Of a stretch of DNA of 64,000 nt, positions 1 to 64,000 are shown piece after piece. The translations under genes and the position numbers were made by a program. This DNA comes from Arenimonas oryziterrae DSM 21050 = YC6267 (GTDB lineage: Bacteria > Pseudomonadota > Gammaproteobacteria > Xanthomonadales > Xanthomonadaceae). The stretch spans positions 744,001 to 808,000 of the forward strand of contig NZ_ATVD01000001.1 of assembly GCF_000420545.1 (NCBI RefSeq), given 5' to 3'. Within the stretch, counting starts at the first letter, position 1; each line of letters begins with the position of its first letter. The notes beneath the pieces were generated by a model. It was given only the letters and a program-made list of their open reading frames with translations, searched no databases and was not told the origin of the DNA.

Positions 1-2
1 TG

Positions 3-1232
3 GTGGCCACCGGCGTCGCGCTGCAGATCGCCTTCGCTGCCTTCGTCCTGCTCACCAGCATCGGCAGCACGGTGTTCGGCGCGCTGGGCCAGGTGTTCGT
101 CACCCTGATCGGCTTCACCAATGAGGGATCGAAGATGATCCTCGGCGGCTTCGCCGATCAGGACAAGTACGGCTTTGTGTTCATATTCCATGCCTTGCCG
201 ACGGTGATCTTCTTCGCCTCGTTCATGGCCATCCTCTATCACCTGGGAGTGATGCAAAAGGTCGTGCAGGGCATGGCCTGGGCGATCACCAAGGTCATGC
301 GCGTGTCCGGCGCGGAAACGACCAGCGTCTGCGCCAGCGTCTTCATTGGCCAGACCGAAGCGCCGCTGACCGTGCGTCCCTACATCAGCAAGATGACGGA
401 CTCGGAACTGCTGACCATGATGATCGGCGGCATGGCGCATATCGCCGGCGGCGTCATGGCGGTGTACATCGGCATGCTGGCCGGTACCGACCCGGCAATG
501 CAGCAGATGTATGCCAAGCACTTCCTCGCCGCGTCCATCATGGCCGCGCCGGCAACGCTGCTGATTGCCAAGATCCTCATCCCCGAAACCGGTCGCCCGC
601 TGACCGGCGGCACGGTGACCGTGCATGTCGAGCGGGACAGCAAGAACGTCATCGACGCCGCTGCCGGCGGTGCGTCCGACGGCATGAAGCTGGCGATCAA
701 CATCGCCGCGATGCTGCTCGCCTTTGTCGCCCTCATCGCCATGCTCAACGCGATCATCGGCTGGGTCGGCGACTGGCACCTTGGCGGTTACGAAAGTCTC
801 AACATGATGCTCAACCACGGACTTGCCGCAGGCGCCACGCCAGTTCGCCTTAACCTCGGCCTGATTCTGGGTTACGTGCTCGCCCCGATCGCCTGGGTCA
901 TCGGCATCGACTGGAAGGATGCCGTCGTCGCCGGCGGCCTGATCGGCCAGAAAGTCGTGCTGAACGAGTTCATCGCCTACCTGCAATTGGCGGCAACGCC
1001 GCAGGGCACGGGCGTGGGCGCGATCAGCGAACATTCGCGCCTGATCCTGACGTACGCTTTGTGCGGCTTCGCCAACTTCAGCTCGATCGCCATCCAGATC
1101 GGCGGCATCGGCGGCATCGCTCCAGACCGTCGCGCCGATCTCGCCCGCTTCGGCCTGCGCGCGGTGCTCGGCGGCACGTTGGCAACCCTCATGACCGCGA
1201 CGATCGCCGGCGTCCTACTGGGTCTGCAGTAA
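3..1232 (+). CDS. Concentrative nucleoside transporter (CNT/NupC family), 5' end cut
   Basis: Inner-membrane symporter that takes up nucleosides with H+ or Na+. The 409 visible residues are mostly hydrophobic helices. They carry CNT landmarks: the GxxEAPLTVRPY stretch, where NupC has GQSENFIAYK, and a C-terminal NFSSIAIQIGGIGGIAP helix matching NFSSIGII in NupC. The frame is open at the left edge. Base 3 is only an in-frame GTG, and comparison with the roughly 400-residue family suggests a few tens of N-terminal residues lie outside the window. A ribokinase follows 15 bases downstream, which fits a nucleoside salvage unit. The family is sure; the substrate and coupling ion are not. Confidence 0.88.
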   Translation: MATGVALQIAFAAFVLLTSIGSTVFGALGQVFVTLIGFTNEGSKMILGGFADQDKYGFVFIFHALPTVIFFASFMAILYHLGVMQKVVQGMAWAITKVMRVSGAETTSVCASVFIGQTEAPLTVRPYISKMTDSELLTMMIGGMAHIAGGVMAVYIGMLAGTDPAMQQMYAKHFLAASIMAAPATLLIAKILIPETGRPLTGGTVTVHVERDSKNVIDAAAGGASDGMKLAINIAAMLLAFVALIAMLNAIIGWVGDWHLGGYESLNMMLNHGLAAGATPVRLNLGLILGYVLAPIAWVIGIDWKDAVVAGGLIGQKVVLNEFIAYLQLAATPQGTGVGAISEHSRLILTYALCGFANFSSIAIQIGGIGGIAPDRRADLARFGLRAVLGGTLATLMTATIAGVLLGLQ

Positions 1233-1247
1233 GCGCGGCCGACGACG

Positions 1248-2189
1248 ATGTCTGGGTCCGTGGTCGTCGTCGGTTCGTTCAATCTCGACCATGTCTGGTC
1301 GACGTCGCGCTTCCCGGTGCCGGGCGAAACCCGACTCGGCAGCTTCACCTGCGGTCCCGGCGGCAAAGGCTTCAACCAGGCGATCGCGTCGGTGCGCCAG
1401 GGTGCGCCGACGCATTTCATCGCCGCGATCGGCAGCGATGCGATCGGCGACGGCGCCGCGGCGCTCGCGACAACAGAAGGACTGCAGGCGCACTGGCAGC
1501 GCTGCCCCACGCAGGCGACCGGCACGGCGGCGATCGTGCTCGATGGCCAGGGCCAGAATCTGATCGTCGTCGGCCCGGGCGCGAACGCCGCCTTGTCGGT
1601 CGAACACGTGCAGGCGCAGGCCGCTGTGCTGCGCGGTGCGCGTGTCCTGCTCACGCAGCACGAAGTTGATCCGCTAGCGACACGTTGTGCGCACGCGCTG
1701 GCGCGTGCCGCCGGTGTGCTGGTCATCCACAACCCGGCACCGCCCGTGGACGCGACCGCGCAACCGGCGCTCGACGGCATCGACCTGATCACGCCAAACG
1801 AAACCGAGTTCGCGCAGCTGCTGCGCGACCATGCCGGCCACGATATCGCGGCCGCGTATCTGGTCCAGCAGGAAGAACCGATCCTGCACCGCCTGTGCCG
1901 CGACCTCGGCGTGCCGACCGTGATCGTCACGCTCGGTGCCGATGGCGTGTTTGTTTCCCAGGCCAATGGCTACACGCGCATCGCGGCCGAAGCTGTGAAC
2001 GTGCGCGATACGACCGGCGCCGGCGACGCCTTCAACGGCGCGCTCGCCGCCGCGCTGGCCGGTGGCCAGCCCCTGCTCGACGCCGTGGCCCAGGCCAACC
2101 GCGTGGCGGGATTGAAAGTCGAACGCCACGGCGCCGCCCTAGCGATGCCGACGCGCGCCGAGGTCCGCGAGCGCTTCGCCACGGCCTAG
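1248..2189 (+). CDS. rbsK: Ribokinase-like PfkB-family sugar kinase
   Basis: Cytoplasmic kinase expected to phosphorylate ribose or a related pentose or nucleoside with ATP. It has 313 residues, the usual ribokinase length. The N-terminal substrate motif GGKGFNQA is at about residues 38-45. The PfkB signature DTTGAGDAF is at 254-262, with the catalytic base Asp260 and the GAGD anion hole. NPAP and TPNE motifs at about 162-185 are also typical. It starts 15 bases after the nucleoside transporter, so ribose freed from nucleosides is a likely substrate. PfkB kinases vary in specificity, so ribose is inferred rather than seen. Confidence 0.82.
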   Translation: MSGSVVVVGSFNLDHVWSTSRFPVPGETRLGSFTCGPGGKGFNQAIASVRQGAPTHFIAAIGSDAIGDGAAALATTEGLQAHWQRCPTQATGTAAIVLDGQGQNLIVVGPGANAALSVEHVQAQAAVLRGARVLLTQHEVDPLATRCAHALARAAGVLVIHNPAPPVDATAQPALDGIDLITPNETEFAQLLRDHAGHDIAAAYLVQQEEPILHRLCRDLGVPTVIVTLGADGVFVSQANGYTRIAAEAVNVRDTTGAGDAFNGALAAALAGGQPLLDAVAQANRVAGLKVERHGAALAMPTRAEVRERFATA

Positions 2190-2198
2190 ACTGTCGCC

Positions 2199-3185
2199 AT
2201 GCAAATCGGCCCCTACCGCCTGGATCCGCCCGTCGTGCTCGCGCCCATGGCCGGCGTCACCGACAAGCCGTTCCGGATGCTGTGCAAGCGTCTGGGCGCG
2301 GGCCTGTGCGTGTCGGAAATGACCACGAGCGATCCGCGCCTGTGGCAGACCAGCAAATCCCTGCACCGCATGGACCACGCCGGCGAACCCGCGCCGATCA
2401 GCGTGCAGATCGCGGGCACCGATCCAACCATCCTCGCCGACGCCGCGCGCTACAACGTCGATCACGGTGCCCAGCTCATCGACATCAACATGGGCTGCCC
2501 CGCGAAGAAAGTCTGCAATGTCTGGGCCGGTTCGGCCTTGATGCGCGACGAAACGCTGGTCGCGCGCATTCTCGACGCGGTCGTGAAAGCGAGCTCGGCG
2601 CCAGTGACCCTGAAAATCCGCACCGGCTGGGACCGCGAGAACCGCAACGGCCTGCGCATCGCGCGCATCGCGCAGGACAGCGGCATCGCCGCGCTCGCCG
2701 TGCACGGTCGCACGCGCGCCGATCTGTATCTGGGCGAGGCCGAATACGACACGATCGCGCAGATCAAGGCCGCGTTGACGATTCCGGTCATCGCCAACGG
2801 CGACATCACCTCGCCGGAGAAAGCGCGGCAGGTGCTCGCCGCGACCGGCGTGGATGCCGTCATGGTCGGGCGCGCGGCGCAGGGCCGGCCGTGGATCTTT
2901 CGCGAAATCGCCCACTACCTGGCGACCGGCGAGACGCTGCCGGAACCGTCCTTGCTGGAAATCCGCGACATCCTGCTCGGACATCTCGAGCACCTGCATG
3001 CCTTCTACGGTGAAGTGGCCGGCGTGCGCATCGCGCGCAAACACCTGGGCTGGTACGCCAAGGATCGCCCGGAGAACGCGGCGTTCCGCGCCGTGGTCAA
3101 TCAGGCGGAAACCGCGCGCGCGCAGATCGACCTGACCCGCGACTACTTCGATGCCCTCGCCGCCGGCGTGGCGCTCGCGGCCTGA
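2199..3185 (+). CDS. dusB: tRNA-dihydrouridine synthase, DusB type
   Basis: FMN enzyme that reduces uridine to dihydrouridine in tRNA D-loops using NADPH. The 328 residues match DusB length. Seen: the APMAGVTD flavin motif at 15-22, the catalytic cysteine Cys100 in NMGCPAKKV, the HGRTR phosphate motif and the GDI/GRAAQGRPWIF region. The usual partner fis does not follow; a convergent small gene does. The start is ATG at 2199 with no Shine-Dalgarno sequence. A TAGACT hexamer ends six bases before the ATG, overlapping the stop codon of the kinase gene. Confidence 0.9.
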   Translation: MQIGPYRLDPPVVLAPMAGVTDKPFRMLCKRLGAGLCVSEMTTSDPRLWQTSKSLHRMDHAGEPAPISVQIAGTDPTILADAARYNVDHGAQLIDINMGCPAKKVCNVWAGSALMRDETLVARILDAVVKASSAPVTLKIRTGWDRENRNGLRIARIAQDSGIAALAVHGRTRADLYLGEAEYDTIAQIKAALTIPVIANGDITSPEKARQVLAATGVDAVMVGRAAQGRPWIFREIAHYLATGETLPEPSLLEIRDILLGHLEHLHAFYGEVAGVRIARKHLGWYAKDRPENAAFRAVVNQAETARAQIDLTRDYFDALAAGVALAA

Positions 3186-3200
3186 TTCGCGAACCGGCGA

Positions 3201-3539
3201 TCAGGTCAAGGCGAGATAGACCGCCAGCCCCAGCGCCGACAGGATCAACAGCCGCAGCACCAGGGTCGAGCCGCCGTCGCCGGGCTGGATGGTCTGGTTG
3301 TAGTGACCGACGACATCCTTGCGCGGCGCGATGCGCGCCGGCGCATGCGCGGACACCGCCGCGGATTTCGCAACCGTCTCCGCGCCCTCGAGCAGCCGCT
3401 GACGCAGCTCGGGCGGCATCTTGTCCAGCTGCGCCTGCACCTGCGCGCGCATCGGCTCGGGCAACTGCGAGATATCCAGACGTTTGCCCGCACGCAGCGC
3501 CTGCATCAGCAGCTTGATGTGATCGGTGTTCTGGCTCAT
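3201..3539 (-). CDS. Small tail-anchored protein of unknown function
   Basis: 112-residue protein, not recognised. The soluble N-terminal part is rich in Gln, Leu, Arg and Glu and probably helical. The last 20 or so residues form one hydrophobic helix, so a tail anchor is likely. I chose ATG 3539 because a GAGGGG ribosome site precedes it and because the upstream alternative at 3644 would overlap the DUF457 gene. A TACACT -10-like box lies about 26 bases upstream. It is convergent with dusB and follows the DUF457 gene by 47 bases. Confidence 0.6.
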   Translation of the reverse strand: MSQNTDHIKLLMQALRAGKRLDISQLPEPMRAQVQAQLDKMPPELRQRLLEGAETVAKSAAVSAHAPARIAPRKDVVGHYNQTIQPGDGGSTLVLRLLILSALGLAVYLALT

Positions 3540-3586
3540 GCGCGTCCCCTCGTGGGGCGAGTGTAGAACGAAGCCGCCCGCCGGTC

Positions 3587-4588
3587 TCAGGGCGCGTGCC
3601 AGATGCGTCGCCACATGCCCGGCAGGCGTTCGCGCGCATTCCACGGCCAGGTCAGCTGTTCGACCGGGAGTTCGCGCCAGCCCTCGCCGTCCCGCGCCGC
3701 GACGACGAAACGGAAGCTGTAGTCGGGTTCGGCGCCCATGCGCAGATCCGACAACACCACGCGATCATCCTGAACCTGCGCCTTGAGAAAGCCGTGGCTG
3801 AACCAGGCCAGCTTCCGGGTCGCCGGATAGGCCGCCACCGCTGCCATCGCCTGCGTGTCGCTGGCATGCGCCTGGAACTGCATCGGCCCCCGATCTGCAA
3901 CCAGGGAGCGTTCGCCTTCGACGAAACCGTCCGGCGTCATCACCACGACGCGCCACAGCAGCGTATTGAACGGCATCGGCGCGGAGAAGCGCGGCGCGTC
4001 CTGCAGGCCCAGGCTCGCGAGCGCGGCATCGGCAGCGGCCTCGACGCGTGTCTTGGCGATCCACGACCAACCCAGGTACGCGCCGCTCAGCACCAGCCCG
4101 GTGAGCAAGGCGACCCGCGCTGCCCGCTCGCGCAACAGCCAGCCGAAGAAACACGCCAGCACCAGCGGCAAGGTGAACATCGGATCGATGATGAACAGGC
4201 TCGACCACATCGCCGTCGGCACCGGTAGCGGCCAGAACAGCTGCGTGCCGTAGGACGTGAACGCGTCGATCAGTGGATGCGCGAGCAAGGTGATCAGCAC
4301 GAGCCAGAACCAGCGCCGCGGCTCCTCGCGCACTGGCGTCCACCACGATCTCAGCCACGCCGACAACAAGGCCGCGACCAGCGGCAGCACCAGCAGGGAA
4401 TGGGTGACGCTGCGATGCCAGGTCATGTTGACGATGGGATCGTCGGCGAACAGCGCGAGCGGGATCACGTCCAGATCCGGCAGGGAATTGATGACCGCGC
4501 CGGCCAGCAGGGCGATGCGCCGATGTTTTGCCGGGGCGATTGCCGCTGCGATCGCGCCGCCGAGAAACAGATGCGTCAGGGAATCCAT
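3587..4588 (-). CDS. DUF457 (YdjM-type) membrane-bound metal-dependent hydrolase
   Basis: 333-residue inner-membrane protein. The N-terminus MDSLTHLFLGG and the later LPDLD and WHRSVTHS motifs carry the His and Asp residues conserved in the LexA-regulated YdjM/DUF457 hydrolase family. Several transmembrane segments cover about residues 1-185. The C-terminal 140 residues are soluble and rich in Trp and Asp. The substrate of the family is unknown. It lies 66 bases downstream of the LpxH-like gene on the same strand, so it may belong to an envelope-lipid transcription unit. No LexA box was recognised upstream. Confidence 0.75.
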   Translation of the reverse strand: MDSLTHLFLGGAIAAAIAPAKHRRIALLAGAVINSLPDLDVIPLALFADDPIVNMTWHRSVTHSLLVLPLVAALLSAWLRSWWTPVREEPRRWFWLVLITLLAHPLIDAFTSYGTQLFWPLPVPTAMWSSLFIIDPMFTLPLVLACFFGWLLRERAARVALLTGLVLSGAYLGWSWIAKTRVEAAADAALASLGLQDAPRFSAPMPFNTLLWRVVVMTPDGFVEGERSLVADRGPMQFQAHASDTQAMAAVAAYPATRKLAWFSHGFLKAQVQDDRVVLSDLRMGAEPDYSFRFVVAARDGEGWRELPVEQLTWPWNARERLPGMWRRIWHAP

Positions 4589-4654
4589 GAAGTTTTCCGG
4601 CCAGGCCAGCGCGCAGACTAGCCAGAAGCCCGCGCCTTGTCGCGCGTGATCGCG

Positions 4655-5470
4655 TCAGGCCGCGCGCGGCAGCACGTGCAGCGACGGCCGGCGCGAATGC
4701 AGGCGCACGCTTTCGCGGCCACCGGCCTCGAGCAGGCACAGGTTGCCCTCGGCATCCTCGGCGACCGCGCTCAGGCTCTCGACCCAGTCGCCGTCGTTGG
4801 CATAGATCAGACCATCGACGGTGCGCAGGTCGGCACGATGGATATGCCCGCAGACGATGCCGTCGAGTCCGCGTCGGCGGACGTCGTCCAGACCCGCGCG
4901 CACGAAACGTTCGATGTAGCGCTCGGCGGCGGCGCTTTGCCGCTTGAGAAAATCCGCCAGCGACCAGTAGCGCAGCCCGAGTCTGCGGCGCAGCGCATTG
5001 GTCAGGCGATTGCTGTGCAGGATGACGTAATACAGCCAATCGCCGAATGCTTCCTGGAAGCCGCCGAACTGCGTCTGCGCATCGTAGTCGTCGCCATGCG
5101 TGACCAGCAGGCGGCGACCATCGAACAGGGTGTGGATCACGCGCCGGCGCACGCTCATGCGCGGCAGCATGAGGCCGCAGAAGCGTCGGATCGGCCGGTC
5201 GTGGTTGCCCGGCACATAGATCAGTTCGGTGCCGCGCTTGGCCAGACCATGCAGGGCTTCGACGACGCGATGCTGCGCCGCGCCCCAGACCGCGCGACGT
5301 TGCGACAGCCACCACAGGTCGACGATATCGCCGACCAAGTACAGGCGGCGGCAGTTCAAGGCACCCAGGAACGTCGCCAACTCCTCAGCATGACAATGCC
5401 GCGACCCCAGGTGAACATCGGAAATGAACACCGCGCGCAACATCGCCTCGCCATCGCGCGCGACGGTCAT
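4655..5470 (-). CDS. LpxH-like calcineurin-type phosphoesterase (UDP-2,3-diacylglucosamine diphosphatase family)
   Basis: 271-residue metallophosphoesterase. Two-metal motifs are complete: DVH at Asp18/His20, GDIVD at 47-51, GNHD at 88-91, HGD, and GHIH near 200. Overall it resembles COG2908 LpxH/LpxH2 enzymes that cleave UDP-2,3-diacylglucosamine in lipid A synthesis, although the true substrate could be another lipid pyrophosphate. The ATG at 5470 overlaps the TGA of the upstream acyltransferase by four bases (ATGA), so the two are translationally coupled. A second in-frame ATG at 5443 is possible. Confidence 0.78.
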   Translation of the reverse strand: MTVARDGEAMLRAVFISDVHLGSRHCHAEELATFLGALNCRRLYLVGDIVDLWWLSQRRAVWGAAQHRVVEALHGLAKRGTELIYVPGNHDRPIRRFCGLMLPRMSVRRRVIHTLFDGRRLLVTHGDDYDAQTQFGGFQEAFGDWLYYVILHSNRLTNALRRRLGLRYWSLADFLKRQSAAAERYIERFVRAGLDDVRRRGLDGIVCGHIHRADLRTVDGLIYANDGDWVESLSAVAEDAEGNLCLLEAGGRESVRLHSRRPSLHVLPRAA

Positions 5471-7194
5471 GCCGCCGCCGGACAGTCGGTGGGCAAGGCC
5501 GTCGCGGGGCCGCCGAGGTAGCGGTCGCGTTTCCGCGGCCGGATGCGCGCGAGATCGACTTCGATCAGGCCGTCGACGGCGTTGTTGAATGCCGGATCCA
5601 CGCCGAAGGCGAGAAAGCGCGCACCGCCGGGTTCGCACAGCTCGGTGTATTGCTTGTACAGCGTCGGCACGCGGCTGCCGAGCGCATCGAGATTGGCTTT
5701 CAGCAGTCGGAAACTCGCGTCCGCGTCGAGTTCGCCGAAACTCGGCGGACTTGCCAGATAGCGGAACGGACGATGCGCGGCGACATCCCGCTCCTCGCTG
5801 CCGAAATAGCGCGAGTAGTACGCCACGAGCTGCTCGCGCGCGGCGATCGGCAGATCGGCGCTTATCGACACCGGGCCAAACAGATAGCGCACCTGCGGAT
5901 GTGCGCGCAGGTAGGCACCGATGCCCAGCCACAGATAGTCGAGGCTGCGCGTGCCCCAGTATTTCGGGGCCACGAAGCTGCGACCGAGCTCCATGCCCTG
6001 CGCCAGCCGCGGCAACAGCTGACAGGGATAGCGGAACAGCGACGCGGTGTAGAAACCTTCGATCCCGCGCTCAGCGAGCACCGGCTCGCCGCGCGCGACG
6101 CGATACGCGCCGGCGATTTCCAGCGCCTCGCTGTCCCACAGCACGATGTGTTCGTACCAGGCATCGTAAGCATCGATGTCCAGGCGTTTGCCGGTGCCCT
6201 CGCCGACCGCGCGGAAACTCAGTTCGCGCAGGCGGCCGATCTCGCGCAGCAGCGGCGAGTCGGCCGCCAGCGAACCGGCGTAGATGCGTTTGCCATCCGG
6301 CGTCTGGCCGAGCAACGGCAATTTGCCGAACTCGCGCAGCAGCGCGGCGCGGTCGACGGCATGCACGAGCGGCAACGGTCCCTGCGGCACGGATTCGCGG
6401 CGCGAGCCGATCGCGTACAAGGCCTGGCGAATCGACGCGAGTGCGGACGCATCGTCGCGCTGCACCGGCAAGGCCATCGGCAGGCCGACGCGCAGGTCCA
6501 CGCGTGCGCCCTTGCGCGCCAGGACTTCGCGCGGCAGCAAGGCCGTGCCCGCGGGCTTGTACAAGGCCGAGGCGCCATAGAACAGGACCGAATTGCGCAC
6601 GCCGATCTTCACCGGCAGCACCGGCGCGTCGGCCACGCGCGCGAAGCGCAGGAAGCCGCGGCGCCAGTGCGTATCGCGGATGCCGCGCCAGCCCAGGCGC
6701 GAGACTTCGCCAGCCGGAAAGACGATGACGCAGTGTTCTTCGCCCAAGGCGCGCTCGATCTGCGCCAGGCTTTCGGCGCTCGGTCGCCCGCCGAGGATGC
6801 GCAGGGGCAAGAGCAGCTCGCGGAGGCCGGGGATGTCGCAGAGGAAATCGTTGGCGACGATTTTCACGTCGCGGCGGATCGTCGAGACGAAGTGCAGCAG
6901 CGCCAGCGCATCGATCGCGCCCGCCGGATGATTGGCGACGAGCACCACGCGACCGGTCTGCGGGATGCGCTCGCGCTCGACCTGGTCGACGGTGTAGCGC
7001 ACCTGCAGAAACTCCAGCGCCGCTTCGACGAAGGCGAAGCCGGCGGTGTCGCGGTGCGCTTCGAGGAAGGCGTTAGCTTCCGCCAGCCGCGAGAACTTGC
7101 CCAGGCCGCGCAACAGCGGCCGCGAGATCAGCCCCCGGGGGCCGGCGAACCAGCCCGGGTAGCGTTCGCTGAGGCTCTTTTCCAGATCGATCAT
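5467..7194 (-). CDS. OlsF-like bifunctional acyltransferase (PlsC-type domain plus GNAT-type OlsB domain)
   Basis: 575-residue fusion expected at the inner membrane. The N-terminal half is a lysophospholipid acyltransferase domain with NHPAGAID (His89/Asp95) and FPAGEVS at 159-165; the H-x5-D spacing is also that of OlsF proteins. From about residue 290 the C-terminal half resembles the OlsB/hemolysin-type N-acyltransferase fold, with GTRSLDYLWLG and LFGPVSIS stretches. Known OlsF enzymes N-acylate ornithine and then O-acylate it to form phosphorus-free ornithine lipids. That role is inferred here. It is the first gene of a unit with the coupled phosphoesterase. Confidence 0.75.
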   Translation of the reverse strand: MIDLEKSLSERYPGWFAGPRGLISRPLLRGLGKFSRLAEANAFLEAHRDTAGFAFVEAALEFLQVRYTVDQVERERIPQTGRVVLVANHPAGAIDALALLHFVSTIRRDVKIVANDFLCDIPGLRELLLPLRILGGRPSAESLAQIERALGEEHCVIVFPAGEVSRLGWRGIRDTHWRRGFLRFARVADAPVLPVKIGVRNSVLFYGASALYKPAGTALLPREVLARKGARVDLRVGLPMALPVQRDDASALASIRQALYAIGSRRESVPQGPLPLVHAVDRAALLREFGKLPLLGQTPDGKRIYAGSLAADSPLLREIGRLRELSFRAVGEGTGKRLDIDAYDAWYEHIVLWDSEALEIAGAYRVARGEPVLAERGIEGFYTASLFRYPCQLLPRLAQGMELGRSFVAPKYWGTRSLDYLWLGIGAYLRAHPQVRYLFGPVSISADLPIAAREQLVAYYSRYFGSEERDVAAHRPFRYLASPPSFGELDADASFRLLKANLDALGSRVPTLYKQYTELCEPGGARFLAFGVDPAFNNAVDGLIEVDLARIRPRKRDRYLGGPATALPTDCPAAA

Positions 7195-7400
7195 CGGCGC
7201 CGCCGGTAGCCACGTTCCGCGCAGCCTAGGCAGCGATGACGACAGGGCGGTGGCGGTTCGGGGTCAGTCCGGTGACAGCGCGTCCGCGCCGACGACGCCC
7301 CCAACACCCGCGGAATTCCTTAACATCCAGCAAACGCCGCGGCGGCCAAGATGCACTGCCTGGCCGCGGCGTGTATCATGCGCCACCCCAAATCCATCCT

Positions 7401-7424
7401 TTCATCCGAATCAAGGGATATAAC
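7401..7424 (+). promoter_or_regulatory. Candidate metK promoter element, shared with metF
   Basis: TTCATCCG at 7401-7408, ten bases, then TATAAC at 7419-7424, which ends six bases before the metK ATG. The same TTCATCCG-N10-TATA arrangement occurs before metF at 21927-21950. No -35 box or ribosome site is evident, so metK may be leaderless from here. A GC-rich inverted repeat at 7335-7371 followed by TATCAT at 7374-7379 is an alternative upstream promoter or leader. Confidence 0.35.
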
Positions 7425-7430
7425 CCGCCG

Positions 7431-8651
7431 ATGAGCAGCTACCTCTTCACCTCCGAATCCGTTTCCGAAGGTCACCCGGACAAGATCGCCGATCAGATCT
7501 CCGACGCCGTCCTCGACGCCATCCTGGCGCAGGACAAGCGCGCGCGCGTGGCCTGCGAAACCATGGTGAAGACCGGCGCGGCAATCGTCGCCGGCGAAGT
7601 CACGACCTCGGCCTGGGTCGACATCGAGTCGCTGGCGCGCAAGGTCATCAACGACATCGGCTACGACAATTCCAAGGTCGGCTTCGACGGCCACACCTGC
7701 GCGATCATCAACATGCTCGGCAAGCAGTCGCCGGACATCAACCAGGGCGTGGACCGCAAGAAGCCGGAAGAACAGGGCGCGGGCGACCAGGGCCTGATGT
7801 TCGGCTTCGCCTGCAACGAAGCCCCGGAATTCATGCCGGCGCCGCTGTACTACTCGCATCGTCTGGTCGAGCAGCAGGCCAAGGTGCGCAAGTCCGGCAA
7901 GCTCAAGTGGCTGCGTCCGGACGCGAAGTCGCAGGTCACCCTGCGCTACGAGGACGGCACCAACAAGATTCTCGGCCTCGACGCCGTGGTGCTGTCGACC
8001 CAGCACGATGAAGACATCAAGCAGAAGGCGCTGGTCGAGGCCGTGCACGAGCACATCCTCAAGCCCGTGCTGCCGAAGGCATGGCTGAAGGATCTGCCGA
8101 AGTCGAAGATCCACATCAACCCGACCGGCAAGTTCGTCATCGGTGGCCCGGTCGGCGATTGCGGCCTGACCGGCCGCAAGATCATCGTCGACAGCTACGG
8201 CGGCATGGCCCGTCACGGCGGCGGCGCGTTCTCGGGCAAGGATCCGTCCAAGGTCGACCGTTCGGCGGCTTACGCGGCGCGTTACGTCGCCAAGAACCTC
8301 GTGGCCGCCGGCCTGGCCGACCGCTGCGAAGTGCAGGTGTCGTACGCGATCGGCGTCGCTGAGCCGACCAGCATCTCGGTCACCACCTTCGGCACCGGCA
8401 AGATCAGCGACGAGAAGATCGAGAAGCTGATCCGCCGCCACTTCGACCTGCGCCCGTACGGCATCACCAAGATGCTCGACCTGCTGCACCCGATCTACCA
8501 GCCGACCGCGAGTTACGGCCACTTCGGCCGCAAGCCGCACGAGATCAGCTACCTCGACGGCGCCGGCAAGAAGCACACCGCGACTGCGTTCTCGTGGGAA
8601 AAAACCGATCGCGCCGACGCGCTGCGCAAAGACGCCGGTCTCAAGAAGTAA
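7431..8651 (+). CDS. metK: S-adenosylmethionine synthetase
   Basis: Makes SAM from methionine and ATP in the cytoplasm, feeding all methyltransferases including the type I methylase downstream. It has 406 residues against 384 in E. coli. Motifs seen: GHPDK at 14-18, the [10 protein letters not shown] nucleotide motif and [16 protein letters not shown]. The ATG at 7431 gives the conserved N-terminus; the longer open frame from 7236 has no family match. It ends in a repeat hairpin and a strong terminator. Its expected partners ahcY and metF lie about 11 and 13 kb away beyond accessory genes. Confidence 0.96.
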
Positions 8652-8662
8652 CGCGCCGAACT

Positions 8663-8698
8663 CCCTCTCCCGCGTGCGGGAGAGGGCCGGGGTGAGGG
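8663..8698. repeat. REP-like intergenic palindrome, copy 1
   Basis: An 11-base perfect stem (8663-8673 with 8676-8686, core CCCTCTCCCGC) followed by CCGGGGTGAGGG. The same unit occurs inverted at 19066-19102, before ahcY. Its form is that of short repetitive extragenic palindromes; no transposase is near. Confidence 0.6.
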
Positions 8699-8702
8699 CA
8701 AC

Positions 8703-8726
8703 CGGGCCGCGCAAGCGGCCCGTTTT
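8703..8726 (+). terminator. Rho-independent terminator of metK
   Basis: Eight-base-pair GC stem 8703-8710 with 8715-8722, GCAA loop, then TTTT. A near-identical 25-base copy (one loop mismatch) lies at 9976-10000, beyond the nucleotidyltransferase gene. Confidence 0.85.
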
Positions 8727-8751
8727 CATTCAGCCTCGCGCCACTCTTGCA

Positions 8752-9795
8752 CTAGAAGCGCAACCACCCCACCACATCCAACTCAGGCGCCACACGCGCC
8801 AGCGCCGCATACCCTTGTTGCAATCGCGACAACCAGCCCGGTCCGCGATTCCGGATATCGGCCCAGGCATCCTGCACCTGCCCCTCGGCCTGCTCCTTGA
8901 GCAACGACAATAGAGCCGCCGATTGCTGAATGTCCTTGTTCGACTTCGCGATGCGCGACGCCGGTCGCTCGCCGGCAACCAACAACTTGTGCAGCGCATA
9001 ACGCGCCGGGTGCGGAACGTTGACCACCGCCACGCCGCTGCCGGCAAAAGCCACGGCCTGCTGGATATCCTGAAGCAGGTATTCCATGAACTTGAGTGGC
9101 TGCAAGGTGATGCCCAGTTGCGGGTGTCGGAAAGGCTTCATCCCGTCGCGATGCAACGGCGTCAGGAAATCGATCTGGAACTCCGGATCCTTCGGATCGA
9201 GATACGTCCCGCCGATGCCGCCATCAGAACGCTCGATGGGCAGCAGGCCCATCCGCAACGAGTCCAGTGCGGCATGCACGTCGATCTCGACATCGGCAGG
9301 CAATGCAATCGCCAGTGCCTTGCCGGCGTGCGCGAAATCCACGTCCTGCGTGCGCTGACCATCCGTCCAGCGCACCCCCAGCATGTTGCCGAATGCGAGA
9401 AATGCATGCGTCCCGATCAACACCCCACCCGCACGGAAAAAACCGTAGTCCGACAGTCGCTGCATCACCTTGAAATGCTTGGGCAACATCGGCGCGTTGC
9501 CCAGGGCGACCGCCGATTGCGCCAACGCCTGCAGTGCCGGTTTCGCCCCACCCTCGGCACGCGTGGCGATCAGGGCCAACACCCGTTCGTTTTCTGGCCC
9601 AACGTAGACCTGCCGTTGTTTGCCCGAGACATCCAAGTACTGGTAGTACCAGTACGGACGACCCTTGACCTGCTTGCGTGCGAACGTGCCCGGCAAGTCG
9701 GCCACGGTTCGCATCAGCTCAGCCGCATGGGACGCGTCCAGCAACTGGGCGTATGCCGTCTGGGCGGACGAGGACAGGGGCGTGAATCGGGGCAT
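8752..9795 (-). CDS. GSU2403-like nucleotidyltransferase-fold protein
   Basis: 347-residue protein resembling the GSU2403 family of nucleotidyltransferase-fold proteins. The core is GTHAFLAFGN at 128-137 followed by TQDVDF with Asp151 and Asp153. This is the G-x-A plus DxD arrangement of polymerase-beta-type nucleotidyltransferases, also seen in AbiEii and MNT toxins. No role is established for the family; a defence or toxin role is inferred only from the fold and neighbourhood. ATG 9795 is preferred to GTG 9810, and neither has a clear ribosome site. A perfect 14-bp inverted repeat lies 41 bases upstream. The gene sits between two copies of the same terminator, a sign of insertion. Confidence 0.65.
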   Translation of the reverse strand: MPRFTPLSSSAQTAYAQLLDASHAAELMRTVADLPGTFARKQVKGRPYWYYQYLDVSGKQRQVYVGPENERVLALIATRAEGGAKPALQALAQSAVALGNAPMLPKHFKVMQRLSDYGFFRAGGVLIGTHAFLAFGNMLGVRWTDGQRTQDVDFAHAGKALAIALPADVEIDVHAALDSLRMGLLPIERSDGGIGGTYLDPKDPEFQIDFLTPLHRDGMKPFRHPQLGITLQPLKFMEYLLQDIQQAVAFAGSGVAVVNVPHPARYALHKLLVAGERPASRIAKSNKDIQQSAALLSLLKEQAEGQVQDAWADIRNRGPGWLSRLQQGYAALARVAPELDVVGWLRF

Positions 9796-9836
9796 GGGCG
9801 GGGCTCGCACAAGGGCCTGGGGGAACTCTACATCCG

Positions 9837-9873
9837 AGGTTATACGTAATCAACAATAAATTACGTATAACCT
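9837..9873. promoter_or_regulatory. Perfect 14-bp inverted repeat upstream of the nucleotidyltransferase gene
   Basis: Arms 9837-9850 and 9860-9873 (AGGTTATACGTAAT and its exact complement) flank nine AT-rich bases. It lies 41 bases before ATG 9795 on the minus strand, within the probable promoter, and is much more AT-rich than its surroundings. An operator bound by a dimer fits best. No run of T follows, so it is not a typical terminator. Confidence 0.6.
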
Positions 9874-9975
9874 TCTCGACCATCGGGAGTTGCCCGAAAA
9901 TCCTATCCGGAATGCCCTCGCACGGTTACACCACCGAGATTGATCCGGGTGGTATAACTTTCCCAGGATCAAAAG

Positions 9976-10000
9976 CCGGGCCGCGCGAGCGGCCCGTTTT
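9976..10000. terminator. Bidirectional terminator, near-copy of the metK terminator
   Basis: Stem 9977-9984 with 9989-9996 and GCGA loop. TTTTATTT follows on plus, and the minus strand reads CTTTTGATC after the stem, so it can end the SDR gene. It differs from 8702-8726 by one loop base. Confidence 0.75.
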
Positions 10001-10003
10001 ATT

Positions 10004-10747
10004 TCACCTCGCCTGCGCCAACGCCACCGCATCCGCCCCCGCCGCAAACCGCAACTGCCCCGTGCCATCCTGCACCGCGCGCCACACCGCCTCCGCGACA
10101 TCGGTTTCCTGCGTCGTCATCGTCACATTCGCAAACCCCGCAAACACCTTCTCCGCGAACGCCGCATACTCCGGCGGCACCAGCCCCTGCATGCGCTCGC
10201 CACCATTGGCCGCAAACGCCGTCGTCGGGCCATAGCCCGGCATCACCAGCTTCGTGCGGATGCCGAACGGTTCCAGCTCGAACGCCAGCGACGCGGTAAA
10301 CGCATCCACCGCCGCCTTGCTCGCCGCATACGCCGCCGCCAGCGGCATGCGCGCCAGCGTCACGCTGGAAGTGACGTTGACCAGCACGCCACCGCCACGC
10401 ACGCGCAGTCGCGGGATCGCCGCCTGGCAAACCGCCATCGCGCCGAAGGTGTTGGTGGCGAACACGTCGTCCACGGTGGCCATTGGCGTGGCCTCGAACG
10501 CGCCGACCACACCGATGCCGGCATTGTTGACGATCGCGTCCAGGTCGCCGGCGGCATCGAACGCGGCGCGGATGCTGGCCACGTCGGTGACGTCGAGCGC
10601 CAGCAGCTGCAGGTTCGGCGAGACCGGGAACAGCTCGGGCCGCGGCGTGCGCATCGTCGCGACGACGCGCCAGCCCTGGGCGAGGAAGTGGCGGGCGGTG
10701 GCCAGGCCGTAGCCGGACGAGGTACCGGTGATGAGGATCGACTTCAT
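10004..10747 (-). CDS. Short-chain dehydrogenase/reductase (SDR)
   Basis: 247-residue classical SDR, an NAD(P)-dependent oxidoreductase with unknown substrate. Motifs: TGTSSGYG cofactor loop at 8-15, NNAG near 87-90, the catalytic Ser in NVTSSVT, and YAASK with Tyr and Lys of the active site. The start at 10747 is supported by AAGGAG eight bases upstream. It is divergent from the AraC regulator with 92 bases between starts, the usual arrangement of a regulator and its target. Codons change from C-ending at the 5' end to G- and T-ending in the 3' half. Confidence 0.85.
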   Translation of the reverse strand: MKSILITGTSSGYGLATARHFLAQGWRVVATMRTPRPELFPVSPNLQLLALDVTDVASIRAAFDAAGDLDAIVNNAGIGVVGAFEATPMATVDDVFATNTFGAMAVCQAAIPRLRVRGGGVLVNVTSSVTLARMPLAAAYAASKAAVDAFTASLAFELEPFGIRTKLVMPGYGPTTAFAANGGERMQGLVPPEYAAFAEKVFAGFANVTMTTQETDVAEAVWRAVQDGTGQLRFAAGADAVALAQAR

Positions 10748-10839
10748 GGCGGAACTCCTTGGTTGGGGAGTCCAGCTTGCCGGCCGCCATCCGGACGGAC
10801 TACGCTCCATGATCCGGTTTTTGTTTGCGAGCGTCCGGA

Positions 10840-11784
10840 ATGGCCGATCCCCTGTCCGAAGTGATCCAGCGCCTGCAGCCCCGAGCCGTGTTCTCGCGAA
10901 CCATCGAGGGCGCCGGCGACTGGGCCGTGCGCTACGGCGCCTTCGGCCAGCCCGCTTTCACCGTGATCCTGGCCGGCCAGGCCCGCTTGGCCGTCGACGG
11001 GCATGCGCCGCTCGACTTGCAAGCGGGGGACTTCGTACTGCTGCCGGCGACACCTGGCTTCACCCTGTCCGGCGGCGCCCCGATCCCGCCAGTGCGACTG
11101 GACCCGCAAGCCGGCGCCGTCGTGGTCGACGACAAACCACTCCGGCACGGTCGCCTGGGCGGCGATGCCGATTTTGTCTCGCTAGGCGGTTGGTTCGAAT
11201 TCGCCACCCCCGACGCCGGTCTGTTGGTGTCCCTACTGCCCGGCCAGGTCCACGTGCGCGGCGTCGACCGCCTGACGCGCCTGGTGCACTTGCTGCGCGA
11301 AGAAGCAAACGACGCGCGACCTGGCCGAGAACTGATGCAAGCCCGACTCGTGGATGCGCTGCTGATCGAGGCCCTGCGCAGCCATGCCGACGCGGCCCAC
11401 GCCACGCCCGGCTTGCTGCGCGGGCTGGCAGATCCGCGGATAGCGGTGGCGTTGCAACGGATGCATGCGCAGGTGGGACGCGCGTGGACGATGGCGGCGC
11501 TGGCGAAGGAGGCGGCGCTGTCGCGGTCGGTGTTTTTTGAGCGGTTTACGAAAGCGGTGGGGGTGCCGCCGATTGCGTATTTGTTGGGGTGGAGGATGGC
11601 GGTGGCGAAGGAGTTGTTGCGGCGGGGTGGGCTTACGATCGATGAGGTGGCGGAACGCGTGGGGTATCGGTCGGCGAGTACGTTCAGTACCGCGTTTCGG
11701 CGGCAGGTCGGTGAAGCGCCTGGGCGGGCCCGCGCAACACCCTCGGCGCAAGCAAGACCAGCGGCAACAAGGTCGGGAGCCTGA
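10840..11784 (+). CDS. AraC-family transcriptional regulator with N-terminal cupin
   Basis: 314-residue regulator. Residues 1-190 form a cupin sensor (FTVILAGQARLAVDG, LQAGDFVLLPA). Residues 205-300 carry two helix-turn-helix units, with the AraC signature near IDEVAERVGYRSASTFSTAFRR. The divergent SDR gene is its likely target. ATG 10840 is preferred to the in-frame TTG at 10825. From about 11470 the coding strand turns strikingly G-rich, unlike its 5' half. The final 25 residues are a low-complexity Ala/Arg/Pro tail running towards the restriction operon. Confidence 0.85.
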   Translation: MADPLSEVIQRLQPRAVFSRTIEGAGDWAVRYGAFGQPAFTVILAGQARLAVDGHAPLDLQAGDFVLLPATPGFTLSGGAPIPPVRLDPQAGAVVVDDKPLRHGRLGGDADFVSLGGWFEFATPDAGLLVSLLPGQVHVRGVDRLTRLVHLLREEANDARPGRELMQARLVDALLIEALRSHADAAHATPGLLRGLADPRIAVALQRMHAQVGRAWTMAALAKEAALSRSVFFERFTKAVGVPPIAYLLGWRMAVAKELLRRGGLTIDEVAERVGYRSASTFSTAFRRQVGEAPGRARATPSAQARPAATRSGA

Positions 11785-11887
11785 TTTGCCGTTGTCTCGA
11801 CCTGTGGCCGTTCGGCTCAACTGGCTCCCATTCCCAGCTTCCCTCCCGAGTCAAGTATCCTTCTCCGATGAACGAATCTTGGTGGCC

Positions 11888-14800
11888 ATGAAAGTCTCCG
11901 AACGCAACCTTGAAGACGAACTCATTGAAAAGCTTGAGGGCTTGAAGTACGTCTACCGCGCAGATATTTGTGATCGCTATTCGCTGGAGCAGAATTTCCG
12001 CGAAAAATTCGAGGCTCTCAACCGCGTCAGCCTCACCGATAGCGAATTCCCGCGCCTGCTGGAAGAAATCGTCTCCCCCGATGTTTTTACCGCAGCCCGC
12101 ACGCTCCGCGAGCGCAACAGCTTCACCCGCGATGACGGCACGCCACTGAACTACACGTTGGTCAACCTCAAGGACTGGTGCAAGAACACTTTCGAGGTCG
12201 TCAACCAGCTCCGCATCAACACCGACTACAGCCACCACCGCTACGACGTTCTCCTGCTCATCAACGGCGTCCCTTGCGTGCAGATCGAGCTCAAGACCCT
12301 CGGCATCAGTCCACGCCGGGCCATGGAGCAGATCGTCGAATACAAAAACGACCCTGGCAACGGCTATACCAAAACACTGCTTTGCTTCCTCCAGCTTTTC
12401 ATAGTCAGTAATCGCGACAGCACTTACTACTTCGCCAACAACAACGCCCGCCATTTCGCTTTCAATCAGGATGAGCGCTTCCTGCCCGTCTATCAGTTCG
12501 CCGCCGAGGACAACAAAAAGATCACCCACCTCGTCAGCTTTGCCGAAACCTTTCTCGCCAAGTGCACGCTCGGCCAGACCATCAATCGCTACATGGTGCT
12601 CATCGCCAGCGAGCAAAAGCTCATGATGATGCGTCCGTATCAGGTCTATGCCGTGAAGCACATCGTGGACTGCATACACCAGAACTGCGGCAACGGCTAT
12701 ATCTGGCACACCACCGGTAGCGGTAAGACGCTCACTTCCTTCAAAGCATCCACGCTGCTCAAGGACAATCCGGACATAGAGAAATGCCTGTTTGTCGTGG
12801 ACCGCAAAGACCTCGACCGGCAGACCCGCGAGGAATTCAACAAATTCCAAGAAGGCTGCGTCGAGGAAAACACCAACACCGGTGCCTTGGTGCGCCGCCT
12901 CCTCTCAGATGACTACGCCGACAAGGTCATCGTCACCACCATCCAGAAGCTCGGCCTCGCGCTGGATGAAAACAGCAAGCGCAACAAGCAGCGGAAAAAT
13001 AACGACCTGCAGACCTACAAGGAGCAGCTCGAGCCGCTCCGCGACAAACGCATAGTCTTCATTTTCGACGAATGCCATCGCTCCCAGTTCGGCGAGAACC
13101 ATAAGGCCATCAAGGAATTCTTCCCCCAGGCCCAGCTCTTCGGCTTCACGGGCACGCCAATATTTGAGGAGAACGCCAGCCGCGTGAAGATCGAGGACCA
13201 GCAGGCCTCGATGCAGACCACCGAGGAGCTGTTCCAAAAGCAACTTCACGCCTACACGATCACCCACGCCATCGAAGACGGGAACGTCCTACGCTTCCAC
13301 GTCGATTATTTCAAGCCGAAAGGCGACAAGCCGCCTAAGCCCGGCGAGGCCATCGCCAAGCGCGCCGTCATCGAGGCCATCCTCACCAAGCACAATGCCG
13401 CCACCGGCCAGCGCCGATTCAATGCCCTGCTTGCCACCGCATCCATCAACGATGCCATCGAATATCACGCGCTGTTCAAGACCATGCAGGTGGAAAAGCA
13501 GGCCGCCGAGCCCGACTTCCAGCCGCTGAATATCGCCTGCGTCTTCTCCCCGCCCGCCGAGGGCGATGCCGATGTGAAGCAGATCCAGGAAGACCTGCCG
13601 CAGGAAAAGGAAGACAACGCCGTCGAGCCCGAGAAGAAGAAAGCCGCCCTCAAGTCCATCCTCGCCGACTACAACGCCCGCTACGGCGGAAACCACACCC
13701 TCGGCGAGTTCGACCTCTACTATCAGGATGTGCAAAAGCGCATCAAAGACCAGCAATGGCCCAATGCAGATTTTCCGCACGCGCAGAAAATCGACATCAC
13801 CATCGTGGTGGACATGCTGCTCACCGGCTTCGATTCCAAATTTCTAAATACGCTTTACGTGGACAAGAACCTCAAGCACCACGGCTTGATTCAGGCTTTC
13901 TCGCGCACCAACCGCGTGCTCAACGGCACAAAGCCCTATGGCAATATTCTGGACTTTCGCCAGCAGCGGGATGCGGTAGATGCCGCCATCGCCCTGTTCT
14001 CTGGCGGGCAAGCCGGCGAGAAAGCCCGCGAAATCTGGCTCGTCGACAAGGCCCCCGTCGTTATCCAGAAATTAGATGCCGCCGTGCAAAAGCTAGATGC
14101 CTTTATGAAATCCCAGGGCCTGGCCACGGCCCCGGAGGCGGTACCCAACCTCAAGGGCGACGACGCCCGCGCCGCCTTCATCAACCACTTCAAGGAAGTG
14201 CAGCGCCTCAAGACCCAGCTCGACCAATACACCGACCTCACCGAAGATAACGCCGCCACCATCGAGCACATCCTGCCCAAGGAAAACCTTCTCGGCTTCC
14301 GCGGCGCCTATCTGGAGACCGCCCAGCGCCTCAAGGCCCAGCAGGGCAAAGGCAGCGACAAGCGCGCGCCGCACGACGTGGACCAGCTCGATTTCGAGTT
14401 CGTTCTGTTTGCCTCCGCCCTCATTGACTACGACTACATCATGGGCCTCATTTCCCGCTTCTCCCAGCAGACGCCGGGCAAGCAGAAGATGAGCCGCGAG
14501 CAGCTCATCGGCCTCATCCAGTCCGATGCCAAGTTCATGAACGAGCGCGAAGACATCGCCGCCTACATCGCCACCCTGAAAGCCGGCGAAGGCCTCAGCG
14601 AAAAAGCCATCCGCGACGGCTACACCCGCTTCAAGGCGGAAAAAGACGCCGCCGAACTGGCCGCCATCGCCGCCGAGCACAACCTCGCCACCGCCGCTCT
14701 GCAAAGCTTCGTGGACGGCATCCTGCAACGCATGATTTTCGATGGCGAGCAATTGAGCGACCTCATGGCCCCACTGGAGCTGGGCTGGAAAGCCCGTACT

Positions 14801-14896
14801 CAGGCCGAACTTGCCCTCATGGAAGACCTGCACCCGCTGCTCACCAAACGCGCCCAAGGCCGCGACATCTCAGGACTCAGCGCGTATGAGCAGTAA
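11888..14896 (+). CDS. hsdR: Type I restriction enzyme, R subunit
   Basis: DNA translocase and nuclease of a type I restriction system. It cuts unmethylated foreign DNA in complex with HsdM and HsdS. 1002 residues, similar to EcoR124I HsdR. The nuclease site is Asp120, Glu134-x-Lys136, followed by QxxxY at 148-152. Helicase motifs include TTGSGKT at 275-281 and DECH at 394-397, with FTGTP and later RecA2 motifs present. ATG 11888 is chosen because the family begins there; the Arg-rich extension back to 11465 is antisense-like noise within the AraC gene. It is the first gene of a four-gene coupled operon and less GC-rich than its flanks, suggesting transfer. Confidence 0.93.
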   Translation: MKVSERNLEDELIEKLEGLKYVYRADICDRYSLEQNFREKFEALNRVSLTDSEFPRLLEEIVSPDVFTAARTLRERNSFTRDDGTPLNYTLVNLKDWCKNTFEVVNQLRINTDYSHHRYDVLLLINGVPCVQIELKTLGISPRRAMEQIVEYKNDPGNGYTKTLLCFLQLFIVSNRDSTYYFANNNARHFAFNQDERFLPVYQFAAEDNKKITHLVSFAETFLAKCTLGQTINRYMVLIASEQKLMMMRPYQVYAVKHIVDCIHQNCGNGYIWHTTGSGKTLTSFKASTLLKDNPDIEKCLFVVDRKDLDRQTREEFNKFQEGCVEENTNTGALVRRLLSDDYADKVIVTTIQKLGLALDENSKRNKQRKNNDLQTYKEQLEPLRDKRIVFIFDECHRSQFGENHKAIKEFFPQAQLFGFTGTPIFEENASRVKIEDQQASMQTTEELFQKQLHAYTITHAIEDGNVLRFHVDYFKPKGDKPPKPGEAIAKRAVIEAILTKHNAATGQRRFNALLATASINDAIEYHALFKTMQVEKQAAEPDFQPLNIACVFSPPAEGDADVKQIQEDLPQEKEDNAVEPEKKKAALKSILADYNARYGGNHTLGEFDLYYQDVQKRIKDQQWPNADFPHAQKIDITIVVDMLLTGFDSKFLNTLYVDKNLKHHGLIQAFSRTNRVLNGTKPYGNILDFRQQRDAVDAAIALFSGGQAGEKAREIWLVDKAPVVIQKLDAAVQKLDAFMKSQGLATAPEAVPNLKGDDARAAFINHFKEVQRLKTQLDQYTDLTEDNAATIEHILPKENLLGFRGAYLETAQRLKAQQGKGSDKRAPHDVDQLDFEFVLFASALIDYDYIMGLISRFSQQTPGKQKMSREQLIGLIQSDAKFMNEREDIAAYIATLKAGEGLSEKAIRDGYTRFKAEKDAAELAAIAAEHNLATAALQSFVDGILQRMIFDGEQLSDLMAPLELGWKARTQAELALMEDLHPLLTKRAQGRDISGLSAYEQ

Positions 14897-16205
14897 GACG
14901 AAAACCGGCGCCATGAAGGAAGTGGCAACGTCCGCGCTGGTTCCGAAGTTGCGCTTTCCGGAGTTTCGGGAGGCGGACGCGTGGGAACCAACGACAATCG
15001 GAGCCTTAGGGCACTTCTATTACGGCAAGAGTGCCCCAAAATGGTCCTTGGCAGAGGATGCTCCAACCCCTTGTGTCCGATACGGTGAGCTATACACCAA
15101 GTTTGGTCCGGTCATCACCGAGACCTACTCTCGGACCAATACGGCCCCGGAGATTTTGCGGTTCAGCAAAGGTGGAGAAATACTGATCCCGCGTGTCGGC
15201 GAGAAGCCAGAGGATTTTGGGAAGTGCTGTGCCTACTTGCCTCTGAAAGACATTGCCATTGGGGAAATGATCAGCGTTCTCGAGACCAAACAACACCCTC
15301 TGTTCTACACGTACTATTTCCGGGGCTTGTATAAGCAGTTCGCAAAGGTTGTTGAAGGACAGAACGTCAAGAACCTTTACTTTTCCGAATTGCAGCAGCT
15401 TCCAATTCATTGCCCGTCGTTTCCTGAACAACAAAAAATCGCCGAGTGCCTGAGCTCCGTGGACGAGCTGCTGGCTGGCCAAGCCCGGAAACTGGACGCG
15501 CTCAAGACCCATAAAAAAGGGCTGATGCAGCAGCTTTTCCCCCGCGAAGGCGAAACCCAACCCCGCCTTCGCTTCGCCGAATTCATAGCTGCTGGGGAGT
15601 GGGGCGACGGAGACCTGGGCTCAAGGACGGCCAAGGTTGGAAGCGGAATAACCCCCAACGGTGGCGACAAGAACTACAAACAAACGGGTCGCCCTTTCGT
15701 GCGCAGCCAGAATGTCGGTTGGGGCGAACTGATTTTGGACGACGTTGCATTCATTGATGAGGAAACCCACAGTTCGTTTAGCTCGACTGAAATACAGGTC
15801 TTCGACGTCCTCCTCAACATCACGGGAGCATCTATCGGGCGGAGTGCGGTTTCCGATGGAAGGATCGCGGGTGGCAATGTGAATCAGCACGTTTGCATTA
15901 TTCGCGTCAAAGCAGCTGAACTGAATCACTTCTATCTAAACCAGTATCTTATTTCTCCGGAGGGCCAAAAGCAGATCGACAGCTTCCAAGCTGGAGGCAA
16001 TCGGCAAGGGCTCAACTTTGCGCAAATAAGGTCATTCACCATTCCGCTGCCTCCCAAAGTATCCGAACAACAACGCATCGCCGACTGCCTCACCAGCCTT
16101 GATGACCTGATCGCCGCGCAAGCCCAGCAGCTCGCGGCCGTCAAGTCACACAAGCTAGGGCTGATGCAGCAGCTTTTCCCCTTCCCGGAAGCGGTCGAGG
16201 CATGA
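14886..16205 (+). CDS. hsdS: Type I restriction enzyme, specificity subunit
   Basis: 439-residue DNA-recognition subunit that sets the bipartite target of the HsdR-HsdM complex. It has two target-recognition domains (about 20-185 and 235-400), each followed by a conserved helical spacer: PEQQKIAECLSSVDELL and EQQRIADCLTSLDDLI, both ending in GLMQQLFP. The two spacers share an identical 24-base DNA stretch at 15519-15542 and 16158-16181, 639 bases apart and in frame. The ATG overlaps the end of hsdR by 11 bases, and its TGA overlaps the next ATG by four. Confidence 0.93.
   Translation: MSSKTKTGAMKEVATSALVPKLRFPEFREADAWEPTTIGALGHFYYGKSAPKWSLAEDAPTPCVRYGELYTKFGPVITETYSRTNTAPEILRFSKGGEILIPRVGEKPEDFGKCCAYLPLKDIAIGEMISVLETKQHPLFYTYYFRGLYKQFAKVVEGQNVKNLYFSELQQLPIHCPSFPEQQKIAECLSSVDELLAGQARKLDALKTHKKGLMQQLFPREGETQPRLRFAEFIAAGEWGDGDLGSRTAKVGSGITPNGGDKNYKQTGRPFVRSQNVGWGELILDDVAFIDEETHSSFSSTEIQVFDVLLNITGASIGRSAVSDGRIAGGNVNQHVCIIRVKAAELNHFYLNQYLISPEGQKQIDSFQAGGNRQGLNFAQIRSFTIPLPPKVSEQQRIADCLTSLDDLIAAQAQQLAAVKSHKLGLMQQLFPFPEAVEA
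15519..16181 (+). repeat. 24-bp direct repeat pair inside hsdS
   Basis: Identical copies at 15519-15542 and 16158-16181 (core CTGATGCAGCAGCTTTTCC) lie at the ends of the two conserved regions. The 639-base distance is a multiple of three, so recombination would remove the second recognition domain in frame. Confidence 0.75.
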
Positions 16206-17344
16206 GCGCAACCCCCTTTGTCGATCTGGAAGCTTTAGCCGTCCACTTACGCCAGGAATTGGCGGCCAAGAAATTCATTCTGCTTTATGCCTACAACGGC
16301 ACGGGCAAGACGCGCCTGTCCGCAGCCTTCAAGGACCTCGGAAGGAATGGCGACGAGCGCGACACGCTCTACTTCAATGCCTTTACCGAAGACTTATTTA
16401 CGTGGGACAACGATCTGGAAAACGACCGCGAGCGAGCCCTCAAGATCAACAAGGATTCCCGCTTTTTCGCCGGGCTCGTCGAGTTGGAAATGGATAACCG
16501 CATCCGACCGCTGCTGAGCCGCTACGCCGACTTCGATTTCAGGATTGACACGGTCGAGTGGAAAGTAAGCTTCTCTCGAATTGTTACTTCGGGCGAAGGC
16601 GAAGACGCGAAGACCGAAACCGTTGACGACATAAAGGTTTCCCGGGGCGAGGAGAGCATCTTCATCTGGTGCTTCTTCCTCGCCATTGTCCAGCTCGCGA
16701 TGGACGGAGCCGAGGCCTACAAATGGGTCAAATACATCTACATAGATGATCCGGTTTCATCATTGGATGAACACAACGCCATTACGGTGGCAAATCATCT
16801 GGCCCAACTGCTCAAGAAGCCGGGCAGTCCCCTCAAGGCCGTCATCTCGACCCACCACACGCTCTTTTTCAACGTTCTCTATAATGAAATCAGGGAGGAG
16901 AGCAGAAACAAGAAGGCGCTCCAGTATTTCCTGAGCCGGGACAAGCAACCGGGCGGCTACGTTATTCGGGAAACCGGAGAGACTCCATTTTTCCACCATG
17001 TCGCCGCGCTAGCTGAGTTATACGAGGCGGAGCGGAGTGGTCGGCTATTTACACATCATTTCAATATGCTGCGTACCGTCCTGGAAAAGACAGCGAGCTT
17101 TCATGGCTATCGGCATTTTGCCGCTTGCATCAAACAGGATGCCAACGACGAGGAAGGCCTTCTGCATCAGCGCCTCGTCAACATCCTAAGCCACGGCGGC
17201 TATTCACTGTATGAGCCGCAGGAGATGCTGGAGGAGAACAAGAACTATTTTCGGAAAATCCTCCACGATTTCATCAACCGCTACCCGTTCAACCCGGCTT
17301 TGTTCCCCAGCGCGCCCGTAACTCAGGAAACACCCGCAGCATGA
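16202..17344 (+). CDS. PrrC-like ATPase, candidate anticodon nuclease, within the type I operon
   Basis: 380-residue protein. The N-terminal ABC-type ATPase has Walker A YNGTGKT at 31-37, signature SRGEE at 147-151, Walker B IYIDDPVSSLD at 179-189 and a His switch in STHH at 216-219. The DDPxSSLD form is typical of PrrC and RloC. The C-terminal part has Arg291-x3-Glu295 and His331 in LSHGG. This resembles the PrrC nuclease triad Arg320, Glu324, His356 (recalled from the literature). Length is close to PrrC (396) and lacks the RloC coiled coil. PrrC cuts tRNA-Lys when its partner restriction enzyme is inhibited. The role here is inferred. It overlaps both hsdS and hsdM by four bases. Confidence 0.7.
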   Translation: MSATPFVDLEALAVHLRQELAAKKFILLYAYNGTGKTRLSAAFKDLGRNGDERDTLYFNAFTEDLFTWDNDLENDRERALKINKDSRFFAGLVELEMDNRIRPLLSRYADFDFRIDTVEWKVSFSRIVTSGEGEDAKTETVDDIKVSRGEESIFIWCFFLAIVQLAMDGAEAYKWVKYIYIDDPVSSLDEHNAITVANHLAQLLKKPGSPLKAVISTHHTLFFNVLYNEIREESRNKKALQYFLSRDKQPGGYVIRETGETPFFHHVAALAELYEAERSGRLFTHHFNMLRTVLEKTASFHGYRHFAACIKQDANDEEGLLHQRLVNILSHGGYSLYEPQEMLEENKNYFRKILHDFINRYPFNPALFPSAPVTQETPAA

Positions 17345-18948
17345 ATGCTCAAGACCAAAAGCAGCTGGGCAAGACCCTCTGGAACATCGCCGACCAACTG
17401 CGCGGGGCGATGAACGCGGACGATTTCCGCGACTACATGCTGTCGTTCCTCTTCCTGCGCTACCTCTCGGACAATTACGAAACGGCAGCGAAGAAGGAGC
17501 TGGGCAAAGACTATCCCACGCTCGCCGCGGACGACCGCCGCGTGCCGTTGTCCCTCTGGTATGCCAACAACCCGGACGACGTCACCGAATTCGAGAAACA
17601 GATGCGCCGCAAGGTGCATTACGTCATCCAGCCGGCGCACCTGTGGAACAGCATCGCCAACCTGGCCCGCACCCAGAATGGCGAACTGCTCAATACCCTG
17701 CAGGCAGGGTTCAAATACATCGAAAACGAATCCTTCGAGAGCACCTTCAACGGACTGTTCTCCGAGATCAACCTTGGCTCGGACAAGCTCGGCCGCAAGT
17801 ATGAAGACCGCAACGCCACGCTCTGCCGCATCATCGCGGAGATTGCCAAAGGACTGGCGGAATTCTCCTCCGACATCGATGCCCTGGGCGATGCCTACGA
17901 ATACCTGATTGGCCAGTTTGCCGCCGGGTCGGGCAAGAAAGCGGGCGAGTTCTACACGCCGCAGCAGATCTCCGACATCCTTTCCACGATCGTCACCCTC
18001 GACAGCCAGGAACCCGCCACCGGCAAGAAAGAGCGTCTCGCCAGCGTGCTCGACTTCGCTTGCGGCTCCGGCTCCTTGCTGCTCAATGTGCGCAAGCGCA
18101 TGGGCCCGCACGGTATCGGCAAGATTTACGGGCAGGAAAAGAACATCACCACCTACAACCTGGCGCGCATGAACATGCTGCTGCACGGGGTGAAGGACAC
18201 GGAGTTCGAGATTTACCACGGCGATACCCTAACCAACGATTGGGACATGCTGCGCGAGCTGAACCCCGCCAAGAAACCCGCGTTCGATGCCGTCGTCGCC
18301 AATCCACCCTTCAGCTACCGCTGGGACCTGACGGATGCGATGGGTGAAGACGTGCGCTTCAAGAACCACGGCCTGGCCCCCAAATCCGCCGCCGATTTCG
18401 CATTCCTGCTGCACGGCTTTCATTTCCTCAAAGACGAGGGCGTGATGGCCATCATCCTGCCCCACGGCGTGCTTTTCCGTGGCGGTGCCGAAGAACGCAT
18501 CCGCACCAAGCTGCTCAAAGACGGCCACATCGACACCGTCATCGGCCTGCCGGCAAACCTCTTCTACTCGACCGGTATCCCGGTCTGCATCCTTGTGCTC
18601 AAGAAGTGCAAGAAGCCCGATGATGTGCTCTTCATCAACGCCGCCGAACACTTCGTGAAGGGAAAACGCCAGAACCAACTGACGGACGCGCACATCGCCA
18701 AGATTATCGACACCTACCAATTCCGAAAGGAAGAGGACCGCTATTCGAAGCGGATCTCGATGGAGCGGATCGCTGAGGAAGGCTACAACCTTAATATCTC
18801 GCGCTACATCAGCACGACCATTTCCGAGACAGAGATCGATCTGGGGGCGACTCACAGCGAGCTGGTCAAGATCGAGGGTGAGATCCGCAAGGCGACGGCA
18901 AAGCACAACGAGTTTCTGAAAGAACTTGGCTTGCCTTTACTGCCGTAG
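17341..18948 (+). CDS. hsdM: Type I restriction enzyme, adenine-N6 methyltransferase subunit
   Basis: 535-residue SAM-dependent DNA methyltransferase that protects host DNA with HsdS and is needed for restriction. The N-terminal helical domain is at about 1-160. The SAM motif is DFACGSGS at 238-245, and the catalytic motif NPPF at 321-324. The C-terminal helices contact HsdS. The ATG overlaps the stop of the ATPase gene (ATGA). Placement last in the operon (R-S-ATPase-M) is unusual, because hsdM most often comes first. Its substrate SAM is made by metK, the gene flanking this island. Confidence 0.95.
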   Translation: MNAQDQKQLGKTLWNIADQLRGAMNADDFRDYMLSFLFLRYLSDNYETAAKKELGKDYPTLAADDRRVPLSLWYANNPDDVTEFEKQMRRKVHYVIQPAHLWNSIANLARTQNGELLNTLQAGFKYIENESFESTFNGLFSEINLGSDKLGRKYEDRNATLCRIIAEIAKGLAEFSSDIDALGDAYEYLIGQFAAGSGKKAGEFYTPQQISDILSTIVTLDSQEPATGKKERLASVLDFACGSGSLLLNVRKRMGPHGIGKIYGQEKNITTYNLARMNMLLHGVKDTEFEIYHGDTLTNDWDMLRELNPAKKPAFDAVVANPPFSYRWDLTDAMGEDVRFKNHGLAPKSAADFAFLLHGFHFLKDEGVMAIILPHGVLFRGGAEERIRTKLLKDGHIDTVIGLPANLFYSTGIPVCILVLKKCKKPDDVLFINAAEHFVKGKRQNQLTDAHIAKIIDTYQFRKEEDRYSKRISMERIAEEGYNLNISRYISTTISETEIDLGATHSELVKIEGEIRKATAKHNEFLKELGLPLLP

Positions 18949-19037
18949 CTCTTGCGCCAATTGGCTTTACCAAGGGCCTTACCTCGGGCCTGAGCCGGAG
19001 CTTGGCACTCTTTCATTCCTCCATCGCGAGGAAGCGA

Positions 19038-19043
19038 TATACT
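19038..19043 (+). promoter_or_regulatory. Candidate -10 box of the ahcY leader
   Basis: TATACT about 200 bases before ahcY, between the hsdM stop and the REP-like repeat. The -35 region is weak (ATTCCT at 19015-19020). If used, the transcript would carry the REP hairpin and the SAH riboswitch. The rest of 18949-19125 holds no gene. Confidence 0.35.
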
Positions 19044-19065
19044 GCGCGCCGGCCCTGAGGGGCCG

Positions 19066-19102
19066 CCCTCATCCCGGCCCTCTCCCGCGGGGCGGGAGAG
19101 GG
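19066..19102. repeat. REP-like intergenic palindrome, copy 2 (inverted)
   Basis: CCCTCATCCCGG followed by an 11-base stem (19078-19088 with 19092-19102, core CCCTCTCCCGC). Same unit as 8663-8698 in the opposite orientation. Confidence 0.6.
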
Positions 19103-19125
19103 AGCAAAGCAAGAACACCCTCCTG

Positions 19126-19203
19126 CCGAGGGGCGCTGCAAACCCGGCCATCGCATGGCAAGGGAACAGGCTCGGTACGGAGTGCAACTGCAACGGCGCC
19201 CGG
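19126..19203 (+). promoter_or_regulatory. S-adenosylhomocysteine (SAH) riboswitch
   Basis: Matches the conserved SAH riboswitch layout. CCGAG (19126-19130) pairs with CTCGG (19171-19175). GGGCGC (19131-19136), followed by TGCAA, pairs as the pseudoknot with GCGCCC (19196-19201), preceded by AACG. CAGG lies before CTCGG as in known members. It ends about 30 bases before the GGAGG ribosome site of ahcY. Known SAH riboswitches turn expression on when SAH accumulates, which fits its place before the enzyme that removes SAH. Confidence 0.9.
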
Positions 19204-19245
19204 AATTTGCGAATCCCTCGCAAGTCATCATCCGGAGGTTTCACC

Positions 19246-20670
19246 ATGAATGCCGTCACCAACCTGACCCCCAACTACAAAGTCGCCGACATCACGCTCG
19301 CCGACTGGGGCCGCAAGGAACTCGATATCGCCGAGCACGAGATGCCGGGCCTGATGTCGATCCGCAAGAAATATTCCGCTGCCAAGCCGCTCAAGGGCGT
19401 GCGTGTCACCGGCTCGCTGCACATGACCATCCAGACGGCCGTGCTCATCGAGACGCTCAAGGACATTGGCGCCGACGTGCGCTGGGCCTCGTGCAACATC
19501 TTCTCGACGCAGGACCACGCGGCCGCCGCGATCGCCAAGACCGGCACGCCGGTGTTCGCGTGGAAAGGCGAGACGCTGGAAGAATATTGGGACTGCACGC
19601 TCGACGCGGTCACCTTCCCGGGCGGCAAGGGTCCGCAGCTCGTCGTTGACGACGGCGGCGACGTCACCCTGCTGATCCACAAGGGCTATGAGCTCGAGAA
19701 GGGTTCGGACTGGGTCAACACCCCGTCGGGCTCGCACGAAGAGCAGATCATCAAGAACCTGCTCAAGCGCGTCGCGAAAGAGCGCCCCGGTTTCTGGACC
19801 AATGTGGTCAAGGACTGGAAGGGCGTGTCGGAAGAAACGACGACCGGCGTGCACCGCCTGTACCAGATGGTCGAGGCCGGCAACCTGCTGGTCCCGGCGA
19901 TCAACGTCAACGACTCGGTCACCAAGTCCAAGTTCGACAACCTCTACGGCTGCCGCGAGTCGCTGGCCGACGGCCTCAAGCGCGCGATGGACGTGATGCT
20001 GGCCGGCAAGGTCGCTGTGGTTTGCGGTTACGGCGACGTCGGCAAGGGCTCGGCGCATTCGCTGCGCGCGTACGGCGCCCGCGTCGTGGTCACCGAAATC
20101 GATCCGATCAACGCGCTGCAGGCGTCGATGGAAGGCTTCGAGGTCAACACCGTCGAAAGCACGCTCGGCCGCGGCGACATCTACGTCACCACGACCGGCA
20201 ACAAGGACGTGCTGACCGTCGCGCACATGCAGGCGATGAAGGACCAGGCGATCGTCTGCAACATCGGCCACTTCGACAACGAGATCCAGGTCGATGCGCT
20301 CAACAACCTCGCCGGCGTGACCAAGCTCAACATCAAGCCGCAGGTCGACAAGTACACCTTCCCCGGCGGCAACGCGATCTACCTGCTGGCCGAAGGCCGC
20401 CTGGTGAACCTGGGCTGCGCCACCGGCCACCCGAGCTTCGTGATGTCGAACTCGTTCTCGAACCAGACGCTCGCGCAGATCGACCTGTGGGCGAACAAGG
20501 ACAAGTACGAAGCCAAGGTCTACATCCTGCCCAAGAAGCTCGACGAGGAAGTCGCGCGCCTGCACCTGGAAAAGATCGGCGTGAAGCTGACCACGCTGAC
20601 CGCCGACCAGGCCGCGTACCTCGGCGTGGACGTGGAAGGCCCGTACAAGCCCGACCATTACCGCTACTGA
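19246..20670 (+). CDS. ahcY: S-adenosylhomocysteine hydrolase
   Basis: Splits SAH, the product inhibitor of methyltransferases, into homocysteine and adenosine using bound NAD. 474 residues, the long bacterial form. The NAD motif GYGDVGKG lies near residues 260-270, and the C-terminus ends KPDHYRY, where Lys and Tyr complete the NAD site. The start at 19246 follows CGGAGG at good spacing. Expression is probably raised by SAH through the riboswitch upstream. A clean terminator follows, so it is a single-gene unit here. Confidence 0.97.
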
Positions 20671-20714
20671 GCCTGCGAGAGGGCGGCGCCTGCCGCCACC
20701 CGACGCGACAGCCG

Positions 20715-20744
20715 GCCCGCGGAGCGATCCGCGGGCTTTTTCTT
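20715..20744 (+). terminator. Rho-independent terminator of ahcY
   Basis: Nine-base-pair stem 20715-20723 with 20728-20736, GCGA loop, followed by TTTTTCTT. Confidence 0.88.
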
Positions 20745-20754
20745 GCCTGAATTG

Positions 20755-20781
20755 CATTTTGTGGCAATTTGCCACAAAATG
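20755..20781. promoter_or_regulatory. Perfect 27-base palindrome, candidate operator of the ParD-like/nucleotidyltransferase pair
   Basis: Arms CATTTTGTGGCAA (20755-20767) and its exact complement (20769-20781) around one base, ending four bases before the antitoxin ATG. A TTGCAT (20752-20757) and CAAAAT (20775-20780) pair with 17-base spacing overlaps it and would start transcription at the ATG. Binding by the ribbon-helix-helix product would block this promoter. Confidence 0.65.
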
Positions 20782-20785
20782 TGGC

Positions 20786-21097
20786 ATGGCCAAGAACATC
20801 CGCATCTCCGACGATTTTTATGCCCTCGCCCAACTGGAGTCCCAGTTGGAGAACCGAAGCATTGCCCAGCAACTGGAGTACTGGGCCAAACTGGGCATGG
20901 CGGTGGCGTCGGCACGAACGCCTGCCAGCGAGCTGGGCGCGGTAAAAGCCTCGATCGAAGCCACTCGCCGACTCGACGCGCTGGACGTGCGCCGCGGTAC
21001 CCGCGACGCCAGCTATTTCCATTTCATTCCGGCGTCGGCGGCCCGAGACAGCACGGTTGTCTTTCCGTCGTTTTCCCGGGAAAAGGTTGAATCTTGA
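20786..21097 (+). CDS. ParD-like ribbon-helix-helix antitoxin
   Basis: 103-residue protein. Residues 1-42 read as a ribbon-helix-helix domain (NIRISDDFYALA, then RSIAQQLEYWAKLG), the pattern of the ParD-like antitoxin family. The C-terminal 50 residues are likely the partner-binding tail. ATG 20786 gives the expected family start; an in-frame TTG at 20759 would place the palindrome inside the gene. There is no Shine-Dalgarno sequence, so a leaderless transcript is possible. Its stop overlaps the start of the next gene. Autoregulation through the palindrome is inferred. Confidence 0.7.
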   Translation: MAKNIRISDDFYALAQLESQLENRSIAQQLEYWAKLGMAVASARTPASELGAVKASIEATRRLDALDVRRGTRDASYFHFIPASAARDSTVVFPSFSREKVES

Positions 21098-21900
21098 GTC
21101 GAGACGGCGAAGCCTACATCCCTCGCGAGCTTGTCGATCGCGTGATCGATAGCGCCTCGTCGGACGTCGTTTTGGTCGGGGGGCAGGCCCTGGCGTACTG
21201 GATGGACTACTACCGGATAGCGCACCCGACGAATCTGCCGGCGATCTCGCGTGACGTGGATTTCTTCACTCGCGACCCTGCCAATGCCGCGCCACTGACA
21301 CGGTTTGCGCGTGCGATCCGCGGTCGCAAAGAAGTCCTGCCTGCCAGTGCAATCTCGGCGCTTGTAGGCAGCGCGATCGCGCCGGCAGGGGACGAACGCA
21401 TCTACAACGTCGACTTGCTGCATTCGGTCGTCGGTATCGAGCGCGCGGACGTCGAGGCAAAAGCCGTCGACGTTACTCTGCCCGGCGGCAAGGCCATTCG
21501 CATCATGCATCCCCTCCATGTCTTGCAAAGCCGCAACGCAAACCTGCACAAACTTGTCGAAAAGCAGGACGACATGGGCCAGCTGCAATTTTCCCTGGCG
21601 ATCGGCGTCGCGCGTGCGTTCCTCGAGCAACAGCTCGATCGTCTCGCCCACGATGCGAGCCTGCCGGCGAAAGAGCGCGACCGCGCAGAGCTCGACCTGA
21701 TCGGCGTCGTTGTCGACTATGCGTCGGACGATGCCGCGCGCAAGAACGCCGAGCGCTACGGCATTTTCCTTGCCGACGCGATCCCGGCCTGGCGCATCGG
21801 GAGTCCGGCATTCTGGAAAAAACAATGGCCGCATCTGCGTCAGCGCATGTCTCCGGACTACGCCCTGGAATGCGAACGCCTGGCCAAGGTTTCGGGCTGA
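21094..21900 (+). CDS. Nucleotidyltransferase-fold protein, putative toxin partner
   Basis: 268-residue protein with GGQALAYW at 29-36 and SRDVDFF at 52-58 (Asp54, Asp56). This is the nucleotidyltransferase core seen in AbiEii-type toxins and MNT proteins. The helical C-terminal half is not recognised. The TTG start at 21094 is supported by AAAAGG seven bases upstream and by a four-base TTGA overlap with the antitoxin stop, typical of toxin-antitoxin pairs. Activity on tRNA or protein is a guess from the fold. It is unlike the GSU2403-type gene at 8752 outside the core motifs. Confidence 0.65.
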   Translation: MSRDGEAYIPRELVDRVIDSASSDVVLVGGQALAYWMDYYRIAHPTNLPAISRDVDFFTRDPANAAPLTRFARAIRGRKEVLPASAISALVGSAIAPAGDERIYNVDLLHSVVGIERADVEAKAVDVTLPGGKAIRIMHPLHVLQSRNANLHKLVEKQDDMGQLQFSLAIGVARAFLEQQLDRLAHDASLPAKERDRAELDLIGVVVDYASDDAARKNAERYGIFLADAIPAWRIGSPAFWKKQWPHLRQRMSPDYALECERLAKVSG

Positions 21901-21926
21901 GGCCCCTCTTGCGCCAACATTATCGC

Positions 21927-21950
21927 TTCATCCGGAAATAGAGATATATT
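21927..21950 (+). promoter_or_regulatory. Candidate metF promoter element, shared with metK
   Basis: TTCATCCG, ten bases, TATATT at 21945-21950, about 33 bases before the metF ATG. Same spacing as at 7401-7424. A 12-base CTCTTGCGCCAA at 21906-21917 also occurs at 18949-18960, upstream of ahcY. Confidence 0.35.
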
Positions 21951-21982
21951 AGGCCCAGAGCCATCCTTCTCGCGTCCGACCC

Positions 21983-22807
21983 ATGCCCAAGTTCAGCTTC
22001 GAGTTCTACCCGCCCAAGACCGACGAGCAACGCACCCAGCTCGACCGCACCGTGCGCAAGCTCAAGGCCTATTCGCCCGAGTTCGTGTCGGTCACCTTCG
22101 GCGCTGGCGGCTCGACGCTGTCGTACACGCCCGAAACGGTCCGCGAACTCCGGCAGAAGCACAAACTCAACGGCGTCCCGCATCTGAGCTGCATGGGCGG
22201 CACGCGCGAGGAGATTCGCGAATTGCTGAGCCTGTACAAGGCGCTCGGCTGCACGCGCCTGGTGGCGCTGCGCGGCGACCTGCCCTCGGGCATGGCGCGC
22301 ATGGGCGACCTGCGTTATGCCTCCGACCTGGTGCGTTTCATCCGCGAAGAACACGGCGACCACTTCCGCATCGAAGTCGGCGCGTATCCGGAAATGCATC
22401 CGCAGGCCGACGACGCGCTCGTGGACCTGCAGCACTTCAAGGCCAAGATGGACGCCGGCGCGGATTCGGCGATCACCCAGTATTTTTTCAACGCCGATGC
22501 GTATTTCCGCTTCGTCGACGATGTGCGCAAGCTCGGTGTCACCGCGCCGATCGTGCCGGGCATCATGCCGATCTCCAATTTCTCGCAGCTCAAGCGCTTC
22601 TCCGACGCCTGCGGCGCCGAGATTCCGCGCTGGATCGGCAAGCGCATGCAGGCCTACGGCGACGACGCCGACAGCATCCGCGAACTGGCCGCCGACCTGG
22701 TCGCCGGCATGTGCCGTCGCCTGCTCGACGCCGGCGTGCCCGAGCTGCATTTCTACACGCTGAACCTGGCCCGCCCGACCGAGGCCGTGCTCTCGCGTCT
22801 GGGCTGA
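21983..22807 (+). CDS. metF: 5,10-methylenetetrahydrofolate reductase
   Basis: FAD enzyme that makes 5-methyltetrahydrofolate, the methyl donor for remethylating homocysteine released by AhcY. 274 residues, slightly short of E. coli MetF (296). Motifs: FSFEFYPPKT at 4-13 with the catalytic Glu, VSVTFGAGGS, ALRGD, and QYFFNADAYFRF. The ATG at 21983 gives the usual N-terminus. It lies directly after the putative toxin-antitoxin pair, which separates it from ahcY. Confidence 0.95.
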   Translation: MPKFSFEFYPPKTDEQRTQLDRTVRKLKAYSPEFVSVTFGAGGSTLSYTPETVRELRQKHKLNGVPHLSCMGGTREEIRELLSLYKALGCTRLVALRGDLPSGMARMGDLRYASDLVRFIREEHGDHFRIEVGAYPEMHPQADDALVDLQHFKAKMDAGADSAITQYFFNADAYFRFVDDVRKLGVTAPIVPGIMPISNFSQLKRFSDACGAEIPRWIGKRMQAYGDDADSIRELAADLVAGMCRRLLDAGVPELHFYTLNLARPTEAVLSRLG

Positions 22808-22827
22808 GCAAGCGCTACGCTCGCGCG

Positions 22828-23457
22828 ATGAAACGCGCCGCGAGCCTCACCGCCGCCTGTCTGCTGCTGCTCGTGCCCGTGCACGGGCAGGAGGCGCGCG
22901 CGCAGGGTGGCATCCACCGCTGCGTGGGCGCCGACGGCCGCTCGATCTTCACCGACCGCCGCTGCGAGGACATGCAGGGCACCGAGCAGGTCACCGCGCC
23001 CGCCGGCGCGGTCGGCGCCAGCGCCCATGTCGCCGTGCGCAGCTGCGCGCGCACCCGCGACGACCTGCTGTTCGGCGTGCGCTCCGCGCTCGAGTCGCAG
23101 GACGTGAACCGCTTCGCCGCGTACTACCACTGGACCGGCATGGGCACGACCGAGGCCTACCGGCTGATGGACCGCCTGAGCGTGTTCAGCGAGCGGCCGC
23201 TGGTCGACGCGCAGCTGGTGTCGAGCATGGATTTCCGCGACCAGGAAGCGCCGGCCGCGCCCGCGGAATTCGTCGACGGCCCGACCTCGGCCGAACTGAG
23301 CCTGGGCTTGGAGGCGCCGCCGGCGCCCCCGCCCCCGGGGCCACCGGCGCCGGACCTGATTCGCGTCGACCAGATGAGCAGCCGCAGCGACGCCGGCTCG
23401 CAGACGACCTATTTCCACCTGCAGGCGAACGCCGGTTGCTGGTGGATACGCTACTGA
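22828..23457 (+). CDS. Secreted protein with DUF4124-like N-terminal domain
   Basis: 209-residue protein of unknown function. A signal peptide covers about residues 1-26. IHRCVGADGRSIFTDRRC follows, the DUF4124 pattern of a short beta hairpin closed by two cysteines. Residues 60-200 have no recognised domain, apart from a Pro-rich stretch near 160-170 and a Cys-Trp-Trp motif at the C-terminus. It starts 20 bases after metF. No ribosome site is present, and TACGCT ends exactly six bases before the ATG, suggesting its own leaderless promoter. Confidence 0.65.
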   Translation: MKRAASLTAACLLLLVPVHGQEARAQGGIHRCVGADGRSIFTDRRCEDMQGTEQVTAPAGAVGASAHVAVRSCARTRDDLLFGVRSALESQDVNRFAAYYHWTGMGTTEAYRLMDRLSVFSERPLVDAQLVSSMDFRDQEAPAAPAEFVDGPTSAELSLGLEAPPAPPPPGPPAPDLIRVDQMSSRSDAGSQTTYFHLQANAGCWWIRY

Positions 23458-23516
23458 ACTGACGGCCGCCGGGGCCGGCAAGTTAGAATTGCCGCTTGCC
23501 CACAGGAACCCCGGCC

Positions 23517-24428
23517 ATGACCCAGCGTTACCCCGATTTCATCTGGCACAACGGCGAGATCAAACGCTGGCAGGACGCGACCGTGCACGTCATGGCGCAC
23601 GGCCTGCACTACGGCTCGTCGGTGTTCGAAGGCATCCGCAGCTACGACACCAACCACGGTCCGAAAATCTTCCGCCTCAGCGACCACAACCGTCGCCTGT
23701 TCGCGTCGGCGAAGATCTACGAGATGCCGATTCCGTACACCGTCGACCAGCTCAACCAGGCCTGCCGCGATGTGCTCGCGGCCAATAAGATGGGCCAGGG
23801 CTATTTGCGTCCGATCGCGTATCGCGATCTGGGCGGTTTCGGTCTTTCCGCCGACTGCCCGACCTCGGTCGCGGTCGCGTGCTGGGACATGGGCCGCTAT
23901 CTCGGCGCCGACGTGATCGATCGCGGCATCGACGCCTGCGTGTCGAGCTGGCAGCGCTTCGCGCCGAACACGATTCCCGCGGGCGCGAAGGCCGGCGGCA
24001 ATTATCTTTCCGGCCAGCTGGTCGCGCGCGAAGCGCGTCGTCTGGGCTTCGGCGAGGGCATCGCGCTCGCATCGACCGGCCTGCTCTCGGAAGGCGCCGG
24101 CGAGAACCTGTTCCTGGTGTTCGAAGGCGCATTGCACACGCCGCCGGTCAGCGCCGCATTGCTCAACGGCATCACGCGCAACACCATCATCACGCTCGCG
24201 CGCTCGGTCGGCATCGACGTGGTCGAACGCGACATCCCGCGCGAATACCTCTATCTGTGCGACGAACTGTTCATGTGCGGCACGGCGGCGGAAATCACGC
24301 CGATCCGCTCGGTCGACGGCCGCGATGTCGGCACCGGCAAGCCCGGTCCGGTCACGCGCAAGATCCAGGAAATGTTCTTTGGCTTGTTTAACGGCACGAC
24401 GCCGGATACGCACGGCTGGCTCGAGTAA
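23517..24428 (+). CDS. ilvE: Branched-chain amino acid aminotransferase
   Basis: PLP enzyme for the last step of leucine, isoleucine and valine synthesis. 303 residues. The PLP lysine lies in AGAKAGGNYLSGQ, and SEGAGENLF, GITRNTIITLA and CGTAAEITPIRSVDG match the E. coli IlvE pattern closely. ATG 23517 follows AGGAACC at suitable spacing. TAGAAT about 30 bases upstream may be a -10 box. A perfect hairpin follows at its convergent junction with the histidine kinase gene. Confidence 0.95.
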   Translation: MTQRYPDFIWHNGEIKRWQDATVHVMAHGLHYGSSVFEGIRSYDTNHGPKIFRLSDHNRRLFASAKIYEMPIPYTVDQLNQACRDVLAANKMGQGYLRPIAYRDLGGFGLSADCPTSVAVACWDMGRYLGADVIDRGIDACVSSWQRFAPNTIPAGAKAGGNYLSGQLVAREARRLGFGEGIALASTGLLSEGAGENLFLVFEGALHTPPVSAALLNGITRNTIITLARSVGIDVVERDIPREYLYLCDELFMCGTAAEITPIRSVDGRDVGTGKPGPVTRKIQEMFFGLFNGTTPDTHGWLE

Positions 24429-24440
24429 GGAACGTTTGCG

Positions 24441-24462
24441 GTCGCCAGCAAGCTGGCGACCC
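24441..24462. other. Perfect hairpin between convergent ilvE and histidine kinase genes
   Basis: Ten-base arms GGTCGCCAGC (24441-24450) and complement (24453-24462) with a two-base spacer. No T run follows on either strand, so it may be an RNA-stabilising or weak terminator hairpin. Confidence 0.5.
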
Positions 24463-24469
24463 ACCTCAA

Positions 24470-25747
24470 TCAAGCGAAAATCAACACCGCCTCGGCGCCG
24501 CGTTCGGCCCGCGGCGCGATGCTCACGCCCCAGCCGTACAACTCGCACAGACGACGCACGATCGACAGGCCGATGCCGCCGCCGGTCGTACCACCCGCGC
24601 CCGAACCGCGGTAACCGCGCTCGAACAGGCGCACCGCATCCTCCGCGCTCAGACCCGGGCCCGTGTCCTCGATGCGCACGCGATCGCTCTCGACGATGAG
24701 GCGCACCTCGCCCTCGGCGGTGTACTTGCAGGCATTGCCGAGCAGATTGCCGATCGCGACCGACAGCACCGCTTCGGGCGCGTTGACGAACACGTCGTTC
24801 GACCCTTCCACCACGATGGTCACCGGCTTGACGCCGAGCTGGGCGCGGTTGGCCTCGGCCAGCGCCAGGCACAGCTTATGCATGTCGGTGTGGCCGTTGC
24901 CGCGCTCGTTGCGCGAGAGCATCAGCAGGGCCGTGGTCAGGTCGGTGCATTGCAGCGCGGCGCGATCGATGCGCTGCAGGCGCTGCCGGGTCTTGTCGGG
25001 TAAGTCGGGATTGCCCATGAGCAATTCGACCGCGCCGCGGATCACCGCGAGCGGCGTGCGCAGTTCATGGCTCACGTCGGAATTGAATTCGCGATCGCGC
25101 TTGACCAGCGCGGTCATGCGTTCGGCGTAGTCGTCCAGCGCCGACGCGAGCTCGCCGACTTCGTCGTCGGGGAAATGCGGCGCGAGCGATTCGGGCTGGT
25201 CGCGTCCGGACAGATCGCCGACGCGCCGCGCGAGATCGGTCAGCGGACTGATCACGCGCGAGGACGACCACAGGCCGATCAGCCAGGCCAGGCCGGTGAA
25301 CAGGAACACCGCCACGCCGAGCGTGATCAGCATCTGCTGCTGGGTCAGCGCTTCCTGGGTGTAGTCGTAGCGCAGGTAGCCGACGATGTCGGGCTGGCGT
25401 TCGACGGCGAGCTTGTACTTGCGCAGGCGACCGGCAGCATCGTATTCCTCCAGGTCGTACACGCCCGTCTGCAGGTCCTTCCACGCGAACGGAATGCTCG
25501 GGCGATCGGGCCGGTAAGCCGAGGCCTCGATCTGCCGCGAAAAGGTGAAGTTGGCTTCCGGCTGCGGATTCGCGCGCTTGAACTGCACGAAGTTGTTGGC
25601 CTCGCTCTGCAGCCACGACTCGACCAGCGAGCCTTCCAGCCGCGCGCGCAGGGCGATGGTCGCGAACGCGAACATCGCCGTCAGCCCGAAACCGAGCAGC
25701 AGGAACGAAACGATGATTCGACTGCGCAGCCGGCGCCGGTAAAGCAT
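24470..25747 (-). CDS. Sensor histidine kinase
   Basis: 425-residue inner-membrane kinase of a two-component system. Transmembrane helix 1 is at about 11-33, a periplasmic sensor at 34-137, helix 2 at 139-160, and HAMP at about 162-215. The phospho-acceptor His227 lies in DVSHELRTPL, followed by the HATPase N, G1 (EDTGPGL) and G2 (GGGIGLSIV) boxes. It starts five bases after the response regulator stop. The stimulus is unknown. The C-terminus is short after the G2 box but complete. Confidence 0.92.
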   Translation of the reverse strand: MLYRRRLRSRIIVSFLLLGFGLTAMFAFATIALRARLEGSLVESWLQSEANNFVQFKRANPQPEANFTFSRQIEASAYRPDRPSIPFAWKDLQTGVYDLEEYDAAGRLRKYKLAVERQPDIVGYLRYDYTQEALTQQQMLITLGVAVFLFTGLAWLIGLWSSSRVISPLTDLARRVGDLSGRDQPESLAPHFPDDEVGELASALDDYAERMTALVKRDREFNSDVSHELRTPLAVIRGAVELLMGNPDLPDKTRQRLQRIDRAALQCTDLTTALLMLSRNERGNGHTDMHKLCLALAEANRAQLGVKPVTIVVEGSNDVFVNAPEAVLSVAIGNLLGNACKYTAEGEVRLIVESDRVRIEDTGPGLSAEDAVRLFERGYRGSGAGGTTGGGIGLSIVRRLCELYGWGVSIAPRAERGAEAVLIFA

Positions 25748-25752
25748 GCGTC

Positions 25753-26433
25753 TCAGCTCGCTTCGGGATCAGCGATCCGATAGCCGATGCCGTGGCGCGT
25801 CTGGATCAGCGCCTTGTCGAAGGGCTTGTCGACCGCCGCACGCAGGCCGTGGATGTGCACGCGCAGGCTGTCGGAATCGGGCAGTTCTTCGCCCCAGACG
25901 CGGGTTTCCAGATCCAGGCGCGGCACCACGGCCGGCGAGGCTTCCATCAGCGACTGCAGGATCTTCAGCGCGGTCGGGTTGAGCTGCAGCAGCTTGCCGC
26001 CGCGATGTACCTCGAGCGTGTCGAGGTTGTATTCGAGATCGGCGACGACCAGCACGCGCGGCTGCGCGGCCTTGCCGCGGCGGGCGAGCACGGCCAGACG
26101 CGCTTCGACTTCCTGCAGGGCGAAGGGCTTGACCAGATAGTCGTCGGCGCCGGAATCGAAACCGGCGAGCTTGTGATCGAGCGAGTCGCGCGCGGTCAGC
26201 ATCAGCACCGGCGTCTGCTTGCGGCCTTCGGCGCGCAGCTTGCGGCAGACCTCCAGGCCATCCATGCCGGGCAGGTTGAGGTCGAGCACGATCGCGTCGA
26301 AGTCGTTGACCACCGCCAGGTGCAGGCCAGTGATGCCGTCGGCGGCGTAGTCCACGGTGTGGCCACGGTCTTCGAGATAGTCGCCGAGGTTGGCGGCGAT
26401 GTCGCGGTTGTCTTCGACAACGAGGATGCGCAT
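25753..26433 (-). CDS. OmpR/PhoB-type response regulator
   Basis: 226-residue DNA-binding regulator paired with the kinase downstream. The receiver domain has the acidic pair Glu7/Asp8 (VVEDN), phospho-acceptor Asp51 (VLDLNLPG), Thr in MLTAR and Lys in LVKPF. The winged helix (about 130-222) ends in a recognition helix and TRHGIGYRI. ATG 26433 gives the family N-terminus; a GGAG sits a little far upstream. Bases 26434-26545, its probable promoter region, show no clear box. Confidence 0.92.
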   Translation of the reverse strand: MRILVVEDNRDIAANLGDYLEDRGHTVDYAADGITGLHLAVVNDFDAIVLDLNLPGMDGLEVCRKLRAEGRKQTPVLMLTARDSLDHKLAGFDSGADDYLVKPFALQEVEARLAVLARRGKAAQPRVLVVADLEYNLDTLEVHRGGKLLQLNPTALKILQSLMEASPAVVPRLDLETRVWGEELPDSDSLRVHIHGLRAAVDKPFDKALIQTRHGIGYRIADPEAS

Positions 26434-26545
26434 GGGGGGCAGGAACTCCAGAAGTGATCGGTTTTGATTCTGCCAGAGCACGGCAGGTTCCGGGCGCGGT
26501 CGCGCACGCAGCGTCGATCAAGCCACCGATCGTCGGGCGTCAGAC

Positions 26546-26592
26546 AAAAATGACCCGGGAAGGCGCCATTGGGGAGACGCCTTGCCCGGGTC
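26546..26592 (-). terminator. Minus-strand terminator of the rimB-rimK unit
   Basis: Stem of 14 pairs with one bulge (26552-26565 with 26578-26592, core GACCCGGG), followed on minus by ATTTTTGTC. It lies 124 bases after the rimK stop. The stretch 26593-26715 between them holds nothing recognised. Confidence 0.75.
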
Positions 26593-26715
26593 CAAAGTTT
26601 GCGATGCCCCGATTGCCGTAATCCGCTGGATCCACGAGGAGGACCGTTGGCTTATGGCCCAACCAGCCTAGGGGCCGCGAGATTAAAAATCCGTTAAATC
26701 GGTGCGAGTCTTTGG

Positions 26716-27645
26716 TTATTTTTTGCCCCGGGACCGCCCGCGGGGGGTCCCACCCGACCGGCGGCGGGCCGGAGCGGCCCGGGAGACCACATGGTCGATG
26801 ATGGCCCCGGCCACGTCGGCCCGGCTGACCCCCTCGATTCCCTCCAGTCCGGGCGAGGAATTGACCTCCAGGACCAGGGGTCCCTTCTTCGAGCGCAGCA
26901 GGTCGACGCCGGCCACTTCCAGGCCGACGACGCGCGCGGCCAGCAGGGCGGTCTCACGCTCGGCGGCGCTCAGGCGGATCTTGCTCGCATGCCCGCCGCG
27001 ATGCAGGTTGGAGCGGAACTCGCCCGGCTCGGCCTGGCGGCGCATCGCTGCGACGACCTCGTCGCCGACCACGAAGCAGCGGATGTCGGCGCCGTCGGCT
27101 TCGGCGATGAATTCCTGCACGAGGAAATTCGCGTACAGACCGCGCAACGCCTCGATGACGCTGCGCGAGGCCGACAGGCGTTCGGCGAGGATCACGCCGG
27201 CGCCCTGCGAGCCTTCATTGAGCTTGATCACGTGCGGCGGCTTGCCCAGCAGCGACAGCAGGTCGCCGGTGTCGTCGGGATTGTCGCCGAACACTGTCGT
27301 CGGCAGGCCGATGCCCTCGCCCGCGAGCAGCTGGTGACAGCGCAATTTGTCGCGCGCACGCAGGATCGCGTCGGAGCTGTTGGGCGTGAACACGCCCATC
27401 AACTCGAACTGGCGCAGCACCGCCGTGCCATAACGCGTGATCGAGGCGCCGATGCGCGGAATGACCGCGTCGATGCCGGTCAGGCGCTTGCCCTTGTAGT
27501 TCAGCTGGAACTGGCCCGGCGCGATTTTCAGATAGCAGCGCAGGGGATCGAGCACGCGCACGGTGTGGCCGCGTTCGCGCGCAGCCTGCACTAGGCGCTG
27601 GGTCGAATAGAGCTTGGCGTTGCGGGAAAGAATCGCGATTTTCAT
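26716..27645 (-). CDS. rimK: Ribosomal protein S6--L-glutamate ligase
   Basis: ATP-grasp ligase of 309 residues that adds glutamates to the C-terminus of ribosomal protein S6 in E. coli. Motifs seen: N-terminal [30 protein letters not shown] nucleotide loop, [19 protein letters not shown] and the metal-binding [12 protein letters not shown]. The C-terminal 15 residues are a basic tail. The start at 27645 overlaps the stop of the upstream RimB-like gene by four bases, so the two act as one unit. Confidence 0.93.
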
Positions 27646-28097
27646 GAGGTCGGCCCGGGTCCGGATGACGCGCCGAGCAGGAACGAGCGCGCGGGTTCCA
27701 CCAGGCAGCGTCCGCGCAAGGCGGTCCGGCCCAGCAGCATGGGGAAGAGCATGTTGCGGCGTTGTGTCAGGTTGATTTCGACCGGCCAGTGACGGTGCTC
27801 GTCCAGGCGCAGGCGGGTGCGGATGAAGATCCGTTCGCCGCGATGGCCGCCGGAGTCGGTGACCATGCGCCGGTCGCTGACCCGGGCTTCGGCCTGGTGC
27901 GTGCGTGCGCCGGAGCCGTCGAGGTCGACGCTGAAGCGCACGAACTCGACGCCGTCGCGCGCGAAGCATTCCTGGTCCTCGACATGCAGGGCCGAGCTGC
28001 GCGCGCCGGTGTCGATCTTGGCGCGGATGCCGACGATGCCCAGTTCCGGCAGCGACAACCACTCCCGCCAGCCGAGGACGATGCGCTCTCTGGACAC
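27642..28097 (-). CDS. RimB-like retropepsin (ATP-dependent zinc protease family)
   Basis: 151-residue protein with [13 protein letters not shown] near residues 23-35. Asp-Thr-Gly is the aspartic-protease active-site motif of the PF05618 family, despite its older zinc-protease name. In pseudomonads RimB works with RimK in S6 modification, and the four-base overlap with rimK supports that here. GTG 28097 is chosen because GGAG lies eight bases before it. The frame stays open to 28259, but that extension runs through the tRNA gene and is not coding. Confidence 0.8.
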
Positions 28098-28145
28098 CAG
28101 GCATCTCCGCGGGTGAAGGCCGGACGGCGCGAGCCGTCGGAGGAA

Positions 28146-28219
28146 TGGAGCGGGTGAAGGGAATCGAACCCTCGTCAGTTGCTTGGGAAGCAACAGCTCT
28201 ACCATTGAGCTACACCCGC
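28146..28219 (-). tRNA. tRNA-Gly (anticodon CCC)
   Basis: 74 bases including an encoded CCA end. Acceptor GCGGGTG pairs with CACCCGC. The D arm is GCTCAATGGTAGAGC. The anticodon stem GTTGC/GCAAC closes the loop TTCCCAA, giving CCC, and the T arm contains GGTTCGATTCC. It lies 48 bases upstream of the rimB start on the same strand and may share its transcript. Confidence 0.95.
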
Positions 28220-28276
28220 GGACGGCCCGGATTATGACCCTCGCCTCCGGAGGTCGCAACGCAATAAACTGAGCGC

Positions 28277-28477
28277 ATGAACATCCAACTCAACGGCGAG
28301 AGCCGCGAATTGCCCGAGGCCGCCACCGTCGCCGCCATGCTCGTGCACCTGGGTTACGGCACGCGTCGCGTCGCGGTCGAAGTCAATCGCGAAGTCGTGC
28401 CCAAGAGCCGCCATGGCGAACAGGTGCTCGTCGAGGGCGACCGCGTCGAGATCATCCAGGCCATCGGCGGCGGCTAG
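28277..28477 (+). CDS. thiS: Sulfur carrier protein ThiS
   Basis: 66-residue ubiquitin-like protein that carries sulfur as a C-terminal thiocarboxylate for thiamine thiazole synthesis. It ends in the required Gly-Gly (AIGGG; the extra final Gly is normal in some members). It starts with MNIQLNGE and has the [10 protein letters not shown] strand. It is followed by thiG. There is no ribosome site; TAAACT ends exactly six bases before the ATG, suggesting leaderless initiation. No TPP riboswitch fits in the 57 bases after the tRNA. Confidence 0.92.
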
Positions 28478-28506
28478 CCCGCAGGCAATTCCGCACGCGC
28501 AAAGGG

Positions 28507-28535
28507 TTATCAGGCCGGGGCATTCGCGCCATAAT
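28507..28535 (+). promoter_or_regulatory. Candidate leaderless promoter of thiG
   Basis: TTATCA (28507-28512), 17 bases, CATAAT (28530-28535), then six bases to the thiG ATG. Transcription would begin at the start codon. thiG could also be read from the thiS promoter. Confidence 0.4.
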
Positions 28536-28541
28536 CACGGC

Positions 28542-29339
28542 ATGAGCGCAGCCCCCTCCTACGACGACCCGCTGATCATCGCGGGCAAGTCCTATCGTTC
28601 CCGCCTGTTGACCGGCACCGGCAAGTTCACTGATTTCGAGCAGACCCGCCTGGCCACCGAAGCCGCCGGCGCCGAAATCGTCACCGTCGCCCTGCGACGC
28701 ATGAATCTGGGCCAGAACCCGAACGAGCCCAACCTGCTCGACGTCCTGCCGCCCGACCGCTACACGCTGCTGCCCAATACCGCCGGCTGCTACACCGCCG
28801 ACGACGCCGTGCGCACCTGCCAGCTCGCACGCGAGCTGCTTGACGGTCACGCGCTGGTGAAGCTCGAAGTGCTCGGCGATCCCAAGACCCTGTTTCCGGA
28901 TGTGGTGCAGACGCTGGCCGCTGCCGAGATCCTGGTCCGCGACGGATTCCAGGTCATGGTCTACACCTCCGACGATCCGATCGTCGCCCGCCGCCTCGAA
29001 GAAATGGGCTGCGTCGCGGTGATGCCGCTGGCCGCGCCGATCGGCTCGGGCCTGGGTGTGCAGAACCGCTGGAACCTGCTGGAGATCATCGAGAACGCCA
29101 AGGTGCCGATTCTCGTCGACGCCGGCGTCGGCACCGCGTCCGATGCGGCGATCGCGATGGAGCTCGGCTGCGACGGCGTGCTGATGAACACTGCGATCGC
29201 GGGTGCGCGCGATCCGATCCTCATGGCGCACGCGATGCGCAAGGCGATCGAAGCGGGCCGCGACGCGTTCCGCGCCGGCCGCATTCCGCGCAAGCGCAAC
29301 GCCAACGCCTCCTCGCCGATCGACGGACTGTTTTTCTGA
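28542..29339 (+). CDS. thiG: Thiazole synthase
   Basis: 265-residue TIM-barrel enzyme that joins deoxyxylulose phosphate, dehydroglycine and ThiS-thiocarboxylate into the thiazole of thiamine. The Schiff-base lysine is in [15 protein letters not shown], the LPNTAGCY loop and the [11 protein letters not shown] phosphate site are present. It stands 64 bases after thiS and one base before trmB. Other thi genes are not in the window. Confidence 0.96.
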
Positions 29340-29340
29340 G

Positions 29341-30054
29341 ATGAGCGAACACGCTCCCGGCCCGAACGACACTGCCTCGCTGCGCCAGCGCGCGATCCGC
29401 AGTTTCGTGTTGCGCCAGGGTCGGGTCACCGATGCGCAGAAGCGCGCGTTCGTCGAGCATTGGCCGACCTATGGCGTGGATTATTCCGGCCAGCCGCGCG
29501 ACTTCGATGCGCTGTTCGGTCGCCAGGCCGAACGCATCCTCGAAATCGGTTTCGGCAATGGCGAGCAGGTGTTGTTCGCCGCCGAGCATGAGCCGCAGCG
29601 CGATCTCATCGCCATCGAAGTGCATGGCCCGGGGGTCGGCCGCTGCCTCAACGGCCTGGCGGCGCTGAACGCGCGCAACGTGCGCCTGTACCAGCACGAC
29701 GCGGTGGAAGTCCTCAAGGACGAGGTCGCCGACGGCTCGCTGGACGAAGTGCGTATCTATTTTCCCGATCCCTGGCACAAGAAGCGCCATCACAAGCGCC
29801 GCCTGATCAATGCCGAGTTCACCGCCCTGCTGTGCGCCAAGCTCAAGTCCGGCGGTCGCCTGCACCTGGCGACGGATTGGGAAAACTATGCCGAACACAT
29901 GTGGGACGTACTCGATGCCGAACCGCTGTTGCAAAACCTCGCCGGTCCGCGAGGCGCGATGCCGCGCCCCGACTGGCGGCGCCAGACCCATTTCGAGACC
30001 CGCGGCCTGAAGCTCGGTCACGGAGTCTGGGACCTGATCTACTCCCGGCGCTGA
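29341..30054 (+). CDS. trmB: tRNA (guanine-N7-)-methyltransferase
   Basis: 237-residue SAM enzyme that methylates G46 in the variable loop of tRNAs. The SAM motif is [10 protein letters not shown] at about 63-72. The family signature [15 protein letters not shown] is near 140-154, and [10 protein letters not shown] near 178-187. Its ATG follows the thiG stop after one base, so translation is probably coupled. Confidence 0.95.
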
Positions 30055-30069
30055 GACGACAACGACACG

Positions 30070-31908
30070 ATGGGCACCGACCTCACCCTCACGCACGACA
30101 TGATGCTGGTGCTCGGGCTGGTGGTGTTCACGGTGTCGATGTTCATGTTCGAACGCATCCGCTCCGATGCCACCGCGCTCGTCGTGCTGGTCATCCTGGG
30201 CTTCACCGGCCTGGTGCCGGTCTCGCAGCTGTTCACCGGGTTTTCCGGCAACGCGGCGATCTCGATCATCGCCACGATGATCCTTGGCGCGGGCCTGGAC
30301 CGCACCGGCGCGCTCAATCGCCTCGCCGGCTGGCTGCTGCGACGGTCCAAGGGCATGGAAGAACGCCTGATCATGATCACCTCGGCGGTCGCCGGCCTGA
30401 TGTCGGGCTTCATGCAGAACCCGTCGGTGACTTCGCTGTTCCTGCCGGTGGTGTCGCGGCTCGCGGGCCGCACCGGCATCCTGCTGCCGCGCCTGCTGAT
30501 CCCGGTCGCGGCCGCGATCATCATGGGCGATGCGCTGACGATGGTCGGCAACTCACCGATGATCATGCTCAACGACCTGCTGATCTCGGCCAACCGCAAC
30601 CTGCCCTCGGGCGCGGCGACGATGACGCCGCTGCCGATGTTCCGGCCGCTGCCGATCGGTCTGCTGCTGCTTGGTGCCGGCCTGGTGTATTTCCGCACGG
30701 TGGGCCGCAAGAAACTCGCGGGCGCCGAAGACAAGAACGTCACGCCCGGCCGCACCGAAAGCTATTTCGCGCAGGCCTATGGCATCGAAGGCGAAGTATT
30801 CGAACTCACCGTCGGCGCCGACAGCCCGCTGGTCGGTCTGTCGGTCGGCGAGGCCGAGGCGGAAATCGGCGCGCCGCTGTTTCTCGCGCTGATGACCGGC
30901 GCCGATGCGCGCCTGTCGCCGTCGGCGGACCAGATGATCTGGGTCGGCAGCGTGATCGGCGTGATGGGCAAGCGCGAGGTCGTCGCGGAATACGCCGGCT
31001 CGCGGCAGCTGAAACTGTCGCAGCGTCTGCGCAATTTCGCCGATCTGTTCGATCCCAATCGCGCCGGCATTTCCGAGGCGGTGATTCCGCCGACCTCGCG
31101 TTTCATCGGCCACACCCAGGCCGACCTGCAGCTGCGCAAGCGCTTCGGCATCAGCCTGCTGGCGGTCAACCGCGACAAGAAGATCCATCGCCAGGACATC
31201 CGCAAGATGCCGCTGCGCGCCGGCGACATGCTGGTCTTCCACAGCATCTGGACCGATCTGGCGCAGGGCGGCGAGAACCGCGATTTCGTCGTGATCACCG
31301 ACTACCCCAAGGTCGAACAGCGCCCGCACAAGCTGTGGCTCGCGCTGGGCCTGTTCGTGCTGTCGATGGGCCTGGCGCTGAGCACGCTCGTACCGATTTC
31401 GATCGCGCTGATGGGCGGCGCCGCCGCGATGATCGTCACCGGCGTGCTGAACATGGACGAGGCCTATGCCGCGATCAGCTGGAAGTCGGTGTTCCTGCTC
31501 GCCTGTCTGTTGCCCTTGGGCTGGGCGATGGATTCGACCGGCACCGCCAACTGGATCGCGCAGCAGGTGCTCGAACACGTGGGACCGAACATGCCGATCT
31601 GGGTGTTCCAGCTCGCGATCTGCCTGCTGACGACCGCGTTCGGCCTGGTCATCGGCAATGTCGGCGCGACCGTGGTCATGGTGCCGATGGCGATCAACGT
31701 CGGCCTGGCGGCGGACGGCAATCCGACCGCGTTCGCATTGCTGGTCGCACTGTCGGCGACCAACAACTTCCTCAGCCATTCCAATCCGGTGATGTCGATG
31801 ATCAGCGGCCCGGCCGGCTACCGGCCGCGCGACCTGTGGCGCACGGGCCTGCCGCTGACGGCGATCTATCTGCTGATCGCCCTGCTCACGGTCAACCTGA
31901 TGATGTGA
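30070..31908 (+). CDS. SLC13-family permease with two RCK/TrkA-C domains
   Basis: 612-residue inner-membrane transporter of the divalent-anion:Na+ (SLC13/ArsB) superfamily. Hydrophobic segments run from about 10-200 and 425-610. Two cytoplasmic TrkA-C domains lie between them at about 220-300 and 315-395, a layout known in sulfate or dicarboxylate transporters. Repeated FMQNPSVTSLFLP and ATNNFLSHSNPV hairpins resemble the SLC13 sodium/substrate signatures. The substrate is not evident. Its end overlaps the convergent Rieske gene by 17 bases. Confidence 0.82.
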   Translation: MGTDLTLTHDMMLVLGLVVFTVSMFMFERIRSDATALVVLVILGFTGLVPVSQLFTGFSGNAAISIIATMILGAGLDRTGALNRLAGWLLRRSKGMEERLIMITSAVAGLMSGFMQNPSVTSLFLPVVSRLAGRTGILLPRLLIPVAAAIIMGDALTMVGNSPMIMLNDLLISANRNLPSGAATMTPLPMFRPLPIGLLLLGAGLVYFRTVGRKKLAGAEDKNVTPGRTESYFAQAYGIEGEVFELTVGADSPLVGLSVGEAEAEIGAPLFLALMTGADARLSPSADQMIWVGSVIGVMGKREVVAEYAGSRQLKLSQRLRNFADLFDPNRAGISEAVIPPTSRFIGHTQADLQLRKRFGISLLAVNRDKKIHRQDIRKMPLRAGDMLVFHSIWTDLAQGGENRDFVVITDYPKVEQRPHKLWLALGLFVLSMGLALSTLVPISIALMGGAAAMIVTGVLNMDEAYAAISWKSVFLLACLLPLGWAMDSTGTANWIAQQVLEHVGPNMPIWVFQLAICLLTTAFGLVIGNVGATVVMVPMAINVGLAADGNPTAFALLVALSATNNFLSHSNPVMSMISGPAGYRPRDLWRTGLPLTAIYLLIALLTVNLMM

Positions 31909-32275
31909 CGTCGTCGGGCTCGCCGGCCCAGGCGAGCTCGCCCGCGTCACCGACGATCAGCGGCACCGCGCGCAGATGCGCACCTCGGCAGGGACCGGCG
32001 AGGCATTCGCCCGATTCCAGGTCGAAACTGGCGCCGTGCGCGGCGCAGACCAGCCGCCCTTCGTCGCGCAGGAACCGGCCCGGCGCGTAGTCCAGCCGGC
32101 GCCCCGCATGGGGGCAGACATTGAGCCAGGCGTGCACGGCATCGTCCTTGCGATAGAGCATGATCGACTCGTTTTCGCCGTCGATGACTGCATCAACCAG
32201 GGAGATGTCGTCATTGGGGAGTTCGGATCGCCGCATTAACGATCTGCTTACACTTTCATTTTGAGCCATCGCCAT
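31892..32275 (-). CDS. Rieske [2Fe-2S] protein
   Basis: 127-residue small ferredoxin-like Rieske protein. Ligands are CPHAG (Cys-x-His) and CAAHG (Cys-x2-His) about 20 residues apart, the standard Rieske cluster site. It lacks an oxygenase partner nearby, so it may be a free electron carrier or an assembly factor. ATG 32275 is preferred, with GGGAG seven bases upstream; ATG 32269 is a close alternative. The last 17 bases overlap the end of the SLC13 gene. Confidence 0.85.
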   Translation of the reverse strand: MAMAQNESVSRSLMRRSELPNDDISLVDAVIDGENESIMLYRKDDAVHAWLNVCPHAGRRLDYAPGRFLRDEGRLVCAAHGASFDLESGECLAGPCRGAHLRAVPLIVGDAGELAWAGEPDDVTSSG

Positions 32276-32299
32276 ACTCCCTCTCCCTGACAGTTTGCC

Positions 32300-32578
32300 A
32301 TGAGCTTCATGCCGATCTTCATGCATCGCCTGTTCTCGTTCCGCCCCGGCAAACCCCGGCATCCGCTGCTGCGCCTGGCCCTGGGCCTGCTCGGTATCGC
32401 GCTGCTGGCCCTGCTGGTGGTGTTTGGCCTGTTCATCGGCCTGGGCATGCTGCTGTTCGCCGCGGTGCGCCGTTTCACCCGTCCGCAGCCGGTGATCGTC
32501 CCGGCCGCCGCCGAAGGTGCTCTCGACGGCGAATACTCGGTCGTCCACAAGCACGAAGCCACGCTCAGCCTGCGCTGA
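32300..32578 (+). CDS. Small single-pass membrane protein, unknown
   Basis: 92 residues with one long hydrophobic stretch at about 23-57, possibly a helical hairpin. Arg/Lys/Pro-rich flanks and a polar C-terminal tail of about 30 residues follow. Not recognised. It is divergent from the Rieske gene (24 bases between starts) and lies 46 bases before the next gene. Codon usage is normal for the genome, which supports it being real. Confidence 0.55.
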   Translation: MSFMPIFMHRLFSFRPGKPRHPLLRLALGLLGIALLALLVVFGLFIGLGMLLFAAVRRFTRPQPVIVPAAAEGALDGEYSVVHKHEATLSLR

Positions 32579-32624
32579 GCCCCGTCCCGCGGATAAACTG
32601 GCCGTCTTTCGCCGGAAAGACGCC

Positions 32625-33320
32625 ATGACCGATTACGCCCTGCCGCCTCCGCCCGTCGCCAGCCTGCGCATCGCCGGCCAGGACGCGCGTTTTCCCGTGC
32701 ATCGCATCTACTGCGTGGGCCGCAACTTCGCCGAGCATGCGAAGGAAATGGGCGCCGAGGTGCCGCCGCGCGGCACGCCGGTGTTCTTCATGAAGCCTGC
32801 CGATGCGCTGGTGCCTGATGGCGGCGATGTGCCCTATCCGAGCGCGACGACGGACCTGCATCACGAGGTCGAACTGATCGTGGCTCTGGGCCGCGACGCC
32901 GCCGGCGTTGTCCCGGTCGAAGACGCGTTGGACCTCGTGTTCGGCTACGGCGTCGGCCTGGACCTCACGCGCCGCGACCTGCAGGCGCAGGCCAAGGAAA
33001 AACGCCTGCCCTGGGATATCTCCAAGGGCTTCGACCATTCCGCGCCGGCCAGTGCACTGGTGCCGGTCGCGCAGGCCGGCCGCCTCGACACGCAGCGCCT
33101 GTGGCTGGAAGTGAACGGCGCGCCGCGTCAGCAGGCCGCGCTGTCGGACATGGTGTTCGGTGTCGCCGAGATCGTGCACGAGCTGTCGAAGCTGTTCGCG
33201 CTCAAGGCCGGCGACCTGATCTTCATGGGCACGCCGGCAGGCGTGGCCGCCCTGCAACGCGGCGACGGTTTTCGCGCGGGTGTCGACGGCCTGACCGAGT
33301 TCTCCGGCCGTATCGTCTGA
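32625..33320 (+). CDS. Fumarylacetoacetate hydrolase-family protein
   Basis: 231-residue enzyme of the FAH superfamily. These hydrolyse or decarboxylate 2-oxo acids such as acylpyruvates or oxaloacetate. YCVGRNFAEHAKEMG near 30-44, FMKPADAL, and HHEVELIVALG with the two metal-binding Glu residues match bacterial FahA/YcgM-like members. IFMGTPAGV near the end is also typical. TAAACT about 30 bases upstream may be a -10 box, and GGAAAG a ribosome site. The exact substrate is unknown. Confidence 0.87.
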   Translation: MTDYALPPPPVASLRIAGQDARFPVHRIYCVGRNFAEHAKEMGAEVPPRGTPVFFMKPADALVPDGGDVPYPSATTDLHHEVELIVALGRDAAGVVPVEDALDLVFGYGVGLDLTRRDLQAQAKEKRLPWDISKGFDHSAPASALVPVAQAGRLDTQRLWLEVNGAPRQQAALSDMVFGVAEIVHELSKLFALKAGDLIFMGTPAGVAALQRGDGFRAGVDGLTEFSGRIV

Positions 33321-33383
33321 GCTGGCGTCCCGGTGTACATTCCGGTCGTGGCACTTGGCGGTTCAATTCAACGGGAGACAGAC

Positions 33384-33803
33384 ATGGGCATGCTGACGGA
33401 ATTCAAAGAGTTCGCGATGCGCGGCAATGTGGTCGATCTGGCGGTCGGTGTGATCATCGGCGGCGCATTCGGCAAAATCGTCAGCTCCCTGGTCAACGAC
33501 CTGATCATGCCGGTCATCGGCAACCTGCTCGGCGGCGTGAATTTCTCCGCCCTCGCCTACCAGCTGCAGCCGGCGGTGATCGGCCCGGACGGCAAGGAAA
33601 CTGCGGCGGCCGTGCTGGTCAAATACGGCGCGTTTTTCCAGAGCATCATCGACTTCCTGATCATCGCCTTCGCGATTTTCATGGCGATCAAGGTCATGAA
33701 CGCACTCAAGCGCAAGGAAGAAGCCGCGCCGCCCGCACCGGCCGAACCCAGCGACGAGGTCAAGCTGCTGACCGAGATTCGCGACGCGCTCAAGAAAGGC
33801 TAA
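33384..33803 (+). CDS. mscL: Large-conductance mechanosensitive channel
   Basis: 139-residue homopentameric inner-membrane channel that opens under membrane tension to relieve osmotic shock. N-terminal amphipathic helix, TM1 ([20 protein letters not shown], with the gating Gly residues), periplasmic loop, TM2 near 80-103, and a charged C-terminal helix bundle. ATG 33384 follows GGGAGACAG. A hairpin terminator follows, overlapping the next gene's leader. Confidence 0.96.
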
Positions 33804-33821
33804 GCTCGCATCCTGCACCGC

Positions 33822-33850
33822 GACGCCGGCCTTGAGCCGGCGTCTTCTTT
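33822..33850 (+). terminator. Terminator of mscL
   Basis: Stem GACGCCGGC (33822-33830) with its complement (33836-33844), CTTGA loop, then TTCTTTT. It ends within a few bases of the ribosome site of the peptidase gene, so that gene probably needs a promoter inside mscL or read-through. Confidence 0.75.
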
Positions 33851-33861
33851 TGGAGATTCCG

Positions 33862-35271
33862 ATGCCCACGATCCGCCCGCTCGTCTTCGCCCTTTCCGTG
33901 CTCCTGTCCGCCTCCGCGGGCGCTGCCGATTTCGACGCCCGCGCCTTGCGCGACGCCGAACAGCTGCGCGCTGGCAACGAACGCGGCACCGACGCCTACG
34001 CCATCGTCGAATCGCTGACCACCGAGGTTGGCCCGCGCATGGCCGGCACCCCGGCCTACGATCGCGCCGTGGCCTGGGCCCAGGCGAAATTCAAGGCGCT
34101 CGGCTACGACCGCGTCTATCTCGAGCCGGTGAGCTTCCCGGTCTGGGAGCGTCGCCATGAAAGCGCCGAAGTGCTTGCGCCGTATCCGCAGCGTTTGCTG
34201 ATCACCGCACTCGGCGGCAGCGTCGGCACCGGCGGCAAGGTACTGGAAGCGGAAGTCGTCGAATTCGCGAATCTCGAAGCGCTCAAGGCCGCGCCCGCCG
34301 ACTCGCTCAAGGGCAAGATCGCCTACATCTCCAACCGCATGGAACGATTCAAGGACGGCCATGGCTACGGCCCGGCGGTGTCCGCGCGCGGCGGCGGCGC
34401 GAGCGAAGCGTCGAAGAAAGGTGCGGTCGGCTACCTGCTGCGTTCGATCGGCACCGATTCCGCGCGCATGCCGCATACCGGCACGATGCGTTATGCCGAG
34501 GGCGTCACCAAGATTCCCGCAGCCGCATTGTCCAATCCCGACGCCGACCTGCTGTCGAACATGCTCCGTCGCGGCAAGCCGGTGACGCTGCGTCTGGACA
34601 TCGACGCGGGCATGAACGGCACCAAGACCTCGTACAACGTGATCGGCGAAATTCGCGGTCGCAGCAAGCCCGACGAAGTCGTCGTGATCGGCGGCCATCT
34701 CGATTCCTGGGATCTGGGCACGGGCGCGATCGACGATGGCGCCGGCGTGGCGATCACGATGTCGGCCGGAGCGATGATCGGCCGGCTCGATCGCGCGCCG
34801 CGACGCACGATCCGCGTGATCGCGTTCGCGAACGAGGAACAGGGTCTGTTCGGCGGTCGCGCCTATGCCGACGCGCACCTCGCACAAGTCGATGCGCACC
34901 AGGTCGGCGCGGAAAGCGATTTCGGCGCGGGCCGCGTGTATGCATTCCGTGCCGGCACGGCGCCGGAAGCGCAGCCGGTGATCGCGAAGATCGGCGAGAT
35001 GCTCGCGCCGCTCGGCATCGTCTACGAGCCCGGCCGCGGCGGTCCCGGTCCGGACGTGGGTCCGCTCGCCGGGAAGGGCATGCCCTGGGCGCAACTGGCG
35101 CAGGACGGCACGGACTATTTCGACTACCACCACACCGCCAACGACACGCTCGACAAGATCGACACCAAGGCCATGGACCAGCAGGCGGCGGCGTATGCCG
35201 TGATGGCCTATCTCTCGGCGGAAACGGATGTGGACTTCGGCAAGTCCCCGCCCCTGACCGGCGAAGAATAA
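33862..35271 (+). CDS. Secreted M28-family zinc aminopeptidase
   Basis: 469-residue exported peptidase. The signal peptide ends near residue 22 (SASAGAAD). A PA-domain-like insert lies at about 115-240. Zinc ligands of the M28 fold are visible: HLDSWDLG (His, Asp), AIDDGAG (bridging Asp), NEEQG (catalytic Glu and ligand), ESDFGAG (Asp) and YHHTANDT (His). This resembles carboxypeptidase Q-like members of the family. TGGAGA lies before ATG 33862. Confidence 0.9.
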   Translation: MPTIRPLVFALSVLLSASAGAADFDARALRDAEQLRAGNERGTDAYAIVESLTTEVGPRMAGTPAYDRAVAWAQAKFKALGYDRVYLEPVSFPVWERRHESAEVLAPYPQRLLITALGGSVGTGGKVLEAEVVEFANLEALKAAPADSLKGKIAYISNRMERFKDGHGYGPAVSARGGGASEASKKGAVGYLLRSIGTDSARMPHTGTMRYAEGVTKIPAAALSNPDADLLSNMLRRGKPVTLRLDIDAGMNGTKTSYNVIGEIRGRSKPDEVVVIGGHLDSWDLGTGAIDDGAGVAITMSAGAMIGRLDRAPRRTIRVIAFANEEQGLFGGRAYADAHLAQVDAHQVGAESDFGAGRVYAFRAGTAPEAQPVIAKIGEMLAPLGIVYEPGRGGPGPDVGPLAGKGMPWAQLAQDGTDYFDYHHTANDTLDKIDTKAMDQQAAAYAVMAYLSAETDVDFGKSPPLTGEE

Positions 35272-35279
35272 TTCCAGGA

Positions 35280-35330
35280 ATCCCGCTGCCTTTGTGGGAG
35301 CGGGCGAATTGCGCGGGGATGTGGTTTTTA
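35280..35330. repeat. Possible dispersed GTGGGAGCGGG-type repeat
   Basis: CCCGCT (35282-35287) can pair with AGCGGG (35299-35304) around a TTTGTGGG loop, and a G-rich stretch follows. It resembles intergenic repeats common in pseudomonads and xanthomonads. It fills the 56-base gap between the convergent peptidase and methyltransferase genes. Confidence 0.35.
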
Positions 35331-36260
35331 GGGCGACTTTTTTGCGGTGGCGACGTTCTGCCGCCACCACTCGCCGAGCACGACCGAGGTCGCGGACGCG
35401 ACGTTGAGGCTTTCGACGGCGCCGCTGCCGGGGATGGCGAGCTTGAACGAACTCGCCTGCGCAAGCGCAGGATCGACGCCGGCCTGTTCGGCGCCCATCA
35501 GCAGGACGAGGCGCTCGGGTAACGTCGTCGCGTACAACGACTGACCGCCACGCACGACGGTCGCGGCCACGGCAAACCCGGCCGAGGCCAGTTGCGCGAG
35601 GGAATTGTCGCTGCGGCCCAGACGCACCATCGGCACGGCCTCCGCGCCGCCCTCGGCGACGCGTGCGGCGGCGCCGGACAGATGCAGCGTCGAATCCTTT
35701 GGCAACAGCAGCGCCGACACGCCGAAATGCGCCGCGCTGCGCAGGATTGCGCCGAGATTGTGCGGATTGCCGACGCCATCCAGCCAGATCGCGATCGCCG
35801 GACCTTTCGGCAGGTCGCGCAGCCAGTGGGAGAGGTTCTGTTCGTCGGACGGCATCGCACCGAACACCACGCCTTCGTGGTGCGCACTGCCGGAAAGTTT
35901 TTCCAGGTCCTCGTTCTCGACGATCGTGTAGCCCAGGCGCTGTTTCACGCAGTACGCGAGCACGGCCTTGAGCTTGGGAATGCGCGATTCGAGCAGCCAC
36001 ACCTTGCGCAGCGATTCGGGCCGCTGGGCGAACAGCGCCAGGCAGGCGTTGAGACCGTAGATGCGTTGCTCCTGCGGCACGCGCGGCGCGGCATCGGCGG
36101 TGGCTTCGACGCGCTCGCGCAGCGGCGGGCGACGATCGGCGGGCGCGGTGGCGGCGGGTGCACGGCCCTGCCGGTCGCGTTCGCGTTCGCGCTTGTCGCG
36201 GGGTTTGCCGGCGGGACCGCGATAAAGGGATTCGCCGCCGGGAGGTTTGCGTTCGCTCAT
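35328..36260 (-). CDS. TrmH-family (SPOUT) RNA 2'-O-methyltransferase, YfiF-like
   Basis: 310-residue protein. A charged, Arg/Pro-rich N-terminal tail (1-60) precedes an RNA-binding substrate domain (RIYGLNACLALF) and a SPOUT knot domain with DGVGNPHNLGAILRSA, LLMGAEQAGV and ESLNVASATSVVL, the three TrmH motifs. These enzymes methylate ribose in rRNA or tRNA; the basic tail resembles E. coli YfiF rather than RlmB. AGGAAG precedes the ATG at 36260. Confidence 0.88.
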   Translation of the reverse strand: MSERKPPGGESLYRGPAGKPRDKRERERDRQGRAPAATAPADRRPPLRERVEATADAAPRVPQEQRIYGLNACLALFAQRPESLRKVWLLESRIPKLKAVLAYCVKQRLGYTIVENEDLEKLSGSAHHEGVVFGAMPSDEQNLSHWLRDLPKGPAIAIWLDGVGNPHNLGAILRSAAHFGVSALLLPKDSTLHLSGAAARVAEGGAEAVPMVRLGRSDNSLAQLASAGFAVAATVVRGGQSLYATTLPERLVLLMGAEQAGVDPALAQASSFKLAIPGSGAVESLNVASATSVVLGEWWRQNVATAKKSP

Positions 36261-36316
36261 GGGTCACTTCCTGCGCCACGACCGGGGCACCGAGGCCGCC
36301 AGTGTAACCAACCCGG

Positions 36317-39300
36317 TCAACCGCCGTGGCTGACGTCCACGGAGGCGACACGGGCTTCCAGGCCCTCGAGCATGCGCGCGCGCTCTTCCGGCGCATGCGT
36401 GTAGCGCGCGAGCAGCAGGTAGAACGCCGGCACCACAAACAGCGACAGGAAGGTCGATAGCAGCACGCCGAACACCACGACCACGCCGATCGCCTGGCGG
36501 CTGGCCGAGCCGGCACCGCTCGACAGCACCAGGGGCAAGGCGCCGGTCACGGTCGCCACGGAGGTCATCAGGATCGGGCGCAGACGCGTCGCCGCAGCAT
36601 CGAGGATGGCCTCGCGGATGCCGAGGCCGTCGTTGCGGCGCTGGTTCGCAAATTCGACGATGAGGATGCCGTTCTTCGCCGCCAGGCCGACCAGCATGAC
36701 CACGCCGATCTGGCTGAACAGGTTGAGGCTGTTGCCGGTCAGGTTCAGGCCCAACAAGGCGCCGAGCACTGCCAGCGGCACGGTGAGCATGATCACCAGC
36801 GGGTGCACGAAACTCTCGAACTGCGCCGCCAGCACCAGGAACACGATCAGCAAGGCCATGCCGAAGGTGAACAGCGCCGCGCTGCCGGACGCGAGGTATT
36901 CGCGCGACTGGCCGGCGAAATCGGTCTGCGCGGTTTCCGGCAGTTCTTCGGCGGCGGCCTCGCGCGCGAAATCGATCGCCTCGCCCAAGCTGTAACCCGG
37001 CGCGAGGCGCGCGGAAATCGTGATCGCACGCAGGCGATTGAAACGGTTGAGCGTGCCCGGCTCGGCGATTTCGGTGACGGTGACCACGCTCGCCAGCGGC
37101 ACGAGCTGGTTGTCACGCGCGCGCACGTAGAGATTCTCCAGGTCGGCGACGCTTTCGCGCTGGGCGCGATCGGCCTGCACGAGCACGTCGTATTCCTTGC
37201 CCTCGTCGACGAAGGTGGTCACGCGCGACGAACCGAACATCGTCTGCAGGGTGTTGCCGACATCGGTGACCGCGACCCCCAGATCGGCGGCGCGCGCACG
37301 ATTGATGACCACGCGCAGCTGCGGCCGGGTTTCCTTGTAGTCGGAATCCACGCCCGACAGGCCGGGATTCTCTTCCATGCGCGCCTGCAGACGGTCGCGC
37401 CAATCCACGAGCTGGGCGTAGTCCGGACCCTGCAGCACGAGCTGCAAGGGTTGACCGCCGCCGCGCACGAGGCCTTGGCGCACGTTCGGAATCGCGCGCA
37501 CGCCGGGAATTTTCGCCAGGTCGCGCGTGACCTGCTCGACGACGTCGCCGGTGGTCTGCGCGCGATCGTTCCAGTGCTTGAGGATGACGATCGCCTGGCC
37601 GTTCTGCATTTCGCCGCCACCACCGAAGCCGCCCGGCACGCGCGAATTGATCATGACCACGGGCTTGTCGCCGCCCTCGTACTTCATCAGCGTGTTTTCG
37701 ACCTGGGCCATCTGTTTGACGGTGTAGTCGTAGCCGCCGCCCTCGGGACCGTTGGCCATGACGAAGAACGCGCCGCGGTCTTCGGTCGGCGCGAGTTCGC
37801 GCGGCGTCATCTCGAACAGGCCCGCGCTCAGCGCAAGGGCGCCGAGCATCAGGCCGCCGAACAGCCAGCCCTTGCCGACGTGGCGACCGAGCAGGTGCCG
37901 ATAGCCATCGGACAAGGCACCGAGCCGGCGATCGACCCAGGCATTGAGACCGGTCGTCTGCGTGCGGTCGTGCGGCTGCAGCAACAGCGAGCACATCATT
38001 GGCGTCAGCGTCAGCGCCACAAAAGCCGAGATCGCTACCGCGCCGGCGAGCGCCACGGCGAGCTCGCGGAACAGGCGGCCGTTATTGCCTTCCTGGAACG
38101 CCATCGGCACGAACACCGCGATCAGCACCGCCGTCGTCGCGATGACCGCGAATGCGACCTGACGCGTGCCGCGCAGGGCCGCCAGCGGCACCGGCTCGCC
38201 GAGATCGGCGCGACGCTGCGCGTTTTCCAGCACGACGATCGCATCGTCGACGACCAGGCCGATCGACAGCACCAGGGCGAGCAGGGTCAGCAGATTGATC
38301 GAGAAACCGAACGCCCAGAGCGCGATGAAGGCGGCGATCACGCACACCGGCACCGTTACGGCGGGAATCACGGCGGCGCGCATGCTGCCCAGGAACAGCC
38401 AGATCACCGCGAGCACCAGGATCACCGCTTCGATCAGCGTCTTGTAGACCTCGTCGACGGCGACGTCGATGTATTCGGTCGAGTCGTAGGTGATGCCCAT
38501 CGTCATGCCCTGCGGCAACGTGGGATTGATGCGTGCGATTTCTTCCTTGACCAGGCGGGCGACTTCCAGGCTGTTGGAGGTCGAGGTCTTGACGATGCCC
38601 AGGCCCAGCATCGGCTTGCCGTTGCCGCGGAAATAGCTGCGGCGTTCGGCGGAATCGAGCGCGACGCGCGCAACCTCGCCCAGGCGTACGACATGGCCGT
38701 CGGCGCCGCGCGACAGCGGTAGCTGCGCGAACTGTTCGGCCGAGGTGAAGCCGCGTTCGACGCGCACGGTGAAGTCGCGGTCGGTGGATTCGACGGTGCC
38801 GCCCGGAAGTTCGACGTTTTCACGACGCAGCGCCGCCTGCACGTCGGCGACGGTCAGACCACGCGCCGCGAGCGCCGCGGCGTTGGGCCACACGCGCATC
38901 GCATACGATTGGCCACCGCCGAGGTTGACCTGGGCGACGCCGTCGATGCTCGACAGGCGATCGACCAGATAGCGGTCGGCGTAGTCGGTCAACGCGAGCA
39001 CGTCGAGCTTGGGACCGGTGAGATTGGTCCACAGGATCACGTCGGAATCGGAATCGGCCTTGGCGACCTGCGGCGGATCGACATCGTCGGGCAGATTGCC
39101 GGCCGCGCGGCTGACCGCGTCGCGCACGTCGTTGGCCGCACTTTCGATGTCGCGGTTGACCGAGAACTCGATATTGATGCTCGAGCGGCCGTTGCGGCTG
39201 CTCGAGGTCAGCAGGTCGACGCCTTCGATGCCGCTGACCGCATCTTCCAGAATCTGGGTGATGCGTGTTTCCACGACCGCGGCCGAGGCGCCGGTGTAGG

Positions 39301-39448
39301 TCGTATTGATCGACACCACCGGCGGATCGATATCGGGCAGCTCGCGCAGCGGCAATTGCGTGAACGCGAAGGCGCCGAGCACGATCAACAGCAGGCTGAT
39401 GACCGTCGCGAGGACCGGGCGGCGGATCGAGAGATCGGACAGCAGCAT
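36317..39448 (-). CDS. RND multidrug efflux permease (AcrB/HAE1 family)
   Basis: 1043-residue proton-driven inner-membrane pump. The N-terminal RPVLATVISLLL helix, large periplasmic porter loops and TM4 with the paired proton-relay aspartates (GLVVDDAIVVLENAQRR) are all present, and the two-fold repeat is complete. The adaptor gene ends three bases upstream, so the two are co-translated. No outer-membrane channel gene is nearby; a TolC elsewhere is expected. It may export drugs or solvents. Confidence 0.94.
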   Translation of the reverse strand: MLLSDLSIRRPVLATVISLLLIVLGAFAFTQLPLRELPDIDPPVVSINTTYTGASAAVVETRITQILEDAVSGIEGVDLLTSSSRNGRSSINIEFSVNRDIESAANDVRDAVSRAAGNLPDDVDPPQVAKADSDSDVILWTNLTGPKLDVLALTDYADRYLVDRLSSIDGVAQVNLGGGQSYAMRVWPNAAALAARGLTVADVQAALRRENVELPGGTVESTDRDFTVRVERGFTSAEQFAQLPLSRGADGHVVRLGEVARVALDSAERRSYFRGNGKPMLGLGIVKTSTSNSLEVARLVKEEIARINPTLPQGMTMGITYDSTEYIDVAVDEVYKTLIEAVILVLAVIWLFLGSMRAAVIPAVTVPVCVIAAFIALWAFGFSINLLTLLALVLSIGLVVDDAIVVLENAQRRADLGEPVPLAALRGTRQVAFAVIATTAVLIAVFVPMAFQEGNNGRLFRELAVALAGAVAISAFVALTLTPMMCSLLLQPHDRTQTTGLNAWVDRRLGALSDGYRHLLGRHVGKGWLFGGLMLGALALSAGLFEMTPRELAPTEDRGAFFVMANGPEGGGYDYTVKQMAQVENTLMKYEGGDKPVVMINSRVPGGFGGGGEMQNGQAIVILKHWNDRAQTTGDVVEQVTRDLAKIPGVRAIPNVRQGLVRGGGQPLQLVLQGPDYAQLVDWRDRLQARMEENPGLSGVDSDYKETRPQLRVVINRARAADLGVAVTDVGNTLQTMFGSSRVTTFVDEGKEYDVLVQADRAQRESVADLENLYVRARDNQLVPLASVVTVTEIAEPGTLNRFNRLRAITISARLAPGYSLGEAIDFAREAAAEELPETAQTDFAGQSREYLASGSAALFTFGMALLIVFLVLAAQFESFVHPLVIMLTVPLAVLGALLGLNLTGNSLNLFSQIGVVMLVGLAAKNGILIVEFANQRRNDGLGIREAILDAAATRLRPILMTSVATVTGALPLVLSSGAGSASRQAIGVVVVFGVLLSTFLSLFVVPAFYLLLARYTHAPEERARMLEGLEARVASVDVSHGG

Positions 39449-39451
39449 GGC

Positions 39452-40540
39452 TTACGCGCCGCCGCGCTTGTCGGCGGTGGTGTCGGCCGGTTTGCCATCG
39501 GCGGCCGCCGCGGCGCCCGCTTCGACGATCTTGCTGCCACCCTTGAGCTTGACCGTGCCTTCGACGACGACGCGGTCGCCGGCTTTCACGCCCTCGAGAA
39601 TTTCGACCCAGCCCGGACGACGCGCGCCGATCTTCACCGGCACCTGTTCGACCTTGTCTTCGGCGCCGACACGGAACAGAAACGCCTCCTGGCCGACCTG
39701 CTGCAGCGACAGTTCCGGCACTTGCAGGGTGTCGCGCGCAGCGCGCTGCACGCTGACTTCCAGCAGCATGCCCGGGCGCAGCTTGTGCGCGGGATTGTCG
39801 AACTCGGCGCGCACCGCGAGCGAGCGCGTGACCGCGTCCACGCGCGAGCCGACCGAAGTGATCGTGCCGGTGAACTGTTCGCCGGGATACGCATCGCTGC
39901 GCGCGTGCACGGTCTGGCCATTGGCAAGTGCGGCGAGGCTGCGCTCGGGCACGGAGAAATCGAGCTTGATGCGCGAGACATCGTCGAGCGTGGCGATGAC
40001 CGTGCCCGGCGTCACCAGCGAGCCGGGACTGACCTGGCGCACACCGAGCACGCCGGCGAACGGCGCACTGATCACGCGGTCGGACACCTGCGAGCGCACC
40101 TGGTCCAGGCGGGCCTTGGCGGCATCGCGCACCGCGCGCTGCGCATCGAACTGGCTGGCGGCGATGAGTTGGCGTTTGGCCAGGTCCTGCTGGCGCTCGA
40201 ACAGGGTCTGCGCCTCGCGATAATCCGCCGCCGCTTCGTTGAGTCCGGCGACCGTGGCGCGATCAGACAAGGTCACCAGCACGTCGCCGGCGCGGACTTC
40301 GTCGCCGCTGTCGAAATGCACCTGCGACACCGTTTCGCTGACCTTCGCGGTGAGGCTGACCGATTCGCGGGCCGTGGCCGTGCCGAGCGCATCGATCGTG
40401 TCGGTCCAGGCACTCGGCGCGAGCACGGTCGTGGTCACGACGGCCGGCGGATTGCCGCCGCCGCGTCCCTCGGTTTTGCTCCCGCAGGCGGCCAGACACA
40501 GGGACACGAGGATCAGGGACAGGACGCGAACGATCGACAT
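39452..40540 (-). CDS. RND efflux periplasmic adaptor lipoprotein
   Basis: 362-residue membrane-fusion protein. The signal peptide ends in the lipobox LAAC near residue 19, so the mature protein is lipid-anchored. The lipoyl half-motifs (SGDEVRAGDVLVTL and SAPFAGVLGVRQVSPG) flank an alpha-helical hairpin at about 95-145, and beta-barrel domains follow. The start shares one base with the stop of the CDGSH gene (TGATG) and its stop lies three bases before the permease. Confidence 0.93.
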   Translation of the reverse strand: MSIVRVLSLILVSLCLAACGSKTEGRGGGNPPAVVTTTVLAPSAWTDTIDALGTATARESVSLTAKVSETVSQVHFDSGDEVRAGDVLVTLSDRATVAGLNEAAADYREAQTLFERQQDLAKRQLIAASQFDAQRAVRDAAKARLDQVRSQVSDRVISAPFAGVLGVRQVSPGSLVTPGTVIATLDDVSRIKLDFSVPERSLAALANGQTVHARSDAYPGEQFTGTITSVGSRVDAVTRSLAVRAEFDNPAHKLRPGMLLEVSVQRAARDTLQVPELSLQQVGQEAFLFRVGAEDKVEQVPVKIGARRPGWVEILEGVKAGDRVVVEGTVKLKGGSKIVEAGAAAAADGKPADTTADKRGGA

Positions 40541-40773
40541 CAGACGGATTCCTTGCTTGCCTTGTGGCTGCCGTCGCAGAACGGCGGCCGGGCGGTGGTC
40601 TTGCAGCCGCACAGCCAAACGATCTCGCTGCGCTCGGCGGTGAATGTCAGGGGAGTGATGGCCGAACCACGATGTGACCCGTCGCAATAAGGCTGCCGCG
40701 CGCTCTTGCCGCAGGCGCACCACCGGTAATTTTTGCCTGCCTCGATTTCCACCGCATGTGCCGGATGGCGCAT
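40540..40773 (-). CDS. Dual CDGSH iron-sulfur domain protein
   Basis: 77-residue protein with two complete CDGSH sites: CACGKSARQPYCDGSH at about 19-34 and CGCKTTARPPFCDGSH at about 55-70. Each gives three Cys and one His for a [2Fe-2S] cluster. Proteins of this type are redox or cluster-transfer factors. It overlaps the start of the RND adaptor by one base, so it is read on the same transcript, which is an odd partner for a drug pump. The ATG is at 40773. Confidence 0.85.
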   Translation of the reverse strand: MRHPAHAVEIEAGKNYRWCACGKSARQPYCDGSHRGSAITPLTFTAERSEIVWLCGCKTTARPPFCDGSHKASKESV

Positions 40774-40860
40774 ATCGCTACCCCGCCACCGGGAAGCGGG
40801 GCGCCGAGGGCCCGAGTCTAAGCGCTGGCGATGTCGTCGGCATGTCGACGCCCGGGCCGC

Positions 40861-42381
40861 TCAGTGGTCCAGCACCGGCGCCGGCGCGGGACCCGCCGCC
40901 GCGTCGACCTTCAGCAGCCACACCAGCGGCAGGGCCGCGAGCGTGAGCACCATGAGCAGCCAGAAATCGTTGACGTAGGCGATGACGGCCGCCTGGCGGC
41001 TGATCTCGGCATTGAGCGCCATCACGCCCGACGCCGTCGCCGTGTCCCAGGCGGCCGGAAGCAACGAAGTTTCGACGCCAAAGGACGGCACGCGCGCAGC
41101 GATCTCGGCATGGTTGACCTGGGCCGAGCGCGCCAGGATCGTCATCACCGCCGAGATACCCACGCTCGATCCGATGTTGCGCACGAGACTGAAAAGACTC
41201 GCGGCCTCAGTACGTTTTTCCGGCGCGAGCGTGGCGTAAGCGACGCTGGAGATCGGCACGAACACCAGGCCCAGGCCCAGGCCCTGCATCACGCCGATCC
41301 ACACGACATCGAAACGCGCGACCTGCAGGCCGAAGGCCGTCATGAAATACAGCGAGCCCGCCGTGAGCAGCATGCCCACCAGGATCGGCCAGCGCGCATC
41401 GACGCGGCCGATCAGGCGACCGACCAGCATCATGCCGAACATGGTGCCGATGCCACGCGGCGCCAGCAGCAGACCGATGTCGAGGACCGGATAGTGCATG
41501 AGCTGGCTCAGGTACGGCGGCAGCAGCGCGAGCGTGGAAAACAGCACGATGCCGATCACGAAAATCAGCAGGCACGCGACCGCGAAATTCTTGTTCCGCC
41601 ACAGGCCCAGATCGAGCAGGCTGTGCTGGCGACTGCGCCAGTGCATGACGTACAGGTACAGACCCAGGAACGCGAGCGCGGCTTCGATCTGGATTTCCAG
41701 CGAACCGAACCAGTCCAGCGACTGGCCGCGATCGAGGAACAACTGCAGGCCGCCGATACCCAGCGCCAGCAGAACCAGTCCGGTCCAATCCAGCGGACGC
41801 GAGACCGCGCGATCCTTCGGCACGCTCGCCATGATGCCCAGCAGCGCGAGCGCGCCGACTGGAACATTGATCAGGAACACCCAGCGCCAGCTGTAGTACT
41901 CGGTCAGCCAGCCGCCGAGCGGCGGCCCGAGAATCGGACCGACCATGATGCCCATGCCCCACAGCGCCATCGCGGCGCCGTGTTTTTCTTTCGGGAAGAC
42001 ATCGAGCAGCAGCGACTGCGAAATCGGCACCAGCGCGGCGCCGAACACGCCCTGCAGGATGCGGAAGAACACCATCTCGCCGATGCCGGTGGCGATGCCG
42101 CACAGCACCGACGCGGCAGTGAAGCCGGCCACTGCCATGATCAGCAGGCGGCGGCGACCCATCGCGCCGGCGAGCCAGCCGGTGACCGGCGTCATGATCG
42201 CGGCGGCGACGATGTAGGAGGTCAGCACCCACGCGGCTTGGTCCTGCGTCGCCGACAGCGAGCCCTGCATTTCCGGCAGGGCCACGTTGGCGATCGTGGT
42301 GTCGATCGCCTGCATCAGCGTCGCCAGCATGACCGAGCCGACGATCAGGCTGCGCTTGGCGACCGCAGGCGTGTTGCTCAC
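40861..42381 (-). CDS. emrB: EmrB-type DHA2 drug:H+ antiporter
   Basis: 506-residue major facilitator with about 14 transmembrane helices. Motifs: MQAIDTTIANVALPEM in TM1, WVLTSYIVAAAI, LAGAMGRRRLLI loop and GPILGPPLGGWLTEYYSWRWVFLINVPVG (motif C region). It works with EmrA to push hydrophobic toxins across both membranes. It starts 19 bases after emrA and is the last gene of the marR-emrA-emrB unit. Confidence 0.93.
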   Translation of the reverse strand: MSNTPAVAKRSLIVGSVMLATLMQAIDTTIANVALPEMQGSLSATQDQAAWVLTSYIVAAAIMTPVTGWLAGAMGRRRLLIMAVAGFTAASVLCGIATGIGEMVFFRILQGVFGAALVPISQSLLLDVFPKEKHGAAMALWGMGIMVGPILGPPLGGWLTEYYSWRWVFLINVPVGALALLGIMASVPKDRAVSRPLDWTGLVLLALGIGGLQLFLDRGQSLDWFGSLEIQIEAALAFLGLYLYVMHWRSRQHSLLDLGLWRNKNFAVACLLIFVIGIVLFSTLALLPPYLSQLMHYPVLDIGLLLAPRGIGTMFGMMLVGRLIGRVDARWPILVGMLLTAGSLYFMTAFGLQVARFDVVWIGVMQGLGLGLVFVPISSVAYATLAPEKRTEAASLFSLVRNIGSSVGISAVMTILARSAQVNHAEIAARVPSFGVETSLLPAAWDTATASGVMALNAEISRQAAVIAYVNDFWLLMVLTLAALPLVWLLKVDAAAGPAPAPVLDH

Positions 42382-42400
42382 GGCAAAGCGTTCCGTGGAC

Positions 42401-43489
42401 TCAGCGCGCAGCCGTACGCGCCGGTGCCGGCGCGTCGGCGTCGTCGGCGATGTCGACGGTGACGTCGGCGCTCATGCCGGCGCGCAGCACGGGCGCATTC
42501 TGGGCGACGTCGACGAGCGACAGCTTCACCGGAATGCGCTGAACGACCTTGACCCAGTTGCCGGTCGCGTTCTGCGCCGGCAGCACGCTGAACTCGCTGC
42601 CCGACGCCGGGCTGATCGAAGCGACCTGCGCATGCCAGCGCACGCCCGGATAGCTGTCGATGCGAATCTCGGCTTTCTGACCCACACGCATGCGCGCCAG
42701 ATCGGTTTCCTTGAAATTGGCTTCGATCCAGACCGGATGGGTCGCGACCAGCGGCATCGCCACCTGACCGACCGTGAGGTATTCGCCCGGCTGCAGGTCA
42801 TGATTGCCGATGATGCCGTCCACCGGCGCATAGACATCGACATGCTCGAGATCCAGGCGCGCGCGGTCACGCAAGGCCAGGGCTTCGCGGTAGTCGGGCA
42901 ACTGCTCCAGCGTCGAACCGGGCTTGCCGCCCAGGGTGAGCCGAGCCTTGTCGCGCGCAGCAACGGCGCTGTCGCGGCTAGCCTGCGCTTCGGACATCGC
43001 ATGGCGCGCGTCGTCGACGGCTTTCTGCGCGACCAGATGGCGCGCGAGCAACTGTTGCTGGCGCGAAAGCTCCTGCTTCGCCCAAGCCAGGGTTTCTTCC
43101 GACGAACGTACCGAGGCATCGCTTTCGCGCACGCCGGCACGGCTGGCGCCGGCATCGTCGGCGACCTTGGCCAGACGCGCTTCGGCTTCGGCCAGGGCGA
43201 TCTTCAGCGGCGCCGGATCGATGCGGTACAGCAGCTGTCCCAGGTGCACGGCTTCGTTCTGCCCGACCAGGACCTGCGACACGCGGCCGCTGACCTGCGT
43301 GGAAATCATCACGCGATCGGCCTTGACGTAGGCATTGTCGGTTTCGACGCTGCGACTGGACACGACAAATTCCCAGGCGAACAGCGCGATCACGAGTAGC
43401 GGACCGGCGATCCACAGCCAGCGCGGCACGCGGCGCACGGCGGCCTTGGCTTCGTTGAGACGCGCGGCGGGTTTGAGTTCGGTGGTCAT
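42401..43489 (-). CDS. emrA: EmrA-type membrane-fusion protein
   Basis: 362-residue adaptor of the EmrAB pump. A short cytoplasmic tail precedes one transmembrane helix at about 25-45. Then come the lipoyl half (SGRVSQVLVGQNEAVHLGQ), a long alpha hairpin (about 90-190) and beta domains (YAPVDGIIGNHDLQPGEYL). Its ATG overlaps the MarR stop by four bases. The C-terminal Ala/Pro/Asp tail is low complexity. Confidence 0.92.
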   Translation of the reverse strand: MTTELKPAARLNEAKAAVRRVPRWLWIAGPLLVIALFAWEFVVSSRSVETDNAYVKADRVMISTQVSGRVSQVLVGQNEAVHLGQLLYRIDPAPLKIALAEAEARLAKVADDAGASRAGVRESDASVRSSEETLAWAKQELSRQQQLLARHLVAQKAVDDARHAMSEAQASRDSAVAARDKARLTLGGKPGSTLEQLPDYREALALRDRARLDLEHVDVYAPVDGIIGNHDLQPGEYLTVGQVAMPLVATHPVWIEANFKETDLARMRVGQKAEIRIDSYPGVRWHAQVASISPASGSEFSVLPAQNATGNWVKVVQRIPVKLSLVDVAQNAPVLRAGMSADVTVDIADDADAPAPARTAAR

Positions 43490-43965
43490 GCTTTTGCCTG
43501 CTTGCGGGCCGCCATGGGGCGACCTTCCTTGTCGAGTTCGTTGAGCGTGTCCTTGACCTTGGCCAGGACGCGCAGGGTGGTGGCGAGATCGTCGGCATCG
43601 ATGCCTTCGAGCACGTCCTCGCGCAGCACCGAGGAAATGCGCTTCATGCCGGCCATGACCTCGGCCGATTTCGGCGCGAGGTACAGGCACCAGCAGCGGC
43701 GATCGTCAGGATCGGCGCGGCGTTCGATGAAGCCGGCGATCTCCAGGCGGTCGACGACGCGGCCGATGGCGATCGGTTCGAGGTCGAGATCCTCGGCGAG
43801 CTGCTTCTGGCTCAGGCCTTCGGCGCGCTCGATGCGGCTCAGCGCGCGCCATTGCGCACGGGTCAGGCCCAGATGGGCGGACCGGCGGTCGAACACGCGC
43901 CGGAACAGGCGGGTGATGTCGGCCACGGTGTAGCCGAAGGTCGATTTGTCGGGGGATGGGCTCAT
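43486..43965 (-). CDS. MarR-family regulator of emrAB
   Basis: About 159-residue winged-helix repressor. The recognition region LSQKQLAEDLDLEPIAIGRVVDRLEIAGFIERRADPDDRR matches MarR/EmrR. It very likely represses its own operon and is released by pump substrates. A consensus promoter (TTGAAA-17-TATAAT) lies immediately upstream. Its predicted start point falls after ATG 43974 and just before ATG 43965, so 43965 is the better start and the leader is only about four bases. Direct ATAGT repeats in the promoter may be the operator. Confidence 0.87.
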   Translation of the reverse strand: MSPSPDKSTFGYTVADITRLFRRVFDRRSAHLGLTRAQWRALSRIERAEGLSQKQLAEDLDLEPIAIGRVVDRLEIAGFIERRADPDDRRCWCLYLAPKSAEVMAGMKRISSVLREDVLEGIDADDLATTLRVLAKVKDTLNELDKEGRPMAARKQAKA

Positions 43966-43975
43966 AGTAGCCATG

Positions 43976-44004
43976 ATTATAGTTGCTTAGGATAGTATTT
44001 TCAA
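43976..44004 (-). promoter_or_regulatory. Strong promoter of the marR-emrAB operon
   Basis: TTGAAA at 44004-43999, 17-base spacer, TATAAT at 43981-43976, on the minus strand. This is the closest match to the sigma-70 consensus in the window. Two direct copies of ATAGT (plus strand) in and around the spacer could be regulator contacts. Confidence 0.75.
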
Positions 44005-44073
44005 GGTCGGACTCGCCCGGACCGGACCGGGCTGGCAGACTCGCGTTCAGGGGATCGGAAACAGGGGCCGGGC

Positions 44074-44682
44074 GTGGCGGAAAAATCGACCGATGCGACA
44101 CCGGGGCTGCTGATCGCCAATGCCGTCACCCTGGTGCTGGCGCTCGCCCTGCACTGGTCGGTGGCGTCCTTGCTGTGGCCGTTCTGGCTGCAGAGCGTGA
44201 TCATCGGCTGGTATGCGCGCCAACGGATGCTGGCGCTGACCTCGTTCAGCACCGAAGGCTTTACCTCCGGCGACCAGCCGGTACCCGAGAACGAAGAAGG
44301 CAAGCGCTCGACGGCGAACTTCTTCGTACTCCACTACGGCATCTTCCACCTGGCCTATCTCGTCTTCCTGTTCGATCAGGCCCCGCCCGCGCGCCTGCTC
44401 GACCTGGTTCTGCTGGCGGCCTGCGGCTACTCGTTCGTCTATGCGCAACGCAAGACGTTTGCCGAGCAGGTCGCTGCGGACGCGCAGGGCCGACCGAACC
44501 TGGGCAAGCTGATGTTCCTGCCCTACCTGCGCGTGCTGCCGATCCACCTGAGCATCGTGTTCGGCGCGGCCAGCACCGGCGCCTGGGGCCTGTTCGTGTT
44601 CGTACCCCTGAAGACGATCGCGGATCTGCTGCTCGATCGCGTGGACCGGAACATGGCGGATCGGGGAGCGGAGTCGGTTTAG
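44074..44682 (+). CDS. Multi-pass membrane protein (DUF6498-like)
   Basis: 202-residue inner-membrane protein with five or six hydrophobic segments and a conserved-looking WPFWLQSVIIGWYARQRML near the N-terminus. It resembles DUF6498-type proteins, whose function is unknown. The GTG start at 44074 follows CAGGGG. It is divergent from marR, with about 100 bases between starts, and ends at a bidirectional terminator. Confidence 0.7.
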   Translation: MAEKSTDATPGLLIANAVTLVLALALHWSVASLLWPFWLQSVIIGWYARQRMLALTSFSTEGFTSGDQPVPENEEGKRSTANFFVLHYGIFHLAYLVFLFDQAPPARLLDLVLLAACGYSFVYAQRKTFAEQVAADAQGRPNLGKLMFLPYLRVLPIHLSIVFGAASTGAWGLFVFVPLKTIADLLLDRVDRNMADRGAESV

Positions 44683-44695
44683 CGGGTTTGGCGAA

Positions 44696-44729
44696 AGAAA
44701 AACGCCGGCTTTCGCCGGCGTTTTTTCTT
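44696..44729. terminator. Bidirectional terminator between the DUF6498-like gene and fba
   Basis: Stem AACGCCGGC (44701-44709) with its complement (44714-44722), TTTC loop. TTTTCTTT follows on plus and a matching T-rich run on minus. Confidence 0.88.
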
Positions 44730-44748
44730 TCCGCGAATACGCGGTCGA

Positions 44749-45759
44749 TCAGGCCGACTTGACCCACTCGCCGAGCGCGGCCAGGCCGTTGTCCTTGGCG
44801 CGGGCGAACACGGTCTGCTGGGCGACGCCGACATTGCCGACGAGATCCTTCGACCATAGCTTGAGCGCGGCGGTCTGCATCGCGCGGCCGTAGCTGAAGC
44901 TCAGCGGCCACGGCAGCGGGCCGAGGTTGTTCATGGCGTTGAGGTGCGCGGTCGCCGCCTCGTCGCTCTGGCCACCGGACAGGAACACGATGCCCGGCAG
45001 GTTCGCCGGCACGGCGGCCTTCAGGCAGCGCACGGTGAGTTCGGCGACTTCGTCGACGCTGGCCTGCTCGGGGCAGTCCTTGCCGGAGACGACCATGCTC
45101 GCCTTGAGGATGGTGCCTTCGAGCATGACGTTCTGGTCGTACAGCGCAGCGAACAGCGAACGCAGCACGATCTCGGTCACTTCGTAGCAGGTATCGATGT
45201 CGTGATCGCCGTCCATGATGACTTCGGGTTCGACCATCGGCACGATGCCCGCTTCCTGGCAAAGCGCGGCGTAGCGCGCGAGCATGTGGCTGTTGGCTTC
45301 GATCGCCGTGCCCGAGGGCATGTCTTCGCCGATGTTGATCACCGCGCGCCACTTGGCGAACCGCGCGCCGAGCTGCGCGTATTCCTTCAGGCGCTCGCGC
45401 AGGCCGTCGAGACCTTCGGTGACCACTTCGCCCGGGAAACCGGCCAGCGGCTGCGGGCCCTTGTCGACCTTGATGCCCGGGATGATGCCGTTCTTCATCA
45501 TCAGCTCGGTGAACGGCACGCCGTCCTTGGTCTTCTGGCGCAGCGTCTCGTCGAACAGGATCGCGCCGGAAATGTACTCGCCCAGGTTCGGCGTGGTCAG
45601 CAGCATCTCGCGATAGGCGCGGCGGTTTTCTTCGGTGCAGTCGATGCCGACGCCGTCGAAACGCTTCTTGATGGTGGAGTTGGACTCATCGATGGCGATG
45701 ATGCCCTTGCCGGCGGCCACCATGGCCTGGGCGATTTCAGCGAGTTGGTCGATGCTCAT
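44749..45759 (-). CDS. Class I fructose-bisphosphate aldolase
   Basis: 336-residue metal-independent aldolase of glycolysis and gluconeogenesis, of the eukaryote-like class I type. IAIDESNSTIKKRF near 22-35, the Schiff-base lysine in GTILKASMV, and PEVIMDGDHD and FLSGGQSDEAA are diagnostic. A TATAAT at 45795-45790 lies about 31 bases before the ATG. It is the last of four glycolytic genes on this strand (gapA, pgk, pyk, fba). Confidence 0.95.
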   Translation of the reverse strand: MSIDQLAEIAQAMVAAGKGIIAIDESNSTIKKRFDGVGIDCTEENRRAYREMLLTTPNLGEYISGAILFDETLRQKTKDGVPFTELMMKNGIIPGIKVDKGPQPLAGFPGEVVTEGLDGLRERLKEYAQLGARFAKWRAVINIGEDMPSGTAIEANSHMLARYAALCQEAGIVPMVEPEVIMDGDHDIDTCYEVTEIVLRSLFAALYDQNVMLEGTILKASMVVSGKDCPEQASVDEVAELTVRCLKAAVPANLPGIVFLSGGQSDEAATAHLNAMNNLGPLPWPLSFSYGRAMQTAALKLWSKDLVGNVGVAQQTVFARAKDNGLAALGEWVKSA

Positions 45760-45850
45760 GACGATCCCGGGAGTTGGTTGAAGCCGGCCATTATAGCCGA
45801 GCCGGCCAAGTCCTGCATTTTCAATGACTTGAGCGTGTCGCCGGGCGCCA

Positions 45851-46417
45851 TCAGCCGCCGTTGAGGCGGCGCTGCCAGCGGAAATGCTCCAGTTTGTCCT
45901 GGGCGGTTTCGCCTTCGAGACGTTTTTTCTCGATGAAGTCACCGAGGTTGGTGATCGCGCACTGGGTGCGCACGCTGGCGGCGTCGGCGCCGGTCTTGCC
46001 ACCGAAGAACATCATCGTCGCCGAGGTATAGAGCGGACGCGGCACCGGACCGTCGACCTTGCGCGCGAAACGCCACTGCGTCACCGCCGCACCGGCCGCC
46101 TGCACGAAGGGTTCAAGCTCGGCCTCGGGCAAGGCGCCGCCGCTGGTCCAGGATTTCAGCAGCATGAGGTCGGAGACCTTGCCGTCGCGGTTGATCATGT
46201 AGCCGATGTTGACGCACACATCCAGGCCGCGATCCGACTGCGCCTTGGGATAGGCCGGTGCAGACAGCACCACGCCATCGGCGAAACGCCACCAGGTGCC
46301 GATGCTGCCTTCGTTGACGACATCGCGCTTGACCACGACTTGCGCGGAAGCGAGCGTACAAGCGACGGCCAGTGCGCCGGCGAGAAGGGTGCGGGTGAGA
46401 CGGGCGACAGGGCGCAT
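45851..46417 (-). CDS. Secreted TonB-fold protein, tandem paralogue 1
   Basis: 188 residues. The signal peptide ends near residue 25 (TLASAQ). The body has VCVNIGYMINRDGKVSDL, then a helix and QWRFARKVDGPVPRPLYTSATMMFFGGKTGAD. This is the strand-helix-strand plan of a TonB C-terminal domain without the transmembrane and Pro-rich parts. A conserved Cys pair (DVCVN, TQCAI) may form a disulfide. Function unknown. It is the most diverged of three adjacent copies. Confidence 0.7.
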   Translation of the reverse strand: MRPVARLTRTLLAGALAVACTLASAQVVVKRDVVNEGSIGTWWRFADGVVLSAPAYPKAQSDRGLDVCVNIGYMINRDGKVSDLMLLKSWTSGGALPEAELEPFVQAAGAAVTQWRFARKVDGPVPRPLYTSATMMFFGGKTGADAASVRTQCAITNLGDFIEKKRLEGETAQDKLEHFRWQRRLNGG

Positions 46418-46492
46418 GGTCGTACTCCGGGTGGAAGGCGACCTGTCTACCAGAATCGGGCATCGGCGGCAATTTGCCGCCACCCGGCGCGC

Positions 46493-47077
46493 TTATTTCA
46501 GATGCGGCATGTGCTCGGAATGCGTGCGGTCCCAGCGGAAGCTCGCGAGCTTGTCGCGGTTGGTCACGACATCGTTGCGGCGCTCGTCGATGAACCCGGC
46601 CAGATCGGCGATCGCGCAGTGCGAACGCACCGCGACCGCGTCCGCGCCGGTCTTGCCGCCGAAGAACATCAGCGTCGCCGAGGTGTACACCGGGTGCGGC
46701 ACCGGGCCGTCGGCCTTGCGCGCAAAACGCCACTTCGACAGTGCAAAGCCAGCGGAATTGACGAAGGCATCGAGCTCGTCTTCGGACAGCGCCGAGGCGC
46801 CGTCGCTCCAGGACTTGAGCAGATAGAAATCCGAGGTCGTGCCGTCGCGATTGATCATGTAGCCGATGTTCACGCAGACGTCCGCACCGCGGGCCACGAA
46901 CTGTTGGGGATAACGCGGCGCGCCGGGCACGACGCCGTCGGCGAGCGTCCAGTAGCGGCCGATGCCGCCTTCGTCGATTACTTCGCGCTGCACGACGGGC
47001 TGCGCCGTCGCCAAGGCACAGCTCGCCGCGAGCACGCCAGCGAGGAGAGGACGAAACGTCTTGAGAGCTTTGCGCAT
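46493..47077 (-). CDS. Secreted TonB-fold protein, tandem paralogue 2
   Basis: 194 residues. Signal peptide to about 26 (ALATAQ). It shares GADVCVNIGYMINRDG, KWRFARKADGPVPHPVYTSAT and MFFGGKTGADA with its neighbours. The C-terminal region RDKLASFRWDR is also common to the family. The leader just upstream of the ATG is nearly the same as that of paralogue 3, so the duplication included regulatory DNA. Function unknown. Confidence 0.7.
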   Translation of the reverse strand: MRKALKTFRPLLAGVLAASCALATAQPVVQREVIDEGGIGRYWTLADGVVPGAPRYPQQFVARGADVCVNIGYMINRDGTTSDFYLLKSWSDGASALSEDELDAFVNSAGFALSKWRFARKADGPVPHPVYTSATLMFFGGKTGADAVAVRSHCAIADLAGFIDERRNDVVTNRDKLASFRWDRTHSEHMPHLK

Positions 47078-47220
47078 GGCCGGTCTCCGCGGGGACTGGC
47101 TTCGTGTTTAACCAGCCACGCGCGCGTGCGGCAATCGCTGCGGGACGAACGGCACCGGCGCAGGGACGAACCGCGCGCCGGACCGGACCGCCGTCGGCGG
47201 CCTCGCGGACGCCGCTCGCT

Positions 47221-47808
47221 TTATTTGAGCGTGGGCAGGACCTCGGAGAAGTTCCGGCGCTGATGGAAATGGGCGAGCTTGTCGCGGTTGGTGTCGCCGC
47301 CGTTGCGCCATTCGTCGATGAATTCGGCCAGGTCCGGGATCGCGCAGTGCGCGCGGATGCTGCTCGCGTCGGCACCGGTCTTGCCGCCGAAGAACATCAT
47401 CGAAGCCGAGGTATAGACCGGATGCGGCACCGGACCATCGACCTTGCGGGCAAACCGCCATTGCTTCATCACGGCCGCCGCGGGCTGCAGGAAGGCATCC
47501 ATTTCGCTGTCGCTGAGCGCCTGCTCGCCTTCGCTGCTCCAGAACTTGAGCAGCAACAGGTCCGACACGCTGCCGTCCTTGTTGACCATGTAGCCGATGT
47601 TGACGCAGACATCCGGCGCGCGCGATTCCATGGCCTTGGGATAGGACGGCGAGCTCAGGGTCACGCCGTCGGCCAGACGCCACCAGCGGGCGATGCTGCC
47701 TTCATTGACGACGTCGCGCTGATACAGCGGCTGCGCCAGGCCGACGCTGGAGGCGGCGGCGAGCACGCCGGCGAGGAGGTTGCGGGTGAAACGAACGGTG
47801 GGGCGCAT
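47221..47808 (-). CDS. Secreted TonB-fold protein, tandem paralogue 3
   Basis: 195 residues. Signal peptide to about 25 (SVGLAQ). It shares PDVCVNIGYMVNKDGSVSDL, QWRFARKVDGPVPHPVYTSAS, FFGGKTGADA and a RDKLAHF tail with copies 1 and 2. It is first in the array, 128 bases after pyk. The 143-base gap to paralogue 2 holds that copy's own leader and no terminator. A periplasmic role is inferred from the signal peptide alone. Confidence 0.7.
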   Translation of the reverse strand: MRPTVRFTRNLLAGVLAAASSVGLAQPLYQRDVVNEGSIARWWRLADGVTLSSPSYPKAMESRAPDVCVNIGYMVNKDGSVSDLLLLKFWSSEGEQALSDSEMDAFLQPAAAVMKQWRFARKVDGPVPHPVYTSASMMFFGGKTGADASSIRAHCAIPDLAEFIDEWRNGGDTNRDKLAHFHQRRNFSEVLPTLK

Positions 47809-47936
47809 GGCCGGTCTCCGTGGGGACAGGCCTTGTGTTTACCGCAGGCGGCGCCCCGCACTCCCACGCCGGGGATGAGACGTGTCGAACCGGGGACGAG
47901 CCGTGCGCCGCGCGGGCCGGGCCCGATGGCGCCCGC

Positions 47937-49403
47937 TCAGAGTTCGCCGAGCCCTTCCGCGCTGCCGTCGGCTCCGACCTGCAGCAGACGCAGGGTGTTG
48001 GTCGCGCCATGCAGTTCCATGTGGTCGCCGCTGGTGACGACTACACGGTCGCCCGAGACCAGGATATCCAGATCGTACAGCTGCTTGATCGCGCCACGCG
48101 CGGCTTCGCGCGTGGGCAATCCGCGGCTGTCGAAATCGATCGGGAACACGTCGCGCATCAGCGCCATGCGCCGGCGCGCGCCGGCATGCCGGGACAGGCC
48201 GAAGATCGGCACCTTCGAGCGGAACCGCGACAGATAGCGGGCGGTGCCGCCGGACTCGGTCAGTGCGAGGATCGCGCGCACCTGGATGTGTTCGGCGAGG
48301 AACATGCCGGCCATCGCGATCGCCTGGTCGGCGCGCTCGAGATTGCGCGGCGCGGCTTCGAAATCGGTGTCGTGATCGAACTGGCGTTCGGCGCCCAGGC
48401 AGATGCGCACCATCGCCTCGACCGCCTTGACCGGGTACTGGCCCGAGGCCGTTTCCGCCGACAGCATGACCGCGTCGGTGCCGTCGATGACGGCATTGGC
48501 GACGTCGAGCACTTCGGCGCGCGTCGGGATCGGATTGTCGACCATCGACTGCAGCATCTGCGTGGCGGTGATCACCACGCGGTTATATTCGAGCGCGGTG
48601 CGGATGATCTTCTTCTGCAGGCCAGGCAACTCGGCATCGCCGATTTCCACGCCCAGATCGCCGCGCGCGACCATGACCGCGTCCGAGGCCTCGGTGATCT
48701 CGACCAGATTCTCGATCGCCTCGGCGCGTTCGATCTTCGCGACCAGGCCGGCATCGCTGCCCGCGGCCTTGGCCAGGCGACGCGCTTCGTGCATGTCTTC
48801 GGCCGACCGGCAGAACGACACGGCGAGAAAATCCACGCCCAGTTGCGCGGCGATGACGATATGCGCCTTGTCCTGATCGGTCAGCGCGCCCAGCGAGAGG
48901 CCGCCGCCGAGACGATTGAGGCCTTTCCGATTGGACAGGAAACCATCCGTGAGCACGGTGGTGTGGATGCGCTCGCCGTCGATCGCGTCGACCTTGACTG
49001 CCATCAAGCCATCGTCGAGCAGCAGGGTGTCGCCCACGCGCACGTCGGCCACCAGACCCAGATAGCTCACGCCGACCTGGGTGGTATCGCCGTCGGGCGC
49101 ATCGGCGCTGCACACCAGGGTGAAGGCCTGCCCGGACTTGAGCTCGACCTTGCCCGCGGCGAATTTCTCGATACGGATTTTCGGGCCCTGCAGGTCGGCA
49201 AGGATGCCGACTTCGCGGCCTTCGCGGGCGGCGGCGGCGCGCACGGCGGCCACGCGCTCGCCGTGTTGTTCGGGCGTGCCATGCGAGAAATTCAGGCGCA
49301 CGACATTGACGCCGGCGCGGACGAGGCCGTCGAGCACGCCCGGCGCATCGGTGGCCGGGCCGAGGGTGGCGAGGATCTTGGTACGGCGAAAATCGAAGCT
49401 CAT
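47937..49403 (-). CDS. pyk: Pyruvate kinase
   Basis: 488-residue glycolytic enzyme that makes pyruvate and ATP from phosphoenolpyruvate. Motifs: RRTKILATLGPAT at 6-18, NFSHG, DLQGPKIRI, VAKIERAEAIENL with the active-site Lys, MVARGDLGVEIG, TATQMLQSM and DVANAVIDGTDAVMLSAETA. The C-terminal allosteric domain is complete. It lies between pgk upstream and fba downstream on the same strand. Confidence 0.96.
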   Translation of the reverse strand: MSFDFRRTKILATLGPATDAPGVLDGLVRAGVNVVRLNFSHGTPEQHGERVAAVRAAAAREGREVGILADLQGPKIRIEKFAAGKVELKSGQAFTLVCSADAPDGDTTQVGVSYLGLVADVRVGDTLLLDDGLMAVKVDAIDGERIHTTVLTDGFLSNRKGLNRLGGGLSLGALTDQDKAHIVIAAQLGVDFLAVSFCRSAEDMHEARRLAKAAGSDAGLVAKIERAEAIENLVEITEASDAVMVARGDLGVEIGDAELPGLQKKIIRTALEYNRVVITATQMLQSMVDNPIPTRAEVLDVANAVIDGTDAVMLSAETASGQYPVKAVEAMVRICLGAERQFDHDTDFEAAPRNLERADQAIAMAGMFLAEHIQVRAILALTESGGTARYLSRFRSKVPIFGLSRHAGARRRMALMRDVFPIDFDSRGLPTREAARGAIKQLYDLDILVSGDRVVVTSGDHMELHGATNTLRLLQVGADGSAEGLGEL

Positions 49404-49455
49404 TGTATTTTTCCTGTGGTCGCGAACACGCTACCACAGCCTCGCGCCGCCGGGA

Positions 49456-50103
49456 TTACGCCGCCGGCGACCGGAACAGCGCGCGCAGCTGCGACGGTTC
49501 CGAAAGGATGTGCGTGGCACCGGCGGCCTGCAGTTCGGCCTCGCCGCCGAAGCCCCAGCTCACCCCGACACTGGCCATGCCGTGGCTGCGGGCGCCTTCG
49601 ATGTCCATGCGCCGGTCACCGATCATCCAGCACACGTCCGGCGCGACCTGCAGGCGTTCGAGCGCAGCAGCGATGAGTTCGGGCTTGTGGCTGATGCGGC
49701 CGTCGATGGTCGCGCCCGAGACCGTTTCGAAACGGTGTCCGAACGGCAGGTGTTCGATGATGCGCACCGCATGCGGTTCGTTCTTCGCCGTGACCACGGC
49801 CAGGCGATGACCGTCGGCATGCAGGCCTTCGATGAGCTCGGTGATGCCGGCGTAGAGCGCGTGCTCCTTCCAGCCCTCGGTTTCGAAACGCTCGCGATAT
49901 AGCTCAACCGCGAGCTCGGTACGCGCATGGTCGTTGAGCAGCGGACCGAAGCTGTCGCGCAACGAAGGACCGATCCAGCGCCGCAACTGCGCCTGCGCGG
50001 GCACCGGCTCGCCGAGTTTTTCCAGCGCATAGGCCACGCAGCGCGTGATCCCGACGGCGGAATCGATCAGCGTACCGTCGAGATCGAAGAACAGGACGGC
50101 CAT
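49456..50103 (-). CDS. HAD-family phosphatase, phosphoglycolate phosphatase-like
   Basis: 215-residue haloacid dehalogenase-type hydrolase. DLDGTLIDS (nucleophile Asp and acid Asp), the VVTAKNE Ser/Thr motif, the HKPELI Lys motif and MIGDRRMDIEGAR match the HAD order, with a helical cap at about 15-85. It is close to Gph, which removes the repair product 2-phosphoglycolate, but such HADs overlap in substrate. It stands seven bases after the SEL1 gene and 52 bases before pyk. Confidence 0.82.
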   Translation of the reverse strand: MAVLFFDLDGTLIDSAVGITRCVAYALEKLGEPVPAQAQLRRWIGPSLRDSFGPLLNDHARTELAVELYRERFETEGWKEHALYAGITELIEGLHADGHRLAVVTAKNEPHAVRIIEHLPFGHRFETVSGATIDGRISHKPELIAAALERLQVAPDVCWMIGDRRMDIEGARSHGMASVGVSWGFGGEAELQAAGATHILSEPSQLRALFRSPAA

Positions 50104-50110
50104 GCGCGCC

Positions 50111-52381
50111 TCAGGGCCGGTCGGTTTCGCGATACGGCTTCTTGCTGCGGTAGCCTGCCAGCCGCTCGCGCATTTGCGCGATGGACGCATTGTCCGGCTC
50201 CGCTTCCAACATGCCGGCGATCGCCTGCTCCTGCAGCGTGACTGCACGGTCGAACTGGCCGCTCGCCGCATGGCAGGCTGCCACCGTGTCGATGGTGCTG
50301 GGGGAGAGATCGGCCGGATCACCCAGCTTGTCGGTGACCTGCTTGCCTTCGGCCGGTCCATACACTGCGGCCTCGGGCGACGTGCACAAGGCCCAGGCCA
50401 GATTGTTGCCGTACTCGGGCTGCTTGCGCACCACCTCGCGCCACAGCGTCAGCGCGCGCGCCTTCGAGGCGGCATCGCCCTTCTTGTAGTACAGACGCAA
50501 GGCATAGGTGTCCATGACCTGCACATCACCCGCATCGAGGCCACGCTGGAACCAGCGCTCGCCTTCCTTCTCGTCGACCTGACCGAAATCACCGTTGATG
50601 TATGCGTCGGCCAGCAGGACCTGGGAATAGCGATCGTCCTTCTCCGCATCCACCAACAGAAACTGGCGGGCCTGCGCGACGTCTTTTTCCACGCCCTTGC
50701 CGGCCAGATACATCCTGGCCAGATTGCGTCGTGCTTCCGCAGAGTCGTGATTGGTCGCCACCGAGCGGTAAATCTCGACGGCACGCTTGGGATCGCCGTC
50801 CAGGGCTTTTTCCCCGGTCTCGTAGAGCGATGCCAAGGCCATCGCACCCTCGGCGCTGCCATAAATGGCCGCACTGCGGAACCATTCGGCCGCCGGCATC
50901 CATTCCTTGTTACGCCATGCCTGATGACCAAGAGAGATCATCGACTCGGTGTTGCCGCCAGCCGCCGCCTCACGCCACCAGTGCAGGGCCTGAGCCTGGT
51001 CCTTGGGAACGCCTTGCCCGAAATAGAACAGGCTGCCATAGACACTTTGCGATGGCGCACTGCCGACTTCCGATGCCTTGCGCAGCCACTCGACGTAGCC
51101 CGGGGAGCGATCCTTGTTGTACAGATCGAGTCCAACCAGTGCTGTCGCCGTCGCCTCGCCGGCCTTGGCGTGCGTCATCAGGATCGCTGCCTGCTCCGGC
51201 ACGATCTTGAAATCGCGCGTCGTCGCGAACTGACGATTGATCGTCAGCACCAGTGGGAGCGGATTGCCCAAGGCCGTGGCCCGATCCAGTCGCGTCTGCA
51301 GCGCGGGTGAGAACGGGCGCTGTTTGAGGCCGAGGAAATAGCCGGCATAGGCTACCGACGCTCGTCCGCCGCCCCATTGCTGCTCGGCGGCATCAATCAA
51401 GGTCATCGCCGAGGCTTCGTTCTTGGCCACGCCGATACCTTCGGAATACGCCAGCGCCAGCAACACCATCGGGATCGCGTGATGTGCTTCGGCCTGCGGC
51501 AGCAGCGCATCGACGAGGCCTTCGCCGCAACCGGGGAAGGGCTGCTGGTAGCAGATCCCAAACCAGGTCGCGGTCGACTGGATGCCGCCGCGCTCGGCCA
51601 ACGGACGGAGCCTGAGCACCTTGTCCTCGGCCTTGGGCAAGGCGATGGCGGCACGTGCCGTCGCGATGTCGAGTCCCATCAACACCTGCGTCTTCGCCAA
51701 TTCGGCGATGAAGGCATCGGACAGCTGCTTGCGGTAGGACGGATAGGCCGCTGACGGGTCGCGCGTGACGCGCGTCATGGTGTCGAGGAAATCAAAGCGC
51801 AGATGGCGCTCGAGCTTGGTTTCCGGATCCCATGTCGCCAACCGCACGATCAGGTAGCGACCCAGGGACGGCTCCAGGAATTCGTAGCGCACTTCCAGAC
51901 CGGCGGCAAAAACGAGGGCATCGATATCACGCCCGACCACGACGCGGATCGGCGCCGCACCCGGGTCATCGGACGCGCTTGCAAGCGCATGCCGCGCAAT
52001 GGCGCTGAAGATTTTCAGATGCCGCTCGGCCGCTGCCTCGTCGCCCTCGGCCTCGGCACAACGGAACGCGGCATAGCGAATCGCCGCGCCCACGGGAACG
52101 GTCGCCAGCGATGTCTCCAGCTCAGCGTGATTGGCCGCGCAGGCCGCGGCATCCGCCTTCCAGTCGGTGCCGACCACTTTGGGCACTACCGCATAGGAGG
52201 CGATGACGTCCTTCGAATCCGCCGTGTCCAGGAACCGTTGCCATTGCACGGCGGGATCGAAGGCGGCCGCGGCGGACGGCTTGTTCGCCGGCGCCTGCGC
52301 CAGAGCAGCGCAGGGTGCCAGCGCGAGCAACAAGGCCAGGGCCGGTACAGACCGGGACAGCACAGACATAGCCGCTTTCAT
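50111..52381 (-). CDS. Secreted SEL1/TPR-like repeat protein
   Basis: 756-residue exported protein. Signal peptide to about 28 (AALAQA). Residues 30-300 are unassigned, with an LxYxEFLEPSLGRYLIVRLATWD region. From about 310 to 690 there are SEL1-type repeats (AxxGxxxA patterns such as YGSLFYFGQGVPKDQAQALHWW and ARMYLAGKGVEKDVAQAR), probably a protein-binding solenoid. It starts four bases after the DUF3857 gene with AAGGAAAG as ribosome site, so the two are one operon and probably act together in the periplasm. Confidence 0.78.
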   Translation of the reverse strand: MKAAMSVLSRSVPALALLLALAPCAALAQAPANKPSAAAAFDPAVQWQRFLDTADSKDVIASYAVVPKVVGTDWKADAAACAANHAELETSLATVPVGAAIRYAAFRCAEAEGDEAAAERHLKIFSAIARHALASASDDPGAAPIRVVVGRDIDALVFAAGLEVRYEFLEPSLGRYLIVRLATWDPETKLERHLRFDFLDTMTRVTRDPSAAYPSYRKQLSDAFIAELAKTQVLMGLDIATARAAIALPKAEDKVLRLRPLAERGGIQSTATWFGICYQQPFPGCGEGLVDALLPQAEAHHAIPMVLLALAYSEGIGVAKNEASAMTLIDAAEQQWGGGRASVAYAGYFLGLKQRPFSPALQTRLDRATALGNPLPLVLTINRQFATTRDFKIVPEQAAILMTHAKAGEATATALVGLDLYNKDRSPGYVEWLRKASEVGSAPSQSVYGSLFYFGQGVPKDQAQALHWWREAAAGGNTESMISLGHQAWRNKEWMPAAEWFRSAAIYGSAEGAMALASLYETGEKALDGDPKRAVEIYRSVATNHDSAEARRNLARMYLAGKGVEKDVAQARQFLLVDAEKDDRYSQVLLADAYINGDFGQVDEKEGERWFQRGLDAGDVQVMDTYALRLYYKKGDAASKARALTLWREVVRKQPEYGNNLAWALCTSPEAAVYGPAEGKQVTDKLGDPADLSPSTIDTVAACHAASGQFDRAVTLQEQAIAGMLEAEPDNASIAQMRERLAGYRSKKPYRETDRP

Positions 52382-52385
52382 CGCT

Positions 52386-54434
52386 TTACTTTCCTTCTTC
52401 TTTTTCCGGTTCCATGGCATTGCGCAACAGATCCTTGAGCCGCTGATCGCGCTCGCTGCTGCGCACCTGGGCCGGCATGCCCAGGGTCAGGCGGGCATTG
52501 AGCGCGTCATGAATCTCGCGCAGGTCGGTCAGATATTTTCCGACCTGGGGCGTATCGACATGATCGCTGCGAAGATCGAACTGGTGCACGAGTTTGACGA
52601 CGCGATTTTCTTGCGACAGCGTGCGGCGATAGTCGATCAGTTCGCCGGAAACGACCAAGTTCTGCGGCAGATCGGACAGCACCCAGCCCGCGGGCAGTTC
52701 AATGCGCACTTCGTGACGCAGCTTGGAAGGACGCGATAATCGCATGGGCTCCGTGCGCGCCATCGAGTCGGGCAAAGCTGCATCCTTCGACAACGCGTCG
52801 GCGTAGGCCGAAAGATTGCGGCTGCCGCCGCTGGCTTTGCCCCAGACGCCTTCAAGCAGGTAGTGCTCGCTGTAGACGACGGTGTTTTCCTTGTCGTCCT
52901 CGCGCACCGTCATCGGAGTGACGATGCTCAGGTCGCCATACTGCTTGCGGTAGTAGTCCGCGAAATCGTCGGAGATCTGTTCAAGCCGGCGCGAGCGCAG
53001 GCGCTGCCGCGTCAGCTCGGCGCGCTCGCCGCGATAGTGCGATTCGACGAACAGGTCGATCGCCTTGCCATCGGCGCGCGGCACGAAGCGCTCCACCACG
53101 CTGAGTTCGTTCTTGACGCCATCCGGCGCACGGACCTCTTCCAAGGCCGTGGCGCCGGTCACGATCGGCAGGGCCATGCCGTAATCGATCAGATCGAGCT
53201 GGCGGATGTCTCCGCGCTGCTGGGTCAGCGTCGGATCCAGCCACAGGGTTTCTTTGCCGATGCGCACGCGCACGATCACATGGTTGAAGGCCGATGCCGA
53301 CGGAAGGCGCTCGGCGATGGCGCGGCCGCGACGCGTCGATACCAGGGCCGGATCAGCCTGGATGCCCAGGCGACGCAGCAGCATGGCCGACAAATAGGCC
53401 TTGTCCTTGCAGTCACCGTAGCGGCGCGACCAGATCAGGGCCGGTGGATTAGGTCGGTGCGTGTTGTCGCCCATCTCGATGCCGAAATAACGCACTTCCT
53501 CCTGCATGGCACGCAAGACCGCGCCTGCCTGCTGGTATGCGTCAGGGAGCTTCTTCCACTGCTCGAGCCGCGTCTCGAGTTCGGCCGGCAACGGCGCATC
53601 CATCGGATACAGGGGCAGCGCCCATTGCACGATGTCCGACCAACTGCGCTTGTTGCCCACCAGGACGGCCGGGTATGGGCTGTACCAGTTGGGGTAGTCG
53701 CCCATGTCGCGGATCGCGGGGGTCAGCTCCGCGTCGAAGGAGACTTCGAGGCGATCGGCGTGCCGCACCTGCAGCACTTTCTCCTCGGTGCGCAGACGCT
53801 GGACGCTGATCTGCGCCGCGGGATCGAAAAGGACGCGGCCGTGCTGTTCGAGAATGGTATCGATCCAGCCCACGGTGAAAGCCGTGGTGATGTTGTCGCC
53901 CATGATCGGGTTGCTGCCATTGATCGAATAGACAACGCGGACCACATCGTGAGCGCGTACGTCCTCCAGAACCAGCAGCGCCGTCACCTCGCCGTCGGAC
54001 ATGTTCTCTTCGAAATCGGTTTCGCGCCGCGCCAGCGACACCTTGGCGGCGTCCAGGCGATTGCTCCACTTGCCATCCCGGCGCACCTCAATGCGGTGCA
54101 GGGTCAGGGTCTGGAACAAGGGGCTGAAGCTGACGCTGAACTTCGCCGCTTCATCGACCATTCCGGCCGACAGGGGCTCGAACGCACGGTCGAAATAGGC
54201 GACATGGCCGCCGCCGCGGCGATCGACCTGCTCGTCGATGAGCCAATTGCGCCAACGCTCGTCCGTGTCCGGCGTCTTGCTCGCCGCGGCCCACTGATCA
54301 GGCACGCTGCGCACCTGTACGAACTCCGGTGCAGGCCCCACGTTGAAGCGGAACTCGCCGCGCTCATGGGTGACCATTTGCGCGCCCGCCATCGAGGATG
54401 ACAGCAGGCCCAGGCACAACAACAGAATACGCAT
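52386..54434 (-). CDS. DUF3857/transglutaminase-like secreted protein
   Basis: 682-residue exported protein. Signal peptide to about 18. The DUF3857 beta domain covers about 40-230. A transglutaminase-like domain at about 260-400 keeps its triad: Cys in RYGDCKDKAYL, His in SAFNHVIVRV, Asp in LWLDPT. The C-terminal beta-rich region covers 430-660. This layout is common in Bacteroidetes and Lysobacterales; the substrate is unknown. ATG 54434 is chosen; TTG 54449 is also open. It lies 11 bases after pgk and may ride on its transcript. Confidence 0.82.
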   Translation of the reverse strand: MRILLLCLGLLSSSMAGAQMVTHERGEFRFNVGPAPEFVQVRSVPDQWAAASKTPDTDERWRNWLIDEQVDRRGGGHVAYFDRAFEPLSAGMVDEAAKFSVSFSPLFQTLTLHRIEVRRDGKWSNRLDAAKVSLARRETDFEENMSDGEVTALLVLEDVRAHDVVRVVYSINGSNPIMGDNITTAFTVGWIDTILEQHGRVLFDPAAQISVQRLRTEEKVLQVRHADRLEVSFDAELTPAIRDMGDYPNWYSPYPAVLVGNKRSWSDIVQWALPLYPMDAPLPAELETRLEQWKKLPDAYQQAGAVLRAMQEEVRYFGIEMGDNTHRPNPPALIWSRRYGDCKDKAYLSAMLLRRLGIQADPALVSTRRGRAIAERLPSASAFNHVIVRVRIGKETLWLDPTLTQQRGDIRQLDLIDYGMALPIVTGATALEEVRAPDGVKNELSVVERFVPRADGKAIDLFVESHYRGERAELTRQRLRSRRLEQISDDFADYYRKQYGDLSIVTPMTVREDDKENTVVYSEHYLLEGVWGKASGGSRNLSAYADALSKDAALPDSMARTEPMRLSRPSKLRHEVRIELPAGWVLSDLPQNLVVSGELIDYRRTLSQENRVVKLVHQFDLRSDHVDTPQVGKYLTDLREIHDALNARLTLGMPAQVRSSERDQRLKDLLRNAMEPEKEEGK

Positions 54435-54445
54435 GCAATTTCTCT

Positions 54446-55621
54446 TCAAGGACGACGGGCCTTCAGCGCCGCCACAGCCGGCAGCTCCTTGCCCTCGCAG
54501 AACTCGAGGAAGGCACCGCCGCCGGTGGAGATGTAGCTGATGCCGGACTCAACCCCGTATTTATCCACTGCGGCGAGCGTATCGCCACCGCCGGCGATCG
54601 AAAATGCAGGCGAGTTGGCAATTGCGCGCGCCAAAACCTCGGTTCCCTTGCCGAAAGCGTCGAATTCGAACACGCCGACCGGCCCGTTCCAGATCACGGT
54701 GCCCGCCGACCGGATGAGCTCGGCGTAGCGCGCGGCGGTGTCGGGACCGATGTCGAGGATGAGATCGTCGGCACCGACATCGGCGACCGCCTTGACGGTG
54801 GCCGGGGCATCGGCTGCGAACGCGGTGGCGACCACCACGTCGCTGGGCACGGGGATATCGGCGCCGCAGCCTTTCGCATCGGCCATGATTTTCTTCGCGG
54901 TATCGATCAGATCGTGTTCGCACAGGGATTTGCCGACCGGCAAGCCCATCGCCGCGATGAAGGTATTGGCGATGCCGCCGCCGACGATCAGCTGGTCGAC
55001 CTTGCCGACGAGATTGCCGAGCAGTTCAAGCTTGGTCGAGACCTTCGACCCGGCGACGATCGCCAGCAGGGGCCGCGCCGGATGCTCGAGCGCCTTGGCG
55101 AGCGCATCGAGCTCGGCCATCAGCAGCGGGCCGCCGCAGGCGATTTTCGCGTGGCGGATCGCGCCGTGCGTGGACGCCTGCGCACGGTGCGCGGTGCCGA
55201 ACGCATCCATGCAATAGACGTCGCACAGGGCCGCGTATTTTTTCGACAGGGCCTCGTCGTCCTTGCCCTCGCCGACGTTCATGCGGCAATTCTCCAGCAG
55301 CACCAGCTGGCCCGGCGCAACGTCGACGCCGTCGATCCAGTCGCGGATCAGGGGCACGTCGCGGCCGAGCAATTCGCCCAGGCGCTTGGCGACGGGCGCC
55401 AACGAATCCTCTTCGCTCCACACGCCTTCCTTGGGCCGGCCCAGATGCGAGGTGACCATGACCGCCGCGCCTTTCTCCAACGCCAGACGCAGGGTCGGCA
55501 GGGCCGCGGTGATGCGTTGTTCGGACGAAATCTTTCCGTCCTTGACCGGGACGTTGAGGTCTTCGCGGATCAGGACGCGCCGGCCGGCGAGATCGAGGTC
55601 GGACAGACGGAGGATGGACAT
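54446..55621 (-). CDS. pgk: Phosphoglycerate kinase
   Basis: 391-residue cytoplasmic enzyme that makes ATP and 3-phosphoglycerate. Motifs: [13 protein letters not shown] near 19-31, [43 protein letters not shown], and the C-terminal GGGDTLAAV phosphate loop. AGGAGCTGCC precedes the ATG. gapA lies upstream on the same strand beyond divergent GNAT and Sua5 genes. Confidence 0.96.
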
Positions 55622-55754
55622 GGCAGCTCCTGGGAAGGGATCGGTGGCGAAAGACGGAAAGCACGGCGGCGCGCACGGCGGCCAGGCCGCCATTGTCGCC
55701 CGGCCCCGGCCCACCCGCCAAACCGCCCGCGGCGGCGTATGGGAGAATCGGCGC

Positions 55755-56315
55755 ATGAACGAGACCCCCACCCTGCGCGTGCCGGTGCTGGAAACCGAGC
55801 GCGTCCGCCTGCGCCCCTACCGCGACGACGATGTCGAGGCGATGTTCGCCCTGTACTCGGACCCGCGCGTGATGCGCTACTGGAGCTTCCCGCCGTGGAC
55901 CGAGCGCAGCCAGGCCGAGCAATACCTGGCCCGGGCCTGGGCGGCGATGGAGGCTGGAGAGATCTTTCCCTGGGCGATCGCCGACCGCGACTCCGACACG
56001 CTGATCGGTGCGCTCACGTTTTTCTCGCTGCATCGCGAACAACGCCGTCTGGAAGTGGGCTACAGCCTGTCGCCGGACTACCAGGGCCGCGGCGTTGCCG
56101 CCGAAGCCCTGCGCTGTGCGATCTCGTTTGGCTTCGACACCGTCGGTCTGGTGCGCATCGAGGCCGACATCGATCCGCGCAACGAGGCCTCGTGGCGACT
56201 GCTCGAACGCCTGGGCTTCGTCCGCGAGGGCCTGCTGCGCAAACGCTGGCGTGTGAACGGGGAAATCTGCGACACCGCGTTCTATGGCCTGCTGCCCGAG
56301 GATTTCCAGCGCTGA
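55755..56315 (+). CDS. GNAT-family N-acetyltransferase (RimJ/RimL-like)
   Basis: 186-residue acetyl-CoA-dependent transferase. [14 protein letters not shown] opens the RimJ/RimL pattern. The acetyl-CoA loop is [11 protein letters not shown] near 113-123, and [15 protein letters not shown] follows. The substrate could be a ribosomal protein N-terminus or a small molecule. GAGAAT ends exactly six bases before the ATG and there is no ribosome site. The Sua5 gene starts one base after its stop. Confidence 0.85.
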
Positions 56316-56316
56316 C

Positions 56317-57297
56317 ATGAGCACCTCGAACGAGACCCGTATCGACGACGCCGTCGCCGCGCTCCGGCGCGGCGAGGTCATCGGCCTGCCGACCGAAACG
56401 GTGTACGGCTTGGCGGCGGATGCTTCGCAGCCCGCGGCGGTCGCGAAGATCTTCGCGCTCAAGGGACGGCCGGCCGATCATCCGCTGATCGTGCATATCG
56501 CCGACGCGGACGCGCTGCCCATGTGGGCGGCGACGATTCCGCCGGCGGCACGGCAGCTTGCGCAGGCGTTCTGGCCCGGCCCCTTGACCCTGATTCTGCA
56601 ACGCACAGCGCACGTGCCCGATACCGTCACCGGCGGCCAGGACACCGTGGGCCTGCGTTGCCCGGCACATCCGCTCGCCTTGCAGGTGCTGCGCGCGTTC
56701 GGCGGCGGACTTGCGGCGCCGTCGGCGAACCGCTTCGGACGCATCAGCCCGACCACGGCGGCGCATGTGCGCGACGAATTCGGCGCGGGCGTGCCGATCG
56801 TGCTCGACGGCGGCGATTGCGCGGTCGGCATCGAAAGCACGATCGTCGATCTGTCCGGCGACACGCCGCGCATCCTGCGGCCGGGCATGATTTCGCAGGC
56901 GCAGATCGAAGCCGTCATCGGCCCCGTCGCCCTCGGCAGCGGCGTGCACAGCCCGCGCGCTTCCGGCACGCTCGAGGCGCACTACGCACCGCGCACGCCG
57001 ATGCTGATGCTGCCGCGCGCGGCGCTTGAGAACGAAGCGCAGCAGCAGCGCGCGCTCGGCAAACGCGTGGCGCTGCTGGCGCTGGATGCATTGCCGGCCG
57101 ACAGCGAGGGCGAGATCTTGCCCAACGAGGCCACGGCCTATGCGCATGGCCTGTACGCGGCCCTGCGCACGCTCGACGCCCTCGGCGCGAACCTGTTGCT
57201 CGTCGAACGTCCGCCCGAACACGGCGACTGGCTGGCCGTACACGACCGCCTGCGCCGCGCGACGGTCGGTGCCGGTGCGGACGACGACGCGCCCTGA
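56317..57297 (+). CDS. Threonylcarbamoyl-AMP synthase, Sua5 type
   Basis: 326-residue enzyme that makes threonylcarbamoyl-AMP from threonine, bicarbonate and ATP for the t6A modification of ANN-decoding tRNAs. The YrdC domain (about 8-195) has GEVIGLPTETVYGLAAD, KGRPADHPLIVH and the SxN motif in APSANRFGR. The extra C-terminal domain (about 205-326) marks it as full-length Sua5 rather than the shorter TsaC. It is coupled to the GNAT gene by a one-base gap. Confidence 0.93.
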   Translation: MSTSNETRIDDAVAALRRGEVIGLPTETVYGLAADASQPAAVAKIFALKGRPADHPLIVHIADADALPMWAATIPPAARQLAQAFWPGPLTLILQRTAHVPDTVTGGQDTVGLRCPAHPLALQVLRAFGGGLAAPSANRFGRISPTTAAHVRDEFGAGVPIVLDGGDCAVGIESTIVDLSGDTPRILRPGMISQAQIEAVIGPVALGSGVHSPRASGTLEAHYAPRTPMLMLPRAALENEAQQQRALGKRVALLALDALPADSEGEILPNEATAYAHGLYAALRTLDALGANLLLVERPPEHGDWLAVHDRLRRATVGAGADDDAP

Positions 57298-57313
57298 CAG
57301 CAAGGCGGGATCG

Positions 57314-58111
57314 CTAACGCGGCTGGCGCCGGTGCGACAGCAACCAGGGCACGAACTCCGGCTCGGCATATGCCCGGTTCCAGGCATCGTGTCCGACGCC
57401 GGCGTATTCGCTGTAACGCACGTCGCCGCCGAGCTTGCGCAGCGCCTGCGCCATCGCGCGCGATTCCTCCACGGGCACGACGCGGTCGGCGTCGCCATGA
57501 AAGATCCATGCGGGCATCGGGCCGAGGCGGCGCGCGAAACGCGAGTAGCGGTCGCTGCGCGGGCCGAACAGGCTCTGCGCGACCTGGGCGCGATCCTCCT
57601 CGCGACCCGCGTACTGGTCGAGAAAACCGCAGACCGGCGCGATCGCCGCGAACCGATCGCGATGCGCGGCGGCGAGTTGCCAGACGCCCTGCCCGCCCAT
57701 CGACAGACCGGTCAGGTACACGCGTTCGGGATCGCCGTGGAATTCCGCGATCGTCGCATCGAGCGCGGCCAGGGCCTGCGTCGCCATCGCTCCGGCCCAG
57801 CGTTTGTCCGCTCGCGACTGCGGCATCACCACGAGCATCGGAAACCGCTCGGGATGCGCGCGCAGCTGCGCGGGCAAGCCGACACGCGTCTGCCGCAGGC
57901 CGTCCTCGCCGCCATCGCCAGCACCGTGCAGGAACAGCACGACCGGCCAGGCGGTGTTCGGCGTGTAGTCGTTCGGGACGAAGACCTGGTAGCGATAGCG
58001 CGCCCCCGCGACGACCAGCTCGCGCGCGACGAAGCCCGTGTCGGCCGCCGGCGCCGCGCCGCTGAGCACCGTGGCGAGCAGGAACGTGGCGAGCGTGAGA
58101 CGGGACGTCAT
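57314..58111 (-). CDS. Secreted alpha/beta-hydrolase (PHB depolymerase/esterase-like)
   Basis: 265-residue exported serine esterase. Signal peptide to about 23 (SGAAPAAD). Oxyanion region VVLFLHGAGDGGEDG, nucleophile in GLSMGGQG, acid Asp in HGDADRVVP and His in GVGHDAW complete the triad. It resembles phospholipase/carboxylesterase- or feruloyl-esterase-like predicted peptidases. The start at 58111 places the signal peptide correctly; the frame upstream is open but has no family sequence. It is convergent with the Sua5 gene. Confidence 0.83.
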   Translation of the reverse strand: MTSRLTLATFLLATVLSGAAPAADTGFVARELVVAGARYRYQVFVPNDYTPNTAWPVVLFLHGAGDGGEDGLRQTRVGLPAQLRAHPERFPMLVVMPQSRADKRWAGAMATQALAALDATIAEFHGDPERVYLTGLSMGGQGVWQLAAAHRDRFAAIAPVCGFLDQYAGREEDRAQVAQSLFGPRSDRYSRFARRLGPMPAWIFHGDADRVVPVEESRAMAQALRKLGGDVRYSEYAGVGHDAWNRAYAEPEFVPWLLSHRRQPR

Positions 58112-58198
58112 CGCTGGGCTGACGGGGCGGGGTCGACGAACATGCGGGCATCCTCGCGCCGGGCTCGCGCCGACACAAGCGCGGCGGGACGAACGCGC

Positions 58199-58225
58199 AA
58201 AAAAAGCCCCGGACAAGCCGGGGCT
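58199..58225 (-). terminator. Terminator of gapA (minus strand)
   Basis: Stem AGCCCCGG (58205-58212) with its complement (58218-58225), ACAAG loop. On the minus strand it is followed by seven T. Confidence 0.88.
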
Positions 58226-58248
58226 TTGGTGAACCGGTGCCGCAGGAC

Positions 58249-59262
58249 TTACTTCGCGGCCATCAACGCCAGCGTCATGTCGAGCATGCGGTTGGAGAAG
58301 CCCCACTCATTGTCGTACCAGCTCAGCACCTTGACCATCGTGCCTTCCATGACGCGGGTCTGGGTCGAGTCGTAGATCGACGACAGCGGGTTGTGGTTGA
58401 AGTCGATCGACACCAGCGGCGCCTTGTTGAAACCGAGCACGCCCTTGAGCGCGCCTTCGCTGGCTTCCTTGACGATCGCATCGATCTCTTCCTTGCTCGT
58501 CGCGCGCTTGGCGACGAAGCTCAGGTCGACCACGGAGACGTTGATCGTCGGCACGCGCATCGCGAAACCGTCGAGCTTGCCGTTGAGCTCCGGCAGCACC
58601 AGGCCGACCGCGGCGGCGGCGCCGGTCTTGGTCGGGATCTGCGACATCGTGGCGCTGCGCGCGCGGCGCAGGTCCGAGTGATACACGTCGGTCAGCACCT
58701 GGTCGTTGGTGTAGGCGTGGATCGTGGTCATCAGGCCGTGCGTGATGCCGATCTTCTCGTGCAGCACCTTGGCCAGCGGCGCGAGGCAGTTGGTCGTGCA
58801 CGAGGCATTGGAAATGACGGTGTGCGAGGCCTTGAGCTGGTCGTGATTGACGCCGTAGACGAAGGTGCCGTCCACGTCCTTGTCGCCGGGCGCGGAGATG
58901 ATGACCTTCTTGGCGCCGCCAGCGATGTGCGCGCCGGCCTTGGCCTTGGAGGTGAACAGGCCGGTGCATTCGAGCACGACGTCGACGTCGTGCGCGCCCC
59001 ACGGAATCTCCGCCGGGTTGCGCACCGCGTAGACCTTGATGCGGTCGCCGTTGACGATCAGATCGCCGCCCTCGGCCGACACGGTGCCCGGGAACTTGCC
59101 GTGGGCGGTGTCGTACTGGGTCAGGTGGGCATTGGTCTCGGCATCGCCCAGGTCGTTGATCGCGACGACCTGGATCTCGTGCGTGCGGTTGGATTCGTAC
59201 AGCGCACGGAGGACATTGCGGCCGATGCGGCCATAGCCGTTGATCGCGACCTTGATCGCCAT
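58249..59262 (-). CDS. gapA: Glyceraldehyde-3-phosphate dehydrogenase
   Basis: 337-residue NAD-dependent glycolytic enzyme. Motifs: [19 protein letters not shown] at the N-terminus, the catalytic Cys in [28 protein letters not shown]-like region and [14 protein letters not shown] at the C-terminus. GGAG nine bases before the ATG is the ribosome site; TAAAAT at 59309-59304 is a possible -10 box. It heads the minus-strand glycolytic block and has its own strong terminator. Confidence 0.96.
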
Positions 59263-59350
59263 TTTTTAGCTCCTGGAAGGATGCGAGAATGCAGGGAACC
59301 GCTATTTTATCGTCTAGCCCCCGCCCGCGACACCCCTGGAAAGCCTTCTG

Positions 59351-60199
59351 ATGACCCGGTTCCGCCCCTTTTTGCTCGCTTCGGCGCTGTTTCTGACCTC
59401 GACCGCCTGCCTGGCCTGGAGCGCCAATGGGCATCGGATCGTCGGCGAGCTGGCACAGGCGCAGCTCAGCCCGGCGGCCCGCGCAGAAGTCGCCCGGCTG
59501 CTCGCGGGCGAGCCGGTGCCGACCCTGGCCGGCGTCGCCACCTGGGCCGACGAATTGCGCGACACCGACGAGGCCCGCGCCAAACAGACCAGCACCTGGC
59601 ACTACATGAACTTTCCGCGCGGCGATTGCAGCTACGTGCCGCCGCGCGACTGCCCGGATGGCCGCTGCGTGATCGCGGCGATCAATCGCCAGTTCCTGAT
59701 CCTGTCCGATCGCACGCGTCCGGATGCTGAGCGGCGCGAAGCGCTGAAATTCCTCGTGCATTTCGTCGGCGACGTGCATCAGCCGATGCATGCCGGCTGG
59801 AGTGACGACCGCGGCGGCAACGATTTCCAGGTGAACTACCAGGACAAGGGCACGAACCTGCATTCGACCTGGGACCGCCTCATCGTCAACAGTCGCGGTC
59901 TCGATCCTGTGGCTTACGCGGACCTGTTGCGCCGGCAGTCGCCCCTGCCGCGCGACGCCACGCGGCAGTCGGACCGGCCGGCGGTGGATTGGGCGCTGGA
60001 GTCGTGCCGGATCGTGCGCGATGACTCGGTCTATCCCGATAAGCGCGTGATCACCGACGCGTATCTGACCACCCATCGCCCGCAGGTCGAACGCCGGCTG
60101 CGCGAAGCCGGCAACCGCCTGGCCGACATGCTCAACTACGCCCTGGCCGCCGCGCCGGCTGCCACGGCGCCGACAACCTCTCCCGCCCCGACGAGATAG
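59351..60199 (+). CDS. Secreted S1/P1-type zinc nuclease
   Basis: 282-residue exported nuclease for single-stranded nucleic acids. The signal peptide ends after SxACLA, so the mature protein begins with Trp (WSANGHRIVGELA); this N-terminal Trp is a zinc ligand in S1/P1 enzymes. Further ligands: ATWADELR (Asp), TWHYMN (His), HFVGDVHQPMHAG (His, Asp, His) and GGNDF (Asp). It may scavenge phosphate or nucleosides outside the cell. The MBL gene starts four bases downstream. Confidence 0.9.
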   Translation: MTRFRPFLLASALFLTSTACLAWSANGHRIVGELAQAQLSPAARAEVARLLAGEPVPTLAGVATWADELRDTDEARAKQTSTWHYMNFPRGDCSYVPPRDCPDGRCVIAAINRQFLILSDRTRPDAERREALKFLVHFVGDVHQPMHAGWSDDRGGNDFQVNYQDKGTNLHSTWDRLIVNSRGLDPVAYADLLRRQSPLPRDATRQSDRPAVDWALESCRIVRDDSVYPDKRVITDAYLTTHRPQVERRLREAGNRLADMLNYALAAAPAATAPTTSPAPTR

Positions 60200-60203
60200 T
60201 TCC

Positions 60204-61067
60204 ATGAGCGCAGTCCGCGTCCACCCGCAGCACCATGCCGGCAGCGGCACCTGGACCTACGTGGTGGCCGATGAGGGCAGCGACGCGGCGGTAATCATCG
60301 ATCCGGTGCTCGACTACGACGGCGTCTCGGGCCGCACTCGCACAGACAGCGCGCAAGCCTTGCTCGATCTCGTCTCCGCACAGGGCTACCGGGTCACGCG
60401 CATTCTGGAAACGCATGCGCATGCCGATCATCTTTCCGCAGCGTCCTGGCTGAAGTCGCAGCTCGGTGCCGGAATCGCGATCGGCGAAGGCATCCGGCGC
60501 GTGCAGGAAACGTTCAAACCGGTCTTCAATCTCGAGGCCGGCTTCGCCACCGACGGCTCGCAGTTCGATCAGCTGTTCGCAGATGGCGACACGTTCTCCG
60601 TCGGCGGCACGACGGCACGCGTGATCGCCGTGCCCGGCCACACCAGCGACAGCGTGGCCTACCTGATCGGCGATGCCCTGTTCGTCGGCGACAGTCTGTT
60701 CATGCCCGACGGCGGCACGGCGCGCTGCGATTTTCCCGGCGGCGATGCGGCGACGCTGTACCGCTCGATCCAGCGGCTGTTCGAACTACCCGAGGCGACG
60801 CGCGTGTTCGTCTGTCACGACTACGCGCCCGGTGGCCGCGAGCTGCGCTGCGAGACCAGCATCGGCGCGCAGAAGGCGGACAATCTGCATGTCGGCGGCG
60901 GCAAGACCGAGGCGGAGTTCGTCGCATTGCGCCAGGCGCGCGATGCGACCCTCGCCATGCCGGCACTGATGTTGCCTGCCGTGCAGGTCAACATCCGCGC
61001 GGGCCAGCTGCCGCCGAAGGAAGACAACGACGTGCGCTATCTGAAAATTCCGCTCGATCGGTTGTGA
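60204..61067 (+). CDS. Persulfide dioxygenase-like MBL-fold metallohydrolase (ETHE1/Blh family)
   Basis: 287-residue metallo-beta-lactamase-fold protein. The metal motif is THAHADHLSAA; further ligands are in VPGHTSDS, GDSLFMPDGGTARCDFPGG and CHDYAP. ADHLSA with GTARCDFPGG is typical of the ETHE1/Blh branch that oxidises glutathione persulfide in sulfide detoxification. No BigR-like regulator or rhodanese gene is adjacent. It lies four bases after the nuclease gene, an unexpected pairing. Confidence 0.85.
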   Translation: MSAVRVHPQHHAGSGTWTYVVADEGSDAAVIIDPVLDYDGVSGRTRTDSAQALLDLVSAQGYRVTRILETHAHADHLSAASWLKSQLGAGIAIGEGIRRVQETFKPVFNLEAGFATDGSQFDQLFADGDTFSVGGTTARVIAVPGHTSDSVAYLIGDALFVGDSLFMPDGGTARCDFPGGDAATLYRSIQRLFELPEATRVFVCHDYAPGGRELRCETSIGAQKADNLHVGGGKTEAEFVALRQARDATLAMPALMLPAVQVNIRAGQLPPKEDNDVRYLKIPLDRL

Positions 61068-61116
61068 CGTGATCCGCGTCGCCCGATCGTGACTGACCGG
61101 GCGAGCGGTGGGATCG

Positions 61117-62364
61117 CTACGGCGAGGACGACTGACCGGAACTCGCCGGCGCCGGCGACTCGGGCTCGAACTGGATCGGCACGCGCACCCAGCCTTCGAC
61201 GGGCTTGCCGTCGGAATCGCGGCTGGCATTGCTGAAGTGCCATTGCGACGCGGCCTCGATCGCGGCCTGATCGAAAACGCCGGCCGGTTCCGAACTTTCT
61301 ACTTGCACTTGCTTGACGTTGCCGTCGATACCGACGAGCAGCTTCAGCATGACCTTGCCGCGCAGGCCTTCCGCCTTCGCCGCGTCCGGATATTTCGGCG
61401 GTGTCAGCACGTCGCCTTCGGTGATGCGGGTGACGCTGGGCACCGGCGCCGGTTGGGCGACGGTCGGCGACGGCTTCGGTGCGGCGTAGGCCGGTTGTGC
61501 GATCCAGGCGGCGTAGCTGCCGGTGGCGACGACGACGGCGACCAGCATCGCGCCGGACAACCGTCGCGCGGTGCCGGGCAGTGGATGTTTGAGCATGGCG
61601 ATTCTCTCCTTGAGCGGATGATTCGAAGGCCAATGGCAGCCGAGCGGCAAACCGAATTCGGCCAGTTGGGTTTTCAGCATCGCGTCGCCGTACGTGCGCC
61701 GGGATTTGGGGAACTGCTGCAACACGACGGCATCGCAGGCCAGCTCCTGATCGAAGCGGAAGCGCGTCGCCGCGTAGTGCACCAGCGGGTTGAACCAGAA
61801 CAGGCAGCGCAGAACGCTCGCCAGGGTTTGTGCATGCACATCGCCGCGGCGCAGGTGCACCTGTTCGTGCGCCAGCACCAGCGCCTGTTCGTCGGCGTTG
61901 TAGCGTTCGCGGAAATCGGTCGGCAGCACGATGCGCGGACGCAGGAATCCGGCGACAGCGGGACCGTGTCCGATCACTTCGTCATAAGGCAGATGCGCAT
62001 GCCGTTGCACAAGCCGGTTGAAGTTCGTCTGCCGGCGCGCGATCACGATCAAGAATGCGACCATGCCCAGCAGCCACAGCGGCAGCAGCCAGGTCGCGGC
62101 GGCGGGCGCCGACGCGGTCCAGGCTGACGCCAGCGACTGCGGCAAGCCGATGGTCACGGCGGGCGCGATGACTGGCAGTGTCTGCGGCGACGGCGCGGGC
62201 AGCAGTACGGCCAGCACCGCCAACGGCGCGCCGACCCACAGCACATAGGCAACGCGCGCACCCCATCCGCGTCGCAGTGGCTGCCGCACCAGGGCGATGA
62301 ACACGATCGCCGCGCTGATCGCCAGCGTCGCCTGCCCCAATTCGGTCAACAGATCAGCGTTCAT
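61117..62364 (-). CDS. BlaR1-type M56 membrane peptidase fused to a TonB C-terminal domain
   Basis: 415-residue inner-membrane protein. Transmembrane helices lie at about 10-30, 36-57 and 88-110. The M56 zinc peptidase loop has HEQVHLRRGD (HExxH), and another helix is near 270-290. The TonB C-terminal domain is at about 315-400 (PPKYPDAAKAEGLRGKVMLKLLVGIDG, FDQAAIEAASQWHF). It lacks the penicillin-sensor domain of true BlaR1, so the signal is not a beta-lactam by this route. Its ATG overlaps the blaI end by 11 bases. Confidence 0.87.
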   Translation of the reverse strand: MNADLLTELGQATLAISAAIVFIALVRQPLRRGWGARVAYVLWVGAPLAVLAVLLPAPSPQTLPVIAPAVTIGLPQSLASAWTASAPAAATWLLPLWLLGMVAFLIVIARRQTNFNRLVQRHAHLPYDEVIGHGPAVAGFLRPRIVLPTDFRERYNADEQALVLAHEQVHLRRGDVHAQTLASVLRCLFWFNPLVHYAATRFRFDQELACDAVVLQQFPKSRRTYGDAMLKTQLAEFGLPLGCHWPSNHPLKERIAMLKHPLPGTARRLSGAMLVAVVVATGSYAAWIAQPAYAAPKPSPTVAQPAPVPSVTRITEGDVLTPPKYPDAAKAEGLRGKVMLKLLVGIDGNVKQVQVESSEPAGVFDQAAIEAASQWHFSNASRDSDGKPVEGWVRVPIQFEPESPAPASSGQSSSP

Positions 62365-62728
62365 CGTCGAGACCCTCGATCAGTTTCTTCAGTTCGCCGA
62401 TGTCCTTCTTGCTCAGCTTGCCCTTCTCGCTGAAATGCGCGACCAGGGGCGCGACGCGCCCGTCGAACAGGCGATTGAGCAGGCTGCGGCTCTGCCCGTG
62501 CACCCAGTCCTCGCGCTTGAGCACGGGCAGGTAGCTGTAACGGCGACCGTCCTTGTCGGCGCGCAGCGCGCCCTTTTTCAGCAGCCGGTTGAGCAAGGTC
62601 TTGATCGTGGGTTCCTGCCAGTGCTGCTCGCGCGCGAGCTCGGCGATCACTTCCTCGGCACTGCGCGGGCTACGTCGCCACAACACTTCCATCACGATGC
62701 TTTCGGCGTCACTGATCTGGATGGTCAT
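62354..62728 (-). CDS. BlaI/MecI-family repressor
   Basis: 124-residue winged-helix repressor. The DNA-binding domain (1-75) has ISDAESIVMEVLWRRSP and EPTIKTLLNRLLKKGAL, and the C-terminal helices dimerise. In this family a partner M56 protein triggers cleavage of the repressor. Two TACA-N2-TGTA-type palindromes lie just upstream, so it represses itself and the fused M56-TonB gene. Confidence 0.92.
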   Translation of the reverse strand: MTIQISDAESIVMEVLWRRSPRSAEEVIAELAREQHWQEPTIKTLLNRLLKKGALRADKDGRRYSYLPVLKREDWVHGQSRSLLNRLFDGRVAPLVAHFSEKGKLSKKDIGELKKLIEGLDDER

Positions 62729-62742
62729 TCCGGACTCTCTTG

Positions 62743-62756
62743 ATTACATCTGTAAT
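62743..62756. promoter_or_regulatory. BlaI-type operator 1
   Basis: Perfect palindrome ATTACATCTGTAAT containing TACA-N2-TGTA, 15 bases before the blaI ATG on the minus strand. Confidence 0.75.
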
Positions 62757-62767
62757 TTGAAATGAGA

Positions 62768-62781
62768 ATTACACTCGTAAT
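62768..62781. promoter_or_regulatory. BlaI-type operator 2
   Basis: ATTACACTCGTAAT, differing from operator 1 by two inner bases. Centres are 25 bases apart, so two dimers could bind side by side over the promoter. Confidence 0.65.
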
Positions 62782-62846
62782 CGTCGATGTCAAGCCCCCG
62801 GATCGGGCATGCGATACTCGAAGCCGCCCGTTTCCGGAAGCCCGAT

Positions 62847-64000
62847 GTGACCCTGAATCGACTCGACGAGGCCGTCGCGGCCGTGCTGCAGGCCGCCGGC
62901 CCGCATCTGGCGATCGCGGCGCCTCTCGGCCTGGGCAAACCGCATCGCCTGCTCAACGCGATCTACCGGCATGTCGCGGCACATCCCGAATGCAGCCTGC
63001 GCATCCACACCGCGCTGTCGCTGACGCCGCCCAAACCCGGCGCCGGGCTCGAAAAACGCTTCGCAGGTCCGTTTCTCGACCGTCACTTCGGTGCGGACTT
63101 CGAGGCGCTCGACTATGCGCTGGCGCAGAAGAAGGATGCGCTGCCGGCCAATATCCGCGTCGAGGAGTTCTATCTGCAGTCGGGCGGGCTGCTCGCCTCG
63201 CACCAGGCGCAACGCAGCTACGCCAGTCTCAACTACACGCATGTCGCGCGTGCGGTCGCCACGCGCGGCGTCAACGTGCTCGTGCAGCGCGTCGCGCGCG
63301 AGCCCGGCGGCGAGCGGTTCAGCCTGAGCAGCAATCCGGACTTGAGTTTCGATCTGCTCAACGAAATGGCGCGCCGCGGCCTGCCGCGACCCTTCGTGAT
63401 CGCGGAAATCGATCCGCATCTGCCCTGGGTCGGCGGCACGGCGGCGGTGGCGCCGGACTTCTTCGATGCCGTGCTCGACCTGCCCGGCCCCGCGCCGCAA
63501 CTGTTCGCGCTGCCGCGACAGGCGGTCAGCGATGCCGAATTCGCGATCGGCCTGTACGCCAGCACCCTGGTCAAGGACGGCGGCACGCTGCAGATCGGTA
63601 TCGGCTCCCTGTCGGACGCGTTGTGCCATGCGCTGATCCTGCGTCACACGCGCAATGCCGAATACCTGGCCTTGCTCGACGCGCTCGCACCCGGACTCGC
63701 AGACAGCACGCTGGTCGCCGAGGACGGCGGCACGGCACCGTTCGTGCACGGCCTCTACGGCGCGAGCGAGATGGTCAACGACGGCTTCATGCATCTGTTC
63801 AATGCCGGCATCCTCACCCGTCGCGTGCTCGACGACGTCGGCGCGATGCAACGTCTCAACGATGGCCAGGCGACGGCGGACGATCACGCGCGCCTGGCCG
63901 CCGACGGGCATTGGCTCGACGGCGGTTTCTACCTCGGCTCGCACGCGCTGTATCGCTGGATGCGCGACTTGCCGGACGCCGCCAAACGCGGCCTGGGCAT
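62847..64000 (+). CDS. Acetyl-CoA hydrolase/transferase-family protein, 3' end cut
   Basis: At least 384 residues, open to the right edge. GTG 62847 is the start, with GGAAG at good spacing. LQIGIGSLSDALCHALILRH and VHGLYGASEMVNDGFMHLFNAG match the two signature regions of acetyl-CoA hydrolase/CoA-transferase proteins, and GGFYLGSHALYRWM follows near the cut. The family moves CoA between acetate, succinate and related acids. The conserved catalytic region is partly visible only. It is divergent from blaI, and the BlaI operators lie 66 or more bases upstream, so shared control is possible. Confidence 0.8.
   Translation, partial: MTLNRLDEAVAAVLQAAGPHLAIAAPLGLGKPHRLLNAIYRHVAAHPECSLRIHTALSLTPPKPGAGLEKRFAGPFLDRHFGADFEALDYALAQKKDALPANIRVEEFYLQSGGLLASHQAQRSYASLNYTHVARAVATRGVNVLVQRVAREPGGERFSLSSNPDLSFDLLNEMARRGLPRPFVIAEIDPHLPWVGGTAAVAPDFFDAVLDLPGPAPQLFALPRQAVSDAEFAIGLYASTLVKDGGTLQIGIGSLSDALCHALILRHTRNAEYLALLDALAPGLADSTLVAEDGGTAPFVHGLYGASEMVNDGFMHLFNAGILTRRVLDDVGAMQRLNDGQATADDHARLAADGHWLDGGFYLGSHALYRWMRDLPDAAKRGLG

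Follow-up and report, generated by a model that had tools for sequence, protein, structure and literature searches.

Tandem genes for predicted leader-bearing TonB-type domains between the pyruvate kinase and aldolase genes of Arenimonas oryziterrae

Three paralogues between pyk and fba

We analyzed a 64,000-nucleotide stretch of the Arenimonas oryziterrae DSM 21050 genome (the window), in which the slot between pyk and the class I fba gene is filled by three intact minus-strand paralogous open reading frames (ORFs) arranged in tandem (Table 1). A sequence-only reading of this DNA had described three tandem paralogues within a glycolytic block, and the intact ORFs with their flanking pyk and fba genes bear this out. 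For copy 1 the start was set at the ATG at 46417, replacing the GTG at 46483 of the mechanically called ORF. Farther out, the glycolytic block contains a type I GAPDH gene (TIGR01534, above cut-off) and a phosphoglycerate-kinase-like ORF that scores 433 bits with NF010569, which is below the cut-off of that bifunctional model. The Sel1-repeat and DUF3857 protein genes lie between this ORF and pyk, and fba is adjoined by a gene for a DUF6498 protein, just past which is a group of regulator and efflux genes.

Table 1. Coordinates of the features discussed, given as positions in the window.
Feature	Position	Strand	Remarks
Copy 1	45851-46417	minus	188 aa; architecture as in copy 3, by alignment; highest TonB_C score of the three
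Copy 2	46493-47077	minus	194 aa; same architecture as copy 3; putative cleavage after ATA
Copy 3	47221-47808	minus	195 aa; Sec-type leader, residues 1-25; putative cleavage after GLA
Copy 3, mature part			predicted TonB-CTD-fold domain with Cys43 and Cys130 (mature numbering); low-confidence tail (model)
Pyruvate kinase gene, pyk	47937-49403	minus	upstream neighbour by transcription; NF004491 621 bits, TIGR01064 511 bits, both above cut-off
Class I fructose-bisphosphate aldolase gene, fba	44749-45759	minus	downstream neighbour; NF033379 520 bits, above cut-off
60-base DNA leader of copy 3	47809-47868	minus	GGAGA ribosome-binding-like motif; resembles copy 2 leader
60-base DNA leader of copy 2	47078-47137	minus	resembles copy 3 leader
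Terminator-like palindrome	47078-47101		within the copy 2 DNA leader; read on the other strand
Sel1-repeat protein gene	50111-52420	minus	
DUF3857 protein gene	52386-54449	minus	
MarR regulator, EmrA-like and EmrB-like efflux genes	40861-43974	minus	
BlaR1/MecR1-like sensor gene fused to a TonB C-terminal domain	61117-62364	minus	sensor part below the BlaR1/MecR1 cut-offs; TonB part TIGR01352 59 bits, above cut-off

Copies 2 and 3 have DNA leaders that resemble each other for about 55 bases, with a local score of 58 relative to a maximum of 31 in 300 shuffles. The shared leaders noted in the sequence-only reading therefore hold for these two copies, whereas the leader of copy 1 is weakly like that of copy 2 (score 34, shuffle maximum 31) and does not rise above chance relative to that of copy 3 (score 26, shuffle maximum 30). 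A consensus scan between the genes gave neither a promoter nor a minus-strand terminator-like site, a result that is silent on co-transcription either way. A conserved RNA hairpin ahead of each copy was also considered and rejected, as 58 leaders gave a mean z of -0.19 with z < -2 in only three of them.

Predicted fold, paired cysteines and export leader

AlphaFold2 models of mature copies 3 and 2, each with a pLDDT of 85.2 and a pTM of 0.79, were compared with the PDB by Foldseek, where ranks 1 to 16 were all TonB-type C-terminal domains, FusB included. The best match was to the P. aeruginosa TonB C-terminal domain (6fip, E 1.6e-5), and HasB matched weakly (E 0.13). VIA comparisons aligned 99 residues of either copy to 6fip with an rmsd of 2.9 (Z 9.0 for copy 3, Z 9.1 for copy 2), relative to a Z of about 4 for the best unrelated rows. 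For copy 3, TonB-type domains ranged from Z 5.6 to 9.0, with FusB at Z 6.6-7.5 and the TolA C-terminal domain at Z 3.0-4.7. Sequence searches lead to the same domain. Specifically, a 29-sequence profile run against PDB sequences at E<=10 gave seven matches, all of them TonB (best E 1.2e-4), and hhalign matched the family to four TonB_C domains of the A. oryziterrae genome with a probability of 97.4 over 64 columns. Pfam TonB_C (PF03544) is the sole plausible family match of the copies; taken singly, copies 1, 2 and 3 score 22.5, 16.9 and 15.5 bits relative to a curated cut-off of 24.6, and copy 1 together with its in-frame neighbours reaches 25 bits in the genome search. This model matches 44 of 56 members at E<=0.01, and TIGR01352 (tonB_Cterm, cut-off 27.1) matches 12 of the 56 at the same E value, giving 14.1 bits with copy 1 and no match with copies 2 and 3. 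Since sequence profile and predicted structure agree, the modelled fold of copies 2 and 3 is that of a TonB C-terminal domain. This is the fold that the sequence-only reading had proposed, with structure prediction named beforehand as the check, and the models of these two copies returned no unrelated fold.

Aromatic residues that are common to TonB domains are kept in copy 3 (Tyr48, Trp92, Phe94 and Phe114), and in its model two extra C-terminal helices (residues 123-130 and 135-144) follow strand 3. Strand 3 itself has a mean conservation of 2.78 bits over 56 rows, with Thr108, Thr/Ser111 and Phe114 each present in 54 of the 56. However, strand 1, strand 2 and the WRF strand have comparable values (3.11, 2.57 and 3.19 bits), so that the conservation of strand 3 may merely reflect that of the core.

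The three copies are 59-61% identical in pairs, and their alignment confirms the earlier observation that both cysteines and the motifs WRFARK and FFGGKTGADA are common to all of them. The latter motif is absent from 55 relatives, where a looser form is seen (F-x-G ... LRxxC). As for the cysteines, exactly two are present after residue 28 in 80 of 81 proteins, a set composed of 58 proteins from the same taxonomic family, 17 from family f12 and six from family f7 (two f12 rows, L181 and L194, began at a late start). The exception, the f7 protein F7_L077, has a row trimmed at residue 175, and the third cysteine of its frame lies beyond that point. C65 and C152, in the numbering of the 56-row alignment A2, are invariant in all 56 rows. 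In copy 3 the start of strand 1 holds Cys43, and the helix that follows strand 3 holds Cys130, so the second invariant cysteine sits in the C-terminal extension, outside the TonB core. Because two mature cysteines are kept this widely, we infer a disulfide that is absent from TonB.

All 58 same-family proteins have an N-terminal hydrophobic core and a small-x-small site, and 56 of them have K/R before the core; these calls come from a home-made rule, and the starts had been chosen by a rule that favours K/R. The signal peptide of the sequence-only reading is upheld by this simple rule, in that the copies carry a Sec-type leader and are probably exported. A leader-like segment alone is not decisive, because TonB too has an N-terminal membrane helix, which passages of PMC12905483 describe as bearing the motor-contact His in an SHLS motif. 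A simple sequence rule gave no sign of such a motor-contact-His helix in the family: a His occurs within the hydrophobic core in four of the 58 same-family proteins, in none of the 17 f12 proteins and in none of the six f7 proteins. Among the 81 proteins, the segment from residue 30 to the first cysteine has a median length of 33 residues (17-58) with a median of three Pro, which gives no sign of a periplasm-spanning Pro-rich linker. The TonBs of the same genome (L001 and L002) have both a His-bearing helix and a Pro-rich linker.

The sequence-only reading had called free TonB domains with a signal peptide uncommon. This is only partly right, because other leader-bearing proteins with a single TonB_C domain exist, both in the same family (L258 and L259) and elsewhere in the class (L261 and L263). 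A class-wide search with a mixed profile gave mostly ordinary TonB-like proteins among the 37 loci or stretches examined of the matches listed. L258 (G029:C1:2593104-2593451) contains no cysteine; it combines a leader with a TonB_C-like domain, and its N-terminal motif is a different one. The A. oryziterrae genome also encodes a lipoprotein-like protein (L004, 721-1722 of G000:C3) with LAAC after its hydrophobic start, a Pro-rich stretch and a TonB_C domain.

Distribution of the family and divergence of its members

A three-row profile run on 247 same-family genomes matched 36 at E<=0.001. With a 56-row profile nearly all true members scored above about 120 bits and TonB cross-hits scored 25-45 bits, and three divergent ones scored in between, with 63 bits in G040, 58 in G046 and 43 in G131. 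We counted 31 of the 247 genomes as members after dropping six weak matches (G047, G131, G152, G208, G216 and G218) and adding G046; G038, which has a divergent gene in the slot, is outside this count. Homologues are found in Lysobacter, Luteimonas, Pseudoxanthomonas, Thermomonas and MAGs, and within the genus Arenimonas two of 13 genomes are members, namely the window genome with three copies and G246 with one. A contig scan with copy 3 alone as the query found no relative, and a plasmid tblastn search gave no match.

In all 29 member genomes examined apart from the window genome, the family genes adjoin pyk and/or fba. Specifically, both neighbours are present at 22 loci, pyk only at five and fba only at one, and the remaining locus (G102) is filled by copies, with pyk reached once the locus was shifted. 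Both neighbours came into view in G099, G151 and G149 when shifted or longer loci were read. At all 28 loci where a neighbour is in view, the copies are encoded on its strand. Counted within loci that end 1,500 bases beyond the best copy, 12 of the 29 have one copy, ten have two, six have three and one has five. The genome with five copies in its slot (G102) has a sixth outside it (L219, G102:C1:494205-494699). In G040 the divergent gene keeps its place behind pyk even though fba is located about 55 kb away, and in Luteimonas gilva one copy is on the far side of fba.

DNA upstream of fba was also taken from 80 same-family genomes selected for having no strong match (G040 apart, which was included for its displaced fba; G004, G085, G092 and G098 were left out), a sample that gives no occupancy rate, as well as from 40 genomes spread over nine further families of the order. 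In 71 of the same-family survey genomes both pyk and fba are in view; the gap between them is shorter than 450 bases in 51, is at least 450 bases and holds no match in 19 (the ORFs listed there look unrelated), and contains a divergent member in one (G038, E 7e-5). In family f12 a predicted secreted homologue of about 150 residues is present on the same strand in the slot of 17 of 21 genomes (E 2e-5 to 1e-13); fba was recognized in 20 of the 21, and with pyk also in view the homologue is present in 16 of 17. The f12 set aligns with the main family by hhalign at 98.1%. No slot match was found in two f2, two f3, one f5 and one f9 genomes with both neighbours in view, and in the remaining other-family genomes pyk was out of view or fba was unrecognized. 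The leader-bearing relatives in f7 (hhalign 99.5%) are at other addresses, for example behind folP-glmM. In G252 and G262, which belong to a different family of the order from the window genome, a leader-bearing TonB-like gene (L225 and L226, respectively) directly follows folP-glmM-like genes named by eye. Two close homologues in f3 (L222 in G312, E 2e-49, and L223 in G306, E 3e-45) have neither pyk nor fba adjoining within the 5-6.5 kb read.

Between the window copies dN/dS is 0.39-0.45 and dS is 0.65-0.86, and these values show that purifying selection has maintained the copies since they arose by duplication at an intermediate time. The three cluster together in a tree of the 81 proteins (support 100/99), indicating a private duplication, and private duplications are seen in other genomes too. 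The tree also suggests that an upstream and a downstream type separated in one older event; L034, L035, L030 and F7_L078 are on long branches of unsure place. Tandem amplification is supported by multiple copies in several relatives and private duplications in the tree, and the claim that the array is expanding agrees with the private duplication in the window. However, a dS that is not recent, two members among 13 genomes of the genus, and a short, empty slot in 51 of the 71 survey genomes without a strong match indicate gain and loss rather than one-way growth. By these sequence comparisons the copies come and go by lineage.

In three genome pairs the slot genes have dN/dS values of 0.23-0.52 and identities of 51-77%, relative to 0.08-0.21 and 86-96% for pyk and fba of the same pairs. 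In most comparisons the slot genes also have a higher dS (0.40-1.53) than pyk and fba (0.13-0.46), so the fast change is in part shared by synonymous sites. The pattern, as estimated from these alignments, is one of fast change under constraint. Gene-wide positive selection was considered and rejected, with dN/dS at 0.16-0.52 wherever dS could be estimated in the correct frame; two G149/G166 pairs were saturated, and the out-of-frame pyk row of G149/G166 was discarded.

Possible roles and relation to known systems

The reading that we favour, to which we give about an even chance, is that the slot genes encode Sec-exported, soluble periplasmic peptide-binding domains of TonB type that are uncoupled from the proton motor. 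Each protein would consist of a short N-terminal extension, one TonB-type domain (strand-strand-helix-strand) and a C-terminal helical extension that the putative Cys43-Cys130 disulfide (copy 3) would tie back to the start of strand 1. Because they seem to lack the membrane helix and long linker through which TonB is driven by ExbB/ExbD, the proteins would be free binding domains acting without energy. Their most likely ligand would be an extended peptide segment of an envelope partner, bound by strand addition at strand 3 in the manner of the TonB and TolA domains; parts of PMC3602595 and PMC11658791 describe TonB boxes pairing with strand 3 of the TonB domain. The genes share the orientation of pyk and fba, and transcription perhaps continues into them from pyk; the different, quickly diverging copies would probably serve different partners. 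TonB boxes are not favoured as the partner, because the family is more frequent where TonB-dependent receptors are few: fewer than 18 Plug matches are present in 23 of 31 member genomes relative to 55 of 216 others (raw counts, uncorrected for kinship, completeness and genome size), and the A. oryziterrae genome has nine.

Several other explanations have to be weighed. Many long ORFs overlap on both strands here, as would be expected if the three genes were spurious or degenerating reading frames within intergenic DNA of high GC content; we give this practically no weight and count it as refuted by conservation at the protein level, the two-cysteine rule and dN/dS values below 1, and the only stop among the matched rows is in the divergent G040 row. 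Unusual short energy transducers, in which the leader remains uncleaved and anchors the protein in the membrane, with ExbB/ExbD or TolQ/TolR as the motor, would be in keeping with the N-terminal membrane helix of TonB itself (as in passages of PMC12905483). They are nonetheless very improbable given the small-x-small site in every same-family protein, the rarity of His in the hydrophobic core, the roughly 33 residues before the first cysteine, which would be too few to cross the periplasm, the His-bearing helix and Pro-rich linker of the genome's own TonBs, and the location beside pyk and fba. A third explanation is that the TonB fold has been reused for something unrelated to strand addition, such as an envelope scaffold or a small-molecule-binding protein, with the C-terminal helices and the disulfide closing the binding edge. 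The extra helices after strand 3 could indeed cover its edge, and the second invariant cysteine lies within them rather than in the TonB core, but the aromatics shared with TonB are kept, and we regard such a reuse as possible though doubtful.

The remaining explanation makes the proteins a decoy or brake. Free domains would hold TonB boxes, either those of outer-membrane receptors or those of bacteriocins and phage proteins riding on TonB, without supplying energy, and so reduce TonB-dependent import while the glycolytic genes are expressed, or block parasites. Soluble TonB C-terminal fragments inhibit TonB functions, and a TonB C-terminal fold without sign of motor parts is what such a role would call for; divergence that outpaces pyk and fba and tandem gain and loss would both fit a shifting partner. 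However, members are commoner in receptor-poor genomes and gene-wide dN/dS is below 1, and we consider the explanation unlikely. The buffering of a large receptor repertoire was rejected, since the Plug association runs in the opposite direction. Membership in a defence or phage family was rejected as well: none of the three copies matches a PADLOC model at E<=1, none matches PHROG, and viral structures gave no match at E<=0.001. If the proteins did hold TonB-box partners un-energized, outer-membrane import or immunity would be tied to carbon flux. The fullest version, in which disulfide-locked, motor-free TonB decoys in the pyk-fba cluster of at least two families have diversified by lineage and couple import or immunity to carbon flux, strikes us as quite unlikely.

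In known systems the TonB domain forms the tip of an arm that is driven by energy. The slot family retains this tip, apparently without the arm, has a likely disulfide in addition, and occupies a single metabolic address in two bacterial families. Together these features suggest a second, passive periplasmic life of the TonB domain. In addition, slots with none, one and up to five copies provide natural knock-outs and gain-of-copy strains for a partner search.

With respect to known systems, a leader joined to a TonB_C domain is not new as a general architecture, because L258, L259, L261 and L263 also consist of a leader and one TonB_C-like domain; these proteins are without the two-cysteine pattern at these places and were encountered outside the loci considered above. 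Within the reach of the literature searches, neither the two-cysteine family nor its location among glycolytic genes appears to have been described, and the portion of the TolA/TonB survey PMC12204202 that we cite describes no such family and does not use "Xanthomonad" in its main text. The TolA C-terminal domain (1lr0, 6s3w) has a related fold that gave lower Z scores than TonB, and the tol-pal neighbourhood of TolA is not seen beside the window copies. FusB and HasB (7zc8, 9hi3, 2m2k) are dedicated TonB paralogues that likewise have a TonB-type domain, in their case specialized for one system, and a part of PMC7593965 reports that FusB interacts directly with its ferredoxin cargo. They are described as import-energizing transducers, whereas the slot proteins are predicted to be soluble and stand-alone. 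Finally, the slot proteins have in common with the TonB C-terminal domain (PF03544; 6fip, 6i97, 1u07, 2gsk) the strand-strand-helix-strand order, the YP motif, the DG turn, the W-R/K-F motif and the terminal Phe. Relative to TonB they have no sign of a motor-His membrane helix or a long Pro-rich linker, and they add two conserved cysteines and a C-terminal helical extension, with genes that lie between pyk and fba.
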